Shown piece after piece: positions 1 through 64,000 of a stretch of 64,000 bases of DNA (position 1 is the stretch's first letter; every line of letters begins with the position of its first letter). The stretch covers positions 1-64,000 of the forward strand of contig NZ_SSOM01000081.1 of assembly GCF_029871235.1 (NCBI RefSeq), read 5' to 3'. This stretch comes from Pseudomonas sp. BN411 (lineage in GTDB: Bacteria; Pseudomonadota; Gammaproteobacteria; Pseudomonadales; Pseudomonadaceae). The translations under genes were made by a program, and so were the position numbers. The notes under the pieces were generated by a model, which did no database searches, was not told the origin of the DNA, and saw only the letters and a program-made list of their open reading frames with translations.

Positions 1-634
1 ACAAATCCAGGGCTGGGTGGCCAACCGCTTCTACTACCAGGTGAACATCCCGCTGAAGGACGCCGCCATCCTCGCCAACTGCCCGGACCGCGACACCCGC
101 CGCGAATGGGTCCAGCGCATCCAGGACCACGACGGCGCCCCCGGCGAGGAAGGCGGCATCGAGGCCTGGCTGCGCCTGGCCGAGGCGGTGGGCCTCGACC
201 GCGAGCAGGTGCTCTCGCAGGAGCTGGTGCTGCCGGGGGTGCGTTTTGCGGTGGACGCCTACGTCAATTTCGCCCGTCGCGCGACCTGGCAGGAGGCGGC
301 CAGCAGCTCGCTGACCGAACTGTTCGCCCCGCAGATCCACCAGTCGCGCCTGGACAGCTGGCCGCAGCATTACCCCTGGATCGACCCGTCCGGCTACGCG
401 TACTTCCGCACCCGCCTGGGCCAGGCCCGGCGCGACGTGGAGCATGGCCTGGCGATCACCTTGCAGCACTACACCACCCGCGAAGGGCAGTCGCGCATGC
501 TGGAAATCCTGCAGTTCAAGCTGGATATCCTGTGGAGCATGCTGGACGCCATTAGCATGGCCTATGAACTGAACCGCCCGCCGTATCACAGCGTCACAAG
601 CGAGCGGGTCTGGCACAAGGGGATCGCCCTATGA
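1..634 (+). CDS. pqqC: Pyrroloquinoline-quinone synthase PqqC (5' end outside window)
   Basis: PqqC catalyses the last step of PQQ formation, ring closure and oxidation of the intermediate AHQQ, without a metal or cofactor. The frame is already open at base 2 and reads [20 protein letters not shown], an internal PqqC motif. The gene therefore starts upstream, and the GTG at 17 is only an internal Val codon. About 210 residues are present, against roughly 250 in the family, so some 40 N-terminal residues are missing. The stop overlaps the start of the next gene by 4 bases (ATGA), the usual pqqC-pqqD translational coupling. Sequence similarity is very clear; pqqA and pqqB are expected just left of the window. 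Confidence 0.97.
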
Positions 635-906
635 GTTTCGATCGTCAAAAAGTTCCCGCCTGGCGCCCCGGCTATCGTTTCCAGTACGAACGGGCGCAGA
701 AGGGGCACGTGCTGCTGTACCCCGAGGGGATGATCAAGCTCAACCGCAGCGCCGGCCTGATCGGTGGACTGATCGATGGGCAGCGCACTGTCGCGGCGAT
801 TGTCCATGAACTGGAGCAGGAGTTCCCCGGTGTATCCGAGGTCGCCGACGACATCGAGCAATTCATGGAGGTGGCCCGTGTCGAACACTGGATCACCCTC
901 GCCTGA
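631..906 (+). CDS. pqqD: PQQ biosynthesis peptide chaperone PqqD
   Basis: A 91-residue protein of normal PqqD length. PqqD is a winged-helix RiPP recognition element that binds the PqqA precursor peptide and presents it to the radical-SAM enzyme PqqE. Recognisable family sequence includes the central [18 protein letters not shown] stretch and the C-terminal helix around [11 protein letters not shown]. The start ATG lies inside the pqqC stop (ATGA). The 3' end overlaps pqqE by about 29 bases, so the three genes are translated as a tightly coupled unit. Confidence 0.96.
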
Positions 907-2026
907 GGTGCCGGTCGGCCTGCCGCTGTGGCTGCTGGCCGAACTCACCTATCGCTGCCCGTTGCAGTGCCCGTACTGCTCCAACCCGCTGGATTTCGCC
1001 GAGCAGGGCAAGGAGCTGAGCACCGAACAGTGGTTCAAGGTGATGGCCGAAGCCCGTGAGATGGGCGCCGCGCAAATCGGCTTCTCCGGCGGCGAGCCGT
1101 TGGTGCGCCAGGACCTGGCCAAGCTGATCGGCGAAGCCCGGCGCCTGGGTTACTACACCAACCTGATCACTTCCGGCATCGGCCTCACCGAGCAGAAGAT
1201 CGCTGCGTTCAAGAAAGCCGGGCTGGACCATATCCAGATCAGCTTCCAGGCCAGCGACGAGCAGGTGAACAACCTGCTGGCCGGCTCGAAGAAGGCCTTC
1301 GCGCAGAAGCTGGAGATGGCCCGGACGGTGAAGGCCCACGGTTACCCGATGGTGCTGAACTTCGTTACCCACCGGCACAACATCGACAAGATCGACCACA
1401 TCATCGAGCTATGCATTGCCCTGGAAGCCGACTTCGTCGAGCTCGCCACCTGCCAGTTCTACGGATGGGCGCACCTCAACCGCCTCGGCCTGCTGCCGAC
1501 CCGCGCCCAGCTGGAGCGAGCCGAGCGCATCACCAACGAGTACCGGGCCAGGCTCAAGGACGACGGCAACCCGTGCAAACTGATCTTCGTTACCCCGGAT
1601 TATTACGAAGAACGTCCCAAGGCCTGCATGAACGGCTGGGGCAGCCTGTTCCTGACCATCACCCCCGACGGCACCGCGCTTCCCTGCCACAGCGCGCGTC
1701 AGCTGCCGGTGCAGTTCCCCAACGTGCGCGACCACGACCTGCGGCACATCTGGTACGACTCGTTCGGCTTCAACCGCTTCCGCGGCTACGACTGGATGCC
1801 CGAGCCCTGCCGCTCGTGTGACGAAAAAGAGAAAGACTTCGGAGGATGCCGATGCCAAGCCTTCATGCTCACCGGAGATGCCAGCAAGACCGACCCGGTG
1901 TGTGGCAAGTCACAGGATCACGGCTTGATCATTAATGCTCGTCGAGAAGCGGAACAAGTGTCATTGGCAATCGGCGACTTGATCTCGCGTAACGTGCACA
2001 CTTCACGTCTGATTTGCAAATTCTGA
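878..2026 (+). CDS. pqqE: PqqA peptide cyclase PqqE (radical SAM/SPASM)
   Basis: PqqE uses S-adenosylmethionine to make the Glu-Tyr carbon-carbon bond in PqqA. Residues 27-34 (CPLQCPYC) carry the CX3CX2C motif for the radical-SAM cluster. C-terminal cysteines around CMNGWG, CHSAR, CRSC and CRC are the SPASM ligands. I place the start at GTG 878, with GGAGG at 867-871 upstream and a first sequence [14 protein letters not shown]; this gives 382 residues, normal for the family. The frame is open further upstream, but that part would lie entirely inside pqqD. The last 50 or so codons switch to a lower-GC style although the protein still looks like PqqE to the end (TSRLICKF). Confidence 0.96.
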
Positions 2027-2348
2027 GTGTTCTATCTGTATTTCTAATATTGGATATAACACGACTTCCAAGCGCGCACTAATTACTATCAAGGTGTGGT
2101 TGGCGCTTTTGCGGTATTCCAAAAATGGCTTTCTTTGAAGTCGAGCGACGAGGCCTTGTTTAAACATGGCTCTTGCATCGAGAGTTCGATCTATTGCTGG
2201 TCTTTGAGGATGGATATCTAAGGAGTTTTGGAGGTAGAGGCTGAATTCCTGATTGAAGCGGCTGGTGTAATGACAATAACAATACTCGCGAGGTGCCAAT
2301 TTTCTATTTGGCAGCTCCGGACTTCATCGTTTCTAAGTTGGGCAAAAA
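2027..2348. other. AT-rich intergenic gap after pqqE
   Basis: The 322 bases between pqqE and the porin gene are clearly richer in A and T than the pqq genes. No convincing gene, hairpin terminator or REP element is visible. An open frame on the minus strand (2003-2299) has no family resemblance. The gap presumably holds the promoter of the downstream porin gene. Confidence 0.5.
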
Positions 2349-3650
2349 ATGAAAAATACAAGAAATCTGATTGCCGCGAGCGCTATTGCTTCGTGCGTTG
2401 TATGGGCGGCATATGCAAGTGCTGCTGAACCAATTCGCCATGAAGATTGGGTGCTTGAGCCATCATTAATGGTTACTCTTGGTTATATCAATGGCAAGAA
2501 CCAAGACTTCGGTAGCTCATCCAGTATTATTGGTTCAAAGATTGATCGAAGTTCAAAGCGCTTCGAAGGTATGGCTCTACCGGGTTTGAAATTGACCCAT
2601 GAAACAGAAGGTTTCGGTGATTTCTACGGCGCCGGTTCGGTCATGGGCGCGTTCAGTCATGGCGATACCGACGCTGTAGGGCTTGCGCGCGGTAATCCGC
2701 GGAGAGCTGCGGTGGAGGAGCTGTATGTCGGCTGGAAAAGCGCCGATCTGTTTCCGCAACTCGGACAGGATGCTCTCAAGCTGAGCGCTGGTAGACAGGC
2801 CTTCTATATTGGTGATGGCTTCCTGATCGGTGACGGCCACCTTGACCAAGGTCGCGACGGCGCAGGATTAATGGGCCTGCGCCTGGCATTCGATCGAGCC
2901 GTAGTTGCCCAACTGGATCACGAAAATCTGCATGTGGACATGTTCGATCTACTCGGTAACTACGACATTGATGCCTTGGACTACCGCGACCGGCTCGGCA
3001 TGCGAGGCGTCAACATCGAGTGGCGAGGTGAGGAAAATTTGCTCGGATTGACTCGGTTGCGGACGCGTGATGCGGACGTTGAACAGCGAGATGATCTGGA
3101 TGTGAGCATGGTGAGACTGAACTTCGCCAATGTAGTTGGCGTCCCCGATCTGGATCTCAATGCAGGCTATGTCGACCAGAAAAAGAGCGATAACGAACAT
3201 GCCTGGTACGCGGGTGTCGAGTACACCTTCTCAGATAAGCCTTGGCGCCCAAGCCTGAAATACATGCACTCGGAATTCAGTCCTGGATACGATTTACTGG
3301 CATATGGTTGCATGGATACGTACGGCAACTGGTACCAAGGCAAGATCACCGACAATATATGGTTCTTCAAGAATTCCCGCGTAAATATGTACAAGGTCTC
3401 TGTGCAGCCAATTGACACATTGAAGACTGGACTGATGTTCTATGACACTCGCCTGTATGACAAGCGCGGAGTTAGTGCGTATAGCGATTTTTCATCGGAT
3501 ATCAATCTCTACGTGGAGTGGCAGGCAACCGAACGTCTCTCGGCATATTTCTTGGGAGGATACGCGCGACCGGGTAAGGCTGCCGAAGAGATTCTGGGGT
3601 CCAATGACGATAGCGTGCTAGTCGCTGCTGCACTTACTTGGTATTACTGA
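2349..3650 (+). CDS. Outer-membrane porin, alginate-export (AlgE/OprD-like) type
   Basis: This 433-residue protein has a Sec signal peptide (about residues 1-25, ending ASA-AEP). It has the alternating aromatic/polar pattern of a beta-barrel and ends in a terminal aromatic strand (ALTWYY), the usual outer-membrane insertion signal. Segments such as ELYVGWKSADLFPQLGQDAL, GRQAFYIGDGFLIGDG and RGVNIEWRGEE resemble the alginate-export porin family, which also includes general substrate porins. The substrate is unknown. Base composition and codon use (many AAT, TTG and GAT codons) differ from neighbouring core genes, suggesting acquisition. It follows pqqE on the same strand after 322 bases, so co-transcription is not obvious. 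Confidence 0.72.
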   Translation: MKNTRNLIAASAIASCVVWAAYASAAEPIRHEDWVLEPSLMVTLGYINGKNQDFGSSSSIIGSKIDRSSKRFEGMALPGLKLTHETEGFGDFYGAGSVMGAFSHGDTDAVGLARGNPRRAAVEELYVGWKSADLFPQLGQDALKLSAGRQAFYIGDGFLIGDGHLDQGRDGAGLMGLRLAFDRAVVAQLDHENLHVDMFDLLGNYDIDALDYRDRLGMRGVNIEWRGEENLLGLTRLRTRDADVEQRDDLDVSMVRLNFANVVGVPDLDLNAGYVDQKKSDNEHAWYAGVEYTFSDKPWRPSLKYMHSEFSPGYDLLAYGCMDTYGNWYQGKITDNIWFFKNSRVNMYKVSVQPIDTLKTGLMFYDTRLYDKRGVSAYSDFSSDINLYVEWQATERLSAYFLGGYARPGKAAEEILGSNDDSVLVAAALTWYY

Positions 3651-4082
3651 AAAGCAATTTCAGACAATTTCAACTCGGTGTGCCACGAGCGGATACCCGG
3701 CGCTTTACCGGACGATCATGGTTGAGTAAAGGCAGCTCAGGTCCTGACAAGAAGCTCCAACAGCCTGGTTCTGATCCGCTCCAGATCTCCTTCACTGACT
3801 CCTAACATCTCCCACTCGCTGTATTGCACCTCGGCGTACCGACTGCTTTCGGCCGACATTTCACGCGCTGAAGTTCCTTGGCAACAGGCTCAACGCGGCG
3901 CAGCCGGTCAGACCATGTTCTTTAGCGGTTCTGCAGGCCTTTACGAGTGTGATGCGAATGTTAGCGATACGTGCTGCCCGATCATCGATCTGCAAGACCA
4001 AGATTGATTACGGGTTACAGGAGAGGTGGCCGGAAGGCTCCGGGAACCTCGGAAGGCTTCCGAGGTTCTCCCGGGGCGCCGC
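3651..4082. other. Gene-poor gap, one possible 40-codon ORF
   Basis: This is a 432-base stretch between convergent genes. The only thing I see is a short minus-strand frame at 3737-3859 (ATG to TGA, 40 residues, containing YAEVQYSEWEMLGVSEGD). It reads like protein sequence but has no recognised family and no strong ribosome-binding site. It could be a tiny gene or the tail of a decayed one. No strong terminator or REP was found. Confidence 0.35.
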
Positions 4083-4631
4083 TCAGACTCCGCCTCGATC
4101 ATCTCCGGGCTCGCCGGCCGCCCGCCCGCCATGATCATCGCCGACATCGTGGTCGGCCCCATCATCGGCTCCATGACCCACACCGTGGGCTTCGCCTACG
4201 TCATGCCCTGGGCCATCGTCGGCACTATGCCCCACACCATGTGGTCCGCCCGCCTCATGACTTGCACCGTCATCGTCGCCACGCCCACTGCGCGCGCCGC
4301 CGTGATCACTGTCGCTGCCGCGCCCCGTGCTATCCCCTCCATGGCTCGAACCTCCGTGGCCACCGCCATTGCCGCCATGGCCTCCACCACTGCCATTTCC
4401 TCCATGGCCACCTCCCCCATGACCTCCACCTCCGCCGTGGCCACCCCCACCATGACCACCGCCACCTCCTCCATGACCCCCACCGCCTCCGCTACCACCC
4501 CCACCGCCGTTACCACCACCATCCTTGGCATATGCGCTGGAGAAGCTCGTAATGGAGTCGGGCACTAGCACGGTTGCTGCGGAAAAGGCGCCACCGATTG
4601 CCAGCGCCAGTAAGCATTGTTTTACAAGCAT
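4083..4631 (-). CDS. Exported Gly/His-rich low-complexity protein
   Basis: A 182-residue protein. The signal peptide covers about residues 1-35 (LVKQCLLALAIGGAFSAA, cleavage near AYA-KD). Nearly everything after it is Gly and His in GGGGH-type repeats (about residues 37-95), followed by a tail rich in Asp, His and Gly (repeated VGHSADD, VGHGADD and similar). The start ATG is preceded by GGAGA. Such Gly/His chains can bind metal ions, but no family is recognised and metal binding is inference. The opposite strand is also open because of the repetitive codons; the signal peptide and ribosome-binding site favour this strand. It may be surface or periplasmic and intrinsically disordered. Confidence 0.6.
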   Translation of the reverse strand: MLVKQCLLALAIGGAFSAATVLVPDSITSFSSAYAKDGGGNGGGGGSGGGGGHGGGGGGHGGGGHGGGGGHGGGGHGGNGSGGGHGGNGGGHGGSSHGGDSTGRGSDSDHGGARSGRGDDDGASHEAGGPHGVGHSADDGPGHDVGEAHGVGHGADDGADHDVGDDHGGRAAGEPGDDRGGV

Positions 4632-5809
4632 GGTGATTCTCCGTTACGGCATCGTCTCGAAACGCCCCAGCCTGGGGACGAGCTATGCGACAACCAGCAC
4701 GAGATCTGTGGCCAGATGAGGAGCCGTGAATCGAATCAGGCCAATTTCTGCATCAGGGTCTCTCTACCGGGGGAGATGGACAGGACGTAATCAAAACGGC
4801 CGTGACCAATCACCCAGCTGGCTGCGGTATGCATTGATGTAACCGACCGCACCTCCGGCGGGACGGACACCTGAAAAGGCACTGGTTTGCAATGTAAGCA
4901 GGCCTTCTAGGCGACCGATGCTCCGTCGGCCAGGTGCCGGGAACTAAGCAACTGCCGTACCACCGGTGCTACCCCAGGACAGAATGGCTATGGGAGGGGG
5001 CACCGAGGCGTTCACCTGCGGAGTCCGAAAGTGAAGCCCCCGTTTCAGTGGGGGATATTCCCCAGCATTGGGTGTTTCTCGAAGCGTTCCAGTTCAAGGG
5101 GGGCGGTACCAGCTATGACTGGGACCGGGCATCGTTGCGCGCAGCATTGGGGGGCGAAAGTGTCATTCCTGGCGCGCGCCGTCGGCCCCCCCGCCACGCC
5201 TGCGCGCTAGATGGGTCGATTTTTCTGCATTTCTTCGGTGCCCTGGAAAGCGGGCAGGCTGGCTGCTGGCTGAACGTTGACAATGCGAATTGGTCCCTTT
5301 CTGCTGCTGGCGGTCTACCTGCAGGTGTCGTATGGCCCAATAGAAAGGGGAGGCGTTCTCTCTGATTCCTAGGAACGCTATCGGAAAAGATAATTTTGGT
5401 AATTCGGGCTTCTGAGTGGCCTGAAACCAGCGTGGTACTAGGGATTGAGCAATTACCTTGAAAGGCAGCTTGGGGTAAGTTTTTTAGGGGTGAAAGGTAA
5501 GGTTTGATTCGAGCTGACGCCCTGGAGAAGAGGCTTGTCTTTGAGGAGTAGTGGGCAGTTGCGCCTGACGCGGCTGGAAAGGCGAAGTACAGCAGGAACA
5601 TCCAGTACAGCGAGTTCATCTTCTCTTCCTTGAAGCGACGGCGGCACGAGCCTGAGCCCCGGGGCGGCAGTATAAGGACGATGGACCACCCTTCGAAACA
5701 CTAAGCACTGGCCCGTCCGCGTCGCCATTCTTGTAGAGGCTGGATAGGATCACCGCTGAATATTTCCCGTGCTTGCAACTTGGGTGAGCTAGCGCTGATG
5801 TCATGCCGC
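4632..5809. other. 1.2-kb region without a recognisable gene
   Basis: Several frames of 80-170 codons are open on both strands here (for example 4934-5365 plus and 5113-5619 minus). None has family resemblance, a good ribosome-binding site or consistent Pseudomonas codon bias, and they overlap each other. A small C5/G5 hairpin sits at 5037-5054. The stretch looks like degenerate or foreign DNA between accessory genes. I see no intact insertion-sequence ends. Confidence 0.45.
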
Positions 5810-6034
5810 TCAGATCAGTTCGAGCTGTCCGGCTCGTGCGTTGACCTGCTGCCGGGCAAGGTTCATGGCCAGCATGACTCGCTTGGATTCCGCCGGACCT
5901 GTGAGGGACTCTCCGCAGGTATTGCACCAGTCCGCTTCTACGTTGGGGATGAGGGTGCTCTCGCCCTTGTAGATGTATGGAATGTCGCGAACGTCGTGGA
6001 CCAGGTCAGCCTGGCCGCAGGCTGGGCATTTCAT
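5810..6034 (-). CDS. YgiT-type zinc finger protein (antitoxin-like)
   Basis: A 74-residue protein with two CxxC pairs (CPAC at residues 3-6 and CNTC near residue 37), the zinc-binding N-terminal fold of MqsA/YgiT antitoxins. Full MqsA continues into a DNA-binding helix-turn-helix of about 55 residues. Here the protein ends soon after the ARQQVNA segment. Short stand-alone YgiT-type proteins are common and normally pair with a small toxin (MqsR-like or DUF4258). No such toxin is next to it; the upstream gene on the same strand is higA. A usable AAGGAC ribosome-binding site precedes the ATG. It is either an orphan antitoxin or a C-terminally truncated MqsA. Confidence 0.75.
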   Translation of the reverse strand: MKCPACGQADLVHDVRDIPYIYKGESTLIPNVEADWCNTCGESLTGPAESKRVMLAMNLARQQVNARAGQLELI

Positions 6035-6057
6035 GGTCAGCGTCCTTGAGACTTGGA

Positions 6058-6079
6058 CACAGGCCCCGCGGGGCCTGTG
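6058..6079 (-). terminator. GC-rich hairpin after higA
   Basis: CACAGGCCCCG and CGGGGCCTGTG form a perfect 22-base palindrome between the higA stop and the zinc-finger gene. There is no T-run after it in the direction of transcription, so it may slow or partly end transcription, or stabilise mRNA, rather than act as a classical terminator. Confidence 0.5.
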
Positions 6080-6095
6080 CCTGGCATTGAGAGGC

Positions 6096-6572
6096 TCAGA
6101 CCACTGGGAAGAACACGCTCGGCTCTACATGGAAGCGCTTCGACAGCGCCTGGATATCCGCGCTGCTCAGGGTGCGCTTGCCATTGAGGGTGCGCGATAC
6201 CACGGTCTTGTCGCCGATCTCTGGTAGGTCAGAACCGGTGAGATGGTTCTGAGCCATCAGGAACTTCAGCATCTGCACGCCGGTGATGGCCTCCACGCCG
6301 GCATTGAACTCGGCGAACTGGGGGGCGGTGTCCTCATAGCGTTTGATGGCCAGGCAGAGCTGGTCGACCAGACGCTCGGTTTGCGGGGTTTGCTCGGCTA
6401 CTTCGGTGAGTTCGTCCAGCAGTGCCAGGGCGCGGTCGTACTCAGCTTCGCTGGTGATGCTCTGGATAATGGTGCCGCCAGCGCGCTCGAGGCTGCGCTG
6501 GAATTTCTTGAGGTGCTCCGCCAGTTCGTGGATGCCGGCAGTCGGGGCGTAGTCGATGGCGACGGCGCTCAT
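6096..6572 (-). CDS. higA: HigA-type antitoxin (XRE family)
   Basis: A 158-residue antitoxin. The C-terminal part (about residues 95-158, containing LTGSDLPEIGDKTVVSRTL and ADIQALSKRF) is the XRE helix-turn-helix that binds DNA. The N-terminal part would wrap the toxin. The start at 6572 gives MSAVAIDYAPTAG and overlaps the stop of the toxin gene by 4 bases (ATGA), the usual toxin-first higBA arrangement. The open frame extends upstream to 6725, but that extension would lie inside higB. HigA normally neutralises HigB and represses the shared promoter, consistent with the palindrome found upstream. Confidence 0.88.
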   Translation of the reverse strand: MSAVAIDYAPTAGIHELAEHLKKFQRSLERAGGTIIQSITSEAEYDRALALLDELTEVAEQTPQTERLVDQLCLAIKRYEDTAPQFAEFNAGVEAITGVQMLKFLMAQNHLTGSDLPEIGDKTVVSRTLNGKRTLSSADIQALSKRFHVEPSVFFPVV

Positions 6573-6895
6573 GGCATGACTCCTGTGTTCTTGGGGCTTC
6601 GGTACCACTTGTTGGCCTTGTCGTACTCGGCGTGGTTGAAGATGTGTTTGACGAAAATCCGTTGCTTCTCGAAATCGATGGCGGCAATCAGGCGCAGTTC
6701 GTTGCCGCCTATGTCGATCACCCACCAGCCGTGTCGGTGGGTGAAGTTGTCCAGCGATGACAAGGTCGCCTTGAGCTCCAGCGGGGTGCGGGCGGTGGAC
6801 TTGTCCAAGACCTTGAAGATTTCCATGATGCTCGTTGCTTTCACGGGGTACTGCTCACATGCATCAGTGAAAGCCTTCTTCTTGAAAACGTGCAT
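6569..6895 (-). CDS. higB: HigB-type mRNA interferase toxin
   Basis: A 108-residue protein of the RelE/HigB-like toxin family (HigB-2 type). Typical features are the Trp-rich core HGWWVIDIGGNELRLIAAID and the C-terminal IFVKHIFNHAEYDKANKWY. These toxins cut mRNA on the ribosome and are held inactive by HigA. AAGGAC lies 7-8 bases before the ATG. It is the first gene of the higBA pair and is transcribed from the promoter/operator region at 6915-6949. Confidence 0.88.
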   Translation of the reverse strand: MHVFKKKAFTDACEQYPVKATSIMEIFKVLDKSTARTPLELKATLSSLDNFTHRHGWWVIDIGGNELRLIAAIDFEKQRIFVKHIFNHAEYDKANKWYRSPKNTGVMP

Positions 6896-6914
6896 GTCCG
6901 TCCTTGTTGATGTT

Positions 6915-6949
6915 TTAGCAACCTTAGGGTGAGGTTGCTAAATTGTCAA
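6915..6949 (-). promoter_or_regulatory. higBA promoter with palindromic operator
   Basis: Read on the minus strand, TTGACA (6944-6949) and TAAGGT (6921-6926) are separated by 17 bases, a good sigma-70 promoter. A 10-base inverted repeat, TTAGCAACCT at 6915-6924 and AGGTTGCTAA at 6932-6941, overlaps the -10 box and the spacer. This is where the antitoxin would bind for autoregulation. The site also covers the stop codon of the phage gene fragment to its right. Confidence 0.72.
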
Positions 6950-7201
6950 CTTTGGAGGGCTCGACTCTATTGGGGGATGTTGTCGGCTGTTTTCGAGTTC
7001 CATTGCGGTCGTCATGCCCCCATCGCCCAACCGATGCACCACCTGCTCCCCCAGCCACTTCGTCTTGTCAATCTGCGCCTTGATCCCCTGCACCCGATAA
7101 CGCCACTCCGGGCTCAGGTCTGGCCTGCCTCGTGCCAGGTTGAGGTCGCTCTCGTTGGTCTGGTCCAGGTGGGAGATTTCGATCGCCTCGAGCCAGCGTC
7201 T
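6938..7201 (-). pseudogene. C-terminal fragment of phage late control protein D
   Basis: A minus-strand frame runs from just after an in-frame stop at 7202-7204 to a TAG at 6938-6940. It reads ARGRPDLSPEWRYRVQGI, then TKWLGEQVVHRLGDGGMTTA and MELE. The pattern W-L-x3-V-x-H-x-L-x-D-G-G-x-T-T-x4-E matches the end of the tail-hub/late-control D family of P2-like phages and R-type pyocins. A full protein is around 330 residues or more; only about 85 remain. No start codon or ribosome-binding site belongs to it. Bases 7202-7464 carry another protein-like minus frame (FAKAVSPGILVGGAGSGPFG) with no clear identity. It is a prophage remnant; assignment is by motif recall. Confidence 0.6.
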
Positions 7202-7464
7202 CTACTGCCGCTGTTGGGCCTGGCGAAACAACCTCCGTCGCTGCCCTGGTTGATCGAGGCATGGCCGCCAAAAGGGCCACTGCCGGCACCACCCACCAGG
7301 ATTCCTGGGGATACGGCCTTGGCGAACTGCTCCATGCCGAAATTGCCGTTCTGGTCGGGCTAGCCAAGCCCCAGGACCAACGGGAACTTCAGGCATTGGC
7401 GAGAGTCGGAGTTCGCCGAGATTTTCCCATCCCGTCCTATCTGAACTCAGGTGAGAGCACCCCG

Positions 7465-7953
7465 ATGCGCCACAGGAAATTCTTCCCGACTCTGTTGCTT
7501 GCCGTCTGCGCGGCCGTCACCTTACCCGCGTTCGCTTCTGGTCCGCGGAGCAATGGTGCGTCGGGCGCTTTTCTGGAAGCAGCGGCGCTGCAGCTGGAGT
7601 ACGGCGAGGTAGAGCTGGCGGGCGACACCCTGGAGCGCGCCCTGCGTATCGAGCCGAACAATCCGGCGATCCTGCATCAGCTGGGTCAGGTGCGGTTCCA
7701 GCAAGGGCAATATGCGCAGGCTGTGGCGCTGGCGATGCGGTCCAACGCACGAACACGCAACGATGCCGATCTGCGCAGTCGCAATCTTCAGTTGATCCAG
7801 TCGGCGCGACAGGCCATGGGGCCGGGTGTAGCGGGCGGCTCGGAGGCGGAAGTGGAGGTGGATGAGCAGGCCGAGGTCCGGGTCGGTCTCGATCAGTACA
7901 TACCGGCTCGTCATGAGGCGGGTGTCTCCGCCGGTGGGGTTGAGGCCTATTGA
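7465..7953 (+). CDS. Exported tetratricopeptide-repeat protein
   Basis: A 162-residue protein starting MRHRKFFPTLLLAVCAAV, with a signal peptide to about residue 24 (AFASG). One to two TPR units follow (about residues 35-100), with typical spacing in LQLEYGEVELAGDTLERALR and NNPAILHQLGQVRFQQGQYA. The tail is rich in Glu, Val and Gly. The frame is open upstream to 7261, but AGGTGAG before the ATG at 7465 and the signal peptide fix the start. Periplasmic TPR proteins usually mediate protein contacts; the partner is unknown. Confidence 0.8.
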   Translation: MRHRKFFPTLLLAVCAAVTLPAFASGPRSNGASGAFLEAAALQLEYGEVELAGDTLERALRIEPNNPAILHQLGQVRFQQGQYAQAVALAMRSNARTRNDADLRSRNLQLIQSARQAMGPGVAGGSEAEVEVDEQAEVRVGLDQYIPARHEAGVSAGGVEAY

Positions 7954-8044
7954 CCCTCCCCTGGGGCGCGCGGCCTTGAGGCGTCTATGTCGTGACTTCG
8001 GCGGCAGGGCATAATCGCTGTTTCCTCCTCGCTGGAGCTTTTCC

Positions 8045-8653
8045 ATGCAGCTCGACTTCTCCCAGCTGGCGCCGCTGGATGCTTATCGCTGGCTAGCTTC
8101 AACCATCACCCCGCGTCCCATTGCCTGGGTTTCCACCCTGTCGAAGGATGGGGTCAGCAACCTGGCGCCGTTCAGTTTCTTCCAGATCATCAGTGACAAC
8201 CCGGCGACGCTGCTGGTGAATATCAACACCCGTGGCGACGGGCAGCTCAAGGACACCCTGCGCAACGTGCAGGACACCGGCGAGCTGGTGATCCATCTGG
8301 TTTCCTTCGAGCAGGCGGAGGCCATGAATGCCAGCGCGGCTCTGCTGCCCCACGGCGAGAGCGAGTTCGAGGCCTGCGGTATCGCCACGGAGCCTTCGCT
8401 GCGCGTGCGTCCGCCGCGTGTGCAGGGCGCGTCGGTGGCTTTCGAGTGCAAGCTGGCGGAAATCCAGCCCTATCCGCGCGCCAATCCCAATTGCCACCTG
8501 GTGTTCGCTGAGGTGCTGCTGGCGCACATCGATGATTCGGTGCTGACCGACGTGGGTAGGGTGGACCCGCAACGCCTGGACCTGGTGGGGCGCCTGGGCG
8601 GCAGCGCCTATACCCGCACCCGTGACACCTTCAACATGGTGCGGCCGACCTGA
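8045..8653 (+). CDS. Flavin reductase-like (FMN-binding split-barrel) protein
   Basis: A 202-residue protein of the flavoredoxin/flavin reductase family that binds FMN in a split barrel. The N-terminal signature ITPRPIAWVSTLSKDGVSNL (residues 20-39) and APFSFFQIISDNPATL are typical, as are the later NCHLVFAEVL and the C-terminal GGSAYTRTRDTF. Members either reduce flavin with NAD(P)H or bind FMN tightly, and are often conserved stand-alone genes in Pseudomonas. The exact electron acceptor cannot be told from sequence. Confidence 0.85.
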   Translation: MQLDFSQLAPLDAYRWLASTITPRPIAWVSTLSKDGVSNLAPFSFFQIISDNPATLLVNINTRGDGQLKDTLRNVQDTGELVIHLVSFEQAEAMNASAALLPHGESEFEACGIATEPSLRVRPPRVQGASVAFECKLAEIQPYPRANPNCHLVFAEVLLAHIDDSVLTDVGRVDPQRLDLVGRLGGSAYTRTRDTFNMVRPT

Positions 8654-8732
8654 GCCGCACCACCTGACTTGCCCGTAGATCACCACCAAGGGGCGCAACC
8701 GTCGTCCGCAACGTCACGTTGCTCGATCGGCG

Positions 8733-11420
8733 TCAGGTCAGGGGCGGGCGTCTTTTACTGGCGATGTAGTGGCGCAGCCACTTGTCGGCCTCGGCTACCG
8801 CACAGGTGGCGACCGCCGTGGCCAGGCACCAGCCCCAGCCTTCCAGGCTCAGCCCACGGGTGCCGAACAGCGACTGCAGCGCGGGCACGTAGGTGAAGCC
8901 TAGTTGCAGCAGCACCATCAGGCCCACCATGGCCCAGACCATCGGGTTGTCCCGGATGCCGAAGCGCGCCGGGCCATTCAGGCGCCGGCTGCTGAACAGG
9001 TAGCCGATTTCGCCGAACACCAGCGCGTTCACCGCCAGGGTGCGGCTGGCTTCCATGCTCCAGCCGAGCTGCTGGGAGTGAATGAACAGCCCCAGGCTGG
9101 CCAGGGTCAGCAGCACCGATACCAGCAGGATCAGCCAGAGCAATTCGCCGGACAGCAGCGGAGCCTTGGGGTCCCTCGGCGGCCGCGCCATAAGGTCGTC
9201 TTCGGCAGGCTCGAAGGCCAGCGCCAGGGCCAGGGTGACCGCGGTGATCATGTTCACCCAGAGGATCTGCAGCGGCGTGATCGGCAGCGTCAGACCGAGC
9301 AGGATGGCGGTCAGCAGGACGAAGGCCTGGGCGCCGTTGGTGGGCAGGATGAAGAGGATGGACTTCTTCAGGTTGTCGTAGACGGTGCGGCCTTCCTCCA
9401 CGGCGTGGGCGATGGTGGCGAAGTTGTCGTCCGCCAGCACCATCTGCGCCGCTTCTTTGGCCGCCTCGGTGCCCTTGATGCCCATGGCGATGCCGATGTC
9501 GGCGCGTTTGAGGGCAGGGGAGTCGTTGACGCCGTCGCCGGTCATGGCCACCCGCTCGCCGATCGCCTGCAGGCGCTCCACCAGGCGCAGCTTGTGGCTC
9601 GGGCTGGTGCGGGCGAACACGCTGGTTTCCCGGAGCAGGGCATCCAGTTCGGTGTCGGTCAGGTCGTCCAGGTCGGCGCCGGTCAGCGGGGTACCGGACG
9701 GCAGGCCCAGTCTTTCGGCGATGGCGGCGGCGGTGGCGGCGTGGTCGCCGGTGATCATCTTCACGTGGATGCCGGCGTTGTGGCAGTCCTCGATGGCGAG
9801 GATGGCCTCTTCTCGCGGCGGGTCCATCATCCCCACCAGGCCCAGCAGCACGAAGCCGCTGTCCAGGTCGGCATGATCCAGCTCGTGTTGGCCGCTGCCG
9901 ATAGCGCGACGGGCCAGGCCTATCATGCGTAGGCCGGCGGCCGCGCCTTCATCCAACACGTCGTCCCAGATGCGTGGGTCCAGCGGCTCGGCGGCAGCAT
10001 CGCGCCATTGCTGGTCGCAAACTTCCAGTAAGCGTTCCGGTGCGCCAACCAGGTAGATCACGCCCTGGCCCTTTTCATCGCGGTGCAGGCTGGCCAGATA
10101 GCGGCGCTCGGAGCTGAAGGGAATGGCGTCCACCCGGGGCTGGCGCAAGGCTTCGTCGCTCGAATCGAGTTGCAGCTTGCCGGCCAGGGTGAGCAGGGCG
10201 GCTTCGGTGGGATCGCCGGTGATGCACCACTGGTTGTCCACTTCGCAGAGGCTGGCACTGTTGGCCAGTAATCCGGCCCGCGCCAGCTCGTGAAGGTCAT
10301 GGGCCAGGTCGCCACTGGGGCTGACATCGCCTTCGGGCGCATAGCCCACGCCGGAAATCTCGTAGCGGCGGGCAGCGGTGTAGACGCGCTGCACCGTCAT
10401 TTCATTGCGGGTCAGGGTACCGGTCTTGTCGGAGCAGACCACCGTCACCGCCCCCAGGCTTTCCACGGCTGGTAGCCGGCGGATGATCGACTGGCGGCGA
10501 GCCATGCGTTGCACCCCCAGGGCGAGGATGATGGTCAGCACCGCTGGCAGACCCTCGGGAATGGCGGCCACGGCCAGGCCCACGGCGGCCATCAGCATGT
10601 CGTCGGCACTGTAGCCACGCAGCAGGATACCGAAGACGAAGGTGGCCGCTGCCAGCACCAGGATGATCAGGGTGAGCTGGCGGGCGAAGCGGGCCATGTC
10701 CGCCAGAAGCGGGGTCTGCAGCTGCTCCACGGAGCCCAAGAGGTGGCTGATGCGCCCCAGCTCGGTCTCGCCTGCGGTCGCCACTACCAGACCCACGCCG
10801 CTACCGGCGCTGACCAGGGTGCCCGAGTAGGCCATGCTCTGCCGGTCGCCCAGGCTGGCGTCGACGGTGACGGGACGGCTGGTCTTGTCGGCGGGAACGG
10901 ACTCGCCAGTGAGCGCGGCTTCCTCGATGCGCAGGTCACGGGTTTCCACCAGGCGCAGGTCCGCTGGTACGCGGTCGCCGGCTTCCAGCAGCACCAGGTC
11001 GCCCGGTACCAGTTCCTCGGCAGGCACCTGGCGCACTTCGCCGCTGCGTTTGACCCGACTGTCCAGGGTCAGCAGCTTCTGGATGGCGCGCATGGCCGAC
11101 TCCGCCTTGCCTTCCTGGATGAAACCGACCACGGCATTGATCAGCACCACGCCGAAGATCACGGCGCTATCCAGCCATTCGCCCAGGGCCAGGGTGACCA
11201 GGGTCGAGGCCAGCAATACATAGATGAGCAGGTTGTGGAACTGCAGCAGGAAGCGCTTGAGCGGCCCGGCCCCGGCACGTTCGGGCAGGCGGTTGGGCCC
11301 AAAGCTGGCCAGGCGGCGCCCGGCTTCCTCCGCGTCCAGTCCGGTCGGCCCGCTGTCCAGTCGCTGCAGGCTGTCCTCGACCGTCTGGGCGTGCCAATGG
11401 GTGGGTGATGGCGTGGTCAT
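8733..11420 (-). CDS. P-type cation-transporting ATPase (P2, SERCA/PMR1-like)
   Basis: An 895-residue membrane pump. The order of parts is a cation ATPase N-domain (residues 10-75), the actuator loop with TGES at 171-174, and the M4 motif PEGLP at 288-292. Then come the phosphorylation site D331 in CSDKTGTLT, the hinge motif MTGDGVNDSPALKRADIGIA and four to six C-terminal membrane helices. PEGLP and the long C-terminal membrane part place it with the type II Ca/Mn or Na/K-like pumps rather than the heavy-metal type; there is no N-terminal CxxC metal domain. GGAGG stands before the ATG. The ion is uncertain. Confidence 0.9.
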   Translation of the reverse strand: MTTPSPTHWHAQTVEDSLQRLDSGPTGLDAEEAGRRLASFGPNRLPERAGAGPLKRFLLQFHNLLIYVLLASTLVTLALGEWLDSAVIFGVVLINAVVGFIQEGKAESAMRAIQKLLTLDSRVKRSGEVRQVPAEELVPGDLVLLEAGDRVPADLRLVETRDLRIEEAALTGESVPADKTSRPVTVDASLGDRQSMAYSGTLVSAGSGVGLVVATAGETELGRISHLLGSVEQLQTPLLADMARFARQLTLIILVLAAATFVFGILLRGYSADDMLMAAVGLAVAAIPEGLPAVLTIILALGVQRMARRQSIIRRLPAVESLGAVTVVCSDKTGTLTRNEMTVQRVYTAARRYEISGVGYAPEGDVSPSGDLAHDLHELARAGLLANSASLCEVDNQWCITGDPTEAALLTLAGKLQLDSSDEALRQPRVDAIPFSSERRYLASLHRDEKGQGVIYLVGAPERLLEVCDQQWRDAAAEPLDPRIWDDVLDEGAAAGLRMIGLARRAIGSGQHELDHADLDSGFVLLGLVGMMDPPREEAILAIEDCHNAGIHVKMITGDHAATAAAIAERLGLPSGTPLTGADLDDLTDTELDALLRETSVFARTSPSHKLRLVERLQAIGERVAMTGDGVNDSPALKRADIGIAMGIKGTEAAKEAAQMVLADDNFATIAHAVEEGRTVYDNLKKSILFILPTNGAQAFVLLTAILLGLTLPITPLQILWVNMITAVTLALALAFEPAEDDLMARPPRDPKAPLLSGELLWLILLVSVLLTLASLGLFIHSQQLGWSMEASRTLAVNALVFGEIGYLFSSRRLNGPARFGIRDNPMVWAMVGLMVLLQLGFTYVPALQSLFGTRGLSLEGWGWCLATAVATCAVAEADKWLRHYIASKRRPPLT

Positions 11421-11682
11421 GACGTCCTCCTTGGCGAGTCCTGAGTCAAGCCTAATTCTCAGGCCAAGTTCCTTTATTGGCCTGGGTCAGTTCCCCGAGG
11501 TTCCGTAGGAAGCATAGAAAGCGATCCAGAAACGACCTCCACTTAGCCAAAAACAGCAGGTCAATCCGGGCGGCGGGATTGTGGCTTGTCGCCAGCATCC
11601 GGCTGCTCCTATGTTCGCCCTTTCAGGGAAGCGGATGACAGATCGCGTCCATGCAGTTGTCGCCTTGCGGGGAGGTAGGAGC

Positions 11683-13647
11683 ATGTGGACTGTCTTGCAA
11701 CACCGGCTGGCCAGCCTGAGTACTGCCAGCAAGCTGATGCTGGGATTCGGCGTCGTGCTGGCGCTGACCCTGGTGGTGGCCGCCACCGGCTTCACCGCCC
11801 TGCGTGCCGTGGACGACAGGGCCCGTCTGCTGGAAGAGATGCGCGCCATCAGCGGCGACGTGCTGGTGATTCGCCGCACGGAAAAGGACTACGCCCTCAC
11901 CTCCGACGCCAAGCATGCCGACGCGCTGCGCCAGCAGGCTGAAGCCATCGTCGCCCGCAGCGAGGCGCTGGCCGCGCAACTGAGCGGACCGGGTCACGAC
12001 GCCCTGGGCGAAGTCACCCAGGCCATGGCCGAATACCGTGGCGCCTTCGACCGCTACGTGGAACTCACCGATAACCAGCGCCTGGCCCTGGAAGCGGCCA
12101 ACTGGCTGGTGGTCAGCGCCTCCAACAGCCTCGATGTGCTGCAGAGCGGCCTGAACGAGGATGGCGTCGACTTGCTGAAAAGCTCCCAGGGTGCTGAAGG
12201 TGCCGACCTGGTGACCCAGGGTGGGCAGATCGGCCGCGTCTATCAGTTGCTCCTGCAGGCACTCAACCAGGCCCGTCTGCGCCTGGAGCAGAGCCGCGGC
12301 AGCGAGGAAGCCGGCGCGCCGCAGATCCAGGAAGCCCTGGACGCCCAGAAGCTTGCCGCCGAACTGCGTGACGGCATGCAGGATCCCGGCTACGCCGCCG
12401 TGCTCACCGAAGTGATCGGCAACGTCGACTCCTTCAACGAACGCCTCAAGGATTACACCGCCACCCTGGCCCAGCAGCGCCAGGAGTACGCGCACCTGGC
12501 CGCCGAGGCTGATCGCGTGGTGCAGGCCGTGGAACGGGCCTATGAACTGCAGAAGGCCGACATGCGCGCCCAACAGGATTCCAGTTCGCTGCTGATTCTG
12601 CTGGCGGCGGCGCTGGCGCTGGTGATCGGGCTGGCCGCCACGGTGCTGATCAGCCTGCTGATCGTCCGGCCGCTGCGGCGAGTCATCGGTCTGGCACAGC
12701 AGATTGCCGAGGGTGATCTCAGTGCCAGCATCGAGGTGCAGCGCCGCGACGAGATCGGCCAATTGATGGAAGCCATGCGGGGCATGTCCGCCAACCTGCG
12801 GGACATGGTCGGCCGCCTGCAGGGCGGGGTCGCGCAGATTTCCGCCTCGGCGCAGGCGCTGTCCAGCGTCACCGAGCAGACCCGCGTCGGCGTCAACGGC
12901 CAGAAGGAGGAAACTGATCAGGTGGCCACCGCCATGAGCGAGATGGCCGCCACGGTGCAGGAGGTGGCGCGCAACGCAGAGGCCGCTGCCAGCTCCACCG
13001 AGGCGGCCGACAACCGCGTCAGCACGGGCAGCCAGGTGGTGCGCCAGACCCTGGAGCGGGTCAACCAACTGGCCCATGCGATGGAAGAAACCACTTCCAG
13101 CATCCAGCGCCTGAGCCATGACACCCAGAGCATCGGCACCGTGCTGGATGTGATCAAGAGCGTCGCCGAGCAGACCAACCTGCTGGCGCTCAACGCTGCC
13201 ATCGAGGCAGCCCGCGCCGGTGAGCAGGGCCGCGGTTTTGCCGTGGTGGCGGACGAGGTGCGGGCGCTGGCGCGGCGCACCCAGCAGTCCACCGCCGAGA
13301 TCGAGCGGCTGATCGCCACCCTGCGAGAAGGCGTACGCAACTCGGTGGAGCACATGCAGCAGAGCGAAAGCCTGGTGGACCTGACCGTACGCGACGCCAA
13401 CCTGACCGAAGAGGCCTTGGCCGGCATCGCCGAAGCCGTGACCCTGATCCATCAGATGAACCAGCAGATCGCGGCGGCAGCGGAGCAGCAGAGCGCGGTG
13501 GCCGAGGAGATCAATCGCAGTGTCACCAGCATCCGCGACATTGCCGACCAGTCCGCCGCGGCCATGGATGAAACTGCGACCTCAAGCGTGCAGCTGGCCC
13601 GCCTGGGCCAGGAGCTTCAGGGTATGGCGGGGAATTTCCGCCTCTAG
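11683..13647 (+). CDS. Methyl-accepting chemotaxis protein with HBM-like sensor
   Basis: A 654-residue receptor. TM1 is at about 17-37 and a helical periplasmic sensor spans about 40-300; its length and helix pattern fit the helical bimodular (HBM) type. TM2 is at about 302-325, then a HAMP domain, then the cytoplasmic signalling domain. The hairpin tip EQTNLLALNAAIEAARAGEQ lies near residue 495 and marks the CheA/CheW contact. GGAGG at 11671-11675 supports the ATG at 11683; the open frame to 11581 is not needed. It should sense a small periplasmic ligand and control flagellar or twitching motility; the ligand is unknown. Confidence 0.92.
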   Translation: MWTVLQHRLASLSTASKLMLGFGVVLALTLVVAATGFTALRAVDDRARLLEEMRAISGDVLVIRRTEKDYALTSDAKHADALRQQAEAIVARSEALAAQLSGPGHDALGEVTQAMAEYRGAFDRYVELTDNQRLALEAANWLVVSASNSLDVLQSGLNEDGVDLLKSSQGAEGADLVTQGGQIGRVYQLLLQALNQARLRLEQSRGSEEAGAPQIQEALDAQKLAAELRDGMQDPGYAAVLTEVIGNVDSFNERLKDYTATLAQQRQEYAHLAAEADRVVQAVERAYELQKADMRAQQDSSSLLILLAAALALVIGLAATVLISLLIVRPLRRVIGLAQQIAEGDLSASIEVQRRDEIGQLMEAMRGMSANLRDMVGRLQGGVAQISASAQALSSVTEQTRVGVNGQKEETDQVATAMSEMAATVQEVARNAEAAASSTEAADNRVSTGSQVVRQTLERVNQLAHAMEETTSSIQRLSHDTQSIGTVLDVIKSVAEQTNLLALNAAIEAARAGEQGRGFAVVADEVRALARRTQQSTAEIERLIATLREGVRNSVEHMQQSESLVDLTVRDANLTEEALAGIAEAVTLIHQMNQQIAAAAEQQSAVAEEINRSVTSIRDIADQSAAAMDETATSSVQLARLGQELQGMAGNFRL

Positions 13648-13901
13648 GTCTTGTACGAAAAGTGCCTGCGCTCGGTGATGCGTCGTTAAAAACCGGTTCG
13701 GAATGCTCATTAACAGCTCGTTAACTCCGCTTCCTCACCGTTTTTTGCCTAGCCTGACCTTCGCTCGACGACTTTTCGAACAGACCTGGCAGCGGTGCCG
13801 GAAGTCCACCGCGAACGAGAAGATCTGGAGGATTCGGCATTCCGTCGCCTGACGCGGCGCCCTAGAATGGTGCCCCTGTCCAACCGGCCTGGAGTGTCGC
13901 A

Positions 13902-14522
13902 ATGCTGAAGATCTGGGGGCGAATCAATTCCACCAACGTGCGCAAGGCGCTCTGGGCGGCGGAAGAAGTCGGTGTCGCGTACGAACAGCGGGATGCCGGC
14001 GGCGCTTTCGGGCTGGTCAACGAGCCGGCCTACCGTGCGCGCAATCCCAACGGCCTGGTGCCGATGATCGAGGATGGCGACCTGGTGCTCTGGGAGTCCA
14101 ACGCCATCGTCCGCTACCTGGCCGCGCGTTATGCAGCAGGCACCCTGTACCCGGAATCCCCGGTGGCGCGCGCCGAGGGTGACAAGTGGATGGACTGGAC
14201 CACCTCCAGCTTCGCCACGCCCTTCCGCGACCTGTTCTGGGGCACCCTGCGCACACCGCCGGCCGAGCGCAACCAGGCGCTGATCGACGCCGCGCTGACC
14301 CGTTGCGGCGAGCTGCTGGCTATTCCCGACCGGGCCCTGGCCCAGCGTCCGTACCTTTCCGGCGACGCCTTCGCCATGGGCGACATCCCCTTGGGTTGCT
14401 TCGCCTATGCCTGGTTCGAGATTCCCATCCTGCGGCCGGAGCTGCCCCACCTCCAGGCCTGGTACGAACGCCTGACGGCGCGGCCTGCGTATCGCAAGGC
14501 AGTGATGACGGCGCTCACCTGA
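13902..14522 (+). CDS. Glutathione S-transferase family protein
   Basis: A 206-residue cytosolic protein. Residues 1-80 form the thioredoxin-like glutathione site: KIWGRINSTNVRKALWAAEE carries the early Ser/Asn catalytic position, NPNGLVPMIEDGD the cis-Pro loop, and LWESNAIVRYLAARY the gamma-glutamyl contact E-S. Residues 90-206 form the helical domain, with AMGDIPLGCFAYAWF giving the conserved D. It conjugates or reduces electrophiles with glutathione; the true substrate is unknown. It appears to be a single-gene unit. Confidence 0.9.
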   Translation: MLKIWGRINSTNVRKALWAAEEVGVAYEQRDAGGAFGLVNEPAYRARNPNGLVPMIEDGDLVLWESNAIVRYLAARYAAGTLYPESPVARAEGDKWMDWTTSSFATPFRDLFWGTLRTPPAERNQALIDAALTRCGELLAIPDRALAQRPYLSGDAFAMGDIPLGCFAYAWFEIPILRPELPHLQAWYERLTARPAYRKAVMTALT

Positions 14523-14639
14523 GTCCCCAGCTCGCCGACCTGGCCATTGGAACCTAGGCTGATGTGCAGCGATGCATGGTTGAATTTGCTGGCATTTAGC
14601 CTTATCTAGCCACTTCCCCTTGAAGCAGACGAATCCACT

Positions 14640-15572
14640 ATGAGTTCCGCCCTGTCCATCCGGCAGTTGACCAAGACCTACGGCAATGGCTTCCAGGCCC
14701 TCAAGGGCATCGATCTGGAAGTGGCCGAAGGTGATTTCTTCGCCTTGCTCGGCCCCAACGGCGCGGGCAAGTCCACCACCATCGGCATCCTGTCCACCCT
14801 GGTGAACAAGACCAGCGGCAGCGTCAGCGTCTTCGGCAACGACCTGGACAAATCGCCCTATGCGCTCAAGCGCTGCCTGGGCGTGGTGCCCCAGGAGTTC
14901 AACTTCAACCAGTTCGAGAAGGTCTTCGACATCGTCGTGACCCAGGCGGGTTACTACGGCATTCCGGCGAAGGTCGCCAAGGAGCGCGCCGAGCAGTACC
15001 TGAACCAGCTCGGCCTGTGGGAGAAGCGCAATTCGGCATCCCGCGAGCTGTCCGGTGGCATGAAGCGCCGCCTGATGATCGCCCGCGCGCTGATCCACCA
15101 ACCGCGCCTGCTGATCCTCGACGAACCCACCGCAGGCGTGGACATCGAGCTGCGCCGTTCCATGTGGAGCTTCCTCACCGAGCTCAACGAGCAGGGCATC
15201 ACTATCATCCTGACGACGCACTACCTGGAAGAGGCCGAGCAGCTCTGCCGCAACATCGGCATCATCGACCACGGTCGGATCGTCGAGAACACCAGCATGA
15301 AGGAGCTGCTGAAGAAGCTGCACAAGGAAACCTTCCTGCTCGATCTCAAGGAGCCCCTGGAAGTGGTGCCGCAGCTCAACGGCTACCCGGCCGAACTGGT
15401 GGATGACCACACCCTGGAAGTGCAGGTGGAGAAGAGCCAGGGCCTGACCGAGCTGTTCCGCCAGCTCGCCGCCCTGAACATCGACGTGCTGAGCATGCGT
15501 AACAAGTCCAATCGCCTCGAGGAGCTGTTCGTGTCCCTGGTGGAGAAAAACCTGGCGAAGGTGGCCGTATGA
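14640..15572 (+). CDS. ABC transporter ATP-binding protein (ABC-2 type)
   Basis: A 310-residue ATPase. Walker A is GPNGAGKST at residues 38-46, the signature is ELSGGMKRRL, Walker B is LLILDEPTAGVD, and the H-loop is in TTHYLEEAEQL. The closest recalled relatives are the YadG/NodI/CcmA-like ATPases that work with an ABC-2 permease. The next gene encodes such a permease and overlaps the stop by 4 bases (ATGA), so the two make one exporter. The substrate is unknown. Confidence 0.9.
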   Translation: MSSALSIRQLTKTYGNGFQALKGIDLEVAEGDFFALLGPNGAGKSTTIGILSTLVNKTSGSVSVFGNDLDKSPYALKRCLGVVPQEFNFNQFEKVFDIVVTQAGYYGIPAKVAKERAEQYLNQLGLWEKRNSASRELSGGMKRRLMIARALIHQPRLLILDEPTAGVDIELRRSMWSFLTELNEQGITIILTTHYLEEAEQLCRNIGIIDHGRIVENTSMKELLKKLHKETFLLDLKEPLEVVPQLNGYPAELVDDHTLEVQVEKSQGLTELFRQLAALNIDVLSMRNKSNRLEELFVSLVEKNLAKVAV

Positions 15573-16348
15573 GTTCGGAACTCTCCGCCAACCTGGTCGC
15601 CCTCAATACCATCGTCACCCGTGAAGTCCGCCGTTTCATGCGGATCTGGCCGCAGACCCTGCTGCCCCCGGCCATCACCATGGCGCTGTACTTCGTCATC
15701 TTCGGCAACCTGATCGGCCGGCAGATCGGCGACATGGGCGGCTTCAGCTACATGGACTACATCGTCCCCGGCCTGATCATGATGTCGGTGATCACCAACT
15801 CCTACAGCAACGTGGTGTCGAGCTTCTTCGGCAGCAAGTTCCAGCGTTCGGTGGAGGAGCTCCTGGTATCGCCGGTGTCGGCGCACACCATCCTCCTCGG
15901 CTACACCATCGGTGGCGTGCTGCGCGGGTTGGCGGTGGGGGTGATCGTGACTTTCCTGTCGCTGTTCTTCACCAAGCTCCAGGTGCACCACATCGGGGTG
16001 ACCGCGCTGGTGGTGCTGCTGACTGCCACCATCTTCTCCCTGGGTGGCTTCATCAACGCCGTCTACGCACGCAACTTCGACGATATCTCGATCATCCCGA
16101 CCTTCGTGCTGACCCCGCTGACCTACCTGGGCGGCGTGTTCTACTCGATCAACCTGCTGCCGCCGTTCTGGCAGGCGGTGTCCCTGGGCAACCCCATCCT
16201 GCACATGGTCAACGCCTTCCGTTACGGCATCCTCGGCGTTTCCGACATCAACATTGGTGTCGCCATCGCCCTGATGCTGCTGACCATGGTCATCCTCTAC
16301 ACCGCCTGCATCCGTCTATTGGTGAGCGGACGGGGCATGCGTCAGTAA
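15569..16348 (+). CDS. ABC-2 type transporter permease (YadH-like)
   Basis: A 259-residue membrane protein with about six helices. It contains the ABC-2 permease signature region EELLVSPVSAHTILLGYTIG and a later LTPLTYLGGVFYSINLLPPF. It follows the ATPase gene with an ATGA overlap. Together they would form a dimeric exporter in the inner membrane. A good terminator lies 50 bases after its stop, closing the two-gene operon. Confidence 0.9.
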   Translation: MSSELSANLVALNTIVTREVRRFMRIWPQTLLPPAITMALYFVIFGNLIGRQIGDMGGFSYMDYIVPGLIMMSVITNSYSNVVSSFFGSKFQRSVEELLVSPVSAHTILLGYTIGGVLRGLAVGVIVTFLSLFFTKLQVHHIGVTALVVLLTATIFSLGGFINAVYARNFDDISIIPTFVLTPLTYLGGVFYSINLLPPFWQAVSLGNPILHMVNAFRYGILGVSDINIGVAIALMLLTMVILYTACIRLLVSGRGMRQ

Positions 16349-16397
16349 GGCGAAACAATGCGGCACAGAGTGGCATTATCTCTGTAATGCCACTGGC

Positions 16398-16432
16398 GAG
16401 CCTGCCGATATAGTCGGCAGGCTCCTTTCCTT
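16398..16432 (+). terminator. Hairpin terminator after the ABC-2 operon
   Basis: GAGCCTGCCG (16398-16407) pairs perfectly with CGGCAGGCTC (16415-16424) across a 7-base loop. A T-rich tail (CTTTCCTT) follows. It sits between the ABC-2 permease gene and the RND adaptor gene. Confidence 0.75.
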
Positions 16433-16455
16433 CCGAATCGTCCCAGAGGCTCCAG

Positions 16456-17472
16456 ATGAAGGTCCGTCGCAGTGTTTGGCTGTTGTTCGGGGCGCTTGCC
16501 TCGTTGTCCGCCATGGCCCAGGAGGCGCCTCTGGTGGAAGTGGCCGAACCGCAACGGGCGCTGGTGCGCGACGAGCTGGTGACCTTCGGGTCCCTGCGCT
16601 CGGACGAGTCGGTGATGATCCGCCCGGAAGTGGAGGGCAGGGTGGCCACCCTGCATTTCCAGGAAGGCCAGGCGGTCAAGGGCGGCGACTTGCTCATCAG
16701 CCTGGACGACGCCATCGCCCGCGCCGAGCTGGCGCAGGCACGGGCCAACCTGGACCTGGCGGAGAAGAGCTACCAGCGGGCGAAGATGCTGTTCGCTCGC
16801 GGCGCCAGCAATGCCCAGGCCCAGGACGAATCCCTGTCCCAGGAACAGGCCGCCCGCGCCAGCCTGGCGCTGGCCCAGGCGCGCCTCGACAAGACCCAGA
16901 TCCGCGCCCCCTACGACGGCACCCTCGGCCTGCGTCTGGTAAGCGTCGGCGACTACCTCAGCGCCGGCCAGGACATGGTCAACCTGGAGGTGCTGGACCC
17001 ACTCAAGGTGGATTTCCGCGTGCCGCAGAAGGCGGTGAGCCAGGTGAACATCGGCCAGGCGGTGGAGCTGAGCCTGGACGCTTACCCGGGCGAACGCTTC
17101 CGGGGCGCGATCATCGCCCTCAATCCACGCCTGGATGAGGTCGGCCGCAGCCAGGCGATTCGCGCGCAGATCCCCAACCAGGACCACCGCCTCAAGCCCG
17201 GCCAATTCGTGAAGGTGTCGGTGATCCTCGCCGAGCGCCCGCAAGCCTTGCTGATCCCCGAGGAAGCCGTAATGCCCCTGGGACACCAGTTGTTCGTCAA
17301 CCTGGTGGTGGACGGCAAGGTGGAGCGGCGCCCCATCAAGATCGGCCAGCGCCTGCGCGGCAAGGCCGAGGTCCGTGAAGGCCTGCAGGGCGACGAGCAG
17401 GTCATTACCGCGGGCTGGCAGAAAGTCAGCCCAGGGCTGGAGGTCCGCACCGTAGCGCGGGGTGGCGTATGA
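16456..17472 (+). CDS. RND efflux periplasmic adaptor subunit
   Basis: A 338-residue membrane-fusion protein. The signal peptide covers about residues 1-21 (SAMA-QEA). A biotinyl-lipoyl half-motif GRVATLHFQEGQAVKGGDLL comes next, then a short alpha-hairpin (about 90-135) and the second half-motif APYDGTLGLRLVSVGDYL. Beta-barrel and membrane-proximal domains follow. There is no lipobox cysteine, so it is probably held through its signal/anchor segment or free in the periplasm. The stop overlaps the next gene (ATGA), which encodes the pump. Confidence 0.92.
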   Translation: MKVRRSVWLLFGALASLSAMAQEAPLVEVAEPQRALVRDELVTFGSLRSDESVMIRPEVEGRVATLHFQEGQAVKGGDLLISLDDAIARAELAQARANLDLAEKSYQRAKMLFARGASNAQAQDESLSQEQAARASLALAQARLDKTQIRAPYDGTLGLRLVSVGDYLSAGQDMVNLEVLDPLKVDFRVPQKAVSQVNIGQAVELSLDAYPGERFRGAIIALNPRLDEVGRSQAIRAQIPNQDHRLKPGQFVKVSVILAERPQALLIPEEAVMPLGHQLFVNLVVDGKVERRPIKIGQRLRGKAEVREGLQGDEQVITAGWQKVSPGLEVRTVARGGV

Positions 17473-20400
17473 CCCTCTCAGATGTGTGCATCCGCAGGCC
17501 GGTATTCGCCACCGTCCTGTCACTGATCCTGGTCCTGCTCGGCTTGCTGGCCTACCAGCGGCTGGCGGTGCGGGAATACCCCAACATCGACGTGCCCATC
17601 GTTACCGTCAACGTGATCTACCCCGGCGCCAGCCCGGAGATCATGGAATCCCAGGTGGCCCAGCCCATCGAGGACGTATTGTCCGGCATCGAGGGCCTGG
17701 ACTTCGTCGCCTCCATCAGCCGTTCGGAAAACACCCAGATCACCGCCCAGTTCCGCCTCGGCACCAACGCCGACGAAGCGGCCAACGACGTGCGCGACCG
17801 CCTGGGCCGCGTGCGTGGCCTGCTGCCGGACGAGATCAATGAACCCATCGTGCAGAAGGTCGAGGCCGACGCCCAGCCGGTGATCTGGATCGCCTTCTAC
17901 AGCGAGCAGCACTCGGCGATGGAGATCACCGACGTACTGGAGCGGGTGATACGGGACCGCCTGCAGACCATCCCGGGTGTCTCTGAGGTGCAGATCCGGG
18001 GTGCCCGGCGTTTCGCCATGCGCATCTGGCTGGACCCGGAAAAACTCGCCGCCCACGACCTCACGGTGCAGGACGTGGAAGATGCCCTGCGCCGGCAGAA
18101 CGTGGAGATTCCCGCCGGCCGCATCGAGTCGGTGCAGCGCGAGTTCAGCGTGCTGTCGGAAACCGACCTGCGTACCCCGGAGGAATTCAACGACCTGATC
18201 CTCAACGACCAGCGCGGCTACCTGCTGCGCCTGGCCGATGTCGGCCACGCCGAAGTGGGCGCGGCGGACGAGCGCAGCATCGTGCGCTTCAACGGACGCG
18301 CGGCAGTGTCCCTGGGACTGGTCAAGCAGGCCACGGCCAACCCGCTGGAGATTTCCGACGGGCTCGATGCCGCGCTGCCGGAAGTCCGTGCGTTGCTGCC
18401 CGACGGCATGAAAATGACCATCGCCAACGACAACTCGTTGTTCATCCGCGAGTCCATCGACAACGTCTACACCACCATCTGGGAAGCGGTGGTGCTGGTC
18501 ATCCTGATCATCTTCCTGTTCCTGCGCTCCCTGCGCGCCACCCTGATTCCCCTGGTCACCATCCCGGTCTCGCTGATTGGCGCCTTCAGCCTGATGGTGC
18601 TGCTGGGCTTCTCCATCAACACCCTGACGTTGCTGGCCATGGTGCTCGCCATCGGCCTGGTGGTGGACGACGCCATCGTGGTGCTGGAGAACATCCACCG
18701 GCACATCGAGGAGGGCATGTCGCCGATCCAGGCGGCCTACAAGGGCAGTCGCGAGATCGCCTTCGCGGTGATCGCCATGACCCTCACCCTGGCGGCGGTC
18801 TATGCGCCCATCGGCTTCATGCAGGGCACGTCGGGCAAACTCTTCACGGAGTTCTCCTGGACGCTCGCCGGCGCGGTGCTGGTGTCCGGCTTCGTCGCCC
18901 TGACGCTGTCGCCGATGATGTGCGGCCGGTTGCTCAAGCCCCACGCGGCGCAGCAGCACGGGCGCTTCTACAACCTGGTGGAATCCTTCCTCCACGCGCT
19001 GACCTACAGCTACCGCCACCTGCTGGAGCGGGTGCTGCGGGTCTGGATGCTGATCATCCTGCTGCTGGCGGGCATCCTCGTGCTCTGCCTGGTGCTGTTC
19101 AGCGGCCTGCGCAGTGAGCTGGCGCCCACCGAAGACACCGGCACCATCGTCGGCTCCATCAATGGCCCCGACGGCGCCACCATCGAATACACCAGCCGCT
19201 ACGCGAAGATGCTGGAAGAGGCCTACCAGTCGATCCCCGAAGCCAACCGCTACATGGTGGTGGTGGGTTTCCCGACCGTGGCCCAGGGGCTGTCATTCCT
19301 CAAGCTGGAGGACTGGGACTCGCGTGGGCGCAGCCAGTTCGAGATTCGCGACGAGCTATTACCCAAGCTGCGCGACATCCCCGGCGTGCGTGCCTTCCCC
19401 ATCAACCGGCCACCCCTGGGACAGAGCGCCCGCAACCAGCCGGTGAACTTCGTGATCCGCTCCTCGCTGGAGTACAGCGAGCTGCAGACCTACGTCGACC
19501 AGCTGATGGAGCGGGTGCGCGACTACCCGGGGCTGGAGAGCCTGGACAGCGACCTCAAGCTCAACTCGCCGCAACTCAAGGTCACGGTCAACCGCGAGCA
19601 GGCAGTGGCCGTGGGTACCGATGTGGCCGCCATCGGTCGCAGCCTGGAAAGCCTGTTCGGCAGCCGCCAGGTGACCCGCTTCAAGCAGAACGGCGAGCAG
19701 TACGACGTGCTGGTGCAACTGGCCAACGTCGACCGCAGCAATCCTGACGACCTCAACCGCGTCTACGTGCGCGGCCGCAACGACAGCATGGTGCAACTGG
19801 CCAACCTGATCGACGTACGGGAAACCGTGGCACCCCGCGAACTCAACCACTTCAACCAGCTGCGCGCGGTAACCGTCACCGCCAACGTCGGCTCCGGCTA
19901 CACCCTCGGTGAGGCGTTGGATTATCTGGAGGAAGCGGCTCGCGCGGTGTTCCCGCCGGATACCCAGTTCGACTACACCGGCACCTCGCGGGACTTCAAG
20001 GACTCCAGCAGCGGCGTGGCGCTGATTTTCGCCCTGGCACTGGTGTTCATCTACCTGGTGCTGGCGGCGCAGTTCGAGAGCTTCATCGACCCGCTGATCA
20101 TCCTCTTCAGCGTGCCGCTCTCCATGGCCGGTGCGCTGCTTGCGCTGACCATTTTCGGCGGCACCCTGAACATCTACTCGCAGGTGGGGATGGTCACCCT
20201 CATCGGCCTGATCACCAAGCACGGCATCCTCATCGTCGAGTTCGCCAACCAGCTCCTGCGCCAGGGCGTGGACCTGCACGAAGCGGTGATGGAAGCCTCG
20301 GTGAAGCGCCTGCGGCCAATCCTGATGACCACCGGCGCGATGGTGCTGGGCTCGGTGCCCCTGGCCATCGCCAGCGGTGCCGGCGCGGAAAGCCGGCAGC

Positions 20401-20528
20401 AGATCGGCATGGTGATCGTCGGCGGCCTGCTGGTGGGCACTTTCTTCACCCTCTTCGTGGTGCCGACCCTCTACCAGCAGCTGCGCCGCTGGAAGCCGAT
20501 TCACCGGCTGGAGACCGCGCCGGCGTGA
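17469..20528 (+). CDS. RND efflux pump permease (HAE1 family)
   Basis: A 1019-residue inner-membrane pump of the AcrB/MexB superfamily. It starts with the typical SDVCIRRPVFATVLSLILVL. TM4 carries the paired aspartates in GLVVDDAIVVLENIHRH, and the proton-relay lysine lies in LITKHGILIVEFANQL. Two large periplasmic loops flank the halves. Drug or solvent export is the usual function. No outer-membrane channel gene follows, so it probably uses an unlinked OprM/TolC-like protein. The length is normal, slightly short of AcrB. Confidence 0.93.
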   Translation: MTLSDVCIRRPVFATVLSLILVLLGLLAYQRLAVREYPNIDVPIVTVNVIYPGASPEIMESQVAQPIEDVLSGIEGLDFVASISRSENTQITAQFRLGTNADEAANDVRDRLGRVRGLLPDEINEPIVQKVEADAQPVIWIAFYSEQHSAMEITDVLERVIRDRLQTIPGVSEVQIRGARRFAMRIWLDPEKLAAHDLTVQDVEDALRRQNVEIPAGRIESVQREFSVLSETDLRTPEEFNDLILNDQRGYLLRLADVGHAEVGAADERSIVRFNGRAAVSLGLVKQATANPLEISDGLDAALPEVRALLPDGMKMTIANDNSLFIRESIDNVYTTIWEAVVLVILIIFLFLRSLRATLIPLVTIPVSLIGAFSLMVLLGFSINTLTLLAMVLAIGLVVDDAIVVLENIHRHIEEGMSPIQAAYKGSREIAFAVIAMTLTLAAVYAPIGFMQGTSGKLFTEFSWTLAGAVLVSGFVALTLSPMMCGRLLKPHAAQQHGRFYNLVESFLHALTYSYRHLLERVLRVWMLIILLLAGILVLCLVLFSGLRSELAPTEDTGTIVGSINGPDGATIEYTSRYAKMLEEAYQSIPEANRYMVVVGFPTVAQGLSFLKLEDWDSRGRSQFEIRDELLPKLRDIPGVRAFPINRPPLGQSARNQPVNFVIRSSLEYSELQTYVDQLMERVRDYPGLESLDSDLKLNSPQLKVTVNREQAVAVGTDVAAIGRSLESLFGSRQVTRFKQNGEQYDVLVQLANVDRSNPDDLNRVYVRGRNDSMVQLANLIDVRETVAPRELNHFNQLRAVTVTANVGSGYTLGEALDYLEEAARAVFPPDTQFDYTGTSRDFKDSSSGVALIFALALVFIYLVLAAQFESFIDPLIILFSVPLSMAGALLALTIFGGTLNIYSQVGMVTLIGLITKHGILIVEFANQLLRQGVDLHEAVMEASVKRLRPILMTTGAMVLGSVPLAIASGAGAESRQQIGMVIVGGLLVGTFFTLFVVPTLYQQLRRWKPIHRLETAPA

Positions 20529-20550
20529 GGTCATTCACAGGGCAGGTCAC

Positions 20551-20648
20551 CTGTGGGGGCGATTTCAATCGCTAAGCAGACCGCAGGTCTGCCCTTGGGG
20601 CGTTCGGGGCAGCTGCGCTGCCCTTAGCGAATGAATTCGCCCCCACAG
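20551..20648. repeat. REP doublet, family A (GGGGCGAATTCATTCGC)
   Basis: Two copies of the family-A unit face each other. The left copy has a variant core (GGGGCGATTTCAATCGC) and the right copy is the exact inverse of the consensus. Each unit begins with GTGG and contains its own small hairpin (GCGAAT/ATTCGC). The inner part holds further short palindromes. It lies between the RND gene and a convergent gene. Confidence 0.85.
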
Positions 20649-20664
20649 CAATGTCTGCGGCAGA

Positions 20665-21222
20665 TCACAACCGCTGAAAGAACAGCGGATAGCGATTCAC
20701 CAGGCCGTCCTCATCCAGCGTCAACACCGCCTCGAAGCCACTGCCGTCGAGGTTCTGGTAGAGGTAATGGGTCTGGTCGAGGCGGGTGTAGGCCTGGCGC
20801 ATGCGCCGTACGGTCAGTTGCGGGGCTTCGACGAAGACCGTCTCGATCTCCCGCCGCTCGCCGGGGTTGAGGAACAGCCGCCAGATGCTCGGGCTGTTGG
20901 TGAAGGGCGTGGGCCAGAGGTCCAGGTCGAGGCTGCCGGACAGCTCCGGCAGCTTCTGGCCGTTGCCATCAAACCAGTGCAGGCCATCCCGGCGCAGGGT
21001 CAGGTTGCGGCTGCCACGTCCGTCACGCACCGTGGCGTTGAAACCCCGGGGCTCCCAGCCTTTCTCGTACTCCACGCTGTAATTCAGACGATAGGACTTG
21101 CCGTCGTCGTCGAAGGCCAGCATTCCGCTGTCCGCACGGCGTCCCTCAAGGCGGAAGTCTTCCAGGCCCTGGGTGGGCGCCCGGTTGTTCCACAGATGGG
21201 TCCAGAGGGCGGTGGTTCTCAT
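20665..21222 (-). CDS. Putative glycolipid-binding domain protein
   Basis: A 185-residue protein matching the conserved putative glycolipid-binding family (PF06475 type, like PAO1 PA1994 as I recall it). Recognisable stretches are YSVEYEKGWEPRGFNATVRD, SGSLDLDLWPTPFTNS and QAYTRLDQTHYLYQNL. Family members form a beta-barrel and some bind glycolipid or bactoprenol-like ligands; the biological role is not settled. No signal peptide is seen. It is the last gene of a four-gene minus-strand run (MFS, MmcQ, DUF2834, this gene), 4 bases after the preceding stop. Confidence 0.8.
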   Translation of the reverse strand: MRTTALWTHLWNNRAPTQGLEDFRLEGRRADSGMLAFDDDGKSYRLNYSVEYEKGWEPRGFNATVRDGRGSRNLTLRRDGLHWFDGNGQKLPELSGSLDLDLWPTPFTNSPSIWRLFLNPGERREIETVFVEAPQLTVRRMRQAYTRLDQTHYLYQNLDGSGFEAVLTLDEDGLVNRYPLFFQRL

Positions 21223-21226
21223 CGCT

Positions 21227-21538
21227 TCAGGCTTCCTGGCGCTGGGGTTTGCGCATGACCAGATAGAGCAGCGGCCCGATGGAGGCGAACACCGCGGTCA
21301 GCACGTAGAAGGGTAGCAAGTAGGCCAGGCTGCGGCCCTGGCGACGGTTGTCCCGGTACATCCAGATGCCGATCAGCGCACAGGCGAGGTAGAGGTCGAT
21401 CACGACCTGGGCCGTATCGGCGCGGCTCATCAACTGTGCGCCGAACTCCAGCAGGGGCTGTTCGCTGATGGCCATGACCCAGAGGGTGTAGCCACCGAAC
21501 AGGACCAGGGCGACCAGGGCGAAGGAGCGAATGGACAT
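21227..21538 (-). CDS. DUF2834 family small membrane protein
   Basis: A 103-residue protein with three predicted helices (about 5-25, 40-60 and 72-93). It carries the family pattern DLYLACALIGIWMYRDNRRQ and PFYVLTAVFASIGPLLYLVM. It belongs to DUF2834 by resemblance; no function is known. It lies 25 bases after the MmcQ-like gene and just before the glycolipid-binding gene, so it is probably co-transcribed. Confidence 0.75.
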   Translation of the reverse strand: MSIRSFALVALVLFGGYTLWVMAISEQPLLEFGAQLMSRADTAQVVIDLYLACALIGIWMYRDNRRQGRSLAYLLPFYVLTAVFASIGPLLYLVMRKPQRQEA

Positions 21539-21563
21539 GAGACTTTCCTTGTCGTTGGGGGAT

Positions 21564-21911
21564 TCAGTCGAGGCGTAGCCCCACCTGCCGGACCTTCGGC
21601 AGGCGCGCCACCACCAGCTGGTGGGAGCGGGTGATCAGATCACGCAGCTCCTCGTCGCCCATGGGGTAGGGCCGTTGCATCGCGATCCAGTGGGCGCGGG
21701 CCAGGTAGGGGGCAGGGCTGATGCCAGGGCGGTCGACGTAACCGAGGAAGAGGTCCTTGTCGACCTTGAAAGTCAGGCCATCCCCCAGGAAGTCGAGGAT
21801 GGCGAACATCTTGTTGCCGGCGATGGAGAACACCCGGTTGCTGCCCCATTTGAGGTCTTCCCGGGCGCCGGGCAGTTGCAGGCAGAAGGCAGCGACTTGG
21901 TCGGGGGTCAT
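21564..21911 (-). CDS. MmcQ/YjbR family protein
   Basis: A 115-residue protein of the YjbR/CyaY-like fold. Typical features are LPGAREDLKWGSNRVFSIAG, the middle KMFAILDFLGDGLTFKVDKD, and APYLARAHWIAMQRPYPMGD with the conserved W. Members are often annotated as DNA-binding, but this is weakly supported. It starts 16 bases after the MFS gene on the same strand. Confidence 0.85.
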   Translation of the reverse strand: MTPDQVAAFCLQLPGAREDLKWGSNRVFSIAGNKMFAILDFLGDGLTFKVDKDLFLGYVDRPGISPAPYLARAHWIAMQRPYPMGDEELRDLITRSHQLVVARLPKVRQVGLRLD

Positions 21912-21927
21912 GGGGGCTCCTGTTCCG

Positions 21928-23109
21928 TCAGGTTCGGGTTTCGCCGCGCAGCAGCCACAGGCTGAGCAGCATGCCGGTCAGCGCCATCAGGGCAGCGACC
22001 AGGAAGATGGCGGCAAAGCCCGCGCCACCGGCGATGGCGCCCATCAATGGCCCGGCGATGCCCAGGGCGAGGTCGAAGAATACCGCGTAGGCGCCCAGCG
22101 CCGAACTACGGCTGGCGGCTGGAATGCGTGTGACCGCCTCGACGCCCAGGGCAGGGTAGACCAGCGACAGGCCGAAGCCCGTGAGGGCCGCGCCGGCCAG
22201 GGCCAGCCAGGGTGAGGTGGCGGCCCACAGCAGGAACAGGCCGAGGCTCTCCACGGCCAGGCAGACAATGGCCACCCGGTAGCCGCCCAGGTGCTTGATG
22301 GTGCCCACGAACAACAGCCGCGCACCGATGAAGGCGCAGCCGAACGCGGTGAGGCAGTAGGCGGCGCCTTCCCACCCGACACTGGCGTAGTAGAGGGTGA
22401 TGAAGGTGGCCAGGGTCCCAAAGCCGATGGAACCCAAGGCCAGCGCCGTGCCGTTGGGGGCGATGCGCAGGAACACGTTGCTGAAGGGCAATCGCTCACC
22501 ATGGACGATAGGCGAGGGGCGCTTCGGCCAGGCCAGCAGGAGGGCGATGGCGCAAAGCAGGGCGATCAGCCCGCCGATGCTCCACAGGCCCAGTGAATCC
22601 ACCATCACCACACCCAGGGGCGCGCCGATCGCCACGGCGCCGTAGGAGGCGATGCCGTTGAACGAGATGACCCGCGCCATGTTCTCCGCGCCCACCAGGC
22701 CCACGCCCCAACTGATGGAACCGGTGCCCACCAGCCCCTGGCCGATACCCAGCAGCACGCGCCCGCCCAGCAGCAGCGCAAGGCTCGTCATGGGGAATTG
22801 CGCCAGGGAGGTGGACAGGAAGGTCAACACCCCGGACAGGCCGCAGCAGGCCATGCCATACATCACCGCGCGCTTGGCGCCTAGCCGGTCGGCCAGGCTT
22901 CCGGACATGGGGCGGGAGAGGAGGGTGGCAAGGTACTGGGTACTGATGACGATCCCCGCCATCACCGAGCCGTAGCCCATGTCGTCGTGCACGTAGCCGG
23001 GCAGCACCGCGATAGGCAGGCCGACGCAGAAGAAACTGATGAAGGTGAAAAAGACGACGGTGATGATCTGCAGGGTATTGGAGGACGCGGGCAGCCGTGG
23101 CGTGCTCAT
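21928..23109 (-). CDS. MFS transporter, YhhS-like
   Basis: A 393-residue protein with twelve membrane helices. It contains the MFS loop 2-3 motif in [20 protein letters not shown] and sequences typical of the YhhS/arabinose-exporter-like group ([20 protein letters not shown] and [20 protein letters not shown]). It likely exports a small metabolite or drug using the proton gradient. It is the first gene of the four-gene run to 20665; a LysR-type regulator is encoded just upstream on the same strand. Confidence 0.87.
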
Positions 23110-23210
23110 GGCAGAACCTGGAATCGGGGAGACGGGCGTGGATGCCGTCCATCATCCCTGACTCCCTGCGGCAAAGGAAGCTGGCTAATGGTTGTCTTGC
23201 TTGGCAGCGT

Positions 23211-24119
23211 TCAGATCACCGTTCCCTGATGGCGGGAGAAGGCTTCCGCGAGGTGTTCGATCCAGGCGCGAACCGCAGGCAGCAAGCCACGTCTGTGGGT
23301 GTAGACCGCCTGTAGGTTGCCACCCGGCAGATGCCAGTCCGGCAACAGACGTACCATGCTGCCGTCGCGCAGTTCGGCCTCGCAGTTCATCTGCGGCAAC
23401 ATGCTGAAGCCGAGGCCCGCCAGTACCGCGTGCTTGCGCACATCGAAATCCTCGATGCCCAGGCGCGCCTCCAGCACCACCTCCCGGCGATTGCCCTGGG
23501 CGTCCCGCAGGTCGTGATGGATGCGTCGGTCGGCTTCCAGGCCGCCAAGGGCCGGCAACAACTGGAGGTCGTCGGGTGTGAGGATGCTCCGGCCCTCAAC
23601 CAGGCTGGGGGCGGCGACCAGGAATGCCTGCGCCGGCCTCAGGACGCGGGCGATCAGGGTCGGGTCTTCATCGCCTTCCTCGCGAACCCGTAGCGCCACG
23701 TCTACCCCTTCCTCGCGCAAGTCCACCCGGCGGTTGGTCAGGATCATGTCCAGCTGCACGAGGGGGTATTGCTGGAGGAAGTCGGTGATCATCGGCCTCA
23801 GCATCGCGTGCGCGAGTTCCGTTGGGCAGGACACCCGCAGACGGCCCCGTGGCTCGACCGTGAGGCTGGCGACCACTTCCTCGGCCTGTTCGGCCTCCAG
23901 CAGCATGGCCTGGCAATGGCGCAGGAAGCGCTCGCCGACGTCGGTCAGCGCCATCTTGCGGGTCGTGCGCTGCAGCAGGCGGGCGTCCAGGCGGGTTTCC
24001 AGCTCCGCGATGCGCCGGGAAAGGCGAGATTTCGGCACCCCGAGCAAACGCGCGGCCGCCGAGAAGCCACCGTGCTCCACCACCTTGGCGAAGTAGAAAA
24101 GGTCGTTGAGATCCTGCAT
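23211..24119 (-). CDS. LysR-family transcriptional regulator
   Basis: A 302-residue regulator starting MQDLNDLFYFAKVVEHGGFS. The winged helix-turn-helix is at 5-63 (SAAARLLGVPKSRLSRRIAE). The effector domain from about 90 has the CrgA-like pattern GRLRVSCPTELAHAMLRPMI. The frame is open upstream to 24317, but the protein start at 24119 fits the family exactly. It lies upstream of the MFS operon on the same strand and is divergent from the hydrolase gene; either could be its target. Confidence 0.9.
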   Translation of the reverse strand: MQDLNDLFYFAKVVEHGGFSAAARLLGVPKSRLSRRIAELETRLDARLLQRTTRKMALTDVGERFLRHCQAMLLEAEQAEEVVASLTVEPRGRLRVSCPTELAHAMLRPMITDFLQQYPLVQLDMILTNRRVDLREEGVDVALRVREEGDEDPTLIARVLRPAQAFLVAAPSLVEGRSILTPDDLQLLPALGGLEADRRIHHDLRDAQGNRREVVLEARLGIEDFDVRKHAVLAGLGFSMLPQMNCEAELRDGSMVRLLPDWHLPGGNLQAVYTHRRGLLPAVRAWIEHLAEAFSRHQGTVI

Positions 24120-24365
24120 GGCTGGATTGTTCCGTGTGGGGTACGAACTATCGCACCGGAGCCTGTTCGGCAGCCATCGTTTTCGCTGGCGGTACGATGC
24201 GCCGGGAATCAGTCGACCGGGCCGTGGGGCCTGCCTATGCTGGTCATCGATCCGTGGCGCTATACCCGCAATCGACAGCGAGGCTCGCCTACTCGGTGAG
24301 CGAGGGACGGCGTGCACGCCGGCAGGTATGCCTGACAGCGGTTCCCGGTACGGAAGGTGAGCACC

Positions 24366-25367
24366 ATGTTGGTTCGTCTTTCAGCAATCCTGGCTCTTCT
24401 TGTCCCGCTGGTGGCGTTCGGCGCCCCGGCTGTCGGCATGCACCGCCTGGAACTGGCCGACCCGCTGGACGAAGGCCAGCGCTTGAGCGCGGTGGCCTTC
24501 TACCCCGCGCAGGGCAAGCCACGCAGCACGGATGTCGACCTCTATCACGTGGAAGCCGGCGACGATGCGCCCATGGCGGACGGGCATTTCCCCTTGGTAC
24601 TGATCTCCCACGGCAACGGCGGCTCGCCGCTGGCCCACCATGACCTGGCGACCGCCCTGGCCAGGGCCGGTTTTGTCGTGCTGGCCGTGCAGCACACCGG
24701 CGACAACTACCAGGACCAGAGCCGCGCCGGGACCTTCAGCAACCTCTACGGCCGTCCGTTGCAGTTGTCCGCCGCCATTGATGCGGCGGCGTCCGATGAT
24801 CTGCTGGCCGGCGGGCTGGATACCGAGCGGGTGGGCGTGATCGGCTACTCCGCCGGTGGTGAGTCGGCCCTGATATTGGCAGGCGCCCAGCCCACCCCGG
24901 AACGGCTGCATGACTACTGCCGGCAATGGCCAGATGACCGGGATGCCTGTAGTCGCGGCGGCAAGTTGATCGTCGACCGGGACGACCTTTCGGCCTTCGC
25001 CGATCCCCGGGTGGGTTCGGTGATGCTGATGGCGCCGCTGGGGCTGATGTTCGATCGCAAGGGGCTGGAGCCGGTAAAGGTTCCGGTGCTGATCTACAGC
25101 GGGGACGATGACCGCATCCTGCAACTGGAACAGAACGCCGGCGCGCTGGTGCGGCGCCTGCCCAGTCCGCCGGATTTCCGCCTGCTGCCCGGAGCGGGGC
25201 ACTTCGTCTTCATGGCACCCTGCCCGCGAGCGCTGGATGCCGTGGCGCCACACGTTTGCCAGGATGCCGAAGGCGTCGACCGGGCGGCGATCCATGAGGA
25301 GCTGAACGACGAGGCGGTGCGCTTTTTCAGCCGGACCCTGGAAGATCCCCAGGACCCGTTCCGCTGA
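24366..25367 (+). CDS. Exported alpha/beta hydrolase (PAF-AH/dienelactone-hydrolase-like)
   Basis: A 333-residue protein with a signal peptide (about residues 1-20, ending AFG-AP). The nucleophile elbow is GYSAGGES (GxSxGG), with an oxyanion strand LVLISHGNGGSP before it. The acid is probably in YSGDDDRI and the His in GAGHFVFM. GGAAGGTG precedes the ATG at 24366. Relatives include predicted dienelactone hydrolases and platelet-activating-factor acetylhydrolase-like enzymes; the substrate is unknown. It is divergent from the LysR gene. Confidence 0.85.
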   Translation: MLVRLSAILALLVPLVAFGAPAVGMHRLELADPLDEGQRLSAVAFYPAQGKPRSTDVDLYHVEAGDDAPMADGHFPLVLISHGNGGSPLAHHDLATALARAGFVVLAVQHTGDNYQDQSRAGTFSNLYGRPLQLSAAIDAAASDDLLAGGLDTERVGVIGYSAGGESALILAGAQPTPERLHDYCRQWPDDRDACSRGGKLIVDRDDLSAFADPRVGSVMLMAPLGLMFDRKGLEPVKVPVLIYSGDDDRILQLEQNAGALVRRLPSPPDFRLLPGAGHFVFMAPCPRALDAVAPHVCQDAEGVDRAAIHEELNDEAVRFFSRTLEDPQDPFR

Positions 25368-25503
25368 CCGCGCCGGAGGCGTCCCGCGGATGGAACGAAG
25401 TCGCGCGGGGAGGGTGCGGCCCGGCATTCACGCGCATTGCCGGGTGGCCGGTCAGGGGCTATACCTGAGCCTTTCCCATCCACCCGAAAACGGAGCGATC
25501 ACC

Positions 25504-26010
25504 ATGTCCTTGTCCATGTACGAGGCGTCCATCCCGGTCCTGACGCGCATGCTCGGCAACCTTTCCAACCTGCTGAAAAAGGGCGAAGCCAACGCCCAGG
25601 TGCGCAGCATCGACCCCAAGGTGTTCATCGATTCGCGCCTGGCGCCTGACATGTATCCCCTTGCCCGCCAGGTCCAGATCGCCAGCGACATGGCCAAGGG
25701 TTGCGCGGCCCGTCTGGCCGGCGTCGAAGTGCCGAGCTGGCAAGACACCGAAAACACCTTCGACGAATTGCAGGCGCGTATTGCCAAGACCCTGGATTTC
25801 ATCAAGGGCATCGACGCCGCCAAGCTGGAAGGCAGTGAAACCCGCACCGTGGTGCTGAAGATGCGCAGCGGTGAAATCAGCTTCAGCGGTCGCGACTACC
25901 TGCTCGGTTTCGCCATGCCGAACTTCTATTTCCACGTCACCGCGGCCTACGCCATCCTCCGCCACAACGGCGTGGACGTGGGCAAGATGGATTACCTGGG
26001 CGGGGTCTGA
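25504..26010 (+). CDS. DUF1993 family protein
   Basis: A 168-residue cytosolic protein whose start at 25504 is set by GGAGCGATC 5 bases upstream. It carries the DUF1993 pattern PVLTRMLGNLSNLLKKGEA, SRLAPDMYPLARQVQIASDM and NFYFHVTAAYAILRHNGVDV. The family is helical and structurally related to DinB-like four-helix bundles. Its function is unknown. Confidence 0.87.
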   Translation: MSLSMYEASIPVLTRMLGNLSNLLKKGEANAQVRSIDPKVFIDSRLAPDMYPLARQVQIASDMAKGCAARLAGVEVPSWQDTENTFDELQARIAKTLDFIKGIDAAKLEGSETRTVVLKMRSGEISFSGRDYLLGFAMPNFYFHVTAAYAILRHNGVDVGKMDYLGGV

Positions 26011-26033
26011 CGCATAGCGGCGCGCTTTTTCTA

Positions 26034-26094
26034 TCCACCATTGGGGCTAGATCACGCCTCCAATGGTGGATCGGTGAAGCGTGATCCACCCTAC
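26034..26094. repeat. REP-like hairpin, CCACCATTGG...CCACCCTAC
   Basis: The sequence CCACCATTGG-GGC-TAGATCACGC is followed by its inverse with small changes and ends CCACCCTAC, the complement of a GTAGGGTGG head. The opening GTAG is lost on the left. It is probably a degenerate REP between the DUF1993 gene and azoR. Confidence 0.55.
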
Positions 26095-26225
26095 GCAGAA
26101 ATTTTTGTCCCATGAGTGAGACGCTGAATCACGAAATCGCCGTCTAATCAGCTTTTATCGACATGGATAGGATTACCCCCAATCCGATCGGCCGTCGCCG
26201 GTCGCCCAACTGAGGGTAACCAACC

Positions 26226-26834
26226 ATGAAACTCCTGCACCTCGACTCCAGCATCCTCGGCGACGCCTCCGCCTCCCGCCAACTGAGCCGCGACGTGGTC
26301 GCCGCCTGGAAAGCCGCCGAGCCGACCGCCCAGATCACCTACCGCGACCTGGCAAGCGATGCCATCAGCCACCTGTCCGCCCTGAGCCTGGTTGCCGGCG
26401 GTACTCCGGCTGACCTGCGCGACGCCGCCCAGAAGCACGAAGCCGAACTGGGTGAAACCACCCTGAACGAGTTCCTCGCCGCCGACGCGGTCGTCATCGG
26501 CGCGCCGATGTACAACTTCAGCGTCCCGAGCCAACTGAAGGCCTGGATCGACCGCATCGCCGTTGCCGGCAAGACCTTCCGTTACACCGAGAACGGCCCG
26601 GAAGGCCTGGCGGGTGGCAAGAAGGTGGTGATCGTCAACACCGCAGGCGGTATCCACACCGGCCAGGTGACCGGCCAGGCCCATGAGGATTACCTGAAGC
26701 TGGTGCTGAACTTCCTCGGCGTGACCGACATCGAAGTCGTCCGTGCCGAAGGCCTGGCCTACGGCGAAGAGCCCCGCGCCAATGCCATCAGCGCGGCCAA
26801 GCAGCAGATTGGCGAGCTGTTCGCCACTGCCTGA
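26226..26834 (+). CDS. azoR: FMN-dependent NADH-azoreductase
   Basis: A 202-residue flavodoxin-like quinone reductase/azoreductase. The FMN phosphate site is in the first loop ([18 protein letters not shown]). The ring contacts are [20 protein letters not shown] and the GGI loop in [12 protein letters not shown]. The length is normal. It reduces quinones and azo bonds with NADH and is thought to help against electrophile stress. It is a single-gene unit with a strong terminator 20 bases after the stop. Confidence 0.95.
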
Positions 26835-26854
26835 TTCGGTACGCCGGAAAACAC

Positions 26855-26878
26855 AAAGCCCCGCAATTGCGGGGCTTT
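26855..26878 (+). terminator. Perfect-palindrome terminator after azoR
   Basis: AAAGCCCCGC pairs with GCGGGGCTTT around AATT, a 24-base perfect palindrome followed by GTCGTTT. As both ends carry A or T runs it can work in either direction. Confidence 0.88.
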
Positions 26879-26925
26879 GTCGTTTACAGCGAGCGATCAA
26901 TCTCAAGAGGCATGGTCTGCTTTAC

Positions 26926-27024
26926 CTGTGGGGGCGAATTTATTCGCTGACCGGACCGAAGGTTCGGCCGTCTGTACCTCAAGGGGGCGCTTCGCACCCC
27001 TTAGCGAATGAATTCGCCCCCACA
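26926..27024. repeat. REP doublet, family A
   Basis: The left unit is GTGGGGGCGAATTTATTCGC and the right unit is its inverse (GCGAATGAATTCGCCCCC). Small palindromes lie inside (ACCGAAGGTTCGG). It separates azoR from the convergent ybiT gene. Confidence 0.85.
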
Positions 27025-27055
27025 AATGACGCGATACCGCACCGGGCGGTTCCGA

Positions 27056-28645
27056 TCAGACAATCACACCCTGGCTACGCAGGTAATCGTCATAGGTGCC
27101 GCTGAAGTCGGTCACGCCGTTCTCGTCCAGCTCGATGATGCGGGTGGCCAGGGAACCGACGAACTCACGGTCGTGGCTGACGAAGATCAGGGTGCCCGGG
27201 TAGTTCTCCAGCGCCAGGTTGAGCGCCTCGATGGATTCCATGTCCAGGTGGTTGGTGGGTTCGTCCATCACCAGCACGTTGGGCTTCTTCAGGATCAGCT
27301 TGCCGAACAGCATGCGGCCTTGCTCACCACCGGAAATCACCTTCACCGACTTGAGGATCTCGTCGTTGGAGAACAGCATGCGGCCAAGGGTGCCGCGCAC
27401 CAGCTGCTCGCCACCCTGGGTCCACTGGCCCATCCAGTCGAACAGGGTGATGTCGTCTTCGAAGTCATGGGCGTGGTCCTGGGCGTAGTAGCCGAGGTCC
27501 GCGCTTTCGGTCCACTTCACGCTACCGGCGTCCGGGTTCATCTCACCGACCAGGGTACGCAGCAGGGTGGTCTTGCCGATGCCGTTCGGGCCGATGATGG
27601 CGACGCGCTCGCCAGCCTCGATCTGCAGGTCCAGGCCCTTGAACAGTTGCTTGCCCTCGAAGCCCTTGGCCAGCTTCTCCACGGTCACCGCCTGGCGGTG
27701 CAGCTTCTTGTGCTGGTCGAAGCGGATGAAGGGGCTGACGCGGCTGGACGGCTTGACCTCGGCCAGTTGGATCTTGTCGATCTGCTTGGCGCGCGAGGTG
27801 GCCTGCTTGGCTTTCGAGGCGTTGGCGGAGAATCGGCTGACGAAGGTCTGCAGCTCAGCGATCTGCGCTTTCTTCTTGGCGTTGTCGGCCAGGAGTTGCT
27901 CGCGGGACTGGGTCGCGGCGGTCATGTACTCGTCGTAGTTGCCCGGGAACAGACGCAGCTCGCCGTAATCCAGGTCCGCCATGTGGGTGCACACGCTGTT
28001 CAGGAAGTGGCGGTCGTGGGAAATGATGATCATGGTGCTGTTACGCGCCGTGAGGATGTTTTCCAGCCAGCGGATGGTGTTGATGTCCAGGTGGTTGGTC
28101 GGCTCGTCCAGCAGCAGCACATCCGGGTCCGAGAACAGCGCCTGGGCCAGCAACACGCGCAGCTTCCAGCCGGGAGCGACTTCGCTCATCGGACCGAAAT
28201 GCTGGCTGAGCGGAATACCGAGGCCAAGCAGCAGCTCGCCGGCGCGGGATTCGGCGGTGTAGCCGTCCATCTCGGCGAACTCGGTCTCCAGCTCGGCCAC
28301 GGCCATGCCGTCGTCCTCGCTCATTTCAGGCAGCGAATAGATGCGGTCACGTTCGGCCTTGACTCGCCACAGCTCGGCATGGCCCATGATCACGGTGTCG
28401 ATCACGCTGAATTCTTCGTACGCGAACTGATCCTGGCGCAGCTTGCCGAGGCGCACGTTGGGTTCCAGCATCACCTGGCCGCCAGAAGGCTCCAGATCGC
28501 TGCCGAGGATCTTCATGAAGGTCGACTTGCCGCAGCCGTTGGCACCGATCAGGCCGTAGCGGTTGCCGTTGCCGAACTTGACGGAAACGTTCTCGAACAG
28601 CGGCTTGGGGCCGAACTGCATGGTGATGTTGGCGGTAGAGATCAC
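27056..28645 (-). CDS. ybiT: ABC-F family ATPase YbiT
   Basis: A 529-residue cytosolic protein with two ATPase domains and no membrane segment. Walker A motifs are GANGCGKST (near residue 35) and GPNGIGKTT (near 355). Both domains have [10 protein letters not shown]-like Walker B motifs, and the linker is charged with Lys and Gln. The second signature is [11 protein letters not shown]; the first is altered ([12 protein letters not shown]), as is usual for YbiT. ABC-F proteins bind the ribosomal E-site and adjust translation of difficult peptides. Confidence 0.94.
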
Positions 28646-28895
28646 GATGGAATCCTGAGCTTGGGGGCGCTCGCGCGCAAAAAAGGCGCGATTGTAGCGG
28701 TTTTGCCCAGGGCTGGGGTGAACCTTCGGCGGCTGTGGGACGAAAGGGCGTGCTAGTTCGCCGACACCCTTCGAACGGGAATAGGGTCTCGGCGTCTATG
28801 GGGGATTCATGCCCGAGGGGGAATTGATCCCCATCACGATGCGCCTCGCCACGATGAGCATGATGAACACCCATTAAGGACGAGGGGGAAGTGAC

Positions 28896-29336
28896 ATGCT
28901 CTATCTACTGCACAAATTCGCGCATCTCACGGCAGCGGCTTTTTTCATAGGCGGGGTGTTCTTCGAGGTCATGATCCTCAGCCGGGCGGCCCGCAGTCTG
29001 GAGGCGGGGCCTCGTGAACAGCTGTCCAGGGCCCTGGGGCAGCGCGCCCGGCGTGTCATGCACTGGGTCATCCTCATACTCTTCGGCGCCGGCCTGGCGC
29101 TGGCCTGGCATTACCGAGCTGTGCTGCAGGACCCTTTCTCCAGCAGTTTCGGCACCTTGCTGGTGCTGAAGATCTGCCTGGCACTGAGCATCCTCGGGCA
29201 CTTCCTGTTGGTCGTTTTGCTGATGCGCAGTGGGCGCATGACGCCGGCCCGCTCCCGTCTGATCCACCTCAGCGTGCTGGTTCAGATGCTTGGCATTCTG
29301 TTCCTGGCCAAGGCGATGTTCCTGGTCAGCTGGTAG
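28896..29336 (+). CDS. Small polytopic membrane protein (CopD-like)
   Basis: A 146-residue protein with four predicted helices (about 5-25, 50-70, 80-105 and 122-143). His residues sit near the membrane faces (LLHKFAHL and MHWVILIL). The layout resembles CopD-family copper/heme membrane proteins, but resemblance is only moderate. It is divergent from ybiT across 250 bases. A terminator with a T-run follows at 29483-29512. Confidence 0.7.
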   Translation: MLYLLHKFAHLTAAAFFIGGVFFEVMILSRAARSLEAGPREQLSRALGQRARRVMHWVILILFGAGLALAWHYRAVLQDPFSSSFGTLLVLKICLALSILGHFLLVVLLMRSGRMTPARSRLIHLSVLVQMLGILFLAKAMFLVSW

Positions 29337-29482
29337 CGCGGTCTGCAGAGGCTGCGAAGGTGCGGAATACCCGCTCTGGCCTGTACACGGCGCTATCACG
29401 AAACCGTCAAGAACCAGCGCTAGCCTGACCTGGCTTCCACGGCACTTTGACTCTCGATCGCGCTGCCCACGCTACGCGATGC

Positions 29483-29512
29483 AGGCCAACCTGATCAGTT
29501 GGCCTTTTTTCT
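29483..29512 (+). terminator. Rho-independent terminator with T-run
   Basis: GGCCAAC (29484-29490) pairs with GTTGGCC (29498-29504), followed directly by six T. It ends the upstream CopD-like unit and lies 36 bases before the next small gene. Confidence 0.88.
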
Positions 29513-29547
29513 TTCTGCCGTTCCGCCGTGGACCAGTCGGAGTATCC

Positions 29548-29733
29548 ATGGACATCGCAATCCAGCAGGTCAGCCGCAGCGACAGGGAAGAGTGGCAGGT
29601 GGAGGTCTTCGGCATGAAGGTTTCCTTCCGCGACAAGGCGGCTGCGCTGGCCTTCGCGATCAGGCTGCAGGAGCGCGTGGAAGCGCCCCATCTGCTACCG
29701 GGCACACCCGATCAGGATGATGTTCAGACCTGA
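29548..29733 (+). CDS. Small conserved-looking protein of unknown function
   Basis: A 61-residue protein, MDIAIQQVSRSDREEWQVEV onwards, with VFGMKVSFRDKAAALAFAIR in the middle. GGAG stands 6 bases before the ATG at 29548. The open frame extends left to 29290, but that part crosses the terminator hairpin and is not plausible coding. No domain is recognised; the sequence suggests a small alpha/beta fold. Confidence 0.65.
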   Translation: MDIAIQQVSRSDREEWQVEVFGMKVSFRDKAAALAFAIRLQERVEAPHLLPGTPDQDDVQT

Positions 29734-29820
29734 GGCTCAATTTCTTGTCGGTTCCAGCTATTGCGTGGCGGGCCTGGGCTGGGGCAAAAATGTGCCTTCC
29801 GGACCAGAAGGAGAAGGCAC

Positions 29821-30120
29821 GTGAAGAGAGCTCTGATTTTCGTTGCACTGACCTTGCAGGCCTGCACCTTCGCAGCGGTGGCGGGGGAGTGGCCGCAAGG
29901 TGGTGGCGAGAAGTTCACCCAGGAATGCGTTGCCAGCGCGGCCAGGCAGGTTCCGCAGGACAAGGCCGTCGCCTACTGCAACTGCTCCAACGGCATGATG
30001 CAGGAGGCCTTCACCTCGCAGCAGCTGGTGAGCGTGACCGAAGGCCGGAAGCCGACCGAAGACGAATTGACGGTCCTCACCGATATCTCGCGTACGTGCG
30101 CTCGCGAAACACTGCAATGA
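29821..30120 (+). CDS. Small exported protein with conserved cysteines
   Basis: A 99-residue protein starting at GTG 29821 after a strong GGAGAAGG ribosome-binding site. The signal peptide is about residues 1-21 (FAAVAGEW). The mature part has four Cys (QECVAS, AYCNCSNG and RTCARE), probably two periplasmic disulfides, and a helical sequence. It resembles many short periplasmic proteins of Pseudomonas without assigned function. Confidence 0.72.
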   Translation: MKRALIFVALTLQACTFAAVAGEWPQGGGEKFTQECVASAARQVPQDKAVAYCNCSNGMMQEAFTSQQLVSVTEGRKPTEDELTVLTDISRTCARETLQ

Positions 30121-30223
30121 TGGCGTCGGGGCACGGAGTGAAGGCGCTGCAATAAGGCCTTCACATTCCGGCGCGAGAATAGGCTCTGCGCCACGGACGG
30201 TGCCCATTCTCGCCAGATGCCCC

Positions 30224-30502
30224 TCACTCCCTGAAGAACACCTGCACCAGGTGATAGCCGAACTGGCTTTTCACCGGGCCATGGATGACGCGCACGGGCT
30301 TCTTGAAAATTACCTGATCGATCACTCGCACCATCTGGCCAGGGCGCACTTCGCCCAGGTCGCCGCCGCGCTTGCCAGACGGGCAGATGGAGTGCTTCTT
30401 GGCCAGGACCGCGAAGTCTTCGCCCTTGTCCAGGCGCTTCTTCAATTGTTCGGCTTCCGCCTCGGTCTTGACCAGAATATGGCGGGCAAGGGCCTTGGCC
30501 AT
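30224..30502 (-). CDS. ppiC: Peptidyl-prolyl cis-trans isomerase, parvulin type (PpiC)
   Basis: A 92-residue single-domain cytosolic parvulin. The start ATG at 30502 gives MAKALARHILVKTEAEAEQL. The family motifs are HILVK at the start, FAVLAKKHSICPSGKRGGDL (active-site C/S region), and SQFGYHLVQV at the end with the catalytic His. Isomerisation of prolyl bonds helps folding. Its place before the acetoacetyl-CoA ligase gene fits PAO1 ppiC1 as I recall it, with two genes inserted between. Confidence 0.93.
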   Translation of the reverse strand: MAKALARHILVKTEAEAEQLKKRLDKGEDFAVLAKKHSICPSGKRGGDLGEVRPGQMVRVIDQVIFKKPVRVIHGPVKSQFGYHLVQVFFRE

Positions 30503-30621
30503 GGGAATTCCTCTTGGACTGTGGAGCGGTTCATTGTGCCAGTACGGGCAGCCGCCATACAGTTGGGCACCGGTGATCCGCCAAGCGGATGCCTTCACCT
30601 GACACGGGATGTGCACCTTCG

Positions 30622-31833
30622 ATGGACCTCTCTGCGATGCTCAAGATCCTGGCTACCCAGGATGGCTCCGACCTCTACCTGTCCACGGGCGCGCCGCCCT
30701 GCGCCAAGTTCAACGGCCTGTTGCGGCCGCTCAGCAACGAACCACTGAAGGCCGGCGACGTGGCCAGGATCGCCGAGTCGATCATGGACGCCGAGCAGCG
30801 TGCCGAGTTCGACCGCGAACTGGAGATGAACCTGGCCATCTCGCTGCCGAACATCGGCCGCTTCCGTATCAACATCTTCCGCCAGCGCAACGAGGTGTCC
30901 ATCGTCGCGCGGAACATCAAGCTGGATATCCCGCGCTTCGAAGACCTCAAGCTGCCCGAAGTGCTGCTCAAGATGGTGATGGAAAAGCGCGGCCTGGTGC
31001 TCTTCGTCGGCGGAACCGGCTCTGGTAAGTCCACCTCGCTGGCGGCGCTGATCGACTACCGCAACCGCAACACCGGCGGCCACATCATCACCATCGAAGA
31101 CCCGGTGGAATACGTGCACCGGCACAAGAAGTCCATCATCAACCAACGCGAGGTGGGGGTGGACACCCGCAGCTTCCACGCCGCGCTGAAGAACACCCTA
31201 CGCCAGGCGCCGGACGTAATCCTGATCGGCGAGATTCGCGACCGCGAGACCATGGAACATGCGCTGGCCTTCGCCGACACCGGCCACCTGGCCATTTCCA
31301 CCCTGCACGCCAACAACGCCAACCAGGCGCTGGACCGCATCATCAACTTCTTCCCTGAAGAGCGTCGTCCGCAACTGCTCAACGACCTGGGCAACAACCT
31401 CAAGGCCTTCGTTTCCCAGCGCCTGGTACGCACCCAGGACGGCAAGCGCCGAGCGGCGGTGGAGGTGCTGTTGGGCACGTCGACCATCAGCGACCTGATC
31501 AAGCGCGGTGAATTCCACTCCATCAAGGAGATCATGGAAAAGTCCCGCGGCCTGGGCATGCAGACGTTCGACCAGGCGCTGTTCGACCTGGTGGTGGAAG
31601 GTGCCATTCCGGAAGAAGAGGCGATCAAGAACGCCGACTCCGCCAACAACCTGCGCCTGAAACTCAAGCTTTATCGCGAAGGCCCTGCTGCAACGCCCGC
31701 ACCGGCCGCAGCGTCGCCAGCACCGGCAGCTGCCCCGAGCGCCACCCCGGATTCCGCCGGCTGGGGCCTGGAGTTGAAGCTGGAAGACCTGGAAGAAGAC
31801 GCGCCAGAAGAGCCGGGGCCTCGGATGGGTTAG
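30622..31833 (+). CDS. PilT/PilU-family type IV pilus retraction ATPase
   Basis: A 403-residue secretion ATPase, closest to PilU. Walker A is GGTGSGKST at 130-138, Walker B is VILIGEIRDRET at 199-210, and the His box is GHLAISTLHANN at 221-232. The start with MDLSAMLKILATQDGSDLYL is typical. Beyond about residue 360 there is an extra Pro/Ala-rich tail and an acidic end (EDLEEDAPEEPG) not found in PilU of about 380 residues. The usual partner pilT is not adjacent. It is probably an accessory retraction motor, or a paralog of the main pilU gene. Confidence 0.88.
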   Translation: MDLSAMLKILATQDGSDLYLSTGAPPCAKFNGLLRPLSNEPLKAGDVARIAESIMDAEQRAEFDRELEMNLAISLPNIGRFRINIFRQRNEVSIVARNIKLDIPRFEDLKLPEVLLKMVMEKRGLVLFVGGTGSGKSTSLAALIDYRNRNTGGHIITIEDPVEYVHRHKKSIINQREVGVDTRSFHAALKNTLRQAPDVILIGEIRDRETMEHALAFADTGHLAISTLHANNANQALDRIINFFPEERRPQLLNDLGNNLKAFVSQRLVRTQDGKRRAAVEVLLGTSTISDLIKRGEFHSIKEIMEKSRGLGMQTFDQALFDLVVEGAIPEEEAIKNADSANNLRLKLKLYREGPAATPAPAAASPAPAAAPSATPDSAGWGLELKLEDLEEDAPEEPGPRMG

Positions 31834-31838
31834 TTCGT

Positions 31839-31931
31839 TGTGGGGGCGAATTCATTCGCTGACCGGACCGCAGGTTCGGCCGTGCCTTGGGGCAGCTTCG
31901 CTGCCCTTAGCGATTGAAATCGCCCCCACAG
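31839..31931. repeat. REP doublet, family A
   Basis: The left unit is exact (GTGGGGGCGAATTCATTCGC). The right unit is the inverse of the variant (GCGATTGAAATCGCCCCC). It begins 6 bases after the PilU-like stop and may stabilise the 3' end of that mRNA. Confidence 0.87.
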
Positions 31932-32063
31932 ATAGAAGCACGACCGATTTCCACCAACTACCGGTCAACCTGTATGGCCAAATTTAAATCTGTCTGTACA
32001 TAGCAGCCGTCTCGCGGCCCGCATAGATTCGCTGCATGCACCCATGCGATCCGGGAGGTCGTG

Positions 32064-32660
32064 ATGCGAATCGCCGTACTGACATTCGAAGGTTTCAACG
32101 AACTGGATTCCTTCGTGGCCGCCGCCTTGCTCAACCGCATGCGCGGGCAGGGCTGGCAGGCGGAGATCACCTCGCCCAGCGACTGGGTGACGTCCATGAA
32201 CGGCGTGCGGGTCCAGGCCCAGCAACCGCTGGAGTTCGCCAACAGCGCCGACGTGGTGCTGTTCGGTAGCGGCATCCTGACCCGCGACATCGCCAAGGAC
32301 CGCAGCATCCTCGACCGCCTGCAACTGGACCCGCAGCGCCAGCTGATCGGCTCCCAGTGCTCCGGCGCCTTGCTCATGGCCAAACTCGGCCTGCTCGACA
32401 ATCTGCCGGCCTGTACCGACCTCACCACCAAGCCCTGGGTGATCGAGGCCGGCGTACGGGTGCTGGATCAGCCCTTCTTCGCCAGCGGCAACCTCGCGAC
32501 CGCCGGTGGCTGCCTGTCCGCCCCCTACCTGGCCGCCTGGGCGATCGCCAAGCTGGCCGGCGAAGACGCCGCAGCTTCCGTGCTGCACTACGTGGCGCCG
32601 GTAGGGGAGAAAGAGGCCTATGTGGAGCGGGCGCTGGGTGTGATTCGGCCCTACTTGTAA
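32064..32660 (+). CDS. DJ-1/PfpI family protein
   Basis: A 198-residue class-I glutamine-amidotransferase-like protein. It contains the nucleophile elbow QLIGSQCSGALLMAKLGLL with the conserved Cys near residue 94, and an N-terminal VLTFEGFNELDSFVA. GGAGG is 5 bases before the ATG at 32064; a GTG directly before it is an alternative start. DJ-1/PfpI members include chaperones, glyoxalases and isonitrile hydratases; which applies here cannot be told. Confidence 0.85.
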   Translation: MRIAVLTFEGFNELDSFVAAALLNRMRGQGWQAEITSPSDWVTSMNGVRVQAQQPLEFANSADVVLFGSGILTRDIAKDRSILDRLQLDPQRQLIGSQCSGALLMAKLGLLDNLPACTDLTTKPWVIEAGVRVLDQPFFASGNLATAGGCLSAPYLAAWAIAKLAGEDAAASVLHYVAPVGEKEAYVERALGVIRPYL

Positions 32661-32682
32661 TCCGGTTCGGACCTCGCTTTTC

Positions 32683-32780
32683 CTGTGGGGGCGAATTCAT
32701 TCGCTGACCGGAGCGAAGGCAAGGTCCACGATTTCTCAGGGGGCGCTGGACGCGCCATAGCGATTGAAATCGCCCCCACA
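32683..32780. repeat. REP doublet, family A
   Basis: Left GTGGGGGCGAATTCATTCGC and right GCGATTGAAATCGCCCCC in inverse orientation, between convergent genes. It is followed 18 bases later by a family-B hairpin. Confidence 0.87.
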
Positions 32781-32797
32781 CAAGATCGAGCCAGGCC

Positions 32798-32854
32798 GTA
32801 GGGTGGGCTTCAGCCCACCATTGCAGGTCAGCTGTGGGCTAAAGCCCACCCTAC
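32798..32854. repeat. REP hairpin, family B (GTAGGGTGGGCTTC)
   Basis: GTAGGGTGGGCTTCAGCCCA at the left and its inverse ending AGCCCACCCTAC at the right form a 57-base inverted repeat. Each half has its own GGGCTTCAGCCC hairpin. The same element occurs at 40422-40476. Confidence 0.87.
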
Positions 32855-32889
32855 AAGGCAACCCCCTTGAGCATGCGCGGGCCGCCCCT

Positions 32890-34845
32890 TCAACTCTGAA
32901 GCTCTGGAAGATCCCGATACAACTCCAACGCCTGCGGGTTGGCCAGGGCATCGGTGTTCTTCACCGGCTTGCCATGCACCACATTGCGCACCGCCAGTTC
33001 GACGATCTTGCCGCTCAGGGTGCGGGGGATGTCGGTTACGGCGATGATCTTCGCCGGCACGTGGCGCGAGGTGGTGTTGGTGCGGATCACCTGGCGGATG
33101 CGCTCGCGCAGGGCATCGTCCAGCACCGCGTCATCGCGCAGGCGAACGAACAGCACCACCCGTACATCGCCTTGCCAGTCCTGGCCGATGGCGATGGATT
33201 CCAGCACTTCTTCCACCTTCTCCACCTGGCGGTAGATCTCGGCGGTGCCGATGCGCACGCCGCCGGGGTTGAGTACGGCGTCCGAGCGCCCGTGGATCAC
33301 CAGGCCGCCGTGCGCGGTTTCCTCGGCGTAATCGCCGTGGGCCCAGACGCCGGGGAAGGTCTCGAAGTAAGCCGCCCTGAACCTCGCTCCGTCCGGGTCG
33401 TTCCAGAAGCCCACCGGCATCGACGGGAAATGCCGGGCGCAGACCAGCTCGCCTTTCTCGCCGAATACCCGTCTGCCGTCCTCGTTCCACACCTGCGTGT
33501 CCATGCCCAGGCCCTTGCACTGCAGTTCGCCGCGCCATACCGGCAGCACCGGGTTGCCCAGGGCGAAGCAGGAAACGATGTCGGTGCCGCCGGAAATGGA
33601 AGACAGGCACAGCTCGCCCTTGATGTCGCGGTAGACGAACTCGAAGCTCTCGTGGGACAGCGGTGAACCGGTGGAAAGCAGCGCCTTCAGACGCTCCAGG
33701 CGGTGGCTCTGGCACGGTTTGATTCCAGCCTTCTCCAGGGCGGCCAGGTACTTGGCACTGGCACCGAAGATGCTGATGCCCTCGTAGTCGATCAGGTCCA
33801 TCAGGCGTTCGGGGCCGGGGTGGAAAGGTGAACCGTCGTAGAGCACCAGGGTGGCGCCCAGGGCCAGGCCGGACACCAGCCAATTCCACATCATCCAACC
33901 GCAGGTGGTGAAGTAGAACAGCGTGTCCGAGGCCGACAGGTCACAGTGCAGGCCGTGTTCCTTGACGTGTTGCAGCAGGGTGCCGCCAACGCCGTGGACG
34001 ATGCATTTGGGCACCCCGGTGGTGCCGCTGGAGTAGAGGATGTACAGCGGCTGGTCGAAGGGCACCGGGGTGAATTCAGGTTCGCCGCCGGGCTGGTAGA
34101 AGTCGTTCCACAGGGCGACGCGGGCGCGCGTGGTTAAGTCCGTCGGCTGTGCCTCAGGGCGGGAGTAGGGGACCAGCACCAGCTGTTCCAGCCAGGGCAT
34201 GCGTTCGAGGATTTCGTTGAGCTTGTCGGTCAGGTCCAGGTTCTTGCCGGCGTAGCGGTAGCCGGCGGCAGCGATCAGCACCCTCGGCTCGATCTGGCCG
34301 AAGCGGTCGATCACCCCCTGGGTGCCGAAGTCCGGCGAGCAGGACGACCAGGTGGCGCCCAGACTGGTCGCGGCGAGCATGCCCGCCACCGCTTGCCAAG
34401 TATTGGGCATGAAGGCCGCAACGCGATCGCCGACGCCCACGCCCAGGGCTTTCAGGCTCTGCTGCAGGCCGGCGACATGGTTGGCCAGCTCGGCATAGGT
34501 CAATTGCACGCGGCTGCCGTCTTCGCCGATGGCGACCAGTGCCGGCTGCTCGTCGCGGCGGCGCAGCAGGTGCTCGGCGAAGTTCAGGGTGGCGTCGGGG
34601 AACCAGCGGGCGCTGGGCATCGCGGCGCTTTCTTCCAGCACGGCCGTGGGCGGCGTGCTGAAGCGGATGTCGAAGAACTCGACGATGGCCTGCCAGAAGG
34701 CCTCGCGGCGGTCCAGGCTCCAGGCGTGCAGGGCAGGGTAGTCGGGCAGGTCCAGGCCCTGTTGCTGGCAGACCTGGCGGCGGAAGGCGTCCATGCGGGT
34801 GGCGGCGATCCGCACCGGGCTGGGGGTCCACAGTGGCTTATCCAT
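32890..34845 (-). CDS. aacS: Acetoacetate-CoA ligase
   Basis: A 651-residue ANL-family adenylating enzyme that activates acetoacetate to acetoacetyl-CoA with ATP and CoA. The P-loop is [29 protein letters not shown] carries the ribose-binding Asp, and the catalytic Lys lies in [15 protein letters not shown]. The N-terminal [20 protein letters not shown] is typical of acetoacetyl-CoA synthetases. I choose the ATG at 34845 (GAGG 8 bases upstream); the frame is open to 34896. It lies next to dhcR and the CoA-transferase genes, giving a second route from acetoacetate to its CoA ester. Confidence 0.93.
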
Positions 34846-34906
34846 CTGCGCATCCTCATCTGGCGAGACGTGGGTCATCCGGTTGCTATTCAGCATAGGC
34901 CCTGGC

Positions 34907-35815
34907 TCAGGGCCGGGGCAGGTCCATGCGGCTCCAGTCGTGGGCCTTCAGCAGCACGTCGCTGAGGGCCTGGGCGGCGGTGGAGAGCTGGTGCTCGGCC
35001 AGCCGAAAGAGGCCCACGCGGCGCTCCACCTGCGGGCTATGCAAGGCAATGCAGCGGGCACCGAGCTCCTCCATCTGCTGGATGCACAGGCTGGGCACGG
35101 CGCTGACGCCCAGCCCCTGGGCCACCATGCGGCCCACGGTCACCAACTGGTGGCTCTCGAAGGCGACCGGCAGGCGGCCGTGTTGCGGCGCGAGCACTTG
35201 TTCGAGCATCAGGCGCACGGCCGACGGGCGCTGCAGCGTGATGAAGTTGCCCTGCAGCAACTCCGTCCAGCCGATCTCGGCGCGCTGCGCCAGCTCGCAG
35301 TCGGCGGGTACCACGGCAACGAAGCGGTCGGTATAGAAGGGCAGGAAATCCAGGCCGTCGAGGGACTCCGGCTCGAAGGCGATGCCCAGTTCCACCCGCC
35401 GGTTGCGCACCATCTCCAGCACCTGCTCGTTGATCACGTCATGCACCGCCACGTTGACCTTGGGGTGCTGGTCACGAAAGGCCTTGAGGGCTGCCGGCAG
35501 CAAGTTGCCGGCGAAGGAAGGCATGGCGGCGATGGAAACCTTGCCCAGCTGCAGGGTGAAGTGCTGGCGCAGCAGCTCCTCAGCGTTGTCCCAGTCCGCC
35601 AGCAGGCGCCGGGCGATGGGCAGCAGGGTTTCGCCCTCGGGCGTCAGGGCGACGCTGCGGGTGGTGCGCACCAGCAGCTGGCCACCGAGGGAATCTTCCA
35701 GGTTCTTGATCGCCAGGGAGAGGGCCGGCTGGGACAGGTGCAACCGCTCGCAGGCCTGGGCGAAGCTCAGGCTCTGCGCCACGGCGAGGAAGGCGCGCAG
35801 CTGCTTGATGGTCAT
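34907..35815 (-). CDS. dhcR: LysR-family regulator of the adjacent CoA-transferase genes
   Basis: A 302-residue LysR protein with start [20 protein letters not shown] at 35815. The helix-turn-helix is at about 18-37 ([20 protein letters not shown]) and the effector domain from 90. It is divergent from the CoA-transferase genes across a 121-base AT-rich gap, the usual layout for a LysR activator. Position and neighbours match PAO1 dhcR (PA1998), a regulator of dehydrocarnitine utilisation, so I use that name by synteny. Confidence 0.85.
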
Positions 35816-35936
35816 TGATTTGGTTTGCTTATTAATCGTTAGGAAAAACAAACTTAACAAATCAGTCTGCGCGGGAGAAGCTCTGACCCACTCAACGGCG
35901 GTATCCCCGCCGCGACCAATAAAGACAAAGAGGCAC

Positions 35937-36641
35937 ATGAGCATGAGTGGACTCGACAAGCGCGTATACAGCTACGAGGAAGCCCTGGACGGGCTGACAG
36001 ACGACATGACCGTCCTGGCCGGTGGTTTCGGCATCTGTGGCATCCCCGAGAACCTGATCGCCGAGATCCGCCGCCGTGGCGTCAAGGGCCTCACCGTGGT
36101 TTCCAACAACTGCGGCATCGATGGTTTCGGCCTGGGCGTGCTGCTCGAAGACCGCCAGATCCGCAAGATGATCGCCTCCTACGTGGGCGAGAACGCCCTG
36201 TTCGAGCAGCAGCTGCTCAGCGGCGAACTGGAAGTCGAACTGACTCCCCAGGGCACCCTCGCCGAGAAGATGCGCGCAGGCGGTGCCGGCATCCCGGCCT
36301 TCTTCACCGCCACCGGCTACGGCACACCGATTGCCGAAGGCAAGGAAGTGCGTGAGTTCAACGGCCGCAAGTACATCCTCGAGCCGTCGATTACCGGCGA
36401 TTTCGCCATCGTCAAAGGCTGGAAGGCCGACCACTTCGGCAACGTGATCTACCGCCACACCGCGCAGAACTTCAACCCGCTGGCGGCCACCGCCGGCCGT
36501 ATCACCGTGGTCGAGGTGGAAGAAATCGTCGAGCCGGGCGAACTGGACCCTGCCCACATCCACACGCCGGGCATCTACGTTGACCGCGTGATTGTTGGCA
36601 GTTTCGAGAAGCGCATCGAAAAGCGCACCGTCCGCTCCTGA
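35937..36641 (+). CDS. dhcA: 3-oxoacid/dehydrocarnitine CoA-transferase subunit A
   Basis: A 234-residue alpha subunit of a class-I CoA-transferase. The N-terminal region [20 protein letters not shown] is the CoA-transferase 1 signature. [20 protein letters not shown] and the [20 protein letters not shown] region are also typical. AAAGAGG precedes ATG 35937; a second ATG at 35943 is possible. With DhcB it moves CoA between acetyl- or succinyl-CoA and a 3-oxo acid. In P. aeruginosa dhcAB is linked to carnitine catabolism; the sequence alone cannot separate this from acetoacetate use. Confidence 0.92.
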
Positions 36642-36671
36642 TCACGACAAGAAGAATTCGAGGAAACCGAC

Positions 36672-37328
36672 ATGGCACTGACCCGCGAACAGATGGCCCA
36701 GCGCGTGGCCCGCGAACTGAAAGACGGCTACTACGTGAACCTGGGTATCGGCATTCCGACCCTGGTCGCCAACTACGTACCCGAAGGCATGCAAGTGATG
36801 CTGCAGTCCGAAAACGGCCTGCTGGGCATGGGCGCCTTCCCCACCGAAGATGAAGTCGACGCCGACATGATCAACGCCGGCAAGCAGACCGTCACCGCGG
36901 TAAAAGGTGCTTCGATCTTCTCCTCCGCCGAGTCCTTCGCGATGATCCGCGGCGGTCACGTGGACCTCACCGTGCTCGGCGCCTTCGAAGTGGACGTGCA
37001 GGGCAACATCGCCTCCTGGATGGTCCCGGGCAAGCTGGTCAAGGGCATGGGCGGCGCCATGGACCTGGTGGCCGGTGCCGAGAACATCATCGTCACCATG
37101 ACCCACGCCTCCAAGGACGGTGAGTCCAAGCTGCTGGAAAGCTGCTCGCTGCCGCTGACCGGCGCCGGTTGCATCCGCAAGGTGCTGACCGACCTGGCCT
37201 ACCTGGAAATCGAGAATGGCGCCTTCATCCTGCGTGAAACCGCGCCGGGTGTGAGCATCGCCGAGATCGCCGAGAAGACCGCCGGCCGCCTGATCGTCCC
37301 GGACGACGTGGTTGAAATGACGTTCTGA
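36672..37328 (+). CDS. dhcB: 3-oxoacid/dehydrocarnitine CoA-transferase subunit B
   Basis: A 218-residue beta subunit. The catalytic Glu is E47 in MLQSENGLLGMGAFP, which forms the enzyme-CoA thioester. LGIGIPTLVANYVPEG is the usual preceding motif. It begins 30 bases after dhcA with GAGGAAA before the ATG. A hairpin with a T-run follows, and a REP separates it from the thiolase gene. Confidence 0.93.
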   Translation: MALTREQMAQRVARELKDGYYVNLGIGIPTLVANYVPEGMQVMLQSENGLLGMGAFPTEDEVDADMINAGKQTVTAVKGASIFSSAESFAMIRGGHVDLTVLGAFEVDVQGNIASWMVPGKLVKGMGGAMDLVAGAENIIVTMTHASKDGESKLLESCSLPLTGAGCIRKVLTDLAYLEIENGAFILRETAPGVSIAEIAEKTAGRLIVPDDVVEMTF

Positions 37329-37343
37329 TTGCTCTGCCGCTCT

Positions 37344-37387
37344 GGAGGAGGCCACCACGCATGGCTCTCCTCCGGCGCGGTTTTTTC
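37344..37387 (+). terminator. Probable terminator after dhcB
   Basis: GGAGGAG pairs with CTCCTCC, and inner CCA with TGG, with a small bulge; six T follow after GGCGCGG. The T-run is a few bases from the stem, so strength is uncertain. It may reduce read-through into atoB. Confidence 0.5.
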
Positions 37388-37396
37388 AATGTTTAG

Positions 37397-37453
37397 GTAG
37401 GAGCGAGCTTGCTCGCGAAGATCGTTTCGACTCGCGAGCACGGTCGCTCCTAC
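37397..37453. repeat. REP hairpin pair, family C (GTAGGAGCGAGCTTGCTCGC)
   Basis: The left unit GTAGGAGCGAGCTTGCTCGC faces a partial inverse ending CGGTCGCTCCTAC. This is the classical Pseudomonas REP type. It lies between dhcB and atoB, 19 bases before the thiolase start. Confidence 0.87.
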
Positions 37454-37472
37454 GGATCAAATGGAGATCCCC

Positions 37473-38651
37473 ATGCAAGACGTCGTAATCGTCGCCGCCA
37501 CCCGTACTGCCATCGGCAGCTTCCAGGGCGCGCTGGCCAACATTCCCGCCCATGAACTGGGCGCTGCCGTGATCCGCCAGCTGCTGGAGCAGACCGGCCT
37601 CAAGGGTGAGCAGATCGATGAAGTGATCCTCGGCCAGGTCCTCACCGCCGGTGCCGGCCAGAACCCGGCGCGCCAGGCTGCCGTCCTCGCCGGCCTGCCA
37701 CATGCAGTACCGGCCATGAGCCTGAACAAGCTCTGCGGTTCCGGCCTCAAGGCCCTGCACCTGGGCATCCAGGCCATCCGTTGCGGCGATGCCGAGGTGA
37801 TCATCGCTGGCGGCCAGGAAAGCATGAGCCTGGCTCCCTACATCCTTCCGGCCGCCCGTACCGGCATGCGCATGGGCCACGCCAAGGCGCTGGACACCAT
37901 GATCCACGACGGCCTGACCGACGCCTTCAACAACTACCACATGGGCGTCACTGCCGAGAATCTGGTGGAGAAGTACGGCCTGACCCGCGAACAGCAGGAC
38001 GCCTTTGCCGCCGCTTCCCAGCAGAAAGCCGCCGCCGCCATCGAGGCCGGCCGTTTCAAGGATGAGATCACTCCCATCCTGATTCCGCAGAAGAAGGGCG
38101 ACCCCATTGCCTTCGATACCGACGAAGGCCCGCGCGCCGGCACCACCGCCGACTCCCTCGCCAAGCTGAAGCCCGCCTTCAAGAAGGACGGCAGCGTCAC
38201 CGCTGGCAACGCCTCCACCCTGAATGACGGCGCCGCCGCCGTGGTGCTGATGAGCGCCGAGAAGGCCAAGTCCCTGGGCCTGCCGGTACTGGCGCGCATC
38301 GCTGGCTACGCCAACTCCGGTGTCGACCCGGCGATCATGGGCATCGGCCCGGTCACCGCTACCCGTCGTTGCCTGGACAAGGCCGGCTGGAGCCTCGACG
38401 ACCTCGACCTGATCGAAGCCAACGAAGCCTTCGCCGCGCAGTCCCTGTCGGTCAGCAAGGAACTGGGCTGGGACATGGCCAAGGTCAACGTCAACGGTGG
38501 CGCCATCGCCCTCGGCCACCCCATCGGTGCTTCCGGCTGCCGCGTACTGGTCAGCCTGCTGCACGAAATGATCAAGCGCGATGCGAAGAAGGGTCTGGCG
38601 ACCCTGTGCATCGGCGGCGGCATGGGCGTAGCCCTGGCCATCGAGCGCTAG
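37473..38651 (+). CDS. atoB: Acetyl-CoA C-acetyltransferase (thiolase)
   Basis: A 392-residue biosynthetic/degradative thiolase. The nucleophile is Cys88 in [12 protein letters not shown]; the later motifs [17 protein letters not shown] (His) and [11 protein letters not shown] (second Cys) complete the active site. GGAG stands 6 bases before ATG 37473; an in-frame ATG at 37461 has no good ribosome-binding site. It cleaves acetoacetyl-CoA to two acetyl-CoA, completing both the acetoacetate and leucine routes of this region. Confidence 0.94.
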
Positions 38652-38669
38652 TTCCGTATCGCACTACCC

Positions 38670-38740
38670 GTAGGTTGGTCAGAGCGAAGCGAAGCCCAAC
38701 GAGTCCAACCGTTGGGCCTCGCAGGCTCGGACCAACCTAC
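38670..38740. repeat. Large imperfect hairpin GTAGGTTGGTC...GACCAACCTAC
   Basis: GTAGGTTGGTC at 38670 is answered by GGACCAACCTAC at 38740, with inner inverted parts (GCCCAACG/CGTTGGGC). It has the GTAG head of REP elements. The rest of the 337-base gap between atoB and atoE (38741-38988) shows no gene or further repeat. Confidence 0.75.
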
Positions 38741-38988
38741 GGAAGCTCCACCCATAACTAGAAAGCTCCAATGGACCGGGCCCACCTGGTTCTCGCAAGG
38801 CCATCACGCAAGAGCCCACGGCTGAAAGGTCACGGGCACCCGACCTCACCATGCCCCTCCCGGGCGTGGCGTCGTTGTTTCAGACAGAAAAGAGGGCAAA
38901 GACCCTCGGATTCTTTTCAAGACCACTGTCCCGGCACCCGGCCCTGGCTGGGTGAATGCCGATAAAAACAACACTCCCGAGGTACCCG

Positions 38989-40407
38989 ATGGCCACCACA
39001 CTTCAAGAAAGCCGTTCAGCCCGCTTTGCCATGCGCTGCTCCGCCTGGGCGGAACGTTGGTTCCCCGACTCCTGGGTTTTCGCCGCAGTCGCCGTACTGC
39101 TTGTCACCGTGGCCGCGCTGGGCATGGGTGCACCGGCCAGCCAGGCCGCCAAGGCCTTTGGCGACGGATTCTGGAGCCTGATTCCCTTCACCATGCAGAT
39201 GGCCTTCGTGGTCATCGGCGGCTACGTGGTCGCCAGCTCTGGCCCGGCCTCGCGCCTGATCGACCTGCTGGCCCGCGTGCCGAAGAACGGCCGCTCCGCC
39301 GTGTGCTGGGTGGCGCTGATCTCGATGGTCGCGTCCTTGCTCAACTGGGGCCTCTCCCTGGTGTTCGGCGGCCTGCTGGTGCGCGCCCTGGCCCGCCGTG
39401 AAGAGTTGAAGATGGATTACCGCGCCGCCGGTGCCGCCGCCTACCTGGGCCTGGGCGCGGTCTGGGCGCTGGGCCTGTCCTCTTCGGCCGCGCAGCTGCA
39501 GGCCAACCCGGCCAGCCTGCCGCCGTCCATCCTTGCCATCACCGGCGTGATTCCCTTCACCGAGACCATCTTCCTCTGGCAGTCGGGTGTGATGCTGCTG
39601 GCGCTGATCGTGGTGTCCCTGGTGATCGCCTACATGACCGCACCCAGCGCTGCCAGTGCTCGTGACGCCAAGGCCTGCGGCATTGACCCGAGCTTCACCG
39701 CGCCGCCCCAGGTCAAGCCGACCCGTCCGGGCGAATGGCTGGAACACAGCCCGCTGCTGATCATCCTGCTGGTGGCCCTGGCCGGCGGCTGGTTGGCCCA
39801 GGAGTTCGCCAGCAAGCCGGCGATCACCGCCATCTCCGGCCTGAACACCTACAACCTGCTGTTCATCATGGCCGGCGCGCTGCTGCACTGGCGCCCGCGC
39901 AGCTTCCTCGACGCCGTGGCCCGCGCCGTTCCGACCACCACCGGGGTGCTGATCCAGTTCCCGCTGTATGGCTCCATCGCCGCCATCATGACCACCGTCA
40001 ACGGCAGCGATGGCCAGACCCTGGCGCACCACATCTCCACCTTCTTCGTGCAGATCGCCAACCACGACACCTACGCGCTGCTGATGGGCGTGTATTCGGC
40101 TGTGCTGGGCTTCTTCATCCCGTCCGGTGGTGGCAAGTGGATCATCGAGGCGCCCTACGTGATGCAGGTGGCGAACGAGCTGCAGTACCACCTGGGCTGG
40201 TCGGTGCAGATCTACAACGCCGCGGAAGCGCTGCCGAACCTGATCAACCCCTTCTACATGCTGCCATTGCTGGGCGTGCTGGGCCTGAAGGCGCGCGACC
40301 TGATCGGCTTCTCCTTCGTCCAGCTGCTGGTGCATATCCCGCTGGTGATGGTGTTGCTGTGGGCGCTGGGGACGACGCTGACGTATGTGCCGCCGGTGAT
40401 GCCGTAA
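38989..40407 (+). CDS. atoE: Short-chain fatty acid transporter, AtoE family
   Basis: A 472-residue membrane protein with about ten to twelve helices. It matches the AtoE short-chain fatty-acid uptake family (WFPDSWVFAAVAVLLVTVAA, WGLSLVFGGLLVRALARREE and SGGGKWIIEAPYVMQVANEL). GAGG lies 6 bases before ATG 38989; the frame is open to 38956. It probably takes up acetoacetate, butyrate or similar acids for the adjacent CoA-transferase and thiolase. Confidence 0.9.
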   Translation: MATTLQESRSARFAMRCSAWAERWFPDSWVFAAVAVLLVTVAALGMGAPASQAAKAFGDGFWSLIPFTMQMAFVVIGGYVVASSGPASRLIDLLARVPKNGRSAVCWVALISMVASLLNWGLSLVFGGLLVRALARREELKMDYRAAGAAAYLGLGAVWALGLSSSAAQLQANPASLPPSILAITGVIPFTETIFLWQSGVMLLALIVVSLVIAYMTAPSAASARDAKACGIDPSFTAPPQVKPTRPGEWLEHSPLLIILLVALAGGWLAQEFASKPAITAISGLNTYNLLFIMAGALLHWRPRSFLDAVARAVPTTTGVLIQFPLYGSIAAIMTTVNGSDGQTLAHHISTFFVQIANHDTYALLMGVYSAVLGFFIPSGGGKWIIEAPYVMQVANELQYHLGWSVQIYNAAEALPNLINPFYMLPLLGVLGLKARDLIGFSFVQLLVHIPLVMVLLWALGTTLTYVPPVMP

Positions 40408-40421
40408 CGCGTGCAAGGCAG

Positions 40422-40476
40422 GTAGGGTGGGCTTCAGCCCACCATCAACGAGCCACGTGGGCTGAAGCCCACCCTA
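40422..40476. repeat. REP hairpin, family B
   Basis: GTAGGGTGGGCTTCAGCCCA and its inverse ending AGCCCACCCTAC, 55 bases, a near copy of the element at 32798-32854. It lies 14 bases after the atoE stop. Confidence 0.87.
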
Positions 40477-40519
40477 CGAGCTGATGTGAGCCCTATTGGT
40501 CACAGGTCGCACGGACAGC

Positions 40520-40555
40520 CCCCTCTCCCTGAGGGAGAGGGTTGGGGTGAGGGGG
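40520..40555. repeat. CCCTCTCCCTGAGGGAGAGG repeat
   Basis: A hairpin CCCTCTCCCT-GAGGGAGAGGG followed by TTGGGGTGAGGGG. I recall this repeat from intergenic DNA of many gamma- and betaproteobacteria. It lies between atoE and the convergent liuE gene. Confidence 0.7.
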
Positions 40556-40598
40556 AAATGCTGATCACCTGGCCAGAGCTTCAAATGGACACAGCAAT

Positions 40599-40641
40599 AG
40601 GAGCGCTACGCGCTCCTTAGCGAATGAATTCGCCCCCACAG
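40599..40641. repeat. Single REP unit, family A, minus orientation
   Basis: Only the right-hand unit is present (GCGAATGAATTCGCCCCC then ACAG), preceded by the inner GGAGCGCTACGCGCTCC palindrome. The left unit of a normal doublet is missing, so this is a broken or solo copy. Confidence 0.8.
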
Positions 40642-40666
40642 AAGAGGGGCGAATCGCGAGCTGAGG

Positions 40667-41572
40667 TCAGCCCCTCTTGGCCAGAATCGCCCGCGCAACC
40701 CGCGAGCCATTCTCCTTGCCGAGCACCGCGCAGATACGCTGGCCGGCGTCCACCAGCTTGCCCATGTCGATACCGGTCTCGATGCCCATTCCATTGAGCA
40801 GGTAGAGCACGTCTTCTGTGGCGACGTTGCCGGTGGCACCCTTGGCATAGGGGCAGCCGCCGAGGCCAGCGACCGAGCTATCGAACACGGCGATGCCTTC
40901 CAGCAGGCTGGCGTGGATGTTCGCCACGGCCTGGCCGAAGGTGTCGTGGAAGTGGCCGGCGAGCCTGTCGCGCGGCACGCGGGTGCCCACCACGTTGATC
41001 AGATGGCGGGTCGCGCCGGCGGTGCCGGTGCCGATGGTGTCGCCCAGGGAGACTTCGTAGCAGCCCATGGCGTACAGCTCGGCGGCGACGGCAGCCACCT
41101 GTTCGGCGGGCACCTCGCCGTCATAGGGGCAACCCAGCACGCAGGACACATAGCCGCGCACGCTGATGCCGTTGGCCTTGGCCGCTTCCATCACAGGGAC
41201 GAAGCGTTCCAGGCTCTCGGCGATGGAGCAGTTGATGTTCTTCTGCGAGAAGGACTCGGACGCGGCAGCGAACACCGCCACTTCCTTCACCCCGGCCTCC
41301 ACGGCCGCCTCGAATCCCTTGAGGTTCGGTGCCAGGGCCGCGTAGGTGACGCCAGCCTTGCGCTGGATCTGCGCGAAGACTTCGGCGGAGCCTGCCATCT
41401 GTGGCACCCACTTGGGCGATACGAAACTGCCGACTTCGACATAGCCGAGGCCGGCGGCGGTGAGGTCGTCCACCAGACGCACCTTGTCGGCGACGCTGAT
41501 GGGTTGCTTCTCGTTCTGCAGGCCATCGCGTGGGCCGACTTCGACCAGGCGGACCTTGCTGGGAATGTTCAT
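40667..41572 (-). CDS. liuE: Hydroxymethylglutaryl-CoA lyase
   Basis: A 301-residue TIM-barrel lyase that splits 3-hydroxy-3-methylglutaryl-CoA to acetoacetate and acetyl-CoA. Motifs are VGPRDGLQNEKQPI near the start, the metal-binding HFHDTFGQAVANI, and the active-site Cys loop AGLGGCPYAKGATGN. The start at 41572 gives MNIPSKVRLVEVGPRDG; the frame is open 7 codons further. It is the last gene of the leucine/isovalerate operon (also called gnyL), separated from liuD by a family-D repeat. Confidence 0.95.
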   Translation of the reverse strand: MNIPSKVRLVEVGPRDGLQNEKQPISVADKVRLVDDLTAAGLGYVEVGSFVSPKWVPQMAGSAEVFAQIQRKAGVTYAALAPNLKGFEAAVEAGVKEVAVFAAASESFSQKNINCSIAESLERFVPVMEAAKANGISVRGYVSCVLGCPYDGEVPAEQVAAVAAELYAMGCYEVSLGDTIGTGTAGATRHLINVVGTRVPRDRLAGHFHDTFGQAVANIHASLLEGIAVFDSSVAGLGGCPYAKGATGNVATEDVLYLLNGMGIETGIDMGKLVDAGQRICAVLGKENGSRVARAILAKRG

Positions 41573-41607
41573 TGCGTCATCTCTCAAATTCACCGGAGTT
41601 CACGACC

Positions 41608-41691
41608 GTAGGATGGGTCGGGCGGCGTTCCGCGAGCGGAGCGAAACCCATCAACCCCGCGATGGGTATCGCGGGGCTCCACCCATCCTAC
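41608..41691. repeat. REP hairpin, family D (GTAGGATGGGT...ACCCATCCTAC)
   Basis: GTAGGATGGGTCGGGCG at the left is the inverse of CCACCCATCCTAC at the right, with an inner pair GAAACCCATC/GATGGGTATC. It sits inside the liu operon between liuD and liuE. Confidence 0.82.
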
Positions 41692-41701
41692 CGAAAGCCG
41701 A

Positions 41702-43651
41702 TCAAACGCTGATCTCTTCCAGCTCCACCAGCGCGGTGCCTTCTTTGACCAGCTCGCCCTCGTTGCAATACAGCGCCTTGACCACGCCGTCGTGGGGCGC
41801 GCGGATGCTGTGTTCCATCTTCATGGCTTCGAGCACAACCAGCGCGGTGCCAGCTTCGACTTTCTGCCCGGCTTCCACCAGGACGCGCACGATACTGCCG
41901 TTCATGGGCGCCGTCAGCCCGCCGTGGTGGGCGTGGCTGGCTTCCACTTCCTCGATGGGGTCGACGCGGGTGACGCTGCGCAGCTCGCCGTTCCATTCCA
42001 GGTAAAGGTTTTCACCGCGACGGATTGCCAGGTGCTGGCGGCGCAGGCCGTCCTGTTCCAGGGTGATCTGCTCGCCCTTGAGCTGGATCGGGCTGGTGGC
42101 GGCACCACGCAGGCGGACCACCTGACGCTCGTCGCCGCAGGTCAGATGCAGGTCGGTTTCGCTCGGCAGGCCGGCGCGCCAGCCGCTGTTACGGCTCCAC
42201 GGCGAGTGCGGGTCATCGCCGCGCACACGCCCGGCTTCGCCCTGGCGGAAGGCTTCGGCGGCTACCTGCCAGAAGGCCGGGGGCAGGGCGGCCGGGGTGG
42301 GCAGCAGCTGCTCCTGGTGACGGGCGATGAAGCCGGTGTCCAGCTCGGCTTCGGCGAAGGCGGGGTGGGCCAGCACGCGACGGAGGAAGGCCAGGTTGGT
42401 CTTGAAGCCGCCCACGGCGGTCTCATCGAGCATGGCCAGCAGGCGTTGGCGTGCTTCCTCGCGGTTTTCGCCCCAGGCGATCAGCTTGGCCAGCATCGGG
42501 TCGTAGAAGGGGGAGACTTCATCACCTTCGGCAACTCCGCTGTCCACGCGGCGGCCGGGGCCGGCATTGGCTTCGCGGTAGAGGGCGAGGCGGCCGCTGG
42601 CCGGCAGGAAGTCCTGGTCCGGGTCTTCGGCGTAGAGGCGCACTTCGATGGCGTGGCCGATCAGCGGCACTTGCTCCTGGGTGATCGGTAGCGCTTCGCC
42701 ACGGGCGACGCGAATCTGCCAGGCCACCAGGTCCAGGCCGGTGATGGCTTCGGTGACCGGGTGTTCCACCTGCAGGCGGGTGTTCATCTCCATGAAGAAG
42801 AAGTCGCCGCGTTCATCCAGCAGGAATTCCACGGTGCCGGCACCGACGTAGCCGATGGCCTGGGCCGCACGGACGGCGGACTCGCCCATGGCCTTGCGGA
42901 TTTCCGGCGAGAGGCCGGGGGCGGGGGCTTCCTCGACGACCTTCTGGTGACGGCGCTGGATGGAGCAATCGCGCTCGTTCAGATAGAGGCAGTTGCCGTG
43001 GCTGTCGGCGAACACCTGGATTTCCACGTGGCGCGGCTTGAGGACGTACTTCTCCACCAGCATGCGCGAGTCGCCGAAGGCGGACTGGGCTTCACGCTGG
43101 GCGGAGGCCAGGGCTTCGGCCAGCTCGCTTTCGCGCTCGACCACTTTCATGCCCTTGCCACCACCACCAGCGGCGGCTTTCAGCAGCACCGGGTAGCCGA
43201 TGCGCTCGGCGGCGGTGCGGAAGGTTTCCAGGTCCTGGGCTTCGCCGTGGTAGCCGGGCACCAGCGGTACGCCGGCGGCTTCCATCAGGGCCTTGGCGGC
43301 GGACTTGCTGCCCATGGCATCGATGGCGGTGGCCGGCGGGCCAAGGAAGATCAGGCCGGCGTCGGCGATGGCGCGGGCGAAACCGGCGTTCTCGGAGAGG
43401 AAACCGTAGCCGGGGTGGATGGCCTGGGCGCCGCTGGCCTTGGCGGCGGCGATCAGTTTGTCCACCAGCAGGTAGCTTTCGGCCGGCTTGGCGCCGCCGA
43501 GGTCCACGGCTATATCGGCCTCGCGGACATGGCGGGCGTTGCGGTCGATGGCGCTGTGCACGGCGACGGTACGGATGCCCAGCGCCTTGGCGGTGCGCAT
43601 CACGCGGCAGGCAATTTCGCCGCGGTTGGCGATCAGCAGGGTGGTGATCAT
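41702..43651 (-). CDS. liuD: Methylcrotonyl-CoA/geranyl-CoA carboxylase, biotin-carrying alpha subunit
   Basis: A 649-residue protein. The biotin carboxylase domain spans 1-445: start MITTLLIANRGEIACRVMRT, ATP-grasp GGGGKGMKVV, and RDCSIQRRHQKVVEEAPAPG. After a middle part comes a C-terminal biotinyl domain with EAMKMEH, where the Lys carries biotin. The start ATG at 43651 has GGAG 9 bases upstream; the frame is open to 43897 inside liuC. With LiuB it makes 3-methylglutaconyl-CoA in leucine breakdown (gnyA in older naming). Confidence 0.95.
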   Translation of the reverse strand: MITTLLIANRGEIACRVMRTAKALGIRTVAVHSAIDRNARHVREADIAVDLGGAKPAESYLLVDKLIAAAKASGAQAIHPGYGFLSENAGFARAIADAGLIFLGPPATAIDAMGSKSAAKALMEAAGVPLVPGYHGEAQDLETFRTAAERIGYPVLLKAAAGGGGKGMKVVERESELAEALASAQREAQSAFGDSRMLVEKYVLKPRHVEIQVFADSHGNCLYLNERDCSIQRRHQKVVEEAPAPGLSPEIRKAMGESAVRAAQAIGYVGAGTVEFLLDERGDFFFMEMNTRLQVEHPVTEAITGLDLVAWQIRVARGEALPITQEQVPLIGHAIEVRLYAEDPDQDFLPASGRLALYREANAGPGRRVDSGVAEGDEVSPFYDPMLAKLIAWGENREEARQRLLAMLDETAVGGFKTNLAFLRRVLAHPAFAEAELDTGFIARHQEQLLPTPAALPPAFWQVAAEAFRQGEAGRVRGDDPHSPWSRNSGWRAGLPSETDLHLTCGDERQVVRLRGAATSPIQLKGEQITLEQDGLRRQHLAIRRGENLYLEWNGELRSVTRVDPIEEVEASHAHHGGLTAPMNGSIVRVLVEAGQKVEAGTALVVLEAMKMEHSIRAPHDGVVKALYCNEGELVKEGTALVELEEISV

Positions 43652-43653
43652 TG

Positions 43654-44448
43654 TTATTGCTCCTGCCAGGACGGTTTGCGTTTTTCCAGGAAGGCGCGCA
43701 GGCCCTCCTGACCTTCGGGGCTTACGCGGATACGGGCGATGGCGTTTTCGGTATAGCGGCGCAGGTTGGGGGAGAGAACGCCGCTGCCGACTTCGCGCAG
43801 CAGGTCTTTGGTGGAGCTCATGGCCTGCGGGCTGTTCTGCAGCAGGTTGGCGGTCCAGCTCTCCACGGCCTGATCCAGCTCCTCGGCCGGGTAGCACTCG
43901 GCGAGCAGGCCCAGTTCGCGGGCACGCTCGCCGCTGAAGCGCTCGGCGGTCAGGGCATAGCGGCGCGCGGCGCGCTCGCCGATGGCCTGGACCACGAAGG
44001 GGCTGATGACGGCCGGCAGCAGGCCGATGCGTACTTCGGACAGAGAGAACTGCGCGTCCACGGCGCCGATGGCCATGTCGCAGCAGCTGATCAGGCCCAG
44101 TGCACCGCCGAATGCGGCTCCCTGCACCACGGCCAGGGTCGGCACCTTGAGCTGGTAGAGGTTGTACATCAGCTCGGCCAACTCGCGGGAGTCGTCGAGG
44201 TTGGCGTTGTAGTCGAGCTGGGCGGATTCCTGCATCCAGGCCAGGTCCGCGCCGGCGGAGAAGTGTCGGCCACGGCCGCGCAGGATCAGGAAACGCACCT
44301 TGCCATGTTCCTTGACGGCGTCCAGGGCGAGGATCAGTTCGCGGATCATGCCGGCGTTGAAGGCGTTGTTCTTCTCCGGGCGGTTCAGCCAGAGGGTGGC
44401 GACGCCGTTGTCGGCGATGTCCAGTTGCAGGGTGTTGAAGTCGGTCAT
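43654..44448 (-). CDS. liuC: Methylglutaconyl-CoA hydratase (enoyl-CoA hydratase family)
   Basis: A 264-residue crotonase-fold enzyme. The CoA oxyanion loop is in RGRGRHFSAGADLAWMQES and the second catalytic loop is VQGAAFGGALGLISCCDMAI, with QFSLSEVRIGLLPAVISPFV following. It hydrates 3-methylglutaconyl-CoA to HMG-CoA. It lies 2 bases before the liuD start, so the two are translationally linked (gnyH in older naming). Confidence 0.94.
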   Translation of the reverse strand: MTDFNTLQLDIADNGVATLWLNRPEKNNAFNAGMIRELILALDAVKEHGKVRFLILRGRGRHFSAGADLAWMQESAQLDYNANLDDSRELAELMYNLYQLKVPTLAVVQGAAFGGALGLISCCDMAIGAVDAQFSLSEVRIGLLPAVISPFVVQAIGERAARRYALTAERFSGERARELGLLAECYPAEELDQAVESWTANLLQNSPQAMSSTKDLLREVGSGVLSPNLRRYTENAIARIRVSPEGQEGLRAFLEKRKPSWQEQ

Positions 44449-44459
44449 CGTGCTCTCCT

Positions 44460-44522
44460 GTAGGAGCGAGCTTGCTCGCGATCAGCGGTGGAACCCGGGT
44501 TCGCCAGCAAGCTGGCTCCTAC
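44460..44522. repeat. REP hairpin pair, family C, inside liu operon
   Basis: GTAGGAGCGAGCTTGCTCGC at the left and GCCAGCAAGCTGGCTCCTAC at the right, two related but not identical REP units facing each other, between liuB and liuC. Confidence 0.87.
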
Positions 44523-44549
44523 GATGGCTCCACCGGTCGCAAGCAGGGG

Positions 44550-46157
44550 TTACATCCGGAACACGCCGAAGGTGGTCCGCTCGATCGGGGCGTTGAGGCT
44601 GGCGGAAAGCGCCAGGCCCAGCACGTCGCGGGTTTGCGCCGGGTCGATCACGCCGTCGTCCCACAGCCGCGCGCTGGAGTAGTACGAATGCGCCTGGCGC
44701 TCGTACTGCTCGAGGATCGGCTGCTTGATGCGAGCTTCGTCTTCGGCGCTCAGGCTGTGACCAGCGCGTTCGCTCTGCTCGCGCTTGACCTGGGTGAGCA
44801 CGCCGGCGGCCTGTTCGGCGCCCATCACGCCGATGCGCGCGTTGGGCCACATCCACAGGAAGCGCGGGTCGTAGGCTCGGCCGCACATGCCGTAGTTACC
44901 GGCGCCGAAGCTGCCGCCGATGATCACGGTGAACTTCGGCACCTTGGCGCAGGCCACTGCTGTCACCAGCTTGGCGCCGTGCTTGGCGATGCCGCCTTCC
45001 TCGTACTTCTTGCCCACCATGAAGCCGGTGATGTTCTGCAGGAACAGCAGCGGAATGCCGCGCTGGCAGGCCAGTTCGATGAAGTGCGCGCCTTTCTGCG
45101 CGGCTTCGGCGAAGAGGATGCCGTTGTTGGCGAGGATGGCGATGGGGTAGCCGTGGAGGTGGGCGAAGCCGCACACCAGGGTGGTACCGAACAGCGCCTT
45201 GAACTCATCGAATTCGGAGTCGTCCACCAGGCGGGCGATGACTTCGCGTACGTCGAAGGGTTGCTTGGCGTCGGCCGGGATCACGCCGTACAGCTCATCG
45301 CTGGCGAAGCGCGGGGCGAGTGGGGCACGCAGGTTCAGCTCGCCGGCCTTGCGCCAGTTGAGGTTGGCGATGCTGCGGCGTGCCAGGGCCAGGGCGTGTT
45401 CATCGCTTTCGGCGTAGTGGTCGGCCACGCCCGAGGTCTTGCAGTGCACATCGGCGCCGCCCAGTTCCTCGGCGGTCACCACTTCACCGGTGGCGGCCTT
45501 CACCAGCGGCGGGCCGGCGAGGAAGATGGTGGCCTGGTTGCGCACCATGATGGTTTCGTCGGACATCGCCGGCACGTAGGCGCCGCCGGCGGTGCAGGAG
45601 CCCATGACCACCGCGATCTGCGGAATGCCCATGGCGCTCATGTTGGCCTGGTTGAAGAAGATGCGGCCGAAGTGCTCGCGGTCGGGGAACACGTCTTCCT
45701 GGCGCGGCAGGTTGGCGCCACCCGAGTCCACCAGATAGATGCACGGCAGGCGGTTCTGCTGGGCAATGGTCTGGGCGCGCAGGTGCTTCTTCACGGTCAG
45801 CGGGTAGTAGGAGCCGCCTTTCACCGTGGCGTCGTTGGCCACGATCATGCATTCCACGCCTTCCACGCGGCCGATGCCGGCCACCACGCCAGCGGCGGGT
45901 ACGTCTTCGCCATACACCTCATGGGCGGCCAACTGGCCGATTTCGAGGAAGGGCGAGCCGGCGTCCAGCAGGCGGTTGATGCGCTCGCGGGGCAGCAGCT
46001 TGCCGCGCGAGGTGTGGCGTTCCTGGGCCTTGGCGCCGCCGCCTTCATGGATGCGGCCGAGCAGCGTGTGCAGGGCACCGACCTGGTCGAGCATCGCCGC
46101 GCTGTTGCGGGCGAACTCCGGGGAACGGGTATTGATCTGGGTGTGCAGGATGGCCAT
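44550..46157 (-). CDS. liuB: Methylcrotonyl-CoA carboxylase beta subunit (carboxyltransferase)
   Basis: A 535-residue carboxyltransferase with the two crotonase-like halves of the biotin-dependent family. Typical sequences are [60 protein letters not shown] and [20 protein letters not shown]. It moves CO2 from biotin on LiuD to 3-methylcrotonyl-CoA. It is flanked on both sides by family-C REPs (gnyB in older naming). Confidence 0.95.
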
Positions 46158-46196
46158 CTGGCGCGCTCCGTCGAGTGTCTGTACCGGCGCTTTCCT

Positions 46197-46248
46197 GTAG
46201 GAGCCAGCTTGCTGGCGAATGCTTGTTCGCGAGCAAGCTCGCTCCTAC
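46197..46248. repeat. REP hairpin pair, family C, inside liu operon
   Basis: GTAGGAGCCAGCTTGCTGGC at the left and GCGAGCAAGCTCGCTCCTAC at the right, between liuA and liuB. The left and right units match the two subtypes seen at 44460-44522 in swapped order. Confidence 0.87.
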
Positions 46249-46266
46249 AGGAGCGAGGTGTGGCGA

Positions 46267-47430
46267 TCAGCGGGTTTCGTTGTACAGCTCGCGGCCGATC
46301 AGCATGCGGCGGATTTCACTGGTGCCGGCGCCGATCTCGTAGAGCTTGGCGTCGCGCAGCAGGCGGCCGGCCGGGTACTCGTTGGTGTAGCCGTTGCCAC
46401 CGAGCAGCTGGATGGTGTCCAGGGCCATCTTGGTGGCCATTTCGGCGGTGTAGAGGATCACCGCGGCAGCGTCCTTGCGCGATTCCTCGCCGCGGTCGCA
46501 GGCCTTGGCCACGTTGTACAGGTAGGACTTGGAGGCGTTCATGCCGGCGTACATGTCGGCCAGCTTGCCTTGCACCAACTGGAATTCGCCGATGGACTGC
46601 TTGAACTGCTGGCGCTCGTGCACGTAGGGCAGCACCACGTCCATGCAGGCGGTCATGATCCCGGTCGGGCCGCCGGAGAGCACGGTACGTTCATAGTCCA
46701 GGCCGCTCATCAGCACGGCCACGCCACGGCCTTCCGCACCAAGGATGTTCTCTTCCGGCACTTCGACGTCTTCGAACACCAGCTCGCAGGTGTTGGAGCC
46801 GCGCATACCCAGCTTGTCCAGCTTCTGGTGGCGGGAGAAGCCCTTGTAGTCGCGCTCGACGATGAAGGCGGTCATGCCGCGCGAACCGGCGTTGACGTCG
46901 GTCTTGGCGTAGATCACGTAGGTGTTGGCGTCCGGGCCGTTGGTGATCCACATCTTGTTGCCGTTGAGCACGTAGCGGTCGCCTTTCTTCTCGGCGCGCA
47001 GCTTCATCGACACCACGTCCGAGCCGGCGTTGGGCTCGCTCATGGCCAGCGCGCCGACGTGCTCGCCGGAGCACAGCTTGGGCAGGTACTTGAGCTTCTG
47101 CTCGTGAGTGCCGTTCTTGCGGATCTGGTTGAGGCACAGGTTGGAGTGGGCGCCGTAGGACAGGCCGACCGAGGCGGACGCGCGGCTGATCTCTTCCATG
47201 GCCACCACGTGGGCCAGGTAGCCCATGTTGGTGCCGCCGTATTCCTCTTCCACGGTCATGCCCAGCAAGCCCATGTCGCCGAACTTGCGCCACATGTCCA
47301 TGGGGAACTCGTTATCGCGGTCGATCTGGGCGGCACGCGGAGCCAGTTCGGCTTGGGCGAACTGGTAGACGGAGTCGCGCAGCATGTCGATGGTCTCGCC
47401 GAGACCGAAGTTGAGGGTGGGATAGCTCAT
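46267..47430 (-). CDS. liuA: Isovaleryl-CoA dehydrogenase
   Basis: A 387-residue acyl-CoA dehydrogenase. The N-terminal helical domain holds [20 protein letters not shown]. The FAD/substrate sheet has [20 protein letters not shown] and [17 protein letters not shown]. The C-terminal part has [20 protein letters not shown] with [20 protein letters not shown]. It oxidises isovaleryl-CoA to 3-methylcrotonyl-CoA and passes electrons to ETF. The start at 47430 gives [19 protein letters not shown]; 7 further codons upstream are open. It is the second gene of the operon after liuR (gnyD in older naming). Confidence 0.95.
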
Positions 47431-47472
47431 CGTTACACCTGTGCTTGTCATTGTCGGTGAGTGGGGGAGGGG

Positions 47473-47871
47473 TCAGGCATTGACGCCCTGTTTGCGTTCG
47501 GTTTCGGCCATGGCCGCCAGGCAGCGTTCCTCGGCCGTATCCAGTTCCAGTTGCATCTGCTGGATGTCCAACAGCTGCTGTTCAAGCTGCGCGCGGCGCG
47601 CGGCGATCTTGCCCATGAAGGTTTCCAACTGCTTGCGGTTGCCGCTGCTGGGGTCGTAGAGGTCGATCAGTTCCTTGCATTCGGCCAGCGAGAAGCCGAT
47701 GCGCTTGCCCCGCAGGATGAGCTTCAGCGCCACCAGGTCCTTCGGGCTGTAGATGCGTTCCTGGCCACGGCGCTCCGGGCTGAGCATGCCTTGCTCTTCA
47801 TAGAAGCGGATGGCGCGGGTGGTGACATCCAGTTCGCGGGCCAGGTCGGAAATGCTGTAGGTGGTGGGCAT
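47473..47871 (-). CDS. liuR: MerR-family regulator of leucine/isovalerate catabolism
   Basis: A 132-residue MerR-type regulator with start [20 protein letters not shown] at 47871. The helix-turn-helix and wing lie at about 5-45 ([20 protein letters not shown]), then a dimerisation coiled coil of about 80-125 rich in Gln, Leu and Glu. There is no Cys metal site at the C-terminus, as expected for LiuR. It is the first gene of the operon, and the palindrome 25 bases upstream is its probable operator. The frame is open to 47934 but that would remove the promoter (gnyR in older naming). Confidence 0.92.
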
Positions 47872-47896
47872 GGAAGGGGCCGTCTCTGTGTTTACC

Positions 47897-47912
47897 TTTA
47901 CGTTAACGTAAA
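47897..47912 (-). promoter_or_regulatory. LiuR operator/promoter palindrome
   Basis: TTTACGTTAACGTAAA is a perfect 16-base palindrome between liuR and the divergent sigma-54 regulator gene. On the minus strand it lies between TTGGCA (a -35-like box) and AGGTAA with a 19-base spacer, the long spacer typical of MerR-controlled promoters. The sequence agrees with the LiuR motif as I remember it from comparative studies. Confidence 0.82.
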
Positions 47913-48090
47913 CCTGTGCCAACCTGACTGTCAACTACGCACCGCAACGGCAAGCGACGGCCGGAATGGCTTGATACTTGCTCCTTGCGGGGGAAGTGGC
48001 CCGCTCTTTACGGACGCGGGCCGGGGGTGTAGACATTCAAGGCGTGCGACCAACCGCCGGCCCAAGCCGGGGCGCACGCTGGAGCGAGAG

Positions 48091-49998
48091 ATGGCGCAAG
48101 ACATTCGAATAAAAACCGCTGCCGATCCATTGCAAGAGTCGCGGGAGTTCCGCCTGAAGCTGGCCAGCGAGGGCGAACTGCCCCAGGGCGTGCTACGCGA
48201 CGAAATCGATGCCTCCTGGCGACGCAGCCTGGAGCACGGCCTCAACTGCCTGGAAGGCGACCAGGTGGGGCTGGAGCAGGGCCACGACCTGCAACTGCTG
48301 CTGGACAGCAATCGCCTGCTGATCGACGCCGCCACCCCGGAACTCGAATACCTGGTCAGCCAGCAGGGCAAGGGCGGGCTGATCATCCTCGGCGACGCCC
48401 AGGCCAACGTCCTCGCCATCGAGGGCCAGACCGAATACCTCAAGACCTTCGGCCTGCGCGACCTCAAGCCCGGCAGCTGCTGGAGCGAATCCCTGCGTGG
48501 CACCAACGCCATCGGCACCGCCGTGGTCGAAGGGCGCCCGACGCTGATCAACTGCGGCGAGCACTACCTCGACCGCCTCAGCCCCTTTTCCTGTACCTCG
48601 GTGCCGCTGCGTGACCCGCAGGGCCGCGTGGTGGGCGTGCTCGACCTGACCCGCGAAGGCGTCATGGCCCAGCCTCAGGACAACCTCTCCACGCTGATGC
48701 TGGCGGCCGGAAACATCGAGAGCCGCATGTTCGGCCTCTGCTACCCGGACCAACTGGTGCTGGCCTTCCACAACCGCCCGCAATATCTCGGCAGCGCCTG
48801 GCACGGCCTGCTGGCGCTGAGCCTGGATGGCGAAGTGCTGGCTGCCAACGAGCGCGCCTGCGACCTGCTGCAGATTCGCCGCGAAGCCCTGGTGGGCCGG
48901 CGGTCCAGCGACCTCATCGGTGAGCGTTCGCCGCAGTTCATCGCACGCCTGCTGCAGGGCGGGGTGAGCAGCGTGCAGACCGCCAAAGGCGAATTCTTCT
49001 TCCGCGCCTTGCAGGTGCCGCGCCATACCAACCTCAGTGGTCCAGCACCCGCTGCCAAGGCTCCGTCCGCGCAGAAAACCCAGATACTTGAAGAACTGGC
49101 CGGCCGCGACAGCCGTTTCGCCCGCGCTCTGCGCATGGCCCGTCAGGGGCTGGCCAACGAGCTGCCGGTGCTGCTGCTGGGCGAGACCGGCACTGGCAAA
49201 GAGGTGGTGGCCCGCGCGCTGCACCAGTCCGGCCCGCGTGCCGACAAGCCCTTCGTGGCGGTGAACTGCGCCGCCATTCCCGAGGGCCTGATCGAATCCG
49301 AACTCTTCGGCTACCGCGAAGGCGCCTTCACCGGTTCTCGCCGGGGCGGCATGGTTGGCCGGCTGATGCAGGCCCACGGTGGCACCCTGTTCCTCGATGA
49401 AATCGGCGATATGCCGCTCAGCCTGCAGGCGCGCCTGTTGCGCGTGTTGCAGGAGCGCAGGGTGGCGCCGCTCGGTGCCGGCGAAGAGCAGGACATCGAC
49501 GTTGCGGTGATCTGCGCGACCCACCGAGACCTCAAGCGCCTGGTGCAGGACAAGCATTTCCGCGAGGACCTCTACTACCGCATCAACGGCGTCAGCCTGC
49601 GCTTGCCGGCCCTGCGTGAGCGGGATGACCTGGCGGGGATGATCGGCAGCGTGCTGCACAAGTTCGGCGCTACCAACGTCAGTCTCGACAAGGACCTCAA
49701 CGAGTTGCTGGCCGGCTACGACTGGCCGGGCAACATTCGCCAGCTGGAAATGGTCCTGCGCTCGGCCCTGGCCATGCGTGAAGAGGGCGAGACGGTGCTT
49801 GGCCTCGACCACCTCACCGACAGCCTGCTGGACGACCTGACCGCCAGCTGCCGCCAGCCGGGCAGCATCCGCGAGAACGAACTGGAGCTGATCCGCGGCG
49901 CGCTGGACCGCCACCAGGGCAATGTCTCGGCCGCCGCCGATTCCCTGGGCATCAGCCGCGCGACGCTGTATCGCAAGTTGAAGCAGCTGCGGGGATGA
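48091..49998 (+). CDS. Sigma-54-dependent Fis-family regulator (AcoR-like)
   Basis: A 635-residue activator. A GAF-type sensor (about 60-200, with [13 protein letters not shown]) and a PAS-like part (about 220-300) come first. The AAA+ domain follows, with Walker A GETGTGKE near 363 and the sigma-54 contact loop GAFTGS near 410. The C-terminal Fis helix-turn-helix is [23 protein letters not shown] 48091 follows GGAGCGAGAG; the much longer open frame to 47461 overlaps liuR and is rejected. The layout matches AcoR/acetoin-type activators. It is divergent from liuR; its targets are not evident here. Confidence 0.9.
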
Positions 49999-50006
49999 CT
50001 CAATTC

Positions 50007-50123
50007 CTTGTAGGGGCGAACGGTCCTTGTAGGGGCGAATTCATTCGCCAAGGGCAACGCAGTTGCCCCGAATATCCAGAGGCAGACCTTCGGCCTGCTT
50101 GGCGAATGAATTCGCCCCTACAG
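50007..50123. repeat. REP cluster, family A, with partial extra unit
   Basis: A broken left unit (CCTTGTAGGGGCGAA, 50007-50020) is followed by a full doublet 50026-50123 (left TAGGGGCGAATTCATTCGCC, right GGCGAATGAATTCGCCCCTA). Here the head is GTAG rather than GTGG, a subfamily also used at 53848-54035. It lies just upstream of the qhpF-like gene. Confidence 0.85.
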
Positions 50124-50151
50124 GGTTACGGCCCACTTTGGCAGTGAATCC

Positions 50152-51885
50152 ATGACCCGCCTCTTCCTCAAACTTGTAGAAACCAGCAACCCCGACCTGC
50201 TGCGCCGTGCCCTGGCCTGGCTCTACGGCTTCATCCGTCCACAACTGCGCGCCATTCTGGTGCTGCTCGGCCTGTCCCTCGGTGCCTCGTTGCTGGTGCT
50301 GGCCCAGCCCTGGTTGACCAAGACCCTGATCGACGACGGCCTGCTGGCAAAGGATTTCAGCAAGCTGGTGCAGGTGGCCGTCGCGATGATCGCCGTCGGC
50401 ATCCTCGGCACGATGCTGTCCGGCATCAACCGCTACCTGCACACGCGGCTTTCCGGGCGCATCCTCTTCGCCCTGCGGGACGACCTCTATCGCCATCTCC
50501 AGCAACTCTCGCCAGCCTTCTACGGCCGCAAGCGCATCGGCGACATTCTGTCCCGGCTCGATGGCGACGTGGCGGAGATCCAGCGTTTCGCCGTGGATTC
50601 GCTGTTCTCGGCGGTTTCCAGTGTCATTGGCCTGATCGGCGCGGTGGCGCTGATGCTGTTGCTGTCCTGGCAACTGTCGTTGCTGCTGGCGCTGTTGATT
50701 CCCATCGAAGTGCTCTGGCTGCGCTGGATGCGGCGCAAGGTAGAGCGCGAAGTACGCAGCCTGCGTGAGCGTTCGGCGGATGTGTCGTCCTTCCTGGTAG
50801 AAACCCTGCCGGCGATGAAATTCATCCAGGCCGCCGGCCAGCAGAAGCGCGAGTCGCGCCGTCTGGAAGGGCTGGGGCAGGGCTACATGAGCCAATTGCT
50901 GCGGGTGCAGGTCACCGAATTCTTCACCCACGCCGTGCCCGGCACGCTTACCTCGCTGTCTCGCGCCTGCGCGTTCCTCATCGGCGGTTACTGGGTGATC
51001 CAGGGCACCTGGCAACTGGGCGCGCTGATCGCCTTTTCCACTTATCTCGGCATGGCCGTGGGCCCGGTGCAGAGCCTGCTCGGCCTCTACGTGGCGCTGC
51101 AACGCATGACCGTCAGCCTTGGCCGGGTGATGGAGCTGCAACAGGAACCGGTGCCGGTACGCCAGCCCGAGTCGCCCAAACCCATGCCGGAGGGCAGGGG
51201 AGAGCTGCGCCTTGAGGGCGTGCACTTCGCCCATGAACAGCGCGCCGGCGCTGTGCTGAGCGGGGTGGATGCGGTGATCCCCGCTGGCCTCAAGGTGGCC
51301 ATCAGCGGCGCTTCGGGCGTCGGCAAATCGACCCTCATCGACCTGCTGCAACGCTTCTACGACCCGGATCAGGGCCGCGTGCTATTGGACGGCGCGGACC
51401 TGCGCGAGTTGGACCTCTTCGCCCTGCGCCGGCGCATCGCCGTGGTCAGCCAGGACATCGTTCTGTTCCGTGGCACCCTGGCCGAGAACCTTGCCTACAG
51501 TGCCCCAGAGGCCACGCGCGATGCCCTGGAGCAGGTGGCGCGGCTGGCCCGGCTGGACAGCCTGATCGAATCCTTGCCTATGGGCCTGGACAGCCCCCTG
51601 GGCGAGCGCGGCCAGCAGCTTTCCGGCGGCCAGAAACAACGCATCGCCATTGCCCGCGCCTTGCTGCAAGACCCGCTCATCCTCGTGCTGGACGAAGCCA
51701 CCTCGGCGGTGGACGAAGCCACCGAACGGGAAGTGATCGCCGCCATCGACCAACTCTTCTTTGGCCGTACCCGCATTCTCATCAGCCACCGTCCGTCCAC
51801 CCTGGCCCAGGCCGAGATCGCCTTCCGCCTGGAACAAGGCCAGTTGCACAGCCTGGAGCCGGAGCAGGTGAGCCATGGCCATTGA
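50152..51885 (+). CDS. ABC exporter (fused TM-ATPase), QhpF-like
   Basis: A 577-residue half-transporter that would work as a dimer. A six-helix membrane domain spans about 30-315. The ATPase has Walker A GASGVGKST near 384-392, signature LSGGQKQR near 489, Walker B LVLDEATSAVDE near 510 and H-loop ISHRPS. The gene overlaps the following protease gene by 11 bases, and that gene overlaps a flavoprotein gene. This ABC-protease-flavoprotein trio matches QhpF-QhpE-QhpG of quinohemoprotein amine dehydrogenase maturation, where QhpF is required to deliver the small gamma subunit to the periplasm. Assignment rests on context as well as family. Confidence 0.78.
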   Translation: MTRLFLKLVETSNPDLLRRALAWLYGFIRPQLRAILVLLGLSLGASLLVLAQPWLTKTLIDDGLLAKDFSKLVQVAVAMIAVGILGTMLSGINRYLHTRLSGRILFALRDDLYRHLQQLSPAFYGRKRIGDILSRLDGDVAEIQRFAVDSLFSAVSSVIGLIGAVALMLLLSWQLSLLLALLIPIEVLWLRWMRRKVEREVRSLRERSADVSSFLVETLPAMKFIQAAGQQKRESRRLEGLGQGYMSQLLRVQVTEFFTHAVPGTLTSLSRACAFLIGGYWVIQGTWQLGALIAFSTYLGMAVGPVQSLLGLYVALQRMTVSLGRVMELQQEPVPVRQPESPKPMPEGRGELRLEGVHFAHEQRAGAVLSGVDAVIPAGLKVAISGASGVGKSTLIDLLQRFYDPDQGRVLLDGADLRELDLFALRRRIAVVSQDIVLFRGTLAENLAYSAPEATRDALEQVARLARLDSLIESLPMGLDSPLGERGQQLSGGQKQRIAIARALLQDPLILVLDEATSAVDEATEREVIAAIDQLFFGRTRILISHRPSTLAQAEIAFRLEQGQLHSLEPEQVSHGH

Positions 51886-52549
51886 GCTTGCCATTGGCAT
51901 CATCGACAGCGGCTTTGCGCCTGGGCAGGGCGATCAGGTCGCACTGGCCAGGCGCTTCTGGCTGGACGGCGGGGAGTTGCAGGAGGGCGAATCCCAACCC
52001 GACTCCCTGGGTCATGGCAGCGTGGTACTGGACACCCTGACTCGCGAAAGTGGCCCGATTCGCCTCTGCGTTGCCCAGGTCTTCGGCGACCGCTGGCAGA
52101 CCAGCCCACTGCAGGTCGCCGCCGCGTTGCACTGGCTGATCGAGCAGGACGTTGCGCTGGTGAACATGAGTCTCGGCCTGCGCAACGACCGCCCGGTGCT
52201 GCGCGAGGCCTGCGTGCTGGCCCAGGCCTCCGGCATCCTGCTTTGCGCTTCCAGCCCGGCGCAGGGCGAGCCGGTGTATCCGGCCGCCTATCCGGGCGTG
52301 ATCCGTGTAACCGGCGACGCCCGCTGCGCACCGGGGCAATGGTCTTGGCTGAACAGTCCCCAGGCCGACTTCGGCGCCCATGTCTCCGCCGCCAATGGCG
52401 TGGCCGGCTCCAGCGTGGGCTGCGCGGCACTCTCCGGGATCATCGCGGGCTACCTGCGGTCCCAGCCTGGTGCAAGCCGCGAGGCGGTGCTCCAGTGGCT
52501 ACGGGACGGTGCAACCTTCATCGGCCCGGAGCGCCGTGGCCATGACTGA
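51875..52549 (+). CDS. Subtilisin-like serine protease, QhpE-like
   Basis: A 224-residue S8-type protease without signal peptide, so cytoplasmic. The catalytic Asp is D11 (GIIDSG), His is H47 (LGHGS) and Ser is S180 (AGSSVGCAALSG, in place of the usual GTSMA). The region that usually gives the oxyanion Asn reads CASSPAQGEP, with no clear Asn. The short length and lack of a propeptide fit QhpE, which removes the leader from the crosslinked QhpC peptide. It overlaps the genes on both sides (11 and 8 bases). Confidence 0.75.
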   Translation: MAIELAIGIIDSGFAPGQGDQVALARRFWLDGGELQEGESQPDSLGHGSVVLDTLTRESGPIRLCVAQVFGDRWQTSPLQVAAALHWLIEQDVALVNMSLGLRNDRPVLREACVLAQASGILLCASSPAQGEPVYPAAYPGVIRVTGDARCAPGQWSWLNSPQADFGAHVSAANGVAGSSVGCAALSGIIAGYLRSQPGASREAVLQWLRDGATFIGPERRGHD

Positions 52550-53831
52550 CATCGTCGTACTCGGCGCCGGACCGGCCGGCGCGGCGGTGGCCCTGGGGCT
52601 GAAGCGGCTGGGTTACTCCGTGCGTGTGGCCAGCGAATGGCGGCGCTTTGCGGCGGTGGAAGGCGTGTCCCAGCGCGTGCTGGACGGCCTGCGCCAGGCC
52701 GGCCTCCAACGTGCGCTGGCCTGTGCAGCCGCGCCGTCGCCTCGACGCGTGCTGTGGAATGGCGACGGCCAGTCCATCAACCAGGAATGCCTGCTGGACC
52801 GCCCACAATTCGATGCGGCCATCCGCGAAGACCTCCGCGAGGCGGGAATCGAAGCGCTGGAAGCCCGCGTGCTGAAAGTGGAAAGCACCGATGCCGGCCA
52901 CCTGATCCATCTCGACTCCAACGAACCGCTGCGCGCCGACTTCCTCGTCGAAGCCCGAGGCCGTTCAGCACCGCTGGCCGGCGGCCGCCTGCGCGGGCCG
53001 GAAACCCTCAGTTTGCTCAATCAGTGGCAGGAGGCGCCGGGCTATCGCGGTTCGGCGGTGGAAAGCCTGCCCGATGGCTGGGCCTGGATGGCGCGCCTCG
53101 CTGATGGCCGCTGCTATTGGCAGATCACCCAGGACGCCGGTGGCCTGCCGCCCAAGGACCAGCTGCCGGACTACTGCGCCAAGCGCCGCGCCGAATCCGC
53201 CTTGGTGCGCGAACTGTTCGGCGCCGCCGCATTGGAGCCCGCCAGCCTCCACGCCCGCAGCAGCACGGCGATCCTCTTCTATGAGGCCAGCGGCCCCAAC
53301 TGGTTGCGGGTAGGGGATGCGGCGATGGCGGTGGACCCGCTTTCCGGCAATGGCATCTTCCAGTCCCTGTCCTCTGCGCTGCAGGCTCCGGCCGTCATCA
53401 ACACGATGCTGCAACGCCCTGACCGAGCTGAGTTGGCCCGACAGTTCCACCAGAGCCGGGTAGAGCATCTCTTCCTGCGCTTCGCCCGCACTGGCCGAGA
53501 CTTCTACGCCCTGGAACAACGCTGGCCCGACCAACCCTTCTGGCGCGACCGGCGCAGCTGGCCGGATGCCGAGCCCATGCACGTCCCGGCGGATTTCAGC
53601 CAGGTGAGGGTAGAGCGGGCACCGGTGATTCACGGCGACCTGATTGAAGAGGTGGACGTTGTGATCACGGCCGACCAGCCCTTGGGTATCTGGCATCTGC
53701 AAGGCATCGAACTCGCGCCCCTCGTCGCCGCACTTAAGCGAGGGGAACTCAACCAGGCCCTGGCTGGATTGCCCGAGCCGCAGCGCCGCATGGTCCAGGG
53801 CTGGCTCCTGTCCCAGGGCTACCGCCCCTGA
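52542..53831 (+). CDS. FAD-dependent monooxygenase, QhpG-like
   Basis: A 429-residue flavoprotein of the tryptophan halogenase/p-hydroxybenzoate hydroxylase type. The dinucleotide site is VVLGAGPAGAAVALGL at residues 5-20 and the second FAD motif is GDAAMAVDPLSGNG at 258-271. The start ATG 52542 lies inside the end of the protease gene. QhpG hydroxylates the tryptophan that becomes cysteine tryptophylquinone. A plain tryptophan-halogenase-like role cannot be ruled out from one sequence, but the overlapping ABC and protease genes favour the Qhp role. Confidence 0.75.
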   Translation: MTDIVVLGAGPAGAAVALGLKRLGYSVRVASEWRRFAAVEGVSQRVLDGLRQAGLQRALACAAAPSPRRVLWNGDGQSINQECLLDRPQFDAAIREDLREAGIEALEARVLKVESTDAGHLIHLDSNEPLRADFLVEARGRSAPLAGGRLRGPETLSLLNQWQEAPGYRGSAVESLPDGWAWMARLADGRCYWQITQDAGGLPPKDQLPDYCAKRRAESALVRELFGAAALEPASLHARSSTAILFYEASGPNWLRVGDAAMAVDPLSGNGIFQSLSSALQAPAVINTMLQRPDRAELARQFHQSRVEHLFLRFARTGRDFYALEQRWPDQPFWRDRRSWPDAEPMHVPADFSQVRVERAPVIHGDLIEEVDVVITADQPLGIWHLQGIELAPLVAALKRGELNQALAGLPEPQRRMVQGWLLSQGYRP

Positions 53832-53847
53832 AGGTTTCTGCCAAACG

Positions 53848-53904
53848 CAACGCTCTACCAGGGCAGCCCTTCGGTCTGCTTGGCGATTGAAATCGCCCCT
53901 ACAG
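53848..53904. repeat. Solo REP unit, family A (right half)
   Basis: Only the inverse unit is present: GCGATTGAAATCGCCCCTA then CAG, preceded by inner sequence like that of 50041-50099. It begins 17 bases after the qhpG-like stop. Confidence 0.8.
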
Positions 53905-53990
53905 TTGCCGGGCCAAGCCATCCAGCGCGATTCAGGGCGAGGGGCAGACGGGCCTGCTCCAAACTAACCCGTATACCCAAACCGCTTTCC

Positions 53991-54035
53991 CTGTAGGGGC
54001 GAATTCATTCGCCAAGGGCAACAGCGTTGCCCCCT
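53991..54035. repeat. Solo REP unit, family A (left half)
   Basis: GTAGGGGCGAATTCATTCGC followed by CAAGGGCAAC and GTTGCCCC. The matching right unit is absent. Together with 53848-53904 it fills most of the 338-base gap 53832-54169. The remainder, near 54095-54169, is AT-richer and should hold the promoter of the diguanylate cyclase gene. Confidence 0.8.
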
Positions 54036-54169
54036 CGAACCAGCACGCCAGCCCACCATCCACTGGAGATGGCAGAGTGCAGCCCGTCGGTCTTCACTGA
54101 TTGTAAATTGACACTACGCCCATCAGTCACGCTAAGTGTCGGAGTAGTCGGCAGTTTCCAGGACATGCC

Positions 54170-55594
54170 ATGAGTGAAGACCAGAAGAATAACGAACGCA
54201 GTATCTGGCACGTTTACCAAGGAAAGCTGGGCGCACCTCTGGCGCTCGCGGTGCTCGTATTCATCGGGTGCTTGTTGGGCATCCTCACCCGTCCGGAAAA
54301 CCATCTCGCCTCGCTGTGGCTGGCCAACGCCACCATGGCCGGCTTCATGCTCAGGGTGCCGGCCTCGGCGAGCCCGCTTGGCTGGCTCTTCTCGACAGCG
54401 GCCTTCCTCGCTGCGGACCTGCTGACCGGCTCCGGGTTGTTCAAGGCGGGGATTCTCACCGTCGCCAACCTCCTGGGCGTGGCGGCGACCTATACGGTCT
54501 ACAAGCGTCTGTCCAAGGGTGTGATGGGTATCCGCCAGCCGATGGCGGTACTTCAGCTCGCCATCGCCGGTGCGTGCGGTGCTGCGGCGTCCGGACTGGT
54601 GGGGGCGGTCGCCAATCCGCTGTTGTTCGGCGGCGGCATGCTGATCGGCTTCATCTTCTGGTTCGTCACCGAGTTCGCCAACTACATCGGCATACTGCCC
54701 GTCATCCTGAGCATGCCCGAGCCCGCCGCGCTGACGCGAAGGATGGTGAGCCACAGCGCCGCACCGATCCGCTGGCGCGGCATGCTTCCGGTGTTCGGGC
54801 TATTCGTCTCCTGCATGGGCGCCATCGTCATCGGCGGCCCTGGCGCCATCGCATTTCCGGTGCCCGCGCTGCTGTGGTGCGCGGTGACCTACTCGGTATT
54901 CGCCACCTCGCTGCTCACCCTGATGGCCAGCGCCTGGATGCTGATCAACTTTTCCCATTCCTTTCCTTACGATGAGGCGCTGCTCATCTCCCTCCGGCTT
55001 GGCGTGTTCCTGATCGTCCCCGGTCCGATCATGCTGTCCAGCGTGATGCAGAGTAATAACAAGCTGCTGATCACCCTCAAGCAGATGGCCGCGCGCGATG
55101 GCCTGACCGGCGTGAGCAACCGCCTGGACTTTCTTGACAGGGCCCAGGAACAACTGAACGACGTCTCGTCCTCCGTCGGGGTAATGATGATCGACCTGGA
55201 TCACTTCAAGGAGATCAACGATACCCACGGCCACTCCGCCGGCGACGCCGTGCTGATCGCGGTAGCGGGGCGCATCCAGCGTTGCCTGCGGGGCAGTGAC
55301 TTGCTGGGCCGCCTGGGTGGGGAGGAGTTCGCGATTCTGATTCCGGGCCGCTCCGCCGAAGAACTCATCGCCGTGGCCGAGCGTATTCGGCACACGGTGG
55401 CGGATTCCAAGGTCGGCCTGCCAAACCACACATCGATCCCGGTCACCATGAGCATCGGCCTCGTGGTGGTCGAGAATGGCAGCGGTTTGAGCATCGAGCG
55501 CCTGCTGATCGAGGCCGACCTGGCTCTCTACAAGGCCAAGAAAGCCGGGCGGAACCGGGTGGTACTTTCCAGTGCACTTGAGCCGGTCAGCTGA
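54170..55594 (+). CDS. Membrane diguanylate cyclase (MASE1-like, GGDEF)
   Basis: A 474-residue protein with about eight helices in residues 20-285 of MASE1 type (SLWLANATMAGFMLRVPASA), then a GGDEF domain from about 300. The active site is RLGGEEFAIL near 383, an accepted GGEEF variant. RxxD (RGSD) five residues before it is the inhibitory c-di-GMP site, so product feedback is likely. It makes c-di-GMP, favouring attachment over motility. No EAL domain is present. AGGA stands before the ATG. Confidence 0.9.
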   Translation: MSEDQKNNERSIWHVYQGKLGAPLALAVLVFIGCLLGILTRPENHLASLWLANATMAGFMLRVPASASPLGWLFSTAAFLAADLLTGSGLFKAGILTVANLLGVAATYTVYKRLSKGVMGIRQPMAVLQLAIAGACGAAASGLVGAVANPLLFGGGMLIGFIFWFVTEFANYIGILPVILSMPEPAALTRRMVSHSAAPIRWRGMLPVFGLFVSCMGAIVIGGPGAIAFPVPALLWCAVTYSVFATSLLTLMASAWMLINFSHSFPYDEALLISLRLGVFLIVPGPIMLSSVMQSNNKLLITLKQMAARDGLTGVSNRLDFLDRAQEQLNDVSSSVGVMMIDLDHFKEINDTHGHSAGDAVLIAVAGRIQRCLRGSDLLGRLGGEEFAILIPGRSAEELIAVAERIRHTVADSKVGLPNHTSIPVTMSIGLVVVENGSGLSIERLLIEADLALYKAKKAGRNRVVLSSALEPVS

Positions 55595-55621
55595 GGCTTC
55601 GGCAGGCGACTGACTCGGAAT

Positions 55622-55665
55622 CTGTGGGGGCGAATTCATTCGCCAAGGGCAACGCAGTTGCCCCC
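55622..55665. repeat. Solo REP unit, family A (left half)
   Basis: GTGGGGGCGAATTCATTCGC then CAAGGGCAACGCAGTTGCCC; no right partner. It lies 28 bases after the diguanylate cyclase gene. Confidence 0.8.
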
Positions 55666-55728
55666 TCCAACGCCCTGGTGCAGACACGCACGGTGGGGGG
55701 GGCACGTAAGCCATGCGGACCTCGGCCG

Positions 55729-55757
55729 ATGGGTATCGCAAGCTCAACCCATCCTAC
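55729..55757. repeat. Fragment of family-D repeat
   Basis: GATGGGTATCGCAAGCTCAA followed by CCCATCCTAC, the right part of a family-D hairpin as at 57459-57539, without its left half. An upstream in-frame ATG (55713) of the next gene lies beside this repeat, a reason not to take it as the start. Confidence 0.65.
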
Positions 55758-55886
55758 GATCCAGGCCGAGCTAAAGAGGTCGACGGTATCGGCGCGAAAA
55801 CCTACTACATTGAGTTTCGTTGCGGGAAAGCCGGAATTCCCTTTGCCCGTGATCAGACCGACCGGAGCTTTCGGAGGGCAGGGCAC

Positions 55887-56456
55887 GTGCCGAACTTGAT
55901 ATTGAGCAGATTCATCGACCGCGCGACGGAACTGAGCCGCATGAAGTCGGAGCCTTGCGAATGCGTGGCGGCCCTGGCTCCGCTCATGCGGGAATTGATC
56001 GACGTTGCCCCCGGCTTTCTGGAGCCGGAGCACTATCGCAGCGATGCCGGGCACTACTCGCGCAATCTCATCTATCGGGCCGAGGACGACGGCCTGTCGC
56101 TGTACGCCCTGGTGTGGATGCCCGGGCAGTGGACGCCCGTGCATGACCACGGCAGTTGGGGTGTGGTGGGGATAGTCGAAGGCGTGCTGGAGGAGCGTAG
56201 CTACGTCTGCCTGTCTGCAGATCGCTCCCGTGATGAGGGAATCGAACTGGTTCGCGGGGGTGTCATTCTTCTGCCGCCTGGTGCGGTTACCAGCTTCGTG
56301 CCCAACCCCGATCACATTCACATCACTGGCGTTCCCGTCGAACGCGAGCGCGCCGTGAGCCTGCACCTGTATGGGCGGATGATGAACAACTTCCACATCT
56401 ACGACGTGGAGGCTGGCAGGCGTTATCTCACGGAGCTTGAGCACAACCCCAATTGA
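55887..56456 (+). CDS. Thiol dioxygenase (cysteine dioxygenase/3-mercaptopropionate dioxygenase family)
   Basis: About 189 residues if GTG 55887 is the start (GGAGGG 9 bases upstream). Cupin fold: H86 and H88 in TPVHDHGSWGVVGIVEG and H143 or H145 in NPDHIHITG bind iron. S158-H160-Y162 (SLHLYG) is the Ser-His-Tyr triad typical of thiol dioxygenases. It would oxidise a small thiol (cysteine, 3-mercaptopropionate or a related thiol) to its sulfinate. The frame is open to 55713, through repeat DNA. It stands between a diguanylate cyclase and an AraC regulator. Confidence 0.82.
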   Translation: MPNLILSRFIDRATELSRMKSEPCECVAALAPLMRELIDVAPGFLEPEHYRSDAGHYSRNLIYRAEDDGLSLYALVWMPGQWTPVHDHGSWGVVGIVEGVLEERSYVCLSADRSRDEGIELVRGGVILLPPGAVTSFVPNPDHIHITGVPVERERAVSLHLYGRMMNNFHIYDVEAGRRYLTELEHNPN

Positions 56457-56561
56457 TGGGGCGTGGCGCCTCTTATCAGTAACTGCCACGCGCTTCCCGA
56501 CTTGCACGTGGCTCATGGCGGTTGATAGCCTTCCGGGCCTAAGAAACCAGCAGGCCTGGGT

Positions 56562-57443
56562 ATGGTAATCAGGGTTGTCGAAGCACAAGAAGTAGACCAG
56601 CAGCGGATAGCCATTCCCGGTTGGGAGCAGCAGTACACGCAGATGTCTGCCGGGCGATTCGCGGGGCGAATCCTGCATGCCGAGGTCGAGGGGATCGAGC
56701 TCTATGAAGAGCAGATGAACCTTCGTGTGGAGCAGGAATTCCATGCTCCCCCCGGCGCCCTGGTCTTCAGCTTCGACATGTCGGAAAACACGCTCTATCT
56801 GCTCGATGGCGAGACCCGCAATGCCTGGGTCACGCCGGAGAACTACCGCGAGGTGGCGGTGGTGATCAAGCAGGCGGGGCAGTGGGGTCAACCGCTCGAT
56901 GGGTTCAATGACCTCGTGCTGACGCCGCTTCGATCCGACAACTGCAGGTCGGTCGCGGCCTCGCTCAGCAACATGCTCACGGGCGCGTCCGGCGGCCAGC
57001 ACCAAATGGATGCTCCCGGCGTCGCGCAAACCATCGTGTCCGACTGCTTCTCCCTGCTCTGCGAGGCTCCGTTGGGCGACGGGCATCGCTCGCGCTCCAT
57101 GGTCCAGGCCAAACGGGTCGTGCAGCGGGTCAAGGAAGTGGTGAACGATTGCCCCGAAGAGAACTTCGGGATGACCGAGTTGGCCGCGAAAGCGGGCGTC
57201 TCGACGCGCAGCCTGCAGCAATCCTTCCTGCGTTATGCCGGCATCCCGCCCATCGTGTGGCTCAGAAACCGTCGCCTGAATGCGGCTCGCCGCGACTTGC
57301 TGGGCGCCGCCGAGTCGGGCATGACGGTGGCCGAAGTGGCTATGAAGTGGTCGTTCTGGCACCTGGGCCGCTTCTCCCAGTCCTACCACGCGCTCTTCGG
57401 CGAATACCCCAAGACCACCGTCAAGCAGGGCGGCCGGGCCTGA
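56562..57443 (+). CDS. AraC-family transcriptional regulator
   Basis: A 293-residue regulator. The N-terminal half is a cupin-like sensing part. The C-terminal 100 residues form the double helix-turn-helix, with LAAKAGVSTRSLQQSFLRYA and the second helix VAMKWSFWHLGRFSQSYHALFGEYP. Similar proteins control alcohol, amine or ethanolamine genes. It lies 105 bases after the thiol dioxygenase gene and converges on the polyamine operon; either may be a target, and a QhpR-like role is possible but unproven. Confidence 0.87.
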   Translation: MVIRVVEAQEVDQQRIAIPGWEQQYTQMSAGRFAGRILHAEVEGIELYEEQMNLRVEQEFHAPPGALVFSFDMSENTLYLLDGETRNAWVTPENYREVAVVIKQAGQWGQPLDGFNDLVLTPLRSDNCRSVAASLSNMLTGASGGQHQMDAPGVAQTIVSDCFSLLCEAPLGDGHRSRSMVQAKRVVQRVKEVVNDCPEENFGMTELAAKAGVSTRSLQQSFLRYAGIPPIVWLRNRRLNAARRDLLGAAESGMTVAEVAMKWSFWHLGRFSQSYHALFGEYPKTTVKQGGRA

Positions 57444-57458
57444 TCGTTGGCATAGACC

Positions 57459-57539
57459 GTAGGATGGCGTGGAGCGAAGCGATACCCATCAATCGCGTTC
57501 GCCGCAGCATGGGTATCGCCCAGGCTCCACCCATCCTAC
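57459..57539. repeat. REP hairpin, family D
   Basis: GTAGGATGGCGTGGAGCGAA at the left is answered by GCTCCACCCATCCTAC at the right, with the inner pair GATACCCATC/CATGGGTATC. It lies between convergent genes. Confidence 0.8.
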
Positions 57540-57552
57540 AAGGGCCGATTTA

Positions 57553-58848
57553 TCAGCCCAGCAATTCCCGCACCCGATACCACGCCATGCCCAGAGCCAG
57601 CAGCGGGGAGCGCAGCAGTTTGCCGCCGGGGAAGGTGAGATGCGGTACCGCGCTGAACAGGTCCAGCCCCTTGCTTTGACCGCTATGGATGGCTTCTGCC
57701 AGCAGCTTGGCCGACCAGTGCGTCACGTTCAGTCCGTGACCGGAATAGCCCTGGGCAAAGAACACGTTCGGATGCGCCTTGAGCCGTCCTACCTGAGGGA
57801 AGCGATTGGCGGTGATTCCGATCATGCCGCCCCACTGGTAGTCGATCCGCACCTGCGCAAGCTGTGGGAATACCTTGAGCACCTTCGGCCGCATGTAGGC
57901 GCCGATGTCCTTCGGGTCCCGACCGGAGTAATGGCAGGCACCTCCAAAGAGCAGGCGCCGATCAGCCGTCAGGCGGTAGTAGTCCAACCCCACCTTCTGG
58001 TCGCACAGCGCCATGTTCTGCGGGATCAGCTGCGCTGCCAGTTCCTCGGACAACGGCTCGGTGGCGACCACGTAGCTGCCGGCGGGCAGCACCTTGCCGG
58101 TCAGCCTGGGTTCCAGCTCGTCCAGGTGCGCATTGCAGCCGAGCACCAGGTTGTCCGCCAGCACGCGTCCCTGTGCGCAGTGGACGATCGCAGTCTTGCC
58201 GTGCTCGATGCGCAGCACCGGGCTCTGCTCGAAGATCTGTGCGCCGAAGGCCTTGGCGGCGCGCGCTTCGCCCTTTACCAGGTCCAGCGGATGCAGATGG
58301 CCTGAGCCCATGTCGATCAGGCCGCCGGCGTAGCAGTCGCTTGCCACCACCTCACGCATCTGGCTGGCGCCCACAAGCCGGGTCTGATGCGGATAGCCCA
58401 GCGCATTCAGCTCCGCTTGCTCCTCGGCCATGGCGGCGAACTGGGCGGGAGTATTGGCCAGCTCGCAGAAGCCCCAGCGCAGGTCGCATTCGATGTTCAG
58501 GTCACGGATGCGCTCCGCCACCAGGGTCACCGAGTCGAGGCCCGCGCGTTCCAGGTAGCGGACTCCTTCCTCGCCCACGTACTTGGCGAAGCCACTCACG
58601 TCGTGGCCGATGCCGCGTATCAATTGGCCGCCGTTGCGTCCGCTTGCGCCCCAGCCGATGCGCCGGGCTTCCAGCAGCACGACGGAGTGGCCACGCTGGG
58701 CCAGCTCCAGTGCAGTGTTGACGCCTGTGAGCCCACCGCCGACGACGCAAACGTCCGCACGAACATCCCCCTTGAGCGAGGGATACAGCTGTTTGTCTCG
58801 GGCGGTTGCGGCGTAATAGGACGCGGCATGCTCCTCGGTGTGAGTCAT
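57553..58848 (-). CDS. Gamma-glutamyl-polyamine (putrescine) oxidase, PuuB/PauB-like
   Basis: A 431-residue DAO-family FAD oxidase. The dinucleotide motif is ADVCVVGGGLTGVNTALELA. RRIGWGASGRNGGQLIRGIG binds the flavin, and the C-terminal IDYQWGGMIGITANRFPQVG and YSGHGLNVTHWSAKLLAEAI match PuuB-type enzymes. The start is ATG 58848 (GAGAA 8 bases upstream) or ATG 58866, which overlaps the previous stop as ATGA. It oxidises the glutamylated amine to an aldehyde, following the synthetase encoded at the head of this operon. Confidence 0.88.
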   Translation of the reverse strand: MTHTEEHAASYYAATARDKQLYPSLKGDVRADVCVVGGGLTGVNTALELAQRGHSVVLLEARRIGWGASGRNGGQLIRGIGHDVSGFAKYVGEEGVRYLERAGLDSVTLVAERIRDLNIECDLRWGFCELANTPAQFAAMAEEQAELNALGYPHQTRLVGASQMREVVASDCYAGGLIDMGSGHLHPLDLVKGEARAAKAFGAQIFEQSPVLRIEHGKTAIVHCAQGRVLADNLVLGCNAHLDELEPRLTGKVLPAGSYVVATEPLSEELAAQLIPQNMALCDQKVGLDYYRLTADRRLLFGGACHYSGRDPKDIGAYMRPKVLKVFPQLAQVRIDYQWGGMIGITANRFPQVGRLKAHPNVFFAQGYSGHGLNVTHWSAKLLAEAIHSGQSKGLDLFSAVPHLTFPGGKLLRSPLLALGMAWYRVRELLG

Positions 58849-58862
58849 GGGTCGTTCTCGAT

Positions 58863-61347
<2,485 letters not shown>

Positions 61348-61498
61348 ACAAGCCTCGGAAGGTTCATGGTTTCGGAATGAGCGCGTGCCAGCAGCAGGTT
61401 GCTACCAGGCCGCGGGGATAGTTTCGTTCGCAGGGGCGAACCCGTTCTATCCACTTTCCGCACACATGACCGAGCCGTGTCATAGCGCTCCCTTTTTG

Positions 61499-61535
61499 CT
61501 GTGGGGGCGAATTCATTCGCTTGGGGCGACGCCGT
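61499..61535. repeat. Solo REP unit, family A (left half)
   Basis: GTGGGGGCGAATTCATTCGC followed by TTGGGGCGACGCCG; no right partner. The whole gap 61348-61708 (361 bases) otherwise holds AT-richer DNA with TTGTAAATT (61641-61649) and AAGTGTCAATTT (61662-61673), a possible promoter or operator area for the OmpA-like gene, and the upstream region of the polyamine operon. Confidence 0.75.
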
Positions 61536-61708
61536 TATGGTGCGGCTTTCTAACTGGGCAGACGATCGCGTCCCCATAACCTTGCAACCGCCAAGCGAAC
61601 GATCGGCGACAGCTTCGTAGTGGCCATATGACACATCTCGTTGTAAATTCCACGCGCTGGCAAGTGTCAATTTGCCATCGTCAATAAGTGGATCGGCAAG
61701 GAGCTATC

Positions 61709-63244
61709 ATGCAGGGATCGTTTCGCCTTACGGCGCTCAGTTGCGCCTTTCTAACGGCAGCAGGTTGCTCCAGCCAGCAAATGCAGGGCCTCAAAGACTC
61801 CGTCAACAGTGTTGGCAAGGACTACGGCATGGCTGTTCTTTGCACAGTCGGCGTCGTCGGTGGCGCAGCAGCGGGGTATGCACTCAATGGTAAGAACGGC
61901 GCCATAGCTGGTGGCGCGGTTGGCGGCGCACTCGGTTGCGCGCTTGGTTATGCCTGGCAGTCTCGACTCCAGGAGCTGGATCGCATCGCCAAGGAAGAAA
62001 ATCTGAAGATCACTACCGAGCAGTTGACTGTAGCTTCCAGCGCGGTTGTTACTGCCGTGCCGAAAGAAGCCGGTCTAGTTACCCAGATCGAAGACAGTGG
62101 CATGTTCGCCACTGGCTCTGACCAGCTTACGGAAAGCGGTCAGCGTGCAGTCGGCAAGCTGGCGCAAATGTACTCCAAGCCAGCGTCTACCGATCAGAAG
62201 GTCGCAGCCGAGCAGCGTCTGGAGCGTCGTCTGCTAGTGGTTGGCCACAGCGATGCTACCGGCAACGCTGAGTACAACCAGAAGCTGTCGGAGCGCCGCG
62301 CAAGAACCGTAGGCAAGGTACTGATGCAGGCCGGGATTCCTGCCACCGCGATCTTCTACCAGGGCGCAGGCTCTTCTCGCCCGATCGCCGACAACAGCGA
62401 TCCATTTGTACGTGGCCAGAACCGCCGTGTAGAAATCGTGGAGCTGGCAAACGAGCAGGCCTTGGTCATGCGAGCTCAGGCTGAAGAAGGCAATACCAAG
62501 TACCTGCACTACGGTACATCCACGACCGTCAAGCCACACGTGGCCGCCAGCCAGGCAGCTAAGGCATCTGCAACCACGAGTGCACCGGTAGCCACCGCGC
62601 AGCCTGCTCCTGTGACTACTGCTGCCAGCACCAGCGCTCCTGCTATGACGATTGCAAAGACCAAGCCCGCTGTCGATTTCGCTGGCAAGCCTGTTGACGC
62701 ATACAACTGGTCCATGGCCCAGAGCATCAAGCCCAAGAGCAGCGGCTTTGAGTTGATTGGCTCCGCTCACGCTAACGAAATGCCTATGGCCAGCTGCGAA
62801 GCCGATATGCCGCGGAATGCAGGCGAAGTCCTGAGCATGGCCGATGACAAACCTCTGCAGCGCCACGCTACCAAGGATTACCTGCCGGGCTACAACAACC
62901 GCGTTTGGGCCAACACCGTAAATGGGCACCTGGTCACGGTGTCGCCTGTTTCGATCCTGCGCGAGAACGCGCAAGTTGATCGCCAGCCAATTCTGCAGGT
63001 TGTGCAGAACTACGACCAAAACACCAAGAACAAGGCTCAGACGATCAAGGCGGTGGCTAACACCTACGAAGGAGAGAGTCAGGTGCTGTACCGGGTGTTC
63101 GCCACGGGTGACAAGGCATCCGTGTCCTGCATGGATCTCGTGTTCAGCAAGGGCAACGCGCAAGTTACCGAAGGTGCCCTGTTCTATGCCGCCGGATCGG
63201 AAGCCTACGTGGCGTCCTACATGCCAATTCCCGCCACCAAATAA
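61709..63244 (+). CDS. OmpA-family lipoprotein with unknown C-terminal domain
   Basis: A 511-residue protein. The signal peptide ends in a lipobox-like LTAAGC (Cys20, followed by Ser-Ser, suggesting outer-membrane sorting). A glycine zipper lies at about 50-80 (GGAVGGALGCALGYAW). The OmpA-like peptidoglycan-binding domain spans about 130-245, with the family motifs VGHSDATGNAEYNQKLSERR and GQNRRVEIVEL. An Ala/Thr/Pro linker follows (about 285-325), then a 180-residue domain I do not recognise, with two Cys and a YNNRVWANTVNGHLVTVSPV stretch. AAGGAG before ATG 61709 fixes the start. Codon use is less GC-rich than in neighbours. It is followed 21 bases later by a membrane protein gene. Confidence 0.8.
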   Translation: MQGSFRLTALSCAFLTAAGCSSQQMQGLKDSVNSVGKDYGMAVLCTVGVVGGAAAGYALNGKNGAIAGGAVGGALGCALGYAWQSRLQELDRIAKEENLKITTEQLTVASSAVVTAVPKEAGLVTQIEDSGMFATGSDQLTESGQRAVGKLAQMYSKPASTDQKVAAEQRLERRLLVVGHSDATGNAEYNQKLSERRARTVGKVLMQAGIPATAIFYQGAGSSRPIADNSDPFVRGQNRRVEIVELANEQALVMRAQAEEGNTKYLHYGTSTTVKPHVAASQAAKASATTSAPVATAQPAPVTTAASTSAPAMTIAKTKPAVDFAGKPVDAYNWSMAQSIKPKSSGFELIGSAHANEMPMASCEADMPRNAGEVLSMADDKPLQRHATKDYLPGYNNRVWANTVNGHLVTVSPVSILRENAQVDRQPILQVVQNYDQNTKNKAQTIKAVANTYEGESQVLYRVFATGDKASVSCMDLVFSKGNAQVTEGALFYAAGSEAYVASYMPIPATK

Positions 63245-63265
63245 AACAAGTCATGGAAGTCCTAA

Positions 63266-64000
63266 ATGGAAGACTTATCTTTTGCTGCACTCAAGTCGTT
63301 GATCCTCGCACACCAGATGCTGACCTCCGGCGTCATCTTGCTGCTCGCAAGCGCCGTGGTCGTATGGAAGTACTGGGAACAGGTTTCCTACTTCCTGATC
63401 CGCGTCTGGCATAGCTTCCCCCTGATCGGCACTGTTGCTCGCCTGTCGCGCAAACCGTCCTCGGTCGATAGCGATGGCTGGATCAATCACGAAGTTACTC
63501 TGGCCAACGTGTACAACCGCGAATTCAAGAAGTACATGAAGGGGCCGGAGGCCTATAACGCCTCCCTCGACTACCTGGCCAAGGCCGGAGAAGCTGGCCG
63601 CTCTCCGCGTCCGGCATGGGTTCTGTTCCTGGTAGTTGGTCTGGTTCTGATCGAGGCGATGGGGTTTGCCTATGTGCTCGCAGGCTGGATGAACATGGAT
63701 GCCTCTACCAATGACCGTCACCTCCTGACGGCGGGTACCGCCATCCTGCTGGCAGTGGCGTCTGCGATCTTTGCTGAGGCCGCCGGCCATACCGTGCACC
63801 ACAACACCCTGATTGCCCGTGCACGTCACTGGTGGCAGGGGGAGGAGCCGAGCAAGCGTTCCCGTACCCTGAAGGCTAACAGGGCAATCAACCTGGAAGA
63901 CTCCTTCTCGGACAGCAACAGCGCTGACTATGAGCAGTTGCTGGCTCGCTTGAGTGACGTCAATTCCAGCGTTTCCCGCAAATTCCTCTGGCTGATCGTT
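63266..64000 (+). CDS. Polytopic membrane protein of unknown family (3' end outside window)
   Basis: An open frame of 245 codons starts MEDLSFAALKSLILAHQMLT at 63266 (GGAAG upstream) and runs past the window end without a stop. Predicted helices lie at about 17-37, 108-131 and 140-163, and a further one begins at the edge (FLWLIV). Between the first and second helix lies a charged cytosolic or periplasmic part (EFKKYMKGPEAYNASLDYLA). After the third helix come His-rich AGHTVHHNT and a charged, Ser-rich stretch. No family is recognised. Close spacing to the OmpA-like lipoprotein gene suggests a common envelope complex. Base composition is like that of the upstream gene. Confidence 0.75.
   Translation, partial: MEDLSFAALKSLILAHQMLTSGVILLLASAVVVWKYWEQVSYFLIRVWHSFPLIGTVARLSRKPSSVDSDGWINHEVTLANVYNREFKKYMKGPEAYNASLDYLAKAGEAGRSPRPAWVLFLVVGLVLIEAMGFAYVLAGWMNMDASTNDRHLLTAGTAILLAVASAIFAEAAGHTVHHNTLIARARHWWQGEEPSKRSRTLKANRAINLEDSFSDSNSADYEQLLARLSDVNSSVSRKFLWLIV

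What the first reader, a model, noticed from the sequence alone, without database searches (positions are those of the whole stretch)
61709..64000. Unassigned OmpA-lipoprotein/membrane-protein pair at right edge
An OmpA-family lipoprotein with a glycine zipper and a 180-residue unknown C-terminal domain is followed after 21 bases by a polytopic membrane protein of no known family. Both have lower GC than their neighbours. The pair would tie inner membrane, peptidoglycan and outer membrane together, the layout of envelope-spanning machines and of some anti-phage systems (Zorya-like designs also use OmpA-type anchors). The rest of the operon is outside the window.
Basis: partly seen in the sequence, partly recalled or inferred. 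Interest (0 to 1): 0.6.

Follow-up and report, generated by a model that had tools for sequence, protein, structure and literature searches.

The report
Uncharacterised three-gene cell-envelope module
A pair of genes at the edge of the sequence is two thirds of a sporadically inherited, unnamed three-gene set that probably links a bacterium's outer membrane, cell wall and inner membrane, and some of whose distant relatives sit beside motor-like genes resembling a known virus-defence machine.

Summary
B and C match no Pfam, NCBIfam, PHROGs or PADLOC family convincingly. In the 56 loci that hold all three genes the order is A-B-C on one strand. In 398 phylum genomes strong B and C hits fall in the same nine genomes, A's private domain in eight of them. 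The module is patchy (3 of 18 genomes of the genus, own included) and sits at a variable spot. Distant alphaproteobacterial relatives of C follow a membrane protein perhaps related to B; in six of ten such loci read, ZorB-like and weakly ZorA-like genes come next. Best reading: an accessory trans-envelope linker or sensor with a motor-bearing cousin. No ATPase, helicase or nuclease belongs to it; phage defence is untested. It is not Zorya or Tol-Pal. Eighteen loci lack A.

The parts
61709..63244 (+). gene A: OmpA-type outer-membrane lipoprotein, 511 aa (lipobox C20; glycine zipper about 47-84; OmpA domain 132-239; linker; private C-terminal domain 322-511)
62672..63241 (+). private C-terminal domain of A, starting at the (V/I)DFGG motif, with a conserved A-x-A (A353, A355) and two invariant cysteines (C363, C474)
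   Evidence: (8 of 398 genomes, each also with B and C)
63266..64000 (+). gene B (first 245 codons in the window; the gene ends at contig position 64870): five hydrophobic segments, 534 aa, N-out/C-in by charge, long cytoplasmic tail. It is followed, outside the window at contig 64867-65700 (+), by gene C: 277 aa, signal-peptide-like start, predicted vWA fold, overlapping the end of B by 4 bases
   Evidence: B; C:

Best explanation
A, B and C form one accessory trans-envelope complex. A is lipidated in the outer membrane, grips peptidoglycan with its OmpA domain and presents its private C-terminal domain to the periplasm. C is a secreted vWA protein whose conserved metal-site-like face binds A's domain and/or B's periplasmic loop between helices 4 and 5. 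B is the inner-membrane hub, whose cytoplasmic loops and tail pass on the state of the periplasmic link. I propose that it works as a passive tension or damage sensor: disturbance of the cell wall or outer membrane changes the A-C-B link and is read out by B's cytoplasmic part. Some alphaproteobacterial cousins have a B'-C' pair followed by a stator-like pair (ZorA-like, ZorB-like) instead of A, so there the same core would be coupled to ion flow. Shown here: gene order, co-occurrence, domain content, C's predicted fold, the C/C' relationship, purifying selection and patchy distribution. Inferred: physical contacts, topology, direction of signalling and physiological role.
For: Order A-B-C on one strand in 56 of 56 loci that hold all three; A-B gaps of 8-30 bases in 53 of 56, and a 4-base B-C overlap as the commonest spacing. 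In 398 phylum genomes strong B (9), strong C (9) and A's private domain (8) fall in the same nine genomes. Pairwise distances correlate over 32 loci: AB 0.83, AC 0.96, BC 0.82 (shared ancestry alone also gives this). C's model has mean pLDDT 89 and matches vWA chains (4fx5, titled von Willebrand factor type A: VIA Z 12.8, 161 residues, 2.9 A). D51, D182, E185 and S187 are in 60 of 60 and T53 in 59 of 60, just after strands 1 and 4, where a vWA metal site lies (recalled). A's D182 and R197, placed like the peptidoglycan-binding Asp and Arg of OmpA (recalled), are in 38 of 38. Five hydrophobic segments in B with positive-inside charge. C versus C' hhalign 99%, E 5e-18. Six of ten loci read with distant C relatives have B'-C'-M'-O'.
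Against: B and C occur without A in 18 loci with at least 2.9 kb of upstream sequence, 14 of them Sulfurovum, and A's private domain was not found in six such genomes (which warns that an empty answer without a positive control shows nothing). So A is not always needed. B's helical model has no convincing fold match. B versus B' is only 73% over 70 columns, and 11% against the single L107 protein. Four of ten distant loci have no recognised motor genes (L107, L115, L116, L117). M' as ZorA-like rests on weak hits, 4 of 6 M' scanned with PADLOC: 1.5e-6 at best, much of it coiled coil; Pfam MotA_ExbB 0.011, below cut-off, in one M' and absent in the four others scanned; a profile of the membrane part found no MotA/ExbB chain in the PDB. 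O' of L118 has no ZorB or OmpA hit. The third serine of a classical vWA metal motif is missing (position 55 variable). No complex was modelled and no phenotype is known.
Confidence: 0.45

Rival explanations
1. A static tether: the three proteins only hold outer membrane, wall and inner membrane together under stress, like an accessory Pal or Lpp system, with no signalling.
For: A is built like YiaD/Pal lipoproteins; no enzyme belongs to the module; passive envelope parts could explain the conserved features seen.
Against: B has invariant residues in loops and helices placed in or near the cytoplasm by charge (P52, G55, W72, R112, E130, R228, each 46 of 46), more than a tether seems to need. 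B is longer where A is present: 56 of 57 B proteins with A in view have 492 aa or more, 21 of 22 without A in view have 444-475 (confounded by ancestry). The module is patchy.
Confidence: 0.25
2. An anti-phage system working like a simplified Zorya: wall damage during phage DNA entry is sensed through A and C, and B acts in the membrane as effector (for example by depolarisation).
For: Patchy and perhaps transferred: 3 of 18 genomes of the genus, own included, Aeromonas rows nested among Pseudomonas rows in the C tree (the tool notes that this is no proof of transfer), variable chromosomal spot, several plasmid records. Some distant cousins sit with ZorB-like genes, and Zorya needs peptidoglycan binding by ZorB (PMC11890865, passages).
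Against: No effector gene. Flanking genes look ordinary: of 66 scanned (of 182 listed), PADLOC hits at 1e-10 fall in 10 families, each matched by one member only. No PADLOC model fits B or C convincingly. In many Sulfurovum loci B-C lie near uracil-DNA-glycosylase-like (label recalled) and S41-peptidase genes, a conserved chromosomal setting that looks like a housekeeping role. No phage or viral contig hit.
Confidence: 0.15
3. An assembly or surface-display device: C is a vWA adhesin or chaperone handed by B to A for retention at the outer membrane, with A's conserved A-x-A site as a processing site.
For: vWA domains are best known for adhesion and protein binding (PMC12204202, passages). A353 is in 38 of 38 and A355 in 37 of 38, in the linker before the private domain. 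A gene family containing an S41 peptidase follows B-C in 10 Campylobacterota loci (Pfam tested on one).
Against: B matches no transporter family convincingly; C is short with one domain; no pilin or autotransporter partner recurs. The S41 gene occurs where A is missing, as far as the upstream sequence shows (6 of the 10 loci).
Confidence: 0.1
4. Three unrelated genes that happen to be adjacent.
For: Each has a different domain make-up.
Against: 56 of 56 conserved order; the same genomes in 398; different flanks.
Confidence: 0.01

Closest known systems
Zorya ZorAB (anti-phage stator; PMC11890865, passages read)
   Same: OmpA-type peptidoglycan-binding part plus inner-membrane partner; some distant cousins of the module carry ZorB-like and weakly ZorA-like genes
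   Different: A is an outer-membrane lipoprotein, not a membrane-helix MotB-like protein; B is not ZorA by PADLOC; no ZorC/D/E-type effector seen; an added vWA protein
Tol-Pal
   Same: A resembles Pal/YiaD lipoproteins: lipobox plus OmpA domain; suggested outer membrane to inner membrane link
   Different: no TolQ/R/A/B found in the module; A has a private C-terminal domain; B has five hydrophobic segments and C is a predicted vWA protein
vWA force transducers with TolQ-like motors (PMC12204202, passages read)
   Same: periplasmic vWA domains beside motor-type genes, function unknown
   Different: those described are helix-anchored vWA proteins, one class beside tolQ-like and tolR-like genes, the other beside tolQ-like genes only and with an aspartate-bearing pore helix; here C is a free secreted protein with a five-helix partner and an OmpA lipoprotein. 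Whether the two sets are one family was not tested
YiaD family glycine-zipper/OmpA lipoprotein (NF053611)
   Same: best NCBIfam match of A, residues 11-244 (E 5e-30)
   Different: 104.7 bits, below the family cut-off of 175; A is far longer, with a private domain tied to B and C

Membership tests
Zorya | ZorA-type MotA-like channel protein in the locus | tested here: not met
   PADLOC on A, B, C (E up to 1): no ZorA hit. In the distant cousins M' matches ZorA weakly (1.5e-6 at best, 4 of 6 M' scanned)
Zorya | ZorB: N-terminal membrane helix plus OmpA domain | tested here: not met
   A has the OmpA domain but a lipobox cysteine in 38 of 38; its ZorB matches cover the OmpA part. In the cousins O' matches ZorB at 5.4e-25, 1.5e-27, 1.5e-5, 8.2e-6 and 0.0026 in five, and not in L118
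Zorya | ZorC/D or ZorE effector next to ZorAB | tested here: not met
   none seen in the extended locus by eye; no Zorya model matched at 1e-10 among the 66 flanking frames scanned, of which two are from this locus
Zorya | protection against phage | not testable with these tools
   needs an experiment
OmpA domain family (PF00691) | score above the Pfam gathering cut-off | tested here: met
   A: 64.4 bits, cut-off 27.2, residues 132-239
YiaD lipoproteins (NF053611) | score above the NCBIfam cut-off | tested here: not met
   104.7 bits against 175
vWA fold | alpha/beta vWA fold | tested here: met
   predicted model only: Foldseek best E 3.6e-5, TM-scores 0.50 or less in the 50 rows shown; VIA Z 12.8 to 4fx5 over 161 residues, best row Z 13.4; no sequence match in Pfam or PDB
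vWA fold | complete metal site DxSxS...T...D | tested here: inconclusive
   D51, D182 (60 of 60) and T53 (59 of 60) conserved, position 55 variable; the middle Thr was not assigned; motif recalled
Tol-Pal | TolQ, TolR, TolA, TolB beside Pal | tested here: not met
   Pfam on B and C found none; none seen in the translated flanks by eye
MotA/TolQ/ExbB family | B matches the family profile | tested here: not met
   no Pfam hit to PF01618 for B at E up to 1; B versus M' hhalign 0.2%
alphaproteobacterial B'-C'-M'-O' operons | C homologous to C' | tested here: met
   hhalign 99%, E 5e-18 over 202 columns; against the single L107 protein 98.6%, E 5e-16
alphaproteobacterial B'-C'-M'-O' operons | B homologous to B' | tested here: inconclusive
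   hhalign 73%, E 3e-5 over 70 columns; 11% against the single L107 protein; same place just before the vWA gene

The most novel reading that the evidence does not exclude
The B-C pair (multi-helix hub plus periplasmic vWA protein) is the core of an undescribed class of envelope machine that exists in a motorless form tied to the outer membrane by an OmpA lipoprotein (this locus), a form driven by a Zorya-like ion motor (Rhizobium, Sinorhizobium, Paracoccus, Microvirga plasmids) and a bare two-gene form (Sulfurovum), and that senses or acts on cell-wall disturbance, perhaps against phages.
Probability: 0.3. Interest if true: 0.8.

Novelty: new variant of a known kind. Interest (0 to 1): 0.55.

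Why it matters
It gives a testable part list for an envelope module whose B and C have no family name in the four profile libraries searched, found in bacteria from Pseudomonas and plant-associated Enterobacterales to Campylobacterota. If the motor-bearing cousins use the same core, comparing the two forms would test what a vWA protein adds to Zorya-like or Tol-like machines, a question PMC12204202 raises for other vWA families of unknown function.

Tried and rejected
Rejected: known secretion, conjugation or Zorya locus; phage origin (C not found in 50,697 phage records at E 1e-3, nor in viral contigs); presence in E. coli (no match of the Enterobacter ludwigii module in 20,395 records by blastn). 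Two weak N-terminal B hits in the phylum sample (G019, G134) lie in proteins that look like type II secretion/pilus F proteins by context (label recalled) and were not counted as B. The weak C hit in G092 led to the distant relatives.

Led nowhere: PDB sequence searches with C, with the profiles of B, C and A's C-terminal domain, and with two profiles of M' gave only chance or coiled-coil matches; O' matched MotB-type chains through its OmpA part. B's model gave no convincing fold match (a missing match is no evidence of a new fold). Promoter scan: none found; terminators as in shuffles. No tRNA in the 19 kb around the module; repeats unremarkable.

Paper searches: seven completed. Nothing in their listings was recognisable to me as a description of the A-B-C module or the B'-C'-M'-O' operon. 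Passages only were read in PMC12204202, PMC7159879, PMC11890865 and PMC12505986. Most subscription papers and bioRxiv preprints are not held, so a description there is possible.

Dropped rows: a k-mer filter removed near-copies (A 55 to 38, B 78 to 47, C 84 to 63). I then gave 60 of 63 C, 46 of 47 B and, for A's C-terminal domain, 29 of 38. The structure jobs used 52 C and 42 B rows. The 56 loci come from the 98 loci held, with the duplicate window copy L001 left out; loci read later (L108, L124) are not counted. The 66 flanking frames are hand-picked from 182 mechanical reading frames at 47 loci, near-copies skipped, from 35 loci, so recurrence among close relatives is understated. Of 24 plasmid records hit with C' I read five.

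Full report
What is there. The window is the first 64,000 bases of a 101,775-base contig. The extended contig shows B ending at 64870 and a third gene, C, at 64867-65700, overlapping B by four bases. Beyond C lie genes on the other strand that read as a glycine-betaine-type binding protein, a permease and an amidase-like protein (by eye). GC is 58.6-59.0% in the module against 63.3% on the left, but the right flank is also 59.2%.

The three proteins. A has a lipobox cysteine, a glycine-zipper stretch below the Pfam cut-off, an OmpA domain (64.4 bits) and about 190 C-terminal residues without a Pfam match. In 38 aligned homologues C20, H180, D182, L193, S194, R197, A353, C363 and C474 are invariant. 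B has five hydrophobic segments; its charges suggest N-out, C-in, with some 60 residues between helices 4 and 5 in the periplasm. Its model has mean pLDDT 82 and no convincing fold match. In Aliarcobacter B ends in zinc ribbons, which fits a cytoplasmic tail. C has a signal-peptide-like start and, by prediction (mean pLDDT 89), a vWA fold: Foldseek best E 3.6e-5 with TM-scores of 0.50 or less, VIA Z 12.8 to 4fx5, titled von Willebrand factor type A, over 161 residues at 2.9 A. Conserved residues D51, T53, F83, S84, D182, E185 and S187 follow strands 1, 2 and 4, where vWA domains bind metal and ligand (recalled). Position 55 is variable, so the classical motif is incomplete. Pfam, NCBIfam, PHROGs and PADLOC give no convincing family for B or C.

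One module. A scan of one genome per species with the C profile gave 77 loci. Of the 98 loci held, 56 hold A, B and C (L001, a copy of the window, left out), and 56 of 56 have them in that order on one strand. Eighteen loci with at least 2.9 kb upstream have B and C but no A: 14 Sulfurovum, two other Campylobacterota, an alphaproteobacterium and a Vibrio. In this Campylobacterota group a uracil-DNA-glycosylase-like gene (label recalled) recurs near the pair in 18 loci and an S41-type gene directly after it in 10 (Pfam tested on one; in 4 of the 10 the upstream sequence is too short to see whether A is missing). B is shorter without A: 21 of 22 have 444-475 residues, against 492 or more in 56 of 57 with A in view (the 57 count the window twice, the short one is a split B in L039, and the long one without A, L046, has a mechanical start further upstream than its relatives). 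This is confounded by ancestry. In a sample of 398 phylum genomes C matched 10 (nine strongly), B 11 (the same nine strongly, plus two short hits in unlike proteins) and A's private domain 8, all within the nine. Against P. resinovorans (L010) dN is 0.04-0.11 and dS 0.66-0.92.

Mobility. Three of 18 genomes of the genus, the window's own included, have C. In G003 the contig matches up to 61535 and again from 71829, with 8.8 kb of other sequence between. In G006, G007, G010 and G013 the left match ends at 61474-61520. In G015, which has no C, the block 66065-71409 is present. So the module lies in a stretch of about 4.5 kb at a variable spot. In the C tree the Aeromonas rows are nested among Pseudomonas rows, and Enterobacter ludwigii and Pantoea endophytica are almost the same; this suggests transfer, though the tool notes that such patterns are no proof. 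Records in the plasmid collection from Pantoea, Paraburkholderia, Caballeronia, Aliarcobacter and Acidiphilium hold B and C, and the four of these read (one per genus, Caballeronia not read) also have an OmpA-family gene before B. Flanking genes show no theme: in 66 neighbours (of 182 listed, near-copies skipped) no Pfam family recurs more than twice at 1e-8, and at 1e-10 PADLOC finds 10 families, each in one neighbour.

The motor-bearing cousins. A weak C hit in an alphaproteobacterium proved to lie right after a membrane protein. Searching its class gave 5 of 240 genomes, itself included, and plasmid records gave 24, of which I read five (Paracoccus yeei, P. aminovorans, Sinorhizobium fredii, Rhizobium johnstonii, Microvirga ossetica). 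In all ten loci read a B-like membrane protein (four hydrophobic segments in the four scanned) precedes the C relative, C'. In six of ten (L118 and the five plasmid loci) two further genes follow, M' and O'. In L107, L115 and L117 no motor gene was recognised; in L116 two other membrane proteins come later, without a family hit that says what they are. Pfam finds OmpA above cut-off in two of five O' proteins scanned (S. fredii, R. johnstonii), below it in the two Paracoccus ones and not at all in L118. PADLOC matches ZorB in five O' proteins, from 1.5e-27 (P. aminovorans) to 0.0026 (Microvirga), and not in L118. M' is weakly ZorA-like (four of six scanned; 1.5e-6 at best, much of it coiled coil), and a profile of its membrane part found no MotA/ExbB chain in the PDB. 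C and C' are homologous by profile comparison (99%, E 5e-18). B and B' may be, over helices 2-3 (73%; 11% against the single L107 protein), against 0.2% for B and M'. The fold of C' was not predicted.

Mechanism. I take A-B-C to be a trans-envelope link that senses disturbance of wall or outer membrane and passes it to B's cytoplasmic part. Peptidoglycan binding by A follows from conserved OmpA residues (inference). Contacts, signal direction and purpose are inference. A static tether, a Zorya-like defence and a surface-display device remain open.

Literature. PMC12204202 (passages) describes other vWA proteins beside TolQ-like motor genes and says their function is unknown. PMC11890865 (passages) reports that mutations in ZorB's peptidoglycan-binding domain abolish anti-phage activity. 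PMC12505986 (passages) treats MotAB relatives; the terms vwa and Willebrand do not occur in its main text. PMC7159879 (passages) treats other vWA conflict systems. In the listings of seven completed searches I recognised no description of this module.

Noticed in passing
contig 61535-71829 (window 61535-64000 and beyond): A variable chromosomal stretch: congener G003 holds 8.8 kb of other DNA here between matching flanks.
   Followed up: partly
window 62756-62779 (A, residues 350-357): A conserved A-x-A (A353 in 38 of 38, A355 in 37 of 38) before the private domain of A looks like a signal-peptidase-type or other processing site.
   Followed up: no
L047, L052, L054, L056, L061, L063, L065, L067, L068, L083: A gene family that includes an S41 peptidase with a lipoprotein-like start directly follows B-C; A is visibly missing in six of these loci, the other four have too little upstream sequence to tell (Pfam on L047's only).
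   Followed up: partly
window 51875-53831 and L004:14640-18169: A subtilisin-like and an FAD-oxidoreductase-like gene on the left and genes resembling methylamine dehydrogenase (mau) genes on the right: possibly two amine-dehydrogenase maturation clusters near the module (read by eye; labels recalled).
   Followed up: no
L007:9989-11596 (Aliarcobacter B): The tail of B carries zinc ribbons here, unlike the window's B; PADLOC also gives a weak match of residues 234-323 to a DRT-associated membrane protein (5e-4).
   Followed up: no
L039:7369-8939: B is split into two overlapping frames in Lonsdalea britannica, a possible frameshift or sequencing error.
   Followed up: no
L006 (NZ_AP026896.1): A 4.9-Mb Aeromonas caviae record labelled as a plasmid, probably a chromosome.
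   Followed up: no
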